Below are positions 1 through 29,955 of a DNA stretch of 29,955 bases, piece by piece. This DNA comes from a virus: positions 1 through 29,955 of IMG/VR virus record IMGVR_UViG_3300043119_000167; one strand, given 5' to 3'. A model generated the notes under the pieces. It saw only the letters and a list, made by a program, of their open reading frames with translations, had not been told where the DNA came from and did not search any database. Within the stretch, counting starts at the first letter, position 1. Each line of letters starts with the position of its first letter. The translations under genes were made by a program, and so were the position numbers.

Positions 1-5
1 ACAAA

Positions 6-506
6 ATGAAAGATAAATACTATTCTTCTCACGATAACTATTTTAATATTAATCGTAAATACGATCATGCAAGTGATCGTTTAATTAATCAAATAATTGA
101 ATGTCGAGTAGACGACGCTGCCTATTTACCTTGCCGTTCACACCCAAATGATGCGGGTGCAGATTTAAAAAGCACCGAAACTTGCGAAATTTATCCTGGC
201 GAACAAAAACTTATTGATACCGGAGTAGCTGTCAAAATTCCAGAAGGCTACGGAGGCTTTATTTTCAATAGGAGTTCGCAAGGGAAAAAAGGCATTACAA
301 TCCCACATTCAGTAGGAGTCATTGATTCAGACTATCGTGGAAATTTAAAAGTTTTGCTAAAAAATATTTCAGGCGAGCGTTGTATAATTGGCGCAGGTGA
401 CCGAATTGCTCAGCTGGTAATTATGCCGGTTTTGTTATGTGGATTTGTAGACGCATGGAATGATACAGACAGAGGTACTGGCGGTTTTGGCAGTACCGGT
501 AAATAA
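6..506 (+). CDS. dut: dUTPase (deoxyuridine 5'-triphosphate nucleotidohydrolase)
   Basis: Hydrolyses dUTP to dUMP and pyrophosphate, keeping uracil out of phage DNA and supplying dUMP for thymidylate synthesis. All five motifs of the trimeric dUTPase family are visible: motif 1 DAGADLKS (residues 49-56), motif 2 NRSSQGKKG (88-96), motif 3 GVIDSDYRGNLKV (104-116, with the catalytic-type Asp and Tyr), motif 4 GAGDRIAQLVI (129-139) and the C-terminal glycine-rich motif 5 RGTGGFGSTG (156-165). The core begins near residue 30. The first 30 residues are a polar extension, and because the gene starts 6 bases into the window an earlier start cannot be excluded. The next gene, a ribonucleotide reductase, begins 9 bases after the stop, so the two are almost certainly one operon for nucleotide supply. 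Function is very secure; the exact start is less so. Confidence 0.96.
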   Translation: MKDKYYSSHDNYFNINRKYDHASDRLINQIIECRVDDAAYLPCRSHPNDAGADLKSTETCEIYPGEQKLIDTGVAVKIPEGYGGFIFNRSSQGKKGITIPHSVGVIDSDYRGNLKVLLKNISGERCIIGAGDRIAQLVIMPVLLCGFVDAWNDTDRGTGGFGSTGK

Positions 507-515
507 AGGAATAAA

Positions 516-2480
516 ATGAACGTAAGTACAAGAGCACAAGTAATTACCAGACGCACCTACAACCGACCCACATCGGATGACGGCAAACAATTTGAAACAT
601 GGCAAGAAACAGTTGCCCGTGTTATTGACCACCAAGAGTGGCTGTGGCAACGAGCAGTAGATCGCGACCTAAACGACTTAGAGTATGCTGAGCTTTATGA
701 CCTAGAGCAGTTAATGCTAGATCGCAAAGTATTAATGAGTGGCCGCACACTGTGGCTTGGTGGCACAAATGTTGCTAAAACTCGTGAAGCATCACAATTT
801 AATTGCAGTTTCACACACGTTGAAACTGTATACGACGTAGTAGACTGTTTGTGGCTATTGCTACAAGGTTGTGGTGTTGGATTCAAACCAATTGTTGGTA
901 CACTAAATGGTTTCTCAAAGCCAATTAAAAATATTCAAGTAGTACGAAGCACACGTACTGATAAGGGCGGAAATGAAGAAAATGCTGAGTTTTGGGATGC
1001 TCAAACAAAAACTTGGACACTACAAGTTGGTGATAGTGCAGAAGCTTGGGCAAAGTCTATTGGTAAGTTGCTTGCTGGTAAATATGCCGCAGACACGCTT
1101 GTTCTTGACTTTTCGCAATTACGTCCTGCAGGCGAAAGGTTAAAAGGCTATGGATGGATTTCTAGTGGTGACTCAGCAATTAGTACGGCTTATGTTGCAA
1201 TTGCTAATATCCTTAATGGTCGTGCCGATAGCCTTCTTACTCGCATGGACATTCTCGATATTGTCAATCATTTGGGCACTATTTTGTCTAGTCGTCGCAG
1301 CGCTGAGATCGCTCTTTTTGACTATGACCAGCCAGAGTGGGAAGAATTCGCAGTAGCCAAAAAAGACTGGTGGTTGCACAACAATCAACACCGCACACAG
1401 TCAAATAACTCACTAGTGTTTAAAAAGAAGCCACTGCGTAGTGACTTAGAGCGTATTTTTGCAATGATGATTGAAGCAGGCGGTTCGGAGCCGGGCTTTA
1501 TCAACGAAGTAGAAGCCTTACGCCGCGCTCCTTGGTTTAAAGGTGCAAATCCTTGTGTTGAAATCTTGCTAGGCAATAAATCATTCTGTAACTTAACAGA
1601 AACTGATATTGGTAAGTTCAAAGGCAACACAGCTGGCTTGCATTCAGCAATTCGCTTAGCTGCTCGTGCTAACTATCGTCAAACTTGTGTTAACTTGCGT
1701 GATGGTATCTTGCAAGAATCTTGGCACTTAAACAACTACTTTATGCGTCTTTGCGGAGTAGGTTTAACTGGTATTGCAATGCGTCCTGACATGGGAAGCT
1801 ATGACTACGAGTACTTAAAGCGTACAGCTACATCAGCAGCAATGGGTATGGCACTAGAACTTGGTTTGCCTGCACCTAAAAACATTACTTGCGTTAAGCC
1901 GTCGGGTACCTTGTCTAAGATCATGGACACCACAGAAGGCGTGCACAAGCCACTAGGCAAGTACATCTTCAACAATGTTCAGTTTAGTAAGCATGACCCA
2001 GTAGTAGATAAACTACGTGCTGCAAACTATCGTGTAATTAACCATCCTACTGATGATAGTGGCGTACTAGTAACATTCCCAGTTGCTTGGGAAGGTATTC
2101 CGTTTGACAAAGTTGACGGCAAAGAAGTTAACTTAGAGTCAGCTGTGGTACAGCTAGAGCGTTATAAATTGCTGCAAACATCATGGAATCAGCAAAATAC
2201 TTCAGTAACTATTAGTTACGACCCAACTGAAGTACCAGCAATTATTTCATGGTTGCTTGAAAACTGGGATTGTTATGTAGGTGTGTCATTTATCTATCGC
2301 ACAGACCCAACAAAAACAGCCAAAGATCTTGGCTACCTTTACCTTCCACAAGAAGTAGTAACCCAACAAGACTATGATGCGTATGTTAAAGTACTTGGTG
2401 TAGTTGACCTTAACAACACAAATAGTTTTGATGAACTTGTTGATGCAGAGTGCGCAACAGGTGCTTGTCCAGTAAAATAA
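516..2480 (+). CDS. nrdJ: Adenosylcobalamin-dependent (class II, monomeric) ribonucleoside-triphosphate reductase
   Basis: Reduces ribonucleotides to deoxyribonucleotides using a B12-derived radical. It looks like the monomeric Lactobacillus leichmannii type: NPCVEILLGNKSFC gives Cys347, Glu349 and Cys358 with the same spacing as the known C408/E410/C419 active site. Cys97 (in NCSF) fits the first redox cysteine, and the tail CATGAC (Cys646, Cys651) fits the C-terminal shuttle pair with the expected 5-residue spacing. The phosphate-binding PSGT lies at 462-465. At 654 aa it is shorter than the roughly 740-aa bacterial enzyme but has every catalytic element. The start is supported by AAAGGA upstream and 9-base spacing from dut. 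No separate subunit or activase gene is adjacent, consistent with class II, and no cobalamin riboswitch is visible in the short gap. The host must supply or import cobalamin (inference). Confidence 0.95.
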   Translation: MNVSTRAQVITRRTYNRPTSDDGKQFETWQETVARVIDHQEWLWQRAVDRDLNDLEYAELYDLEQLMLDRKVLMSGRTLWLGGTNVAKTREASQFNCSFTHVETVYDVVDCLWLLLQGCGVGFKPIVGTLNGFSKPIKNIQVVRSTRTDKGGNEENAEFWDAQTKTWTLQVGDSAEAWAKSIGKLLAGKYAADTLVLDFSQLRPAGERLKGYGWISSGDSAISTAYVAIANILNGRADSLLTRMDILDIVNHLGTILSSRRSAEIALFDYDQPEWEEFAVAKKDWWLHNNQHRTQSNNSLVFKKKPLRSDLERIFAMMIEAGGSEPGFINEVEALRRAPWFKGANPCVEILLGNKSFCNLTETDIGKFKGNTAGLHSAIRLAARANYRQTCVNLRDGILQESWHLNNYFMRLCGVGLTGIAMRPDMGSYDYEYLKRTATSAAMGMALELGLPAPKNITCVKPSGTLSKIMDTTEGVHKPLGKYIFNNVQFSKHDPVVDKLRAANYRVINHPTDDSGVLVTFPVAWEGIPFDKVDGKEVNLESAVVQLERYKLLQTSWNQQNTSVTISYDPTEVPAIISWLLENWDCYVGVSFIYRTDPTKTAKDLGYLYLPQEVVTQQDYDAYVKVLGVVDLNNTNSFDELVDAECATGACPVK

Positions 2481-2492
2481 ACCTTTAATAAA

Positions 2493-2681
2493 ATGAATCA
2501 AAATCCAGAACTAAACTTTGTATTAACAATGCAAGAAGCAAATACAGTTTTAGCAGCACTACAAGAGCTACCAGCTAAAATTGCTAACCCTCTTACGCAA
2601 AAGATTACAGAACAAGCTAAACCACAAATTGAAGAGTTGCAAACAGCTGCTGAAAATGCTGCTGTAGTAACAGAAATTTAA
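2493..2681 (+). CDS. Small conserved phage protein (62 aa), function unknown
   Basis: A 62-aa protein beginning MNQNPELNFVLTMQEANTVL. It has an amphipathic, mostly helical composition: an N-terminal NFVLT segment, a central LPAKIANPLTQKI stretch and a Gln/Glu-rich helical tail. Short proteins with this NFVLT...EL.AKI...LI.KI pattern recur as hypotheticals in many tailed phages (recognised by pattern only). It starts 12 bases after the nrdJ stop and ends 14 bases before a strong terminator, so it is the last gene of the dut-nrdJ operon. No cysteines, signal peptide or membrane segment are seen. The gene is probably real because of its codon-like composition, tight packing and the terminator. 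Its role is not known. Confidence 0.75.
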   Translation: MNQNPELNFVLTMQEANTVLAALQELPAKIANPLTQKITEQAKPQIEELQTAAENAAVVTEI

Positions 2682-2695
2682 TATTAAACAAAAAG

Positions 2696-2726
2696 CCCCC
2701 ATAAAGAAATTTATGGGGGTTTTTTT
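2696..2726 (+). terminator. Rho-independent terminator of the dut-nrdJ operon
   Basis: A perfect 10-bp stem CCCCCATAAA / TTTATGGGGG (2696-2705 with 2710-2719) closed by a GAAA loop and followed by seven Ts. It lies 14 bases after the 62-aa gene and ends the nucleotide-metabolism transcript. The opposite strand has a shorter A-rich flank, so the site is mainly directional. Confidence 0.93.
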
Positions 2727-2825
2727 GTTCTTAAAATTTGTAAGCATTTTTACACGCCCTTGCCCAAAAAATTGGTGCATAATTACGTAACGATTTTTAA
2801 CAATCTCTTGCCCTAAAAATAACCA

Positions 2826-2854
2826 TTGACTTTTCGAGCGTTTTGGTATATAAT
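2826..2854 (+). promoter_or_regulatory. Sigma70-type promoter for the Gly-rich/Dps/fibre cassette
   Basis: TTGACT (2826-2831), a 17-base spacer, then TATAAT (2849-2854): one mismatch from the full consensus with ideal spacing. Transcription should start near 2861, giving a leader of about 65 nt to the ATG at 2926. It sits in the only sizeable non-coding gap on the plus strand (2682-2925). A partial copy of the surroundings lies just upstream: TTGCCC plus an A-run at 2760 and 2808, and an ATAATTAC at 2779 and 2850. This looks like an old promoter duplication, but the upstream copy has no -35 hexamer. Confidence 0.85.
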
Positions 2855-2882
2855 TACATCAGTTCTCAGAAATTGAGTACTG

Positions 2883-2901
2883 CGCGTGATACGCGGTATC
2901 A
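2883..2901 (+). promoter_or_regulatory. Two mutually exclusive hairpins in the 5' leader
   Basis: Two overlapping inverted repeats lie in the leader. CGCGT-GAT-ACGCG (2883-2895) and TGATAC-GCG-GTATCA (2887-2901) share the bases 2887-2895, so only one can form at a time. They lie about 20-40 nt after the predicted transcription start and just before the AAAGGA ribosome site. They could affect translation or mRNA stability, or be a protein-binding site. Function is inferred from position only. Confidence 0.45.
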
Positions 2902-2925
2902 TGGAATTCGTGAAAGGAAAAAATC

Positions 2926-3864
2926 ATGGATGAAACGACAGGCGTACCAGAAGAACCAGCAGTAACTGCACCCGTGGTTAATCAACCAGATATAACCAAA
3001 GCAATTACTGATGATTTAATGAGTGCGCTCAACGATCAGGCTAATCAATCTCGTAAATACTACGAGAAGTTAGCAAAACAAATTAAACAAGTTGCTGAAA
3101 CTAAAGAAACAGCAACACCTCAAGGAGATACAAAAATGGCAGAAATTATGACACCAGGTATGATTATGGGTATGGGCGGTAACGGCGGTGACGGACTATT
3201 CGGTGGAGGCGGCGGTGGCGGTCTTATTGGTGGTTTAATCTTGGGTAGTTTACTACGTCAAGGTAATGGCGGTTTATTTGGTAATGACGGCAATGGTGCT
3301 GGCGCTGCTGGAGCAATGCTACGCAGCCCTCCAGAACAAGTAACAGCTAATATGAGCTTAATGCAAGCTATTGGCGCAGTAGACAAATCAGTTTCAGTTA
3401 ACGCTGCAATGTTTGAAGCTAGTCAAGCAAACCAATCACTGGGTTTAACAACACAGTTAAATTCACAAACATCTAGCTTAGCTGGACGCATTGCTGATGT
3501 AAATCAAAACGTAATGGAAAACCGTTATGAATTGGCTAAAGATATTGCAGCTGATGGTGACCGTACACGTTCACTAATTACAGCACAATACGAAGCTACA
3601 CTAAACCGTCAACTAGGCGATGCAAATGCAGAAATTATTGCGCTACGTAACCGTGCAGCTCTTGATGCAGCTACAAATGGTATTACACTAACTAATACCA
3701 ATAACATCAACCAAATGCAACAACAAACACAATCACAACAACAGTATGCACAACTAGCACACATGATTTATGGTCTAGGCCAAAACATTACAAATGGTGC
3801 AATTAACGTTGGTAGCGGTACGCTAACAGCTAACCCAACCAACACAAATACAGCTATTCGCTAA
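2926..3864 (+). CDS. Glycine-rich, Gln-rich conserved phage protein (312 aa; possible second start at codon 71)
   Basis: Not recognised as a named family. Three parts are visible. Residues 1-70 are acidic and helical. Residues 71-135 are Met- and Gly-rich, with runs of Gly around a short hydrophobic LIGGLILGSLL (a possible membrane or packing segment). Residues 140-312 are helical, coiled-coil-like and rich in Ala, Asn and Gln, including a Gln cluster near 265-275. It is preceded by a clear AAAGGA site and is the first gene after the 2826 promoter. An AAGGAG motif correctly placed before the in-frame ATG at 3136 predicts a second, 242-aa product starting MAEIMTPGMIMGMGG. A terminator follows, then the Dps gene. 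A virion-associated or structural role is plausible because fibre-like genes follow, but nothing in the sequence proves it. Confidence 0.8.
   Translation: MDETTGVPEEPAVTAPVVNQPDITKAITDDLMSALNDQANQSRKYYEKLAKQIKQVAETKETATPQGDTKMAEIMTPGMIMGMGGNGGDGLFGGGGGGGLIGGLILGSLLRQGNGGLFGNDGNGAGAAGAMLRSPPEQVTANMSLMQAIGAVDKSVSVNAAMFEASQANQSLGLTTQLNSQTSSLAGRIADVNQNVMENRYELAKDIAADGDRTRSLITAQYEATLNRQLGDANAEIIALRNRAALDAATNGITLTNTNNINQMQQQTQSQQQYAQLAHMIYGLGQNITNGAINVGSGTLTANPTNTNTAIR
3123..3138 (+). promoter_or_regulatory. Internal ribosome-binding site and in-frame start codon
   Basis: AAGGAG (positions 3122-3127) is followed after 8 bases by ATG at 3136, in the same frame as the 312-aa gene (codon 71). This is as good as or better than the site used at 2926. 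It predicts a nested shorter protein of 242 aa ending at 3864, or alternatively that the shorter form is the main product. Confidence 0.6.
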
Positions 3865-3874
3865 TATTTGACCA

Positions 3875-3909
3875 AAGCCCCCTCAGCCACAAGCCGTGGG
3901 GGCTTTTTT
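3875..3909 (+). terminator. Rho-independent terminator between the Gly-rich gene and dps
   Basis: AAGCCCCC (3875-3882) pairs with GGGGGCTT (3898-3905) around a 15-nt loop that itself contains a CCAC/GTGG mini-stem, followed by a T-run to 3909. The dps ribosome site (AGGAG, 3913-3917) begins only four bases later, and no convincing promoter lies between them. Downstream expression therefore probably depends on incomplete termination. Confidence 0.85.
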
Positions 3910-3923
3910 ACTAGGAGAATAAA

Positions 3924-4445
3924 ATGGCAGACCCAACACAAATGGTAGCAACAGGAATGGCTACTAGACCTCTTCCACCTGTAGATGCACAGTACGCAGA
4001 TTTACAACAATCTACTCGCAAAGCTTTTGCTAGTACGTACGGATTTTTATTAGTAACTCAATGCTATCACTGGAACGTAAATGGACCAAATTTTTTAGAT
4101 TATCATGATTTATTTGGCAGAATATACAAAGAAGTAGACAAAAAACTAGACGATTTTGCAGAACATGTACGCACTATTGGTGCTTATGTACCAGCAAAGT
4201 TTACCAAATTACTAAGCTTATCCAGCGTAGTAGAGCCAGATTATCCAACAGGAACTTGGCCTCTATCAACTGAAATGATTAGTAATCTTTACCTTGCAAA
4301 CAGTTTATTAAACAATGACTTAATGGATGCTTACAACAAAGCAGAAATGTCACGTGAGTATGGATTAGCTAACTTTTTAGCAGAACGCATGGATCAACAC
4401 CGTAAGCATGGCTGGATGCTTTACTCAACAATGAAAGTAGAATAA
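3924..4445 (+). CDS. dps: Dps-family ferritin-like protein (DNA protection during starvation)
   Basis: Dps proteins form 12-subunit shells that oxidise Fe(II) with hydrogen peroxide and store iron, shielding DNA from oxidative damage. The four-helix core and intersubunit ferroxidase pattern are visible: HWNVNGPNF (His49), YHDLF (His61) and LDDFAEHVRTIGA (Asp76, Glu80). The spacings equal those of E. coli His51, His63, Asp78 and Glu82. The position equivalent to Asp67 is Gly65, a loss or substitution of one ligand. The last helix ERMDQHRKHGWML (154-166) is typical of the family. The N-terminal 25 residues contain no Lys and only one Arg, and there is no basic C-terminal tail, so non-specific DNA binding by tails is unlikely. 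The start is fixed by AGGAG 6 bases upstream. The next gene starts one base after its stop (TAATATG). Dps in a phage genome is unusual; the family assignment is strong, the role in infection unknown. Confidence 0.9.
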   Translation: MADPTQMVATGMATRPLPPVDAQYADLQQSTRKAFASTYGFLLVTQCYHWNVNGPNFLDYHDLFGRIYKEVDKKLDDFAEHVRTIGAYVPAKFTKLLSLSSVVEPDYPTGTWPLSTEMISNLYLANSLLNNDLMDAYNKAEMSREYGLANFLAERMDQHRKHGWMLYSTMKVE

Positions 4446-4446
4446 T

Positions 4447-4920
4447 ATGTTAACCAATACAAATAATTTAACTCAATCACAAGTTCAAACTCAAACACTT
4501 GCACCACTACCACCACTGTTTCCAGTATTTCCTTTTATTCCTGACCACGACTTGTTTATTAACAGTATTATTAGTGGAGGAATACCAGGTCCCCAAGGCC
4601 CACCAGGTCCAGCAGGCCCAGCTGGTCCACCAGGCATCCCAGGCTTAGTGCCAGTTACAATTGTAACCACAACACCTTATTTAGCTGATTTAACTGACTA
4701 CTATCTACCAGTAACTTTAGCAACACCAGGTTCTGTAATACTACCAGTAGCACCTACAGGAACAGTATTTATTATTAAAGACATTAGCGGCACAGCTAAC
4801 ATTAACCCAATTACCATAACTGCTAGTACTACCATTGACGGTGCTGCTAGCGCAATTATTAACACACCATACGGCAGCTTAACATTTATATTTAATGGCG
4901 TCGAATGGAACATTGTTTAA
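4447..4920 (+). CDS. Collagen-like fibre protein, paralog 1
   Basis: 157 aa. Residues 1-45 are Pro/Leu-rich and hydrophilic, followed by a short collagen-like Gly-X-Y tract (from about residue 48, GPQGPPGPAG and on to about residue 70) that would form a trimeric triple helix. A beta-rich C-terminal domain from about 75 follows. That domain carries the signature shared with the next two genes: DYYLPV..., a Leu-Pro step, VFIIKD, TIDGAA, PYGSLT and a terminal F.G..W.I. Such modules are common at the ends of phage fibres and appendages. It starts one base after the dps stop (TAATATG) with no separate Shine-Dalgarno site, so it is probably translated by coupling from dps. Likely a virion surface appendage or decoration; the exact location is not known. 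Confidence 0.8.
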   Translation: MLTNTNNLTQSQVQTQTLAPLPPLFPVFPFIPDHDLFINSIISGGIPGPQGPPGPAGPAGPPGIPGLVPVTIVTTTPYLADLTDYYLPVTLATPGSVILPVAPTGTVFIIKDISGTANINPITITASTTIDGAASAIINTPYGSLTFIFNGVEWNIV

Positions 4921-4929
4921 GGAAACAAT

Positions 4930-5328
4930 ATGAGCTATACAAATAACCCAACAACAATCTTAGCCGGAACAGGCATCACAGTAGCACCTACAACTGGCAC
5001 AGGTGCCAATACTATTACAATTAGTGCAACAGGAACACCTGTTCAAGCTGTACAAATTGCTGTAGCTACTCCTGTAACAGTAACCAATGCTGACGACGTT
5101 GTAAGCGTTGAAGTTCCTGGCCCAGTTGCAGTAGCAGTAAATCTACCTGCTGGTGTAACAGGGCAAGTATTTTATATCAAAGACGGCTTAGGTTTAGCAG
5201 CCCCAGCAACTCCTATTACCATTACGCCTGCCGCCGGTACTATTGATGGAGCAGCAACTGCTACTATTGACGCACCTTATGGCGCACTAACGCTTGTTTA
5301 TTCAGGCACACAATGGTTAATACTATAA
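4930..5328 (+). CDS. Fibre-like beta-rich protein, paralog 2
   Basis: 132 aa. The N-terminus ILAGTGITVAPTTGTG resembles the GTG(I/L)T linker found between fibre modules. The C-terminal domain (about 50-132) aligns with the neighbouring proteins: DDVVSVEV, NLPAGVTGQVFYIKDG, GTIDGAATATI, APYGALTLVYSGTQW. There is no collagen tract. It has its own AAGGA site 5 bases before ATG. Its stop is followed after one base by the next ATG (TAATATG). It probably arose by tandem duplication with its neighbours. Role as in paralog 1: an appendage or decoration subunit, function inferred. Confidence 0.78.
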   Translation: MSYTNNPTTILAGTGITVAPTTGTGANTITISATGTPVQAVQIAVATPVTVTNADDVVSVEVPGPVAVAVNLPAGVTGQVFYIKDGLGLAAPATPITITPAAGTIDGAATATIDAPYGALTLVYSGTQWLIL

Positions 5329-5329
5329 T

Positions 5330-5779
5330 ATGAGCTATAGTAGACCACCTGTACCAGGCATTGCATTAAAGCAAAATCCAGCTATAGTATCACCAGGCAG
5401 TGTACTGCAGGTATTAGACTCAAATATTTCTTCAACTACTGAGCTTGGAGTAGTTCAGGTTGGTAGTGGTTTGAGTATTACACCGCTAGGCGTATTAAGT
5501 GCAATCAATAATTCTATAATTAATGTAAAACTAACTAACACAGACTATACAGCTAACGCAGACGATTATTATATTGGCGCTACTAAAAAAGATATAAAAA
5601 TTACACTACCTGTTGGAGTAGTTGGCAAAATTTACGTAGTTAAAAATCAAATTAATGGAAACGTTGAAGTAAAAGGCTCTGCTGGGCAAAAACTAGATAC
5701 TTCTTCTGATAAAAATTTAGGCTCTGAAGCTAGCATTACGGTCGTATTTGACGGCACTCGTTGGAACATTATTAACTAA
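5330..5779 (+). CDS. Fibre-like beta-rich protein, paralog 3
   Basis: 149 aa. A Pro-containing N-terminus (SYSRPPVPGIALKQNP) and a TTELGVVQVGSGLSI linker typical of phage fibres precede the shared C-terminal module: ANADDYYIGATKKDIKITLP, GKIYVVKNQ, SITVVFDGTRWNII. It is the most diverged of the three, with the TIDGAA core replaced by a KLDTSSD segment. It is joined to paralog 2 by TAATATG without its own ribosome site. It is the last gene of the plus-strand unit and ends just before a bidirectional terminator. Confidence 0.78.
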   Translation: MSYSRPPVPGIALKQNPAIVSPGSVLQVLDSNISSTTELGVVQVGSGLSITPLGVLSAINNSIINVKLTNTDYTANADDYYIGATKKDIKITLPVGVVGKIYVVKNQINGNVEVKGSAGQKLDTSSDKNLGSEASITVVFDGTRWNIIN

Positions 5780-5781
5780 CA

Positions 5782-5815
5782 AAAAAGCCCGCACAATTGC
5801 TTGTGCGGGCTTTTT
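5782..5815. terminator. Bidirectional terminator between convergent operons
   Basis: A perfect 10-bp stem GCCCGCACAA / TTGTGCGGGC (5787-5796 with 5801-5810), loop TTGC, is flanked by A-runs on the left and T-runs on the right that could extend the pairing by 5 bp. It lies between the stop of the plus-strand fibre gene (5779) and the stop of the minus-strand 211-aa gene (5817), and works for both directions. Confidence 0.95.
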
Positions 5816-5816
5816 C

Positions 5817-6452
5817 TTATTCAGTGTCTAGTAAACTATCTTCGTCGTCAATGTCATTTAAATCAACAATGTCTTCTGGTCCTAGTTCGGAAAATACTAT
5901 TACTAGTATGTCACGATAAGGTTGCTCTACTAAATGTAGGTCTAGTAGATAAGTATCTAAGTGATTGTTGCGTAGTAGTTGCGCATGATACATAAACTGA
6001 CCAAATGCCTCTAGTTCTTCACTAATGTTTTCGTTAGCATAGTTTTCTAGTATTTGTGCAGCAGCTTGCAGCATTGGTTCTGGAATATGTGCTTTTGTTA
6101 CACGCAGTATGCGTAGTACTTTGCTTTCGCGCGCACGCATAATTTGATTGCGTTTTGCGGTACTCCACGAGTATCCGCCATCACCACCCCACAAATCCCA
6201 AGCTACTCTACCCTTACTTGGAAAACCTTCTTCACCACTGCGGAATCCAGTTGCGGACTTGTCTGTTTCATGTCGCGAAAAAAATGAGTACATTCTTAAC
6301 ACAACACTCTCGGATAGCGGTTCACGATCTTTTAGTTGATTAGCACGAGCTAGACCCACTAGTGTACCGCCAGGCTCACCATCAGCTTTCCAAGCCAAGG
6401 CACGTTTAGCGGCAGTTGCCATGCCGGTTGTTGGTTTGTATGTTTTTGCCAT
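5817..6452 (-). CDS. Conserved phage protein with KPT.GM..AKR.L.W / RVAWDLWGGDGG domain (211 aa)
   Basis: The first 110 residues carry a recognisable phage-associated pattern: YKPTTGMATAAKRALAWK (5-22), GGTLVGLARANQL (28-40), LSESVVLRMYSFFSRHE (46-62), FRSGEEGFPSKGRVAWDLWGGDGG (70-93) and an SWSTAKRNQI run. The same module occurs in many phage proteins, sometimes attached to other domains, but its biochemical role is not known to me. The C-terminal 100 residues are helical and end in a very acidic tail (DIDDEDSLLDTE). It has its own promoter and a palindromic element immediately upstream (6475-6503). AAGG precedes the ATG. It is the last gene on this strand before the bidirectional terminator. 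I assign no function. Confidence 0.85.
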   Translation of the reverse strand: MAKTYKPTTGMATAAKRALAWKADGEPGGTLVGLARANQLKDREPLSESVVLRMYSFFSRHETDKSATGFRSGEEGFPSKGRVAWDLWGGDGGYSWSTAKRNQIMRARESKVLRILRVTKAHIPEPMLQAAAQILENYANENISEELEAFGQFMYHAQLLRNNHLDTYLLDLHLVEQPYRDILVIVFSELGPEDIVDLNDIDDEDSLLDTE

Positions 6453-6474
6453 ATTTTATACCTTAGAAAGCACT

Positions 6475-6503
6475 AGTATACCATAAATGGTACACCAGTG
6501 CAA
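6475..6503 (-). promoter_or_regulatory. Sigma70-type promoter of the 211-aa gene
   Basis: Read on the minus strand: TTGCAC (6503-6498), a 17-base spacer, TATACT (6480-6475), with TGG before the -10 (extended -10 element). The predicted start is near 6468, giving a very short leader (about 15 nt) that contains the AAGG ribosome site. It lies in the 61-base gap between phoH and the 211-aa gene, so that gene can be expressed separately from the lysis/phoH transcript. Confidence 0.75.
6476..6495. promoter_or_regulatory. Operator-like palindrome inside the promoter spacer
   Basis: Two 9-base arms, GTATACCAT (6476-6484) and ATGGTACAC (6487-6495), form an inverted repeat with a two-base AA centre and a single mismatch. 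It covers most of the -35/-10 spacer and part of the -10 hexamer. A dimeric repressor bound here would block the promoter. The size and position are typical of operators; the binding protein is unknown and no repressor gene is seen in the window. Confidence 0.5.
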
Positions 6504-6513
6504 ACATAATTTT

Positions 6514-7236
6514 TTAGTCCTTGTAAGCCATAATAACAGCTTTACACATTTTTGATCTAACAATGTCTTCGTCTAAGAACCTGACAACTTCAATGCCAGG
6601 TACTCGCTCTAGTCGACGCACAGCATCTAGCAATCCACTATCACCGATATCACATTGCTCTGGGTCACCACTTAGTATAACTTTGCAGTTTTTACCAATG
6701 CGCGAAAGCAACATTTTAAACTCAGTTTTAGTCATGTTTTGTACTTCGTCTACTAAGATAACAGCATTGTCAAAACTAGCTCCACGCATAAACCCCAATG
6801 GTTTAGGGTCGATGTTTTTGGCTTTTAATGAGTATTCAAAAAAGCCAGGTCCTAGTGCACGCTTAAATACTTGAGTAAATGGCTCTAAGTAAGGAGCGTA
6901 CTTTTCATCCAATTCACCTGGTAAAAAACCTAAGCCGCGACCGGTTTCTACGTTTGGACGTGTTAAGATAATTTTGTCAATTTTTTTGTGGTATAGCTGT
7001 TCAGCCGCGTAATTTGCTGCAACAAATGTTTTTCCAGTACCGGCCGAACCAATACCAAAAATTACTTCGTTGTTTTTAATTGCTTCTAAGTATTCGCCTT
7101 GAATAAAGTTTAGTGGTTTAATTGCAACAAATCCATGTGCACGATTGCCTTCTGGAAATAAATCCGGCTGCTGTTCATCGTAGTATGGTTTTTGTTGTTG
7201 CTTTTTACGGGCTTTTTTACCAGAGTTTGTAGACAT
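6514..7236 (-). CDS. phoH: PhoH-like P-loop ATPase
   Basis: A 240-aa protein of the PhoH family, with a basic, Gln-rich N-terminus (1-35). The Walker A motif is GSAGTGKT (63-70), followed by LTRPNVETGRGLGFLPGEL (91-109), the family-specific RP...GFLPG segment. Walker B is VILVDE (159-164) and the sensor-like SGDPEQCDI lies at 189-197. PhoH proteins bind and hydrolyse ATP and are thought to act on RNA. Phage copies are common in aquatic phages and are often called phosphate-starvation genes, although their role in infection is not settled. The length matches the PhoH core without the extra RNA-binding domains of long bacterial forms. An AAGGAT site precedes the ATG. It lies 17 bases after the small secreted-peptide gene. 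Confidence 0.95.
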   Translation of the reverse strand: MSTNSGKKARKKQQQKPYYDEQQPDLFPEGNRAHGFVAIKPLNFIQGEYLEAIKNNEVIFGIGSAGTGKTFVAANYAAEQLYHKKIDKIILTRPNVETGRGLGFLPGELDEKYAPYLEPFTQVFKRALGPGFFEYSLKAKNIDPKPLGFMRGASFDNAVILVDEVQNMTKTEFKMLLSRIGKNCKVILSGDPEQCDIGDSGLLDAVRRLERVPGIEVVRFLDEDIVRSKMCKAVIMAYKD

Positions 7237-7253
7237 AAAGTATCCTTAAAAAA

Positions 7254-7406
7254 TTACTTTTTCTTTTGAGGCACTTTGTGCCCCTTTAACATTTTGTGTG
7301 TTTTGCATTTTTGTGCAGTTTTACACTTAGGGGCTGGTTTAGCAGCCATTGCTGGCGCTGCAGACAACATTATGGCTACGCACAATATTGTTAATAATTT
7401 TTTCAT
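7254..7406 (-). CDS. Tiny exported Cys/Lys-rich peptide (50 aa)
   Basis: A 50-aa gene whose ATG overlaps the holin stop (ATGA at 7406-7403), so it is probably translated by re-initiation. A classic signal peptide is seen: MKKLLTILCVAIMLSAAPAMA, split as KK n-region, hydrophobic core and APAMA cleavage site, predicted cut after residue 21. The mature part is about 29 residues, strongly basic and His/Cys-containing, with a repeated CKT unit (KCKTAQKCKTHK) and a KKK end. There is no lipobox. A longer frame reading upstream to 7712 overlaps the holin in another frame and is not needed. Position suggests a lysis-associated or envelope-acting peptide; that is inference. Confidence 0.7.
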   Translation of the reverse strand: MKKLLTILCVAIMLSAAPAMAAKPAPKCKTAQKCKTHKMLKGHKVPQKKK

Positions 7407-7744
7407 AGTTCTGGATCCTTTGCAACAGGAACTGCTACAGGTGCTGCAGCTTGGGGTCGTGGAGCTTGCATTGTTACTTGTTGTTGACCTAATTTTTCTT
7501 GTGTACGCCCAAATGCAGCAATACCAAGTACGGCACCCATTGCTAGGTGAAATAATCCAGCTCCTTGTAGGGTTAGTGGCATCCACTGAGTTAGTGGTTG
7601 TTTTGTTGCTGCTTGCAGCATTGACCACAAAACAGGAAATATAATAAAGTCTGTGATACAAGTTAGCATATACATCCAACCCATTGCTGGTCTCCACTGC
7701 TTTTGCATCCAATCTTCTTTTGGCTCTAGTATGCTTAAATTCAT
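7403..7744 (-). CDS. Holin (GTA-type / 3TM-holin family)
   Basis: A 113-aa membrane protein that probably permeabilises the inner membrane to trigger lysis. QWRPAMGWMYMLTCITDF (16-33) leads into a first long membrane segment (to about 43). A QPLTQWMPLTLQGAGLFH region then leads into a second segment, LFHLAMGAVLGIAAFG (63-78), followed by RTQEK and a Pro/Ala/Gln-rich cytoplasmic tail. The RP.M.W...C..DFI..P.L pattern and the GLFHLAMG..LG..A.GR.QEK block match holins of the gene-transfer-agent 3TM type. It follows the 161-aa membrane protein by two bases (AGAGGATAACAATG) and overlaps the next gene by ATGA. It sits in a lysis cluster with endolysin and spanins. Confidence 0.82.
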   Translation of the reverse strand: MNLSILEPKEDWMQKQWRPAMGWMYMLTCITDFIIFPVLWSMLQAATKQPLTQWMPLTLQGAGLFHLAMGAVLGIAAFGRTQEKLGQQQVTMQAPRPQAAAPVAVPVAKDPEL

Positions 7745-7746
7745 TG

Positions 7747-8232
7747 TTATCCTCTACTACTAAAAGTAAAAATTAAACCAACTATGGGTACTATTAGTGC
7801 TACACTAGCAATAAACAATAACACATTCCACAAGGTATTGTATTTAGCCTCGCGGTCACTTTGTTGCTTCTCTAAGGCTTCGCGTTCTAAACGTGCGCGT
7901 TCTTTGGCCATATTGGTACGCTCTGCCATCATTTCTTCCCAGACTTGTGCATTGCCCGACCAAAAAAGCATATCTTTTAGTTCACGCTCGTGGTCACGCA
8001 GTGCTTTTGATGCCATTGCAATCTTTAGCGCGTCACTACTAATTTGCGAGTCTGACTTACTTATTGAAGCAATTTTCATTTTAGTTGATGCTACGTGCAC
8101 GTGGTCTGCATTTTCGTAGAATTGACTAAACTCACCAATCAAACTTTTTATATCTTTGCCTAAGGCTACGGCTTTTTTGATACCAGTTACAGCACTTTGT
8201 GCTATAGCTAGTGCTGTAAATGGATCAATCAC
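7747..8232 (-). CDS. C-terminally membrane-anchored conserved phage protein (161 aa)
   Basis: It starts with GTG at 8232, supported by GAGGAG seven bases upstream; no ATG alternative fits as well. The N-terminus MIDPFTALAIAQSAVTGIKKA and KDIKSLIGEFSQFYENA is typical of a protein family seen in many aquatic tailed phages. It is followed by helical and basic coiled-coil-like segments (about 90-130, ERARLEREALEKQQSDREAK) and one C-terminal membrane helix (about 135-157, VLLFIASVALIVPIVGLIF). The predicted topology is a large cytoplasmic head with a tail anchor. It lies between the spanin pair and the holin, so a lysis-timing or holin-partner role is possible. I know of no proven function. Confidence 0.8.
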   Translation of the reverse strand: MIDPFTALAIAQSAVTGIKKAVALGKDIKSLIGEFSQFYENADHVHVASTKMKIASISKSDSQISSDALKIAMASKALRDHERELKDMLFWSGNAQVWEEMMAERTNMAKERARLEREALEKQQSDREAKYNTLWNVLLFIASVALIVPIVGLIFTFSSRG

Positions 8233-8235
8233 GTG

Positions 8236-8790
8236 TTACTCCTCAAAGATTTTTTTCTGAGTGTAGTACCATGTTTGCCAGCCTTTTACTTGCTCTACTA
8301 GTTGGTAGTAGGTGCCGTAATTTTCGGTGACTGTTTCAAGGAACTCACTTGCTTTAACTTCGGAGGTTCCCGTAGCAACTCCGGTGGTGCTACTGGAAAC
8401 TTCATTTTGACTGGCACTGTTGTTGAGCATGATTGTAGCATTAGTAAGAGTGCAACTACTATCAAGGTCTTTGGCGACATGGTTGTTAATGTATTCAACA
8501 TTTGCTTGGGTTGTTTGTTTGATTGTTTTGATTCTAGTTACCATTTTGGTAACCACTTGTTGATTAGCCTCTGTAGCCTTGGCTTCCATTTCAGCTACTT
8601 GTGCTTGCATCTTGTCTACACGGGCTTGCCAGATTGCTTCTGTGTTAACACCACCTAGGTGCCAGCAGCTGACGGCAACAAGTACGATGCCGATAAGATT
8701 TAATACACGAGAATTTACTAAGCTTGCGCCAACGCCGATGACAAGGCTAACATAATAAGCCCATGCGGGGATAAATGCTAGTGCCCACAT
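8236..8790 (-). CDS. Rz: i-spanin (Rz-like), with two N-terminal hydrophobic segments
   Basis: The inner-membrane subunit of the spanin complex that fuses inner and outer membranes in the last step of lysis. Hydrophobic segments lie at about 4-26 and 29-46. A periplasmic coiled coil follows (about 55-105, QARVDKMQAQVAEMEAKATE...), then the Rz-type DSSCTLTNATIMLNNSAS stretch (about 109-126) and an aromatic C-terminus (GWQTWYYTQKKIFEE). The Rz1 gene lies inside it in another frame, which confirms the assignment. A GGAAG site precedes the ATG, which overlaps the end of the endolysin gene by 13 bases. Classic Rz has a single membrane segment; the extra one is unusual. Confidence 0.88.
   Translation of the reverse strand: MWALAFIPAWAYYVSLVIGVGASLVNSRVLNLIGIVLVAVSCWHLGGVNTEAIWQARVDKMQAQVAEMEAKATEANQQVVTKMVTRIKTIKQTTQANVEYINNHVAKDLDSSCTLTNATIMLNNSASQNEVSSSTTGVATGTSEVKASEFLETVTENYGTYYQLVEQVKGWQTWYYTQKKIFEE
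8298..8501 (-). CDS. Rz1: o-spanin (Rz1-like outer-membrane lipoprotein), nested in Rz
   Basis: It lies wholly within the Rz gene in a different frame, the classic embedded Rz/Rz1 layout. The hydrophobic signal TLIVVALLLML leads to a lipobox LQSC (residues 22-25). The mature part is short (about 43 aa), lacks secondary structure and is proline-rich (FPVAPPELLREPPKLKQ), as expected for the outer-membrane partner of Rz. Two ATGs are possible: codon 1 (8501) or codon 8 (8480), the latter giving a more usual signal-peptide length. Neither has a strong ribosome site, which suggests coupling to Rz translation. Confidence 0.87.
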   Translation of the reverse strand: MLNTLTTMSPKTLIVVALLLMLQSCSTTVPVKMKFPVAPPELLREPPKLKQVSSLKQSPKITAPTTN

Positions 8791-9392
8791 AGTACTTCCA
8801 GTGCGTGATCGTAGTGTTTGATTCGATCTTCTAGTCCCAAATATCCACCGTTAATACGTTTGGTCATTGCTTTGATATCACCTGAATCCGCTAAACTATT
8901 AAGGTTGTTGGTTTCCCAAAACCAGCAGGCACTCTGCACAGCACCTTCAAAGGTACTTAAGTACTCAATAGCTTCTTCTAGTGTGCAACCAACTGACTCT
9001 GCAAAAGCCAAGTAGTTGTCGTGACCTGTTAGCTGAATTAAACCACGACCGCAATAACGCCAACCATCTCCCGAATCCTCGTCACCATTGCCCATACGGT
9101 TAGCGTACACGCGATTGGCAATCTTTTCAGGCTGCTTGGCGTATGCTTCAGCAAGCTCGGCGGTAGGAAAGTACTTGGGAAATACTTTTTGCAGGCTTGT
9201 TGCACGGTAGTTTAAGTTTTCACGGATAGCCTGAAACTGGCCTGACTCGTGCGCGCACTGTGCTAAAAACGCTGCTTGTCGTTGTGGGGTGTCTATGTTG
9301 TATTCTGGTAACAGCTGCGTCAAGGCTTGATGCCATTGCTCAACATTGGGGTTGTTGGGTAGCAGTTCTTTTAGTTGTTCAAAAGTTATCAT
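8778..9392 (-). CDS. Endolysin, glycoside hydrolase family 19-like (chitinase/lysozyme fold)
   Basis: Muralytic enzyme of the GH19 lysozyme-like type (204 aa from the ATG at 9392). QAAFLAQCAHESGQF carries the catalytic-type Glu (residue 49 of this start), followed by ENLNYRA, FPKYF, NRVYANRMGNGDEDSGDGWRY and GRGLIQLTGHDNY, the substrate-cleft block typical of these endolysins. There is no signal peptide, so release depends on the holin. A frame extending to 9452 would translate through the strong hairpin at 9416-9445 and is rejected. The ribosome site is weak (AAAGAA). It is the first gene of the lysis cluster and overlaps the Rz gene by 13 bases. Confidence 0.92.
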   Translation of the reverse strand: MITFEQLKELLPNNPNVEQWHQALTQLLPEYNIDTPQRQAAFLAQCAHESGQFQAIRENLNYRATSLQKVFPKYFPTAELAEAYAKQPEKIANRVYANRMGNGDEDSGDGWRYCGRGLIQLTGHDNYLAFAESVGCTLEEAIEYLSTFEGAVQSACWFWETNNLNSLADSGDIKAMTKRINGGYLGLEDRIKHYDHALEVLCGH

Positions 9393-9415
9393 TTTTAGAA
9401 TTCTTTTTAAAATTA

Positions 9416-9445
9416 CAGGGGCTGTAACGTAGGTTACAGCCCCTG
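9416..9445 (-). terminator. 13-bp hairpin terminator/attenuator between fibre and lysis genes
   Basis: A perfect 13-bp stem, CAGGGGCTGTAAC (9416-9428) with its complement (9433-9445) around a GTAG loop. On the minus strand it is followed by TAATTTT, a modest U-tract. It lies between the last adhesin gene (stop at 9504) and the endolysin start. There is no clear promoter in the 110-base gap, so lysis genes probably depend on partial read-through of this hairpin. A CAAAC/GTTTG mini-repeat (9446-9459) lies just upstream in the transcript. Confidence 0.75.
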
Positions 9446-9503
9446 CAAACAAGAGTTTGTAAGAAATTTATTCAATTTCAAAAGTTTAGGGTATGTGGGT
9501 ACA

Positions 9504-10379
9504 TTAAAACATAAGAAAAAATGTGGTATTTGGAGCGTATACAGTATAGTTAATAATAATAATGCTTGGGGAACCAAGACCACCAGTTGAGATTGCAGAA
9601 GACGCACCACCGCCACCGCCACCGCCGTAGTTTCCACCATTACCGCCTACAGTAGTTCCGGTGCCGTCACCTGCACCGCCACCGCCACCGCCCGAGTAGA
9701 CCGTAGTTCCTGTTCCGCCAGCACTACCGGAGGTTGATGCAGCACCGCCACTACCGCCAGCTCCTGCACCAGTACCAGCAATTCCACCAGTAGCTGATGT
9801 ACTAGAACCCGCACCGCCGCCATTTCCACCTCCACCACCTCGACCGGTTGTTGGTAAAGTAGTTGTGTTTGCACCGCCAGCTCCGCCAGCTCCATTAGGC
9901 CCTGCTGCTCCACCGCCGCCGCCGCCTGCTGCTGTGCTGCTAGTTCTTCCGTTGCCGCCGGCAGCTCCTGCGTTCTGAATAGTAGTGTACAGAACTCCAG
10001 CTATTTGAGCATACCCTCCTATGGAGCCATTTGTACCTCCAGTACCTCCAGTAATTCCAGATGCATTAGATCCAGAAAAACCTGCTATTAGCTGTGAATA
10101 AGCAGGGTCGCCAGTTTCAGAATCGTAATAAACTACTCCGTTCCACAAAAACCCGCTGCCATATGTTTGACTGGTGACGTAGCCAGCAGTAACTGATGCT
10201 TGCAAAGGTACATTAGCTGCTTTTACATAACCACCTCCGCCTCCGCCACCACCAGACCTCGTAGAAAGACCCGTAACGCCGTTGCCTCCAGCACCATATA
10301 TTTCAATAGTGTTATTTGCATCATTCCAGTCTGAGGGTAAGTTCCAAGTACCGGAACCACTAAGAATAATTTGTGGCAT
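9504..10379 (-). CDS. Glycine-rich tail-fibre adhesin
   Basis: 291 aa. A short beta-rich N-terminus (MPQIILSGSGTWNLPSDW, 1-18) attaches to a domain with many Gly runs, for example GAGGNG, GGGGGGG near 43-50 and repeated GGGGGGAG/GGAGG blocks from about 150 to 265. It is capped by a hydrophobic SIIIINYTVYAP strand. The first part, IEIYGAGGNG...GYVKA, matches the start of the glycine-rich domains found in phage adhesins, where packed polyglycine-II helices display variable loops that bind receptors. It is the last gene of the fibre module and so is a candidate receptor-binding tip protein. An AAGGG site lies before ATG. Repetitive sequence makes assembly errors possible. Confidence 0.82.
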   Translation of the reverse strand: MPQIILSGSGTWNLPSDWNDANNTIEIYGAGGNGVTGLSTRSGGGGGGGGYVKAANVPLQASVTAGYVTSQTYGSGFLWNGVVYYDSETGDPAYSQLIAGFSGSNASGITGGTGGTNGSIGGYAQIAGVLYTTIQNAGAAGGNGRTSSTAAGGGGGGAAGPNGAGGAGGANTTTLPTTGRGGGGGNGGGAGSSTSATGGIAGTGAGAGGSGGAASTSGSAGGTGTTVYSGGGGGGAGDGTGTTVGGNGGNYGGGGGGGASSAISTGGLGSPSIIIINYTVYAPNTTFFLMF

Positions 10380-10382
10380 ATT

Positions 10383-10871
10383 TTACCCTTGTTGTGCAAC
10401 AGATACAACATCCCAAGTTGTATCTGTTGCATTATATATACAACCTATATACACAGTTTTATTTGCTACAGTTACTGTTGGCAAAACTGTGCCAATAACA
10501 CGATAAGCCCCTACACCAGTAGTCCAGTTTAAACTTCTTGCAGTACCATTATCCTTAATGCGTATTATAAGTTTTTGTCCTTGAATAGGCGTACCGCTAG
10601 GTGGTGCTATATTTGTTGCTGTGCCTAAGCTAGTAACTGTGTATAACTCACCAAGTTCTGCTGAAGGAGTAATAATAGTATCACTAGTAGTTGAGGCACT
10701 TCTAACGCCGCTAAAACTAATAGTTTGATTAGGCCATGTGCCACTAACAGTAATATTTGTACCTGCTACAATAGCTGGGGTTGCGGTACCCGTACCGCCG
10801 CCTTCTTTGTTAAGAATACCATTTGATGTTATATTATCAGCTAGCTGTGATAAATTACGAGCTATACCCAT
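10383..10871 (-). CDS. Fibre-associated structural protein (162 aa)
   Basis: It begins MGIARNLSQLADNITSNGIL, a short helical head seen at the start of many phage fibre proteins, followed by GGGTGTATPAIVAGTNITVSG (module linker) and a beta-rich domain. That domain ends with RIKDNGTARSLNWTTGVGAYR, NKTVYIGCIYNATDTTWDVVSVAQQG. The last part (Y.GC.YN...TTWDVVSVAQ) is a common distal module of fibre proteins. It overlaps the preceding gene by 10 bases and its stop lies three bases before the next ATG. Likely a virion fibre subunit; no enzymatic motif is visible. Confidence 0.8.
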   Translation of the reverse strand: MGIARNLSQLADNITSNGILNKEGGGTGTATPAIVAGTNITVSGTWPNQTISFSGVRSASTTSDTIITPSAELGELYTVTSLGTATNIAPPSGTPIQGQKLIIRIKDNGTARSLNWTTGVGAYRVIGTVLPTVTVANKTVYIGCIYNATDTTWDVVSVAQQG

Positions 10872-11230
10872 ACTACCTCCCAGGTTTGTGTTGTTTCATT
10901 CCACTGATAATACATACTTTCGTCATCTGGCATAGCAACAGGTGCCTGCCATTGGCAAGTATCCTCATCTAATACCCAACTAGGAAACGGTTTTGGTGAA
11001 ATAAATGCATCTCTAGTTTCATCATATGTATAACCTATGCCTGCATAGTTTTTACGAAATGATCCGTTATAAGATGTTTGTCGCCATCTATAATGGCCGT
11101 TGGACCAGATGGTAAGGAATACAATACCTTTCTCTTCTGATTCAACTCCATTATCTAGCAACTCCTCATTACTTACAACTGCAACATCTATTACAATGTT
11201 GCTTTTGTCTAATTTTGCGAAATGTGCCAT
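10862..11230 (-). CDS. Conserved tail-module protein, MAHFA..D...V family (122 aa)
   Basis: MAHFAKLDKSNIVIDVAVVSNEEL, a WRQTSYNGSFRKNYAGIGYTYD block and the C-terminal FPSWVLDEDTCQWQAPVAMPDD with a final W..VV pattern match a family very common in cyanophage and other aquatic phage structural regions. Function is not proven; a small structural or fibre-assembly role is likely. TAGGA lies before the ATG. Its C-terminus overlaps the next gene by 10 bases, so the two are translated together. Confidence 0.85.
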   Translation of the reverse strand: MAHFAKLDKSNIVIDVAVVSNEELLDNGVESEEKGIVFLTIWSNGHYRWRQTSYNGSFRKNYAGIGYTYDETRDAFISPKPFPSWVLDEDTCQWQAPVAMPDDESMYYQWNETTQTWEVVWV

Positions 11231-11237
11231 TTTATTC

Positions 11238-12749
11238 CTAGAAAGTTATTGAGCCGTTACCGGTAAATTTATAAACACGATAACCTGTTGGAGTTGTCAC
11301 AGTTGGAGAACCAGTAGTTGCTGAAACTGTTACGTCAGCTGGAACTCTAATAATAACAACTCCTGATCCGCCAGCAGCACCATTACTAGACCCACCTCCG
11401 CCACCTCCGCCGCCGCCAGTATTTGTGCCACCAGCAGTATTTGTGCCACCACTAGAACCGTTACCGCCACCACCGGCACCACCTAAAGTACTAGCATTAT
11501 TTCTAGTCCAGCCACCTCCACCACCAGCATAGTATGTAGCAGTACCTGTAATACTAGAAGATAAGCCTATGCCTCCGACACCGGTACTATTTGTACCACC
11601 AATGCCTGCACCACCAGCACCACCACCACCACCGCCAAAGTTATTATTAGAGTCACCTGCACCGCCAGCATAACCTTGTTCGTTCGGTATAGCTAAGCCA
11701 CCTGTAGAGCCGGATAAGTATGCTGCACCACCACCGGAACCGCCAGATAAACCATTCTTACTTTGATCTGAACCACCTCTACCACCTCCAAATGCTGTTA
11801 TACCAAAAGGTGGTTTTATAGCTGACGTCATGCTGACAGAACCTCCCGCAACAGCTACAGTATAAGCATTAGGAGATAAGTCTAGTAAAGTAGGGCTTCT
11901 TAGAGTTAGTAGGGTAGTATCAGCTATAGCTGTTAAAGCGGACGTTGGCGGAGCAAAGTTTGTTGTATATAGTATACGGTTAGTTACTCTAAAATTACTT
12001 ATGTAACCATTAAAGTAAGCAGTATTACCATTAACAGCACCTATATCAAAATTATTGCCTACAACCCAAGAGCCTGTACTACTACCTGTAGCAACGTGTA
12101 TACCATTAACAAAAGCTTTAATTACAGTACCGCTATACGTAATAGCTAAATGAAACCAAGTACTAATAGGAAATAGTCCTTGAATAAAAACACCTGTACT
12201 ATCACCATACTGCGTGCCAAATTGATTGTTATTAAGATTACGTAAAGCACCTACTTGGCCAGGAGCGCTATCAAATAAACCAGTTATAAAAGCAGTATTA
12301 GAATAAAGCCAGCACTCTATTGTAACATCATTATTAGCTGCAGTAATTACGCCAGACCCGCTTTTTCGGAGGAAAGATGCAGCATTAAAAGCTGCTGAAT
12401 ATGAACTATCTGCTGCTAATGATAACGCGGAAGGTTGTCCGGTTCCAGTAGATAAAGTACTTGTTGTTGCGGAGCTGCCTGCACCTACAGTTACAGTATA
12501 TGATGCTCCTGGTACTACAGCCATAGATCCAGAAATTACACCTCCGGCACCACCACCGCCAGAGAAACCAAAGCCACCAGCCCCACCACCTGCAACTACT
12601 AAGTAGTCGGCTATAGTGGTATAGCCAGGCCATGTACCAGAACTAGCACCTTGCATTTGTTCATTAGTTTTCCATATTCCAGGGGCAGCACCGGCAGATG
12701 TAACTGCTGCTATTGCTGAAAGTATAGAACCTTTATATCTTGTTGACAT
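11238..12749 (-). CDS. Glycine-rich adhesin with an inserted LamG/concanavalin-A-like lectin domain
   Basis: 503 aa. Residues 1-45 form the head (MSTRYKGSIL..., with a WPGYT motif). A glycine-rich domain starts at 50 (LVVAGGGAGGFG, GGGGAGG, YTVTVGAG) and is interrupted from about 110 to 292 by a LamG-like beta-sandwich: ECWLYSN, WFHLAITYSGTVIKAFVNG, FNGYISNFRVTNRILYTTNF and LDLSP. The Gly-rich domain then resumes at 319 (FGGGRGG) and continues with long GGGGG runs to about 455, ending in a VVIIRVP strand and a GYRVYKFTGNG.ITF end. LamG domains often bind sugars, so this is the strongest receptor-binding candidate. The start is joined to the upstream gene by TAATG. Confidence 0.85.
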   Translation of the reverse strand: MSTRYKGSILSAIAAVTSAGAAPGIWKTNEQMQGASSGTWPGYTTIADYLVVAGGGAGGFGFSGGGGAGGVISGSMAVVPGASYTVTVGAGSSATTSTLSTGTGQPSALSLAADSSYSAAFNAASFLRKSGSGVITAANNDVTIECWLYSNTAFITGLFDSAPGQVGALRNLNNNQFGTQYGDSTGVFIQGLFPISTWFHLAITYSGTVIKAFVNGIHVATGSSTGSWVVGNNFDIGAVNGNTAYFNGYISNFRVTNRILYTTNFAPPTSALTAIADTTLLTLRSPTLLDLSPNAYTVAVAGGSVSMTSAIKPPFGITAFGGGRGGSDQSKNGLSGGSGGGAAYLSGSTGGLAIPNEQGYAGGAGDSNNNFGGGGGGAGGAGIGGTNSTGVGGIGLSSSITGTATYYAGGGGGWTRNNASTLGGAGGGGNGSSGGTNTAGGTNTGGGGGGGGGSSNGAAGGSGVVIIRVPADVTVSATTGSPTVTTPTGYRVYKFTGNGSITF

Positions 12750-13120
12750 TAGGTAATAGCCTCATATGAAGAAGTTAATTCAATACCGCTTGCAGTACCT
12801 ACGGTTACTACAATTGACTGTGCTTCACCTAAGTAAATAGCAGTACTTTTATCTAGTACAACTAATGCTGAGTTAGCAGGTACTGGTAATTGATAAACTA
12901 AACGGTAGTTAGTTCCTGCTCCAGCAGCCGCACTATTAACTGCAACCGTAATATTTACTGCTGAAGCAGTAACATTAGCTGCAACAATATTATCGATCTT
13001 ATTTACAGTACCGGCTGCGGGTGTTAGTGCAGTCCAAACTACTGCTGTTGTTACAGCAGGAATTAAATAGGACGTATTACCGTAAATTGAAGTTACATTT
13101 AGTATGTTTGGATTTGCCAT
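12749..13120 (-). CDS. Small virion-associated beta protein (123 aa)
   Basis: It begins MANPNILNVTSIYGNTSYL at the ATG at 13120, supported by GGAGGA ten bases upstream. A start six codons earlier would be TTG and would consume that ribosome site, so it is rejected. The sequence is beta-rich and hydrophobic with regular Val/Thr/Ala (AANVTASAVNITVAVNSAAAGAGTNYRL, LVVLDKSTAIYLGE, IVVTVGTASGIE). Proteins of this type (MANPNIVNVT.I.G.T) are frequent beside phage fibre genes. It probably forms a small fibre or decoration subunit. It ends by TAATG overlap with the LamG adhesin gene. Confidence 0.8.
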   Translation of the reverse strand: MANPNILNVTSIYGNTSYLIPAVTTAVVWTALTPAAGTVNKIDNIVAANVTASAVNITVAVNSAAAGAGTNYRLVYQLPVPANSALVVLDKSTAIYLGEAQSIVVTVGTASGIELTSSYEAIT

Positions 13121-13127
13121 TTTATTA

Positions 13128-15041
13128 TTATCCTCCAAAAATCATTGCCATAGCAATTGATTTTCCTATTGTTATGCCACCACTATCACCACCAGCAGCT
13201 ACGTTTAGCGATATAATCTCTACACTATCATTTAGTGCTGCTGCTGTTGATAATGTTATAGAAGTACCGTTTGTAGCAGTATAATCAGATGCAGATAATA
13301 ATACACCATTTAAAAATACTTGTAAGTAAGAAACAGTATAAACAACATTAAATATTGTTTGACCAGCTGTTGCAGTAATAGTAGTTCTGTTATATGTAGT
13401 ACCGGTACTTCCGCCACCACCACTACCCGTACTTGCTGTAGTTTGTACGGTACCATCAGGGAATTTAAATCCACCACTAGTTGAGTAGATGGTACCGGTT
13501 ACTTCAAGTTTTTCGGTTGGCGTAGTCGTCCCAATACCCAGCCCTGTGCTGGTTAGGCGCATTTGTTCTGTGCCAGATACAGACCATACTGCAACACCTA
13601 AACTATCAATCGAATAGCGATTTACACCGTTTGTAAAAAAGTTTATTGCAAGGTAATCAGGCCCGCCTTGAATTTTGTAAGTGTCAGAAGAATTAAATGA
13701 AAGTTCGCCTTGAGAAGCCCCAGCACCAAGTATGCGTATTGCCGGAGTTGAGCCACCACTAGATGCAACAAGCGTAGTCCCATCAAACGTCAGCGCAGAC
13801 CCCGTGGTCAGCACCTTGCTGCCGTTGAGGTATGCAACGCCGTTGGCTGTGCCGCTAGAAAGTGTAAGCGCTTCTGAAATTGTTGAAGTTAAAAATACAC
13901 TAGTATCTAAGGTCCAAGTATCTGCTGCAGTTTTCTTTAGGTATCCACTTGTTCCAGTTAATCCACCAATGGCTAGTAAGTCACCGTCGGCTGCTTGATA
14001 ACTGTGGGTGTGGCCAGCAGGTGCTGCTCCTACTGTAGCATAGTCTACAGTTAGTGTTGCCGAACCGTTATACGTTGAACCGGCTGCAGCACCACCAGTA
14101 GTAGCAAAAGTAATAATACTTGAACCTGCAGCAGCTGTAGTTTGGGTTGTACCATCAGGAAACTTAAAACCACCGCTAGTTGAATAAATTGTTCCGGCTA
14201 CTTCTAATTTTTGCGTTGGAGTAGTAGTACCAATACCAACATTGCCTATAGTAGTAATACGTACTCGTTCTACAGGCTCTTGCGTTTGATTTGCACCGCT
14301 ACGGTTGGTAAAGAAAGCAAGATTACCACCTGGTACAGCAGAACCTTCTTGAGTAACAATACCTACGATTTTAGATAGGGCTACTGGTGATGTAAGTGCT
14401 GAATATTTATCAGTGGTCAAAAAGTCAATAACACCACCATAATAATCTTCACCAGTACCTACATTATTAGTTGTGCTTTGTAGTGCAAACGTAGCTGTTG
14501 TAGCACTAGAGATCATTAATTGACGACTAGGTGTAGTTGTTCCAATACCCAAGCCTGTGGAGGTGAGGCGCATGGATTCGGTTCCGCCAAGCGTAAAACC
14601 AAGTGCCGCAGAAGCACCCGTGCTATTAAAAGCAGAATCTAAAACTACTCTGTCACCACCAGAACTAATAGTAAATCGCTTGTCGTTTGCTAACCCACCA
14701 GAACTACGGAAATATCCCATAATAGGGTTATTAGCAGAAAGGTCTAGTTTGGCGGCAGGTGATGCAACACCTACTCCAAAATTAGTGCCATCGAACGTCA
14801 GTGCCGTCCCTGTAGTAAGCACCTTGGATTCATTGAGGTATGCTAAACCGTTAGCTGTACCACTTGTGAGTGTTAATGTGGGTGTTACGCTCCCAACATT
14901 AGCAATTGTACTACCATCTGATTTCTTGAAATAAAGGAGCCCATCAGCATAATTTAATGCTAATTCTCCATAAACCAAATCCTCCACTGCCGGCACACGA
15001 GCGGCAATAGAAGATTTCTTTAGAATAATTTGACTTGCCAT
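13128..15041 (-). CDS. Long repetitive tail fibre
   Basis: 637 aa. The N-terminal virion-attachment part is MASQIILKKSSIAARVP followed by DLVYGELALNYADGLLYFK, a head shared by many phage fibres. The shaft is built from repeated beta modules: NGLAYLNESKVLTTGTALTFDG occurs twice (about 63-84 and 401-422) and a RLTSTGLGIGTTTP-type unit three times (about 155, 260 and 495). Two of the latter units extend into a KLEV.GTIYSTSGGFKFPDGT.QTT block. The middle has AAPAGHTHSYQAADGDL, and the C-terminus is an IFNVVYTVSYLQVFLNGVLL beta cap. Repeats are also visible at DNA level. The gene has an AGGAG site and is preceded by a hairpin (15062-15083). Likely a trimeric side or tail-tip fibre. Confidence 0.88.
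   Translation of the reverse strand: MASQIILKKSSIAARVPAVEDLVYGELALNYADGLLYFKKSDGSTIANVGSVTPTLTLTSGTANGLAYLNESKVLTTGTALTFDGTNFGVGVASPAAKLDLSANNPIMGYFRSSGGLANDKRFTISSGGDRVVLDSAFNSTGASAALGFTLGGTESMRLTSTGLGIGTTTPSRQLMISSATTATFALQSTTNNVGTGEDYYGGVIDFLTTDKYSALTSPVALSKIVGIVTQEGSAVPGGNLAFFTNRSGANQTQEPVERVRITTIGNVGIGTTTPTQKLEVAGTIYSTSGGFKFPDGTTQTTAAAGSSIITFATTGGAAAGSTYNGSATLTVDYATVGAAPAGHTHSYQAADGDLLAIGGLTGTSGYLKKTAADTWTLDTSVFLTSTISEALTLSSGTANGVAYLNGSKVLTTGSALTFDGTTLVASSGGSTPAIRILGAGASQGELSFNSSDTYKIQGGPDYLAINFFTNGVNRYSIDSLGVAVWSVSGTEQMRLTSTGLGIGTTTPTEKLEVTGTIYSTSGGFKFPDGTVQTTASTGSGGGGSTGTTYNRTTITATAGQTIFNVVYTVSYLQVFLNGVLLSASDYTATNGTSITLSTAAALNDSVEIISLNVAAGGDSGGITIGKSIAMAMIFGG
13441..14239. repeat. Direct DNA repeat inside the long fibre gene (copies 13441-13540 and 14139-14238)
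   Basis: Two stretches of about 100 bases, near 13441-13540 and 14139-14238, encode the same KLEV.GTIYSTSGGFKFPDGT.QTT module. They share runs such as TACCATCAGG and CTAGTTGA with scattered, mostly third-position changes. A third partial copy (about 14530-14580) encodes the adjoining RLTSTGLGIGTTTP unit. The silent differences suggest an old duplication under protein-level selection. Confidence 0.8.
13783..14879. repeat. Second direct repeat in the long fibre gene (copies 13783-13868 and 14788-14879)
   Basis: Two stretches of about 90 bases encode NG.AYLN.SKVLTTG.ALTFDGT. Conserved runs include AACGTCAG, AGCACCTTG and TTGAGGTATGC. The copy near 13790 is visibly more GC-rich than its surroundings, which hints at a different origin or at module exchange between fibres. 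Confidence 0.75.
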
Positions 15042-15061
15042 TGTGGCTCCTAATAAGGGTT

Positions 15062-15083
15062 ATCCCTGCTATAGAGCAGGGAT
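15062..15083. other. Intergenic hairpin before the long fibre gene
   Basis: ATCCCTGCT (15062-15070) pairs perfectly with AGCAGGGAT (15075-15083) around a 4-base loop, in the 48-base gap between two fibre genes. In the sense (minus) direction it is not followed by a T-run but by a TTATTAGGAG ribosome site, so it is more likely an mRNA-stability or processing element than a terminator. On the plus strand it is followed by T-rich sequence. Confidence 0.6.
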
Positions 15084-15089
15084 TTATTT

Positions 15090-16370
15090 TTATCCGTATA
15101 TTCCGCCGTCTATTGCTTTAATACTTACTGCACCAGCAGTTACTGTAAAGTCGGCTGAAGCAAATGACGCTAAACCTAAAACAGTACTAGTAGCTATAGA
15201 AATGGCTGTTGCACTGGCTGCAGTAATAAGACCCTTGGCATTTACTGTAAAGCTTGGAACACTTGTTCCGCTACCAAAACTACCTGTATTAGTATTAACT
15301 GTAGCTAAAGTAATTGTGCTTGATACTGCTGCTGAACCGTCTACACTTTCAAGTGTAGCAGTAGCATCGCCACTTAAACTTAAGTTTCTGGCAGTAGCCC
15401 ACTTAGTAGCGGTTGAGGCATTACCACTTAATGCACCATATACCGTAGCTACACTTAAATCCTTATTAAAGTTCCATCGATCATTTGCGCTGGTGTAAAT
15501 AAGCGTAGCTCCGGCACCATCAACAGTAAGACCCGCACCGTTAGCAACTGCAGCAGTTGCAGAACCCTTAGCTACAGTAATATTTAAGTCTGATACTTCA
15601 ACAGTAGTTGAGTTAACACTAGTAGTAGTACCATTAACAACTAGGTTACCAGCTAGCGTCAAGTTATTAAAGTTAACATTGGCATCAGTAGCAACGTTTT
15701 GTCCAATTGCAAAACTTACTTGATTATTTGTTACTGCAGTTGTAACTCCAGTACCACCAGCAAAGTTTAAAGTATCAATACCAGTACTTACGGTATCTGT
15801 ACCAGTATTACCAGTAATAGTTAAATTTGCAGTACCTGCTCCAGCTTGTGCAACGTCAACTAGTGTAACTCCAGTAACTAAACCCTTAGCATTAACTGTT
15901 ACAACTGGTACTTGTGTTGAAGAACCAAAAGAACCAGTATTTGAATTTACAGTGGCTAAAGTGATTGTTGCTGTAGTATCTGCGGATCCATCAAGGGAAG
16001 CTATAGATGCAGTAGCATCTCCAGTTAAACTTAGGCTTCTAGCTGTTTGCCATTTATTAGCACTAGAAGCAGTACCTATTAAGGTAGCGGTAATAGTACC
16101 AGCAGAAAAATTGCCGCCAGCATTTCTTTTTACAATGGTAGAACCTGTACTTAAATCAGTAGCTGCATTAATTGCATCAGTAAAATATTTACCACCAATT
16201 ACAAAATGATTAACCGCATTGCCGTCAGTTTCAGTACCCATACCAATGTATAAGCGATCTCCACCATTAGAGCCTGTATCCGGTAAGGCCGAGTAAGCTA
16301 ACTCACCTGCACCTAGTGTGGTAGGGTTGCCTGCAACTTCCGATCTTTTTATCTTTATATTAGACGCCAT
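15090..16370 (-). CDS. Repetitive tail fibre/structural protein (426 aa)
   Basis: The N-terminus MASNIKIKRSEVAGNPTTLG is followed by GELAYS and DRLYIGMGTETDGNAVNHFVIGGKYFTD, an attachment head common in fibre proteins of cyanophage-like viruses. A module KW.TAR.LSL.GDATA...DGSA...TITLATVN.NTGSFGS...P..TVNAKGL.T appears twice (residues 104-170 and 321-390). Between them lies GNLVVNGTTTSVNSTTVEVSDLNI with GLTVDGAGATLIYTSANDRWNFN, a typical shaft or joint domain. The C-terminus SADFTVTAGAVSIKAIDGG is short. It is one of at least five fibre-type proteins in this operon. AAGGATAAAAT lies before the start. Confidence 0.87.
   Translation of the reverse strand: MASNIKIKRSEVAGNPTTLGAGELAYSALPDTGSNGGDRLYIGMGTETDGNAVNHFVIGGKYFTDAINAATDLSTGSTIVKRNAGGNFSAGTITATLIGTASSANKWQTARSLSLTGDATASIASLDGSADTTATITLATVNSNTGSFGSSTQVPVVTVNAKGLVTGVTLVDVAQAGAGTANLTITGNTGTDTVSTGIDTLNFAGGTGVTTAVTNNQVSFAIGQNVATDANVNFNNLTLAGNLVVNGTTTSVNSTTVEVSDLNITVAKGSATAAVANGAGLTVDGAGATLIYTSANDRWNFNKDLSVATVYGALSGNASTATKWATARNLSLSGDATATLESVDGSAAVSSTITLATVNTNTGSFGSGTSVPSFTVNAKGLITAASATAISIATSTVLGLASFASADFTVTAGAVSIKAIDGGIYG
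15197..16061. repeat. Duplicated fibre module (copies about 15197-15410 and 15857-16061)
   Basis: Two stretches of about 205-215 bases encode the same KW.TAR.LSL.GDATA to NAKGL.T module at roughly 60-70 percent identity by eye. They are separated by about 450 bases of non-repeat shaft sequence. Confidence 0.75.
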
Positions 16371-16379
16371 ATTTTATCC

Positions 16380-16748
16380 TTAATATTGTCCACACTCAAG
16401 TGTTTGTTTGTTTAATAGTATAGTAGGAGACCATTTACTTTGTTCTGCATTATACACTAGTAAGGCCCCGTCTACTAGTCCAGTAGTGCTTACATCGGAC
16501 AAAGACGAAATACTTATAATACCATCTATTGTTGCTATGGGACCTTGTGGTCCAGTAATACCCTGAGGTCCTTGAGGTCCTGTTTGTCCAGTAGGACCTG
16601 TGGGTCCTGTGGGTCCAATAGGGCCCACAGGACCCACAGGTCCTACAGCTCCTTCGGGTCCTTGTGCACCATAATTAATCGGCTCATAATAGTCTATTTC
16701 AGTAGTAATTATTGCCGTATTATCTATAACTATAACTTCTGTGCTCAT
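16380..16748 (-). CDS. Collagen-like tail protein (122 aa)
   Basis: It begins [23 protein letters not shown]. Residues 28-69 are an uninterrupted run of about 14 Gly-X-Y triplets, including [20 protein letters not shown] and [10 protein letters not shown], predicted to fold as a trimeric collagen-like rod. A C-terminal domain of about 50 aa contains [25 protein letters not shown], a module widely found at fibre attachment sites. The start follows its upstream neighbour's stop by one base (TAATATG). Probably a short trimeric connector between baseplate and fibres. The triplet-coding DNA is repetitive and may vary in copy number. Confidence 0.82.
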
Positions 16749-16749
16749 A

Positions 16750-17331
16750 TTATACCTTTATCATTGTTATAGTACCAGAACTAAGTGGTATAACATTGCC
16801 ATTATTAGAAGTTAATATTAAAGTATACACTGCACTTGTAAAAGTAAAACTAGAAGTTGTAGTAGCCGATAACTTAATAGATATTGACTTATTAATATTA
16901 TCAATTACAATTCCACCATTACTGGTACTAGCTTCGTATAAAATATTAGTATCGGTTATTTTGGTTTTAATACGCATAACAGCAGTATAACCATTTAAAT
17001 CTATAGGCTTATTGTATTCTAATACACCACCACCCGTATAAGTTTTAAAACCCAAGCTATTAATATCAAGAATAGTTAAGGTATTAGCAGTAACATTACT
17101 TACTCTATAATAGTTACTAACATTATTAATATCTGTCATACCTAAGACACTAGTTATTTTAACTCTCCAATCATTTGGAATTTCGTGTGCTAATGAGTTA
17201 ATAACTACAGGGGCTGAGTTAGTGATTCCAGTAATAGGTTTGTATACCTTTGTTGTGGACTCCCAGCGTAAGATCTCTGTAACAGTAGAACCTTGATAAA
17301 ACTTGTAATTAATTTTTGCTGGTGCAGTCAT
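16750..17331 (-). CDS. Baseplate/tail-adjacent beta protein (193 aa)
   Basis: The N-terminus [23 protein letters not shown], a middle domain ([21 protein letters not shown]..., [18 protein letters not shown]) and [17 protein letters not shown] followed by [12 protein letters not shown] resemble a family of phage proteins found beside baseplates, where the Y.QG......L.......P.DL.GY.A.M.I+ pattern recurs. Its exact role is not proven; it could be a fibre-anchoring protein. It is linked to the coiled-coil gene upstream by TAATG. Its composition is strongly beta with no cysteines. Confidence 0.72.
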
Positions 17332-17672
17332 TATACTGTTTCCTTTTGAGTTATAACGCCGTGCAATCTAATAATTTCATTATTTAAATTATTGATTTCA
17401 GTTTGCAGCTTTTGATTCTCTAGTGTTAGTTCAGTAAGTTGTTTACTTAATTTAACTAACTCAACTTGTAGCTTACCTACTTCTAGTGACAGCAGTGAGT
17501 TTTGTGAGCTCATACGCTCTAGCTCGCCATGCATCATTGTTACTAATGATGCTTCTTTATTGTTGCTACTCCAAGTTTTAAGTAGTAGTTGTAGACCTAC
17601 TGCTACACCTACTAATGCTAAAAATCCTGTAGATATCCACTCAGATACGGTACCTGGTATTGTTGACTCCAT
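17331..17672 (-). CDS. Membrane-anchored coiled-coil protein (113 aa)
   Basis: A predicted membrane helix at 13-32 (ISTGFLALVGVAVGLQLLLK) is followed by a long uninterrupted coiled coil (about 45-107) with Leu heptads and Glu/Lys/Asn/Gln pairs (VGKLQVELVKLSKQLTELTL...). It is the first gene after a perfect-consensus promoter and has a very strong AAAGGAGA site, so it should be highly expressed. The layout resembles an i-spanin or an antiholin-like membrane protein, but a canonical spanin pair is already present, so its function is open. It overlaps the next gene by TAATG. Confidence 0.8.
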   Translation of the reverse strand: MESTIPGTVSEWISTGFLALVGVAVGLQLLLKTWSSNNKEASLVTMMHGELERMSSQNSLLSLEVGKLQVELVKLSKQLTELTLENQKLQTEINNLNNEIIRLHGVITQKETV

Positions 17673-17735
17673 GGGACGTCTCCTTTATAAAGTAATTTTA
17701 GACATAAATTTTAGACGCCTATATAATTTTGTTCT

Positions 17736-17764
17736 ATTATATCACCTTAGGAGCCTAGTGTCAA
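17736..17764 (-). promoter_or_regulatory. Perfect-consensus sigma70 promoter with extended -10
   Basis: On the minus strand: TTGACA (17764-17759), exactly 17 bases, TATAAT (17741-17736), with TGA directly before the -10 (TGn extended element). Transcription should begin near 17729, about 57 nt before the ATG at 17672. The promoter drives the fibre module and probably the lysis genes beyond the 9416-9445 hairpin. The -35 sits only a few bases past the T-run of the preceding terminator. Confidence 0.9.
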
Positions 17765-17767
17765 GAC

Positions 17768-17807
17768 AAAAAAATATCCCGCCCCTATTTCCAGAGGCAG
17801 GATATTT
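17768..17807 (-). terminator. Rho-independent terminator of the tail-tip operon
   Basis: AAATATCCCGCC (17772-17783) pairs with GGCAGGATATTT (17796-17807) with one mismatch. On the minus strand the stem runs into seven Ts (17774-17768). It lies four bases beyond the stop of the 137-aa gene, and the next promoter's -35 starts immediately after. It separates tail-tip transcription from the fibre/lysis module. Confidence 0.88.
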
Positions 17808-17811
17808 ATTT

Positions 17812-18225
17812 TTATAGTGGTTTAACTGGCCAAGTTATATTAAAAGGATCTGTTTGTGTAGTTATGTCACGCAATGCTTGACGATATGTTGCCCAAGCTT
17901 CTTTTGTAGCTAGCGGCACGTCAGGCAATTGAGTCCAGTCACTTTCTAATAATAATTCTTTACGTTGCGATCTAACTAATAACCTTTGAGTTTCGTTTGT
18001 GCGAGGATCGTACCATTGCTTTGTATCGTAGTTAAACAAATAAAAAGGAAATGGTTTTGGAGGTATTGGGGTTACAATACCGTTCTCAATGTAGCTGTCA
18101 GAGTTAACAACCCCTTCCAGAGTAGATTCACCATCTTGCGCTTGAAGATTATAATCGTTTTCAGAACAGCTACCAAATCTAACAATCTGGCCTGTTGTAG
18201 TAATATATACAATATAGTTTTTCAT
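17812..18225 (-). CDS. Phage tail-assembly-chaperone-like protein (137 aa)
   Basis: The N-terminus NYIVYITTTGQIVRFGSCS, a Pro-rich IPPKPFPFYLFNYDTKQWYDPRT (about 53-76) and a C-terminus RSQRKELLLESDWTQLPDVPL followed by WATYRQALRDITTQTDPFNITWPVKP match the widespread phage 'tail assembly chaperone' type, in which R..LL..SDWTQ.PD...........W..YRQ.LRD........I.WP. is diagnostic. Such proteins are thought to help fold or attach fibres. It overlaps the 679-aa gene by ATGA and is the last gene of the tail-tip operon. Confidence 0.87.
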   Translation of the reverse strand: MKNYIVYITTTGQIVRFGSCSENDYNLQAQDGESTLEGVVNSDSYIENGIVTPIPPKPFPFYLFNYDTKQWYDPRTNETQRLLVRSQRKELLLESDWTQLPDVPLATKEAWATYRQALRDITTQTDPFNITWPVKPL

Positions 18226-20261
18226 ATTTTAGCTTCGTAAATATTAGTTGTTAGTGTAGCATTATTATCTCGTTGAGTCCATGTTGTAGCAATATTACCA
18301 TTAAAATCCCTAAATAATAAAATTGCTTGTATTCTCACGGTATACGTGCCTGCAGGTAAATTTAATAGCAGCAAAGAAAATGATAGGGGGGAGTAAGCAA
18401 CGTATCCGGCACCCGAAGTAAGAACTGGTGGGGTAATAATATTTACCTGTTGTGCTGCAACTTGGGTACCAGAATTGTTGTATATATAAGCAACCACACT
18501 GTTGTCTACTTGATTCACTGTTATATTTGGATTTGCAATAAGCTGAATTGCAGTTCCAGTTATAGAAACTAGCAATGTATTTATTTTTGTTGTTGTAAAA
18601 GTTGTTAAAGTTGTTAAGTTATTTATGGGGGTGCCGGTACTGGTTGTAGCCGAAGCCCCCCTTAAAAATCCATTTAAGAATACATCTGTTCCATTAAAGA
18701 CAAAGTTTTTAGATGAAGTGCCCATAGCAAATTTACCATCAGAATATAAATGACTACCGTTGCCTGTCATAGTAGTCCCACTAACAGCGGGGCTAGATCC
18801 AATTTGTAAATCACCGGCAGTAATAGTCCCTAAATCAGCACTAATAGCACTTAGTGAACCAACTTTTAAATTACTTAAATAAGGATTACTCCAAGTAATT
18901 GCTGTAGCAGTTCTCATGTTAATTGTAATAGGACCTTGTGTTGGGACACTTTGATTTAGGGTCCAGATTGATCCTCCACCGCTTACAATATATGTATTGG
19001 CAGGAATAGTTCCACCAGTTAAAAATAATCCTGGTACAACGGTACCTGATGTAACACTATTAATTGTTAGTGCAGTATTACTAATTGAGCCCACAACCAC
19101 AGCTTGGGCTACATCACCAATTGTACCGGTTAATATACCGTCACTTTGGTACATATACTGCCCACTAGTAAGGTTACTTGTAGGAGTAAAACTCCAGCTG
19201 GTTGGTGCTGCGTCTCCAATTGCTGGAGTTGGTGTGGTGGGTGCTGTACCGCTAGTTGTTACAATATAACAAATACGAGGACTTTGACCATTAGTACCAG
19301 AGTCACCCTTTTTTGCTTTAGTAAACTTTTGATTTTTACTAATAGAAAAGCTAGTACCTACTGAATTCTTACCACTTATATTGTAGACTATACTAGACGT
19401 ATCAGTAGCATCTGCTACACCGGAATGTGCACCTATAGTAGCAAAAGTACCGCTATCAGTTGTTGTACCTACTGTAATATTAGTGGCTGCAGTTGATGAG
19501 ATTCTCCAAGTACCATTAGCGGTACCAATACCATCATAAGTTAGTTCAGTAGCACCTTCATAAACTCTAATTTGAGTACCGCTACCTGTATAACTAGATA
19601 CAGCACCAGTTATACTTGCTGGAAATACTTGTACTTCATTGCTTAATACAACAGTTATTGCATTAGTACCATTACTGCCATTAGATACTACAGGCATAGA
19701 CACTGATTTAACTAAAGCTGCAAGTGTGTTTGTACCTGTTACTGACACACGTGCAACAACTGTTGTTGCACCAGCACTTGGTGTAATGGTTACTGCAGCG
19801 GTTGACGCGGTAGCAGGAGTGCCTCCGGTTATGGTCCAAGCGTATACAGGACTAGTAATATTTAACTGGGTTGCAGTTAGTGTTGCAGTTGTTGGTGTAA
19901 TGGTGCCACTAATTGCTTTTGTGAAACCAGTATATCCAGTAATATCAACTACTTGTGGTTCACTTTGTGGGGTAGCGCTATAGATTGGTGAGAGTAAGTA
20001 ATTATCTGGATCAATCTCACTTATTAGTGCATACCTAATATAATAGGTAGTGCTTGGATTAAGTGATGAAAGCGTAATGCTTAAACCAGTACCGTCATAA
20101 GCAAGAGTGCCTTGAGCTGGTGGTATAAATGTTGCAGCACTAGTACTATACCAGACTTTTACCCCTGCTATATCATCCCGCGGAGTTGTGCCATCTGCTT
20201 CCAGTGGCGTAGCTATATTTAAATACAGGGAAGCTGGTCCTGCTGCTATGGTAGCGCTCAT
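18222..20261 (-). CDS. Tail-tip/central-fibre protein with Fn3 and Ig-like domains
   Basis: 679 aa. Residues 1-95 look like a fibronectin type III domain (GVKVWYST, LSSLNPSTTYYIRYALIS). About 105-195 is an Ig/cadherin-like beta domain (ITGYTGFTKAISG...YAWTITGG). Later regions are beta-rich. KKGDSGTNGQSPR (about 316-328) is a single collagen-like bridge, and LSAISADLGTITAGDLQIG (about 465-483) is the signature linker that leads into the distal part of lambda-J-type tip proteins. The gene follows the J fusion gene, so it looks like a separate J C-terminal extension: a host-recognition fibre. It is preceded by a 26-bp palindrome and AGGAAA. It overlaps the next gene by ATGA. Confidence 0.83.
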   Translation of the reverse strand: MSATIAAGPASLYLNIATPLEADGTTPRDDIAGVKVWYSTSAATFIPPAQGTLAYDGTGLSITLSSLNPSTTYYIRYALISEIDPDNYLLSPIYSATPQSEPQVVDITGYTGFTKAISGTITPTTATLTATQLNITSPVYAWTITGGTPATASTAAVTITPSAGATTVVARVSVTGTNTLAALVKSVSMPVVSNGSNGTNAITVVLSNEVQVFPASITGAVSSYTGSGTQIRVYEGATELTYDGIGTANGTWRISSTAATNITVGTTTDSGTFATIGAHSGVADATDTSSIVYNISGKNSVGTSFSISKNQKFTKAKKGDSGTNGQSPRICYIVTTSGTAPTTPTPAIGDAAPTSWSFTPTSNLTSGQYMYQSDGILTGTIGDVAQAVVVGSISNTALTINSVTSGTVVPGLFLTGGTIPANTYIVSGGGSIWTLNQSVPTQGPITINMRTATAITWSNPYLSNLKVGSLSAISADLGTITAGDLQIGSSPAVSGTTMTGNGSHLYSDGKFAMGTSSKNFVFNGTDVFLNGFLRGASATTSTGTPINNLTTLTTFTTTKINTLLVSITGTAIQLIANPNITVNQVDNSVVAYIYNNSGTQVAAQQVNIITPPVLTSGAGYVAYSPLSFSLLLLNLPAGTYTVRIQAILLFRDFNGNIATTWTQRDNNATLTTNIYEAKI

Positions 20262-20280
20262 TTATATTTCCTAATAAGGA

Positions 20281-20306
20281 TAATATGCCGCAATTGCGGC
20301 ATATTA
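20281..20306. repeat. 26-bp perfect palindrome between tail-tip genes
   Basis: The half TAATATGCCGCAA (20281-20293) is followed directly by its exact reverse complement (20294-20306), with no central spacer. It lies in the 47-base gap between the J fusion (stop 20309) and the 679-aa gene. As RNA it could form an imperfect hairpin (loop taken from the centre) but there is no T-run after it in the sense direction. It may be an mRNA-stability or processing element, or a DNA-protein site. Confidence 0.85.
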
Positions 20307-20308
20307 TG

Positions 20309-23300
20309 TTAAGGTGCTAAGTCGGATAAAGTTATTGAAGTTAATACACTTGAAGTGCTGTAATTGCCATTAGTATCAACTAAACGACAAGCAATTCTAT
20401 AAGTAACATTAGGTGTAGTAATATCTGTGACTGTACCAGCTACGGGTGCTAGAGGTCCTATGGTGTTGTAATTTATACTAGTACCATTTACTAGACTTGC
20501 TACTGTTATTGATGTAGGTATTCCATCAGATATGGAACCAGTTCCATTAGTAGCAGAAATAGAATTTCCTACTTCTAAACCAGTAGTACTAGTCATTCCT
20601 GTAATAGTAGCAGAATATGTAGTTGGACCTATGCCAGTTAGTTGGACATTACCAATAGTACCCGTTGTACTTATAAGCTCACGTAGTCTAGGTACTGCAA
20701 AGTCTTTTAAGTCTACGCTAATCGTACCGTTAGAAGTATAGGTTTTAATATTTGTTGTATCAACAGTTGACCAGAAATCATTAGTTCCATTTGTTTTATC
20801 TTTATATACGCGTATTTCAAAGTGATCAAAATCTTTTGGCCATGTAGTTACTAGAGGCGTAATAACTAAAAAACGTTTAGATCTTTTTACACTTACACTA
20901 TTAGCTGTATTATAGTTTACTGTTTTACCACTAACTGTATGTCCATAAGCATAAGTCCAAGGACCCATTGCACCGTCCCAAGTATTATATCGAACTCTTA
21001 CATCATAGCTTTCACCTGGAGTAACTCCAGTAGCGTAAATACTGTCATTTCCAACTGGCGTAGTAGTAGTGTTTGGCCAACTTGTATTAGTATCTGCTGA
21101 CAGTTTCCACTGTAATTCAACTTCTACAATTTTTGTATCAAGTGCAGGTTGCCCTGGCGTTTCTGTAAAACTTACTTTAATACGATTAGTATCAACACTT
21201 AGTGACACTACGCCTACAGCTGTACTGTCACTAACTACTGCTGTAATAGTCGGAGATTGTTGTACTACGGTAATAAATGTATCTCTATATTTAGTTATAT
21301 TGCTTACAAAGCTAGGTATTGGATAATCAGGACTACTATCAATGTTATACATAGCGGCAGTATAGTCAACCAGAGTTAATCTAGCAGTGCCATTTGTACT
21401 AGGCTCTACACTTAGTACTAAACACTCTTGTGATTCTGTATTTGATAAGCCAATCATAACTAAATTATCTGCGGCACCTTGTGTTACGGTTAATGCAGCA
21501 GTAACAGTTACTTGATTTGTAAATCCAGAAGTTGCAATTGTACCTAAAGTTCTAGTAACCGATGCGCCTGTTGCAGTACGTATGCGGATAGTATAGGTAC
21601 TACCTGCTGTTAATGGAATATCGTTATCTAATACTAATGTTGTTGAGTTAACATAAGTTTTAATTCGTGCTGTTCCAATACCCCACTGTGGTACATCATG
21701 CTGCACACGTACTAAATCTCCACGATTACATACTAAGTACTCTAGATCTGCATTCAAAGTATAAGTTTCTGGACGAAGTAATAATTGTGCTAAATGCCAT
21801 CTAGCATGTTTAAATGCTGCTTGACCGTTAGTTACACCCGGTAACTGTAGTTCTTCAAATAATTGAGCAGTTGTTGAGTTTTGTCCCTTATTGTACACAT
21901 ACATTTCGTCTTGTACGTAATTAGAAGCTTCGTTAATAAAAACTACTTTAAATGCATCAGGTATTTTTACTAGTGGTTTAGTTCCTTGAAACCCCCAACT
22001 ATTATGAGTACTAAAGTGTTGTACAACTGTTGTTTTTGCTTCGTCAATAACAACAGTCCATTTACCGTCTACTAATGCTGGACTAGCTCTACCAGCTGCG
22101 CACACATCCCGTAACACATCAAGTATACTACGTGGATTACTTAATACATTGTTATACGTAAACCCTTTACTTATACAATAAGCGTGCCAATACTGTAGTT
22201 GAGCCAAGTCTATTTTTGTAGATACTTCTGAATCAAGAATGCGGCGCGCATTAGCAGGATGTTGTAGTATATAGCGCATTAAACTTGCTGGATTATTAGT
22301 TGTTCTTGTAATCCACGTACTTGTAACACTATCCCAATCTGGGCATATACTAGTTACTAATGCATTAATTGCTTCCACACTACCAGATATCTGATCAGTT
22401 GCTTTAATTCTTAAAGCGGTTCTAGCAAACTTACCTACTGGAGGGTCTGTAACTGGCACATTATTACTATATGCGGTAGCTGTATAAAAGTAAGCATCAT
22501 GCAATACTTGATAACCAGCTAAATCTGTGGCTCCAGAGTTTATACGTCGTATTCTCATCTTATAAACATCAGGCGGAACATTTATAGGACTTTCAGGAAT
22601 ATAGGTAAAAGCGTCTTTTTGTGCAAGATAACCTTGAGCAGCATTAGCACCTAATTTAATATAGTTACTTTCACCTGCTACTAAAATACCTGTTGCTACA
22701 CTTACTGTGCCAGCACTAGTAGTAACCGTTAAACCTGAAACAGAAATAGTAGTATCATGCGTACCAATATCTGTTCGCTTTAATGTAGATATAATTGCAC
22801 CGTCGTATACACACACATCAAATAATGCTATATCTCCTGGGTCTAATGCAGGTATACGTGTCATTTTTTGCAATTTACTGGTATCTAAAGCTAAACTTGT
22901 AGTGCTCCAATAACCATTTAAATTTCCAGCAATTTGTTTACGTAATGAATCACTTGGTTCTACTGCTTGAGCTTCGCTGGGAGTACCTGATATGGAAAAT
23001 ACGCCGCTACCTTGTTTCATGTAAATAGTATGCCATTGGTAGTATTTAACTACACTGCTAACGGTTACAATAGCTTCACCATTACGGCCACCTCCGCCCG
23101 TTCTAGTATAGTTAGTAACTGTACTATTAGCTAGTGTAAATGATTTAGTAGGGAAGCTATATAAATTACTAGTCCAATTGTTATTGCCGACTAAATCATA
23201 CTGAATTTCTGCAATAAAAGGAGCTGCTTCACTATTTCCGTTAGAATTATTTATTTTGCGCAAACCTTGCGGAAAATGAATAGAGTAACCTAGTTGAGTA

Positions 23301-24535
23301 GAAGGTTGCGTAAAAGTAACTTCCTGCCAAGGAGAAGACCCCTCGCTGCCAACTAACTTAATATTTTTAACTACTTGCTGAACATCATTACCATAAATTG
23401 CATTAAAATCAGCTAATTCAGCTGCTGACTCGGTACCGTAACCATAATAAGTTTTATAGTCTAGTTCATAGTCGTCTAAAGTATTAGTACCTATACGCAA
23501 GTCTTCGATACTAACTGGACCGTAACCCCATGTTAGCAACATACGAACGTATGCTTCTGTTGCCATAGGTTCTACATAGTTAGCGGCACCAAGTGGAGGC
23601 GTCATACGCACACGACCTAATACTACAGGTACAGAGCCATAAGGTGTTGCATTATTAGAACTACCATTGATTAAGTTTTGAGACTTACTTTGACCTGGGT
23701 CACTCATTGAACCTTGTTCTGGAGGACGGATTGGCATAATAGCATTTATTAATGCCATACCTGCAGCCATAACGCCCATTTGCATTATTGCTAAAGTACC
23801 GCCAGTTGCACCCGTAAATCCTGCTAAACTAAACGCAAACTGACCACCCGCACCCATAGTAAAGTATACAAGCGCAACAACTGCAACAACGCGCAATACT
23901 TCTTGTCCAGCTACTGCGCGATATTCAATTGAATCATTTTCTTTTACTATGTAATCCCATTCAGTTTCTGGTATAGGCTTACCATTAACAATTATTATGG
24001 CTTTTTTAATATTAGTTGAATCACTAATATTATGTTGTTTGCATAATACTTCATGTACTTGATGCAGCGTAGCACCTTCTGGTATATAATCAGTAATACG
24101 TTCTGTTTTTAATGGGTGCGGTATTGCTACTAAGTTATTTTTAGCTGCGCTAGAGTAGCGAAATATTCCAATTACGCGATTTTTCCACTGGGTGTTATCT
24201 AAGCGTTCAACAGAACTATCTGCTTTTTCGCGTGCATGTAAAAAGTATGGGTACTCTGTTACGATACCAACATGGCTTTCATATCCCATCATACGAAATA
24301 GTACTAAATCACCAGTTTTATATTCCTGAGTAATTTCTTCCCAACCTTCACGATACTGGGCAATTAGCTCTTGAATGCGTTCACGATCTCCGCTATCATA
24401 GTTAAAAGAAAAACTAGGTAAGCTTATATTAAACTCTTTATTATACACATAACGAGCTAAACCCCAGCAGTCTACGCCATCGAGGTCTCGTCCATTATCT
24501 TTGTATGGTATGCCAACGTATTTATTGTGCCACAT
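20309..24535 (-). CDS. Fused NlpC/P60 peptidase, gpI-like beta-grasp and gpJ-type tip attachment protein
   Basis: 1408 aa. Residues 1-130 are an NlpC/P60 cysteine peptidase: DGVDCWGLARYVY (Cys23), ESHVGIV (His88), FLHAREKAD (His100). About 135-212 is a ubiquitin-like beta-grasp (IPHPLKTERITDYIPEG..., IIVNGKPIPETEWDYIV), followed by a hydrophobic stretch (about 212-268) as in lambda gpI. From about 283 (NATPYGSVPVVLGRVRMTPP, EAYVRMLLTWGYGPVSIEDLRIG) it continues as the gpJ tip protein, with Fn3-like repeats near the C-terminus (for example GNDSIYATGVTPGESYDVRVRY). In lambda these are three genes (K, I, J). It overlaps the upstream gene by TAATG. Domain identities are confident; the one-protein arrangement is the unusual point. 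Confidence 0.9.
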   Translation of the reverse strand: MWHNKYVGIPYKDNGRDLDGVDCWGLARYVYNKEFNISLPSFSFNYDSGDRERIQELIAQYREGWEEITQEYKTGDLVLFRMMGYESHVGIVTEYPYFLHAREKADSSVERLDNTQWKNRVIGIFRYSSAAKNNLVAIPHPLKTERITDYIPEGATLHQVHEVLCKQHNISDSTNIKKAIIIVNGKPIPETEWDYIVKENDSIEYRAVAGQEVLRVVAVVALVYFTMGAGGQFAFSLAGFTGATGGTLAIMQMGVMAAGMALINAIMPIRPPEQGSMSDPGQSKSQNLINGSSNNATPYGSVPVVLGRVRMTPPLGAANYVEPMATEAYVRMLLTWGYGPVSIEDLRIGTNTLDDYELDYKTYYGYGTESAAELADFNAIYGNDVQQVVKNIKLVGSEGSSPWQEVTFTQPSTQLGYSIHFPQGLRKINNSNGNSEAAPFIAEIQYDLVGNNNWTSNLYSFPTKSFTLANSTVTNYTRTGGGGRNGEAIVTVSSVVKYYQWHTIYMKQGSGVFSISGTPSEAQAVEPSDSLRKQIAGNLNGYWSTTSLALDTSKLQKMTRIPALDPGDIALFDVCVYDGAIISTLKRTDIGTHDTTISVSGLTVTTSAGTVSVATGILVAGESNYIKLGANAAQGYLAQKDAFTYIPESPINVPPDVYKMRIRRINSGATDLAGYQVLHDAYFYTATAYSNNVPVTDPPVGKFARTALRIKATDQISGSVEAINALVTSICPDWDSVTSTWITRTTNNPASLMRYILQHPANARRILDSEVSTKIDLAQLQYWHAYCISKGFTYNNVLSNPRSILDVLRDVCAAGRASPALVDGKWTVVIDEAKTTVVQHFSTHNSWGFQGTKPLVKIPDAFKVVFINEASNYVQDEMYVYNKGQNSTTAQLFEELQLPGVTNGQAAFKHARWHLAQLLLRPETYTLNADLEYLVCNRGDLVRVQHDVPQWGIGTARIKTYVNSTTLVLDNDIPLTAGSTYTIRIRTATGASVTRTLGTIATSGFTNQVTVTAALTVTQGAADNLVMIGLSNTESQECLVLSVEPSTNGTARLTLVDYTAAMYNIDSSPDYPIPSFVSNITKYRDTFITVVQQSPTITAVVSDSTAVGVVSLSVDTNRIKVSFTETPGQPALDTKIVEVELQWKLSADTNTSWPNTTTTPVGNDSIYATGVTPGESYDVRVRYNTWDGAMGPWTYAYGHTVSGKTVNYNTANSVSVKRSKRFLVITPLVTTWPKDFDHFEIRVYKDKTNGTNDFWSTVDTTNIKTYTSNGTISVDLKDFAVPRLRELISTTGTIGNVQLTGIGPTTYSATITGMTSTTGLEVGNSISATNGTGSISDGIPTSITVASLVNGTSINYNTIGPLAPVAGTVTDITTPNVTYRIACRLVDTNGNYSTSSVLTSITLSDLAP

Positions 24536-25074
24536 TAAAATAATCCTGGAAATTGTTTTGGAGTAAAATTATACGCCGGAAAAGGTTCAACTGCATAATC
24601 AATCATAGATAATTCTGCTGTTACTTGATTTGCATCATAACTAAAAGAGCTAATATATAGTTTATCAAAAATTACTTCTGGGGTACTTACGCTTGTATTA
24701 AGTACTAGCTCTAATTTTACTTTTGGTGGACCTTTTAAGTTTCTTATAATTGGTATAATGTACCTTGTTACATCAGTAAGAACAATTGAGCATCTTGGCG
24801 CAGTGTTTTGTTCTTCTGAAGGCAAAGTAATTTGCATTGGTAAGAAAACATAATCTGTTTGTACACTATTTTCTGTACGTCGCACCCCATAAATAATATC
24901 GGGTTCAGTGCTTAAATCGTTTAGTCGTTGTGTATAATTATCCGCTAGTCTTGTTAAAACTGTTGTTTCATTATTAGGGTCATAAATTGTTAGCAGTGTA
25001 ATTAATGTCTGCGAACTATCAGGTTTAAATAAGGCGGCAATAGCCGACTGACTCATAGTAGTCAACCTACTCAT
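24535..25074 (-). CDS. Minor tail protein, DUF1833-like, gpL position (179 aa)
   Basis: SQSAIAALFKPDSSQTLITLLTIYDP (8-33), ADNYTQRL, FLPMQITLPSEEQNTAPRCSIVLTDV and PPKVKLELVLN, ending ELSMIDYAVEPFPAYNFTPKQFPGLF, match the DUF1833 pattern, including the C-terminal FPA..FTP..FPGLF. In phages of this type it lies between the small gpM-position protein and the peptidase/J genes, corresponding to the place of lambda gpL at the tail tip. No iron-sulphur cysteine cluster is seen (one Cys only). It overlaps its neighbours on both sides by ATGA and TAATG. Confidence 0.86.
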   Translation of the reverse strand: MSRLTTMSQSAIAALFKPDSSQTLITLLTIYDPNNETTVLTRLADNYTQRLNDLSTEPDIIYGVRRTENSVQTDYVFLPMQITLPSEEQNTAPRCSIVLTDVTRYIIPIIRNLKGPPKVKLELVLNTSVSTPEVIFDKLYISSFSYDANQVTAELSMIDYAVEPFPAYNFTPKQFPGLF

Positions 25075-25439
25075 GGTAATATTTCCAAAGTTAATTTAAC
25101 CATCCAGTATCCTGGAGCATTATAATCTAGTGTATATAAATCACCACTGTTACCTTGAGGTACTATACGTACTTCAATCTGAGTAAGTTTACGAGGGTGT
25201 GTAAAGTAAAATCTAAGTACACCCCCTAATGAACTACTTACAAATGATTCAAATGTAGCTACTTGTGCAGTTGTCATTAAAAATGAGCAGCTTAAAGTAG
25301 CCGCCGAAGCGGCTCTTCTACGCATTTTTGCTGGGCCTGTATCAGTTTGAGTTCTTATAATATTCATACCACCAGTCTCAGAAAACCCACGCTGGGGTAC
25401 CTGAGGCAAGGTGGTTGGCCAAGTATATGCTGCTGCCAT
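25071..25439 (-). CDS. Small minor tail protein, distal-tail/gpM position (122 aa)
   Basis: WPTTLPQVPQRGFSETGG (7-24), GPAKMRRRAASAATLSCSFLM, VATFESFVSSSLGGVLRFYFTHPR, IEVRIVPQG and a final APGYWMVKLTLEILP. Proteins with this pattern occur right after the tape measure gene in many siphoviruses and act as tail-tip components, roughly the lambda gpM or distal-tail position. The sequence is beta-rich. It overlaps the tape measure stop (TAATG) and the DUF1833 gene (ATGA), indicating coupled translation. Confidence 0.84.
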   Translation of the reverse strand: MAAAYTWPTTLPQVPQRGFSETGGMNIIRTQTDTGPAKMRRRAASAATLSCSFLMTTAQVATFESFVSSSLGGVLRFYFTHPRKLTQIEVRIVPQGNSGDLYTLDYNAPGYWMVKLTLEILP

Positions 25440-28400
25440 TAACGTCTCACTAGGTTAGGTTGTAATTGAAAATTGGCTTTCATACCAGCATTAATTGGAG
25501 AATTTGGTCTGCCAACTTCTTTTGCTACTGCATCGCCAATAATAACTTCGATTCTGCGGTTTCCGTTGCTATCTGTAGTTTCTTTGGTTTCTGCTTGTGA
25601 AGTAGAGTAATTATTAACTACAACACTTACATCACCACCACTGCCAGCACGAACACCTAAGTTTCCTTGACTATCGCGCTTTAGGGGCATAATAGCTTCT
25701 GGACCTGCTTCACCCATTAAACCAGTACCGCGAGCAAATTTAAATAGTGTTGGTGTGTTAACAATAGAATTAGTAAACGTACCGCCTTTTGCAAACGCTT
25801 CGATACCATAGTCAAAAGCATTACCTTTTGCACTGCCGCCAAAGAACTTTGCCCCTGCTAAGATTAAACCTTCGATACCTTGTCCACCGCTAGCAGAATT
25901 GAACGTATTCAGCATTGACTGACGTAATGCAAATCTAGCAAGATCAGAGATCATGCTATTGATCAAGCCTTCAAAATCTAGTTTTCCAGTTTTTGCAAAC
26001 TCTAGTAGCGCGTCGCCCATATTAGCAAAAGAATCTTCTACAATCTTTGAAAAGCCGCGCATAGTATTACTCATAGCATAAGTAGCATTTACTTGCTCAA
26101 CTTGACTATCTCGCAAACCTAATAATTTTTCACGAGCTTTATCGTAGTAATCTAGTGCTGCTTGACGATCTGTAGCAATTTGTGCTGCGCGATCCCCTGA
26201 TAGTGGGCCTGCAGCAGTTTCTTGTACTCCTGGAAGTATCTTTTTGCTGTACTCAGACACAGCTAAAGTTAATTGTTGTGCAGTATCTAGTCTTATAGCT
26301 TCTAGCTTATTTAATCTAGTTTGGCGGTCATACTCATCTTGAGTAACTGCACCTATTGATTGTTTTACGTCTAGTAGAGCTTGTGACTGATCTAGCCCTT
26401 GTTTAGCTATGTCGTATTGTTGAGTAGTGGAAACTAAAATTTGTTCTGTTACTGATGCCTGTAACTCGTAGTCGCGAGCAGTGGTACTACTTAGCAACCC
26501 ACGTTTTGCTAGCGCTTGGTTAGTTGCTTCTTCGACTTGGAATCGTGCAATAGCATCATTTAACTGAGCTTTGTAACCTGGCAAGTCTGCTGCGGCTGTT
26601 CTAGCTGCAGTACTTCCAAATGGTGCAACTGCCATTACCGCTTCTGTTGTTGAAACTTTAGCACGTTCTGCTTCTGTTGCAGCTCTTAAACGTTGAGTTT
26701 GAGTATCTTTTAAATAGTCAGTTTCAAATTTAGCACGTTGTTCAAGTGTTTGTGTTAAGTACTCGTCGCTAGACATATAATTATCTCGCAAAACTTTTTG
26801 GTCTTTTAAGAAGTCAGCGTCTTGTTTGTTTTGTTTTTCAAATATAGCAATTCTTGTTTCTACTTGAGCTTTTTGTTCGTTACCAAGCTTAGACATGTCT
26901 AAGGTTTTGGTTTGAGCGGAGAAACCTGATCTAACTTCTAGTTCGCTAAAAGCTAATGATTTAAGCTCTTTTGGAATACCGCCAATATTTTTACCTAGAT
27001 TTTTGTCTTTGTAAATATCTAGTTCGCCTTGTGCTAAGGTTCTTTGCTTATCAAGATCGGCCATCTTTGTGCCAGTAGGGTCCATTTGTGGCGAAGTAAG
27101 TAACATTTGCATTGTTAGCGAATCTACTTTTGATTGTGCACGAGTAATTTTCATTTCTTGTGTAAGATCAAAAACTGCTTTAATTTCCTTTTTACGAATA
27201 TCAATCGACGCATTTTCTAGAGTCATTTGCGCTTTGATTGTATTTTCCGATTTAGGTAAAAAACTTATTAGACTTTTTTGCTGGTCTATTGCGCCTTGAG
27301 CTGATGCTGATTTTAATTTTGCTAAAGATATTTTAAAAGCATAATCTAGTGAACTAGATGCTGCTGTTTGCATAACACTACCTAGCTTTACTATACTAGC
27401 CTGATCTGCTTTTATTTTTAAGTTAAGCTCGTCTCTTTTACCAGTAAATAAAGCTGTAAAAGCGCCGGCTCCTTTTGCTAACTCAGCATCTAAGTCTTTT
27501 ACTTTATTCTTAGAATCTTCGATTGAAGCGTTTAAGTTTCTGTAACTATCGGCTGCTGCCAATATTTGTGCGGCTGCTTCTGGCGGAAAGGCGTTTAATT
27601 TTGAAGTGTCTTTTAAAACTTCTTGAAAACTAATAGCCGCAACTTCAGGGTCTTTAAAAGCAGCTGTCATAGTAGCAGCTTGTTTTGCTATAGCACTAGC
27701 AAAGTTTGATATTGGATCAGATGATTTTAATGAGTTTTCTAGTGCTGTAAAAGAACCAGTTACGTCTTTGAAACCTTCCATAACTTGACTAACAGCTGCT
27801 GTAGTAGCTTGGGCTTTTACTTTGGTTTCTTCAAAAATACCTGGTAACTGTTTTAGCTTTTTAGGGTCAATGCTTTCAAGCGCATTACCTAATTCTTTGA
27901 AATTTATTTTTTTAACAGATAATAGGCTCTTTAACTTATCTTCGGCTTTTTTCTTTGCTTCTGGATTATCTAAATTATCTAGCATTTGCATTATGTTGCC
28001 AGATAACACTGTAGCTACGTCGTCTTGTTTAGACATCCCTACTATACCTTTTAAGCCTTCCCAAAGATTGTCAACAGTACCGGAAGCTCTATCAAACTCC
28101 AAGAACTTTTTAACTACTTCGTCTACTGATTCTGCTAATCCTGCCATAGCATTAGATTTTGCCATTAAAGACTGTGCTGATAGTTCAGTATTAAATTTAG
28201 CAAACGTACCTGTAGCCGTCTTTCCAGACTCATTTGCAAGATCTATTGCAGAACTTAGGGCCTCTGCTTCTTTAGAGTTTGTAGAAAATATAGAGTAAAG
28301 AGTAGTTAAAACCCCTACAGCTAAACCAACCCAACCAAAAAATCCAGCTACTACAGTTATTGCTCTTGTAAAAACAGTAGCAGCAATAGCAGCTGCACCG

Positions 28401-29955
28401 CTAAGCTGTGTGAAACCTTTGCTTAATCCTGTTAAACCCTCAGATTTAATACCTTTATTTAAGTTACTCCAAGCTACGCCCATAGTACCAATACCAGCAT
28501 CATCAGAAGCTTGAGAAATTAAATTTGCTTTAGATTTAGCTGCTTTAGCTTTTGCTAGCTCGTCACGAGCAAAACCAGCGCTACTAAACTTACTAGCTGC
28601 GGCAATATTAGCATTAGTTTGAACATTAATTTTTTGCAATATTTTTTCATGCTCTTTTTCTGAAGTTATCCAAGCATTTAAAGCTAGACGAGCTTCTTTA
28701 TACGATTTTGCTAATTCTGTATTGCCTGCGGCTGCTGCTTCTTTTTGTTTAGTTTTTAAATATTCTGTATCAGCTTTAGATACGCTAGTATAATCGGATT
28801 TTTCTAAAATACCTTGAGCACGTTCATCAAACACGCCTTTGCCTCTAGATTTCTTTACACGAGATTCAGCTTTTTCATATTTGGCAAGCATAGTTTCTGC
28901 CTGAGCTTCTGACATATTAGCTAAGTACTGAAACTGATCTTTTTCAATCTTTTTAATGGCGTCACTTTTTTGTTGCCATTTATTTTCTGCTGCATCTGCA
29001 GATTCTGCTAATGCGCTTTTATACTGCCCAATTGCTGGAATTGCTTGCTTTAACAACATAGTACCTAAACCCGCAACAACTGTGGCTAGAGCAATAGGGC
29101 TAGAACTAAGAGCGCTAATAAGTGGGCCTAATGCCGTATTAACTAAACTAAGTGTTTTAGTTGATAGGTTACTTAACGAGGCAGCTAGCTGATCATAAGG
29201 GTTAGCATCAACATTAATACCACCAAACTTATTGGCACCTTCTGCTAAAACTGCGTTAGCAAAAGCTTGACGTTTTTCAAAGTCTGTTAAACTTGCTGCT
29301 GATTTACCTATTCGTTTAGCATACTCATCTGTAGCAGCACCAACTTTAGTAAAAATACCTAGTTCGTCTAATAGTTCTGGCTCTAGTTTTGTAATACCTC
29401 GTGTTAGTCTGCTAACGGCATCAGCCATATCTATGCCTAAAGCTTTGCTGGCTTTAGTAGCTACTTCGCCTAATTTTGTAAACTGAGCTTGGCTAAGTCC
29501 AGCTGAGGTTGCTTTAACTGTTGCAGAAATAGCATCTTGTAAACTTATTGCACCTTGACTTGCTTCAACAAATCGTTTAGCCATAGAACCTAAAGCTATA
29601 CCACTATTAATACCTAGCTGGTTCATGCCTTCTATCATATTGGTGACATTTGCAGCATTACTTAGTGCTGAAAAAGCTGCGCTAACCGCAAATACGTTAG
29701 CTGCCCAAGTAGCATATAATCTAACTAAACCACCTAATCCTTGAGCTTCTTTAGCAAAGTCACGAGCACTTGCACCAGTACCTACAGTACCTCTAGCAGT
29801 GCCATAAGCGGCACCAGACATGCCAGGAGCAGATTTAGCTGCTACTGCACGTGAACCTGCAGTACCAGACATTTTATTAACATTACTATAGGTAGCTTCA
29901 ATTTGTTTAGCTGTTCTTAATTCTTGATCGGCACTTCCGTCAGAACTAACTTTTA
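25439..29955 (-). CDS. Tape measure protein (5' end lies beyond the window)
   Basis: Sets tail length and helps DNA ejection. The reading frame stays open through 29955 with no stop: the upstream codons read ...QELRTAKQIEATYSNVNK into the visible Met at 29872, and that ATG has no ribosome site. The gene is therefore cut by the window edge and is longer than 1500 aa. Hydrophobic segments occur near 50-68, 250-270 and 495-540 (counted from that Met), with long coiled-coil stretches in between. The C-terminus has the family's GLMGEAGPEAIMPLKRDSQGNLGV and a DVSVVVNNYS strand. At the usual 1.5 angstrom per residue, more than 1500 aa predicts a tail of at least about 0.22 micrometre (estimate). Two small minor tail genes follow by overlap. 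Confidence 0.93.
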   Translation of the reverse strand, partial: KVSSDGSADQELRTAKQIEATYSNVNKMSGTAGSRAVAAKSAPGMSGAAYGTARGTVGTGASARDFAKEAQGLGGLVRLYATWAANVFAVSAAFSALSNAANVTNMIEGMNQLGINSGIALGSMAKRFVEASQGAISLQDAISATVKATSAGLSQAQFTKLGEVATKASKALGIDMADAVSRLTRGITKLEPELLDELGIFTKVGAATDEYAKRIGKSAASLTDFEKRQAFANAVLAEGANKFGGINVDANPYDQLAASLSNLSTKTLSLVNTALGPLISALSSSPIALATVVAGLGTMLLKQAIPAIGQYKSALAESADAAENKWQQKSDAIKKIEKDQFQYLANMSEAQAETMLAKYEKAESRVKKSRGKGVFDERAQGILEKSDYTSVSKADTEYLKTKQKEAAAAGNTELAKSYKEARLALNAWITSEKEHEKILQKINVQTNANIAAASKFSSAGFARDELAKAKAAKSKANLISQASDDAGIGTMGVAWSNLNKGIKSEGLTGLSKGFTQLSGAAAIAATVFTRAITVVAGFFGWVGLAVGVLTTLYSIFSTNSKEAEALSSAIDLANESGKTATGTFAKFNTELSAQSLMAKSNAMAGLAESVDEVVKKFLEFDRASGTVDNLWEGLKGIVGMSKQDDVATVLSGNIMQMLDNLDNPEAKKKAEDKLKSLLSVKKINFKELGNALESIDPKKLKQLPGIFEETKVKAQATTAAVSQVMEGFKDVTGSFTALENSLKSSDPISNFASAIAKQAATMTAAFKDPEVAAISFQEVLKDTSKLNAFPPEAAAQILAAADSYRNLNASIEDSKNKVKDLDAELAKGAGAFTALFTGKRDELNLKIKADQASIVKLGSVMQTAASSSLDYAFKISLAKLKSASAQGAIDQQKSLISFLPKSENTIKAQMTLENASIDIRKKEIKAVFDLTQEMKITRAQSKVDSLTMQMLLTSPQMDPTGTKMADLDKQRTLAQGELDIYKDKNLGKNIGGIPKELKSLAFSELEVRSGFSAQTKTLDMSKLGNEQKAQVETRIAIFEKQNKQDADFLKDQKVLRDNYMSSDEYLTQTLEQRAKFETDYLKDTQTQRLRAATEAERAKVSTTEAVMAVAPFGSTAARTAAADLPGYKAQLNDAIARFQVEEATNQALAKRGLLSSTTARDYELQASVTEQILVSTTQQYDIAKQGLDQSQALLDVKQSIGAVTQDEYDRQTRLNKLEAIRLDTAQQLTLAVSEYSKKILPGVQETAAGPLSGDRAAQIATDRQAALDYYDKAREKLLGLRDSQVEQVNATYAMSNTMRGFSKIVEDSFANMGDALLEFAKTGKLDFEGLINSMISDLARFALRQSMLNTFNSASGGQGIEGLILAGAKFFGGSAKGNAFDYGIEAFAKGGTFTNSIVNTPTLFKFARGTGLMGEAGPEAIMPLKRDSQGNLGVRAGSGGDVSVVVNNYSTSQAETKETTDSNGNRRIEVIIGDAVAKEVGRPNSPINAGMKANFQLQPNLVRR

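Follow-up and report, generated by a model that had tools for sequence, protein, structure and literature searches.

The stretch analysed here (the window) is a whole IMG/VR virus record of 29,955 bases from a freshwater phage, and it carries a five-gene plus-strand cassette (Table 1) that, on balance, we read as a late, self-promoted virion-appendage operon which has picked up a head-linked mini-ferritin. The constant unit is not the five genes but gly, encoding a Gly-rich protein, followed by an array of fibre-like (FIB) genes, and dps is a separable passenger of the cassette. Directly observed are the gene order, a conserved hairpin behind gly, the fold of a fibre domain, independent gain and loss of Dps, and the head-operon and fusion contexts in which Dps occurs among relatives. 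The gly–hairpin–FIB arrangement is a recurrent phage module that is undescribed as far as we found, and currently annotated as hypothetical.

Table 1 Features of the cassette and its borders, in window coordinates
Feature	Position	Strand	Description
Upstream terminator	2690–2725	+ (detected on both strands)	Ends the dut-nrdJ-sm62 operon; upstream border of the cassette
Cassette promoter	2826–2854	+	Sigma70-type, TTGACT-17-TATAAT, 11/12 match
gly	2926–3864	+	312 aa; Gly-rich hydrophobic segment, coiled-coil/Gln-rich region, conserved tail GSGTLTANPTNTNTxIR
gly short form	3136–3864	+	Internal in-frame ATGGCAGAA start with its own Shine-Dalgarno
Hairpin and U tract after gly	3874–3909	+	Candidate internal terminator/attenuator or 3' stabiliser
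dps	3924–4445	+	Dps/mini-ferritin, 173 aa; slot A, optional passenger
fib1	4447–4920	+	Collagen-like GPQGPPGPAGPAGPPGIPG and gp9/gp10-like β domain; TAATATG-coupled to dps and itself lacking a good Shine-Dalgarno
fib2	4930–5328	+	Fibre-connector-like; β domain at residues 38–132
fib3	5330–5779	+	Third paralog; GVVQVGSGLSIT-type N-terminal segment
Terminal inverted repeat/terminator	5782–5815	.	Between cassette and convergent g211; read directly from the sequence
g211	5817–6452	-	Convergent neighbour outside the operon; N-terminal domain phrog_2859

The borders of the cassette are largely those drawn in a preliminary description of this DNA, which had placed five plus-strand genes between a near-consensus promoter and a terminator. 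All five open reading frames were recovered, as were the promoter and, at the distal end, a strong inverted repeat. A pattern scan of the window for TTGAC[AT]-N16-18-TATAAT returned the cassette promoter as the single plus-strand site, the only other near-consensus site being a promoter-like TTGAC-18-TATAAT on the minus strand at 17764, amid tail genes. An 11/12 promoter is also found upstream of gly in L002, L004–L007, L028, L054, L056 and L108, and this promoter would drive the operon late in infection. A TTGGTNNATAATTAC motif is present twice (2772–2786 and 2843–2857), its second copy overlapping the promoter's -10 region. The cassette was said to be followed by minus-strand lysis genes; its neighbours are indeed on the minus strand, but the first of them are g211 and phoH, and lysis-type genes lie farther away. 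Overlooked at that stage were the hairpin in the gap between gly and dps and the internal start of gly.

Scans for Dps, gly and g211 yielded about 130 related IMG/VR loci, in which genes were mapped with HMMs, and a second gly scan gave 80 distinct gly loci, each with 200 or more downstream bases. The gene following gly is a fibre gene in 69 of the 80 and dps in eight, with another gene or none in the remaining three, and the number of fibre genes per locus ranges from zero to five. Fibre genes are missing from L028, which has gly and dps, and L038 has gly alone; the gly–fibre order recurs in several unrelated-looking contexts. In the window's kin the block is flanked by nrdJ/sm62 and g211/phoH; other contigs have it elsewhere, and some relatives lack it. 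An empty site is seen in L090, whose sisters L046 and L052 carry the block (nrdJ clade, 98% support), and further empty sites in L060 and L063. On the nrdJ tree gly shows at least seven gains or losses, and Dps at least four, six and four for the three positions termed slots A, B and C below; these counts are rough, since nrdJ may itself recombine.

The empty sites, the turnover of gly and the cassette's own promoter and terminators would all suit a moron-like insertion that moves as a unit, unconnected to virion structure. We nevertheless consider such an insertion unlikely, as gly, Dps and the number of fibres each change without the others, and structure is indicated by the fold of the fibre domain and by the homologues of gly in tail modules (both described below). 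The accessory-cassette layout first proposed thus holds for the conserved promoter, the terminator and the empty site of L090 relative to L046 and L052, but it has to accommodate an additional internal hairpin and does not extend to a five-gene unit. The suggestion that the five genes are gained and lost together is contradicted by gene order: they are partly scattered in relatives, where dps, the number of fibres and gly come and go without one another, rather than moving as one set.

The most constant gene of the cassette is gly, which encodes a phage-specific protein; a search of 84,980 genomes of bacteria and archaea returned no relative of it. The family shares a Gly-rich hydrophobic segment, a coiled coil, a Gln-rich stretch and an invariant C-terminal tail. 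Its internal start, with an AAGGA-type site, is conserved whether or not a locus has the N-terminal extension, and is the sole start in lineages lacking that extension, suggesting gly may yield two protein products. Direct tblastn searches of cultured phages with the window gly gave no match. The divergent gly of L087, in which (as in L108) the cassette is rearranged with FIB genes ahead of gly, matches gp38 of Iodobacter phage PhiPLPE (39.7% over 228 residues), and the same lineage also reaches XLQ30922.1 of Acinetobacter phage At2, 52.9% identical to gp38. Both proteins have the Gly-rich, coiled-coil and conserved-tail architecture of gly but, unlike the window gene, lie beside tail genes, with no adjacent FIB array or Dps annotated: the At2 gene is two genes past a large tail protein and near a tail-spike gene, and gp38 is close to the tail-fibre gene gp36. 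In PhiPLPE, gp34 and gp35 are marked as confirmed by mass spectrometry and gp38 is not. These homologues in tail modules point to a structural role for gly.

The hairpin after gly is more stable than shuffled sequences (z < -2.5) in 72 of the 80 gly loci. In a covariation test on 20 diverse sequences, with shuffled and slid-partner controls, pairing was maintained in 91.5% of cells as against 66.6% when shuffled, compensatory double changes occurred in 11 of 12 pairs, and the covariation score was 0.688 compared with 0.231 for shuffled sequences; shifting the partner strand abolished the signal. A U tract lies 3' of the hairpin in the window and most of its kin and is absent in L030–L033 and L037, so the hairpin may not terminate in every relative. 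Most simply, the hairpin is read as a partial terminator, which would leave gly as the most abundant product, and a role as mRNA stabiliser is possible. Since a conserved, covarying hairpin would end or limit transcripts behind gly, the protein is probably made in excess. The gap between hairpin and dps is too short to hold a promoter, suggesting dps–fib transcripts arise by read-through or start within gly.

Downstream of the hairpin, the operon would encode a variable array of short proteins with a C-terminal connector domain resembling those of gp9/gp10 or TSP4. The three fibre-like genes had been called paralogs, and this is borne out by their falling into a single HMM family. PHROG matches among the fibre-like proteins include tail and baseplate families; none of the three reaches a Pfam gathering-level match, fib1 scoring 16.4 bits against PF07880, the T4 gp9/gp10 connector family (cut-off 25). 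The AlphaFold2 model of fib2 has a mean pLDDT of 86, exceeding 95 over residues 41–132, and its β domain has the same fold as the connector (XD-type) domains of CBA120 TSP4 (Z 13.1, rmsd 1.7), T4 gp9 (Z 11.3) and T4 gp10 (Z 10.2), with rmsds of 1.7–2.1 across this Z range of 10–13. In T4 and CBA120 these domains belong to long chains of the baseplate or tailspike, whereas the FIB proteins are stand-alone, of 130–157 aa, in tandem arrays, and carry collagen-like or other short N-terminal segments. The fold is shared more weakly by the capsid spike of Pseudomonas phage Pa223 (9ny6; Z 9.5, rmsd 2.4). Domains of this kind act as connectors of fibres or spikes, both on heads and on tails; with examples in baseplates as well as a capsid spike, head and tail sites both fit. 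The array proteins are probably trimeric fibre tips or docking adaptors at one of these sites, and we infer an appendage location for the cassette proteins. Direct tblastn with the window fib2 gave no match in cultured phages. Curvibacter phage P26059A gave the best tail-tip match; its annotation lists no dps, gly or FIB-like gene. Many arrays contain an extra fibre-like gene of ~187 aa (L019:4261–4824, L040:9163–9729, L034:9429–9998) with no PHROG or Pfam match.

The identification of dps was sound: the protein matches Pfam Ferritin (E 1e-14) and phrog_3636, its 55 bits against PF00210 (cut-off 24.5) indicate that the four-helix ferritin-like domain is present, and PDB Dps structures are among its matches. 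The ferroxidase residues H-W-H-D-E are intact in the window protein and in all phage Dps examined except the slot A copies of L002 and L028. In these two copies HWFED replaces HWHDE, a loss that counts against the reading of Dps favoured here; the fused slot C copies of the same phages are intact.

The direct reading of dps into fib1 through TAATATG, noted previously, is real and recurs in relatives, being kept in all eight slot A loci that have a fibre gene. There, fib1 is without a good Shine-Dalgarno in six of seven loci; where fib1 follows gly, a strong one is usual. Capture of a ribosome-binding site explains the coupling, and a functional bond is not needed. We suggest that dps went in behind the hairpin and ahead of fib1, captured the local ribosome-binding site, and would now drive fib1 through reinitiation at TAATATG. 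The coupling had led to the proposal that the shell formed by Dps joins the fibre paralogs in a single virion complex protecting against iron or peroxide, with which the retention of TAATATG and the existence of a Dps clade tied to the cassette (slots A and B, below) would agree. We regard such a complex as very improbable: in most gly loci a fibre gene comes next and the fibres have no adjacent Dps, L028 joins gly to dps with no fibre to partner it, the position of Dps relative to the fibres is variable, and site capture accounts for the junction. Independent variation of dps and of fibre count and position gives no indication of a joint complex.

Among the relatives, dps occupies four kinds of position. 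In slot A it precedes the fibres (window, L002–L007, L028), in slot B it follows them, and in slot C Dps forms the C-terminal half of the g211 protein (L002, L003, L006, L007, L028, L097). In slot D it stands among head genes, in the order TerL, dps, p143 (phrog_3497), portal, protease-capsid fusion and head-tail adaptor (L153–L155, L309, L319). In the Dps tree slots A and B form one clade (99%), slot C forms another (98%) and slot D lies elsewhere. Cellular Dps, as sampled, group apart in a clade of their own (100%), which does not favour a recent acquisition from a host. L097 falls outside the slot C clade in a first tree, yet a single clade is not rejected by the AU test (p 0.52), and we do not claim two independent Dps-g211 fusions. 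The distribution of slots A and B relative to slot D is suggestive of mutual exclusion, in too few loci to claim it.

The g211 domain (phrog_2859) is found on Dps fusions, portals, major head proteins and stand-alone proteins, examples being g211 of the window, L006:9285–10079, L125:3715–5619 and L400:4444–6954. Portals of other IMG/VR phages carry it at their C-terminal end. In Synechococcus phage S-CBS3 it is N-terminal on the major head protein (residues 12–106, the head part spanning 217–835), and Roseobacter CRP phages place it similarly. The predicted structure of g211 (pLDDT 80) has no convincing PDB match, with a best Foldseek E of 1.3 and a best VIA Z of 5.6, in the range of common arrangements. 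Taken together, the head-operon position of slot D and the g211 fusions render an association of Dps with the head plausible, and with it the presence of Dps in the virion, although domain sharing does not prove location and the link should not be over-read. The appendage operon is ordinary-looking. That the virion carries Dps is a live hypothesis, based on head genes and not on fibre coupling.

In the appendage operon, the late-made mini-ferritin would scavenge iron and peroxide around phage DNA and would quite possibly be head-associated, its kin being a phage Dps family that sits in a head operon or is fused to a head-protein domain. More tentatively, the mini-ferritin could be a head component, brought to the prohead either by synthesis from the head operon or by the domain also present on portals and major head proteins; there it would shield packaged or incoming DNA from iron and peroxide, the cassette copy being one form of it. 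We found no published work that places Dps in virions or in head operons. Should the particle contain Dps, these phages would bring their own iron and peroxide protection, and phage dps genes would not be genes of host metabolism only; the domain common to portals, major head proteins and Dps fusions would also offer a handle on bringing a foreign enzyme to a phage head.

A serious rival, which may well prove correct, is that Dps works in the infected cell only, as an auxiliary metabolic gene that reduces free iron and peroxide during late infection from any tolerant late operon, with no virion association. Phage Dps has been read as cell-metabolic in gut phages (Gratiaviridae and related; PMC8008677) and in Lactobacillus phages (PMC6669764), which resemble the window phage in that a lytic phage encodes Dps; in their passages on Dps these reports describe no head-operon placement or fusion, unlike what we see in relatives of the window. 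The near-universal integrity of the ferroxidase residues also suits a purely cellular role. A general head association of viral Dps was not found, the PHROG profile of genes neighbouring dps being mixed, and in most other Dps-bearing phages those neighbours are not head genes. A purely cellular role leaves unexplained, however, why dps should recur between TerL and portal and why Dps should be fused to a domain of portals and major head proteins. Compatible with it, several relatives carry rubrerythrin outside the structural region (L156:4792–5238 and L157:4805–5254; PF02915, E 6e-17 and 5e-18), in L156 and L157 a second peroxide-handling gene of these phages.
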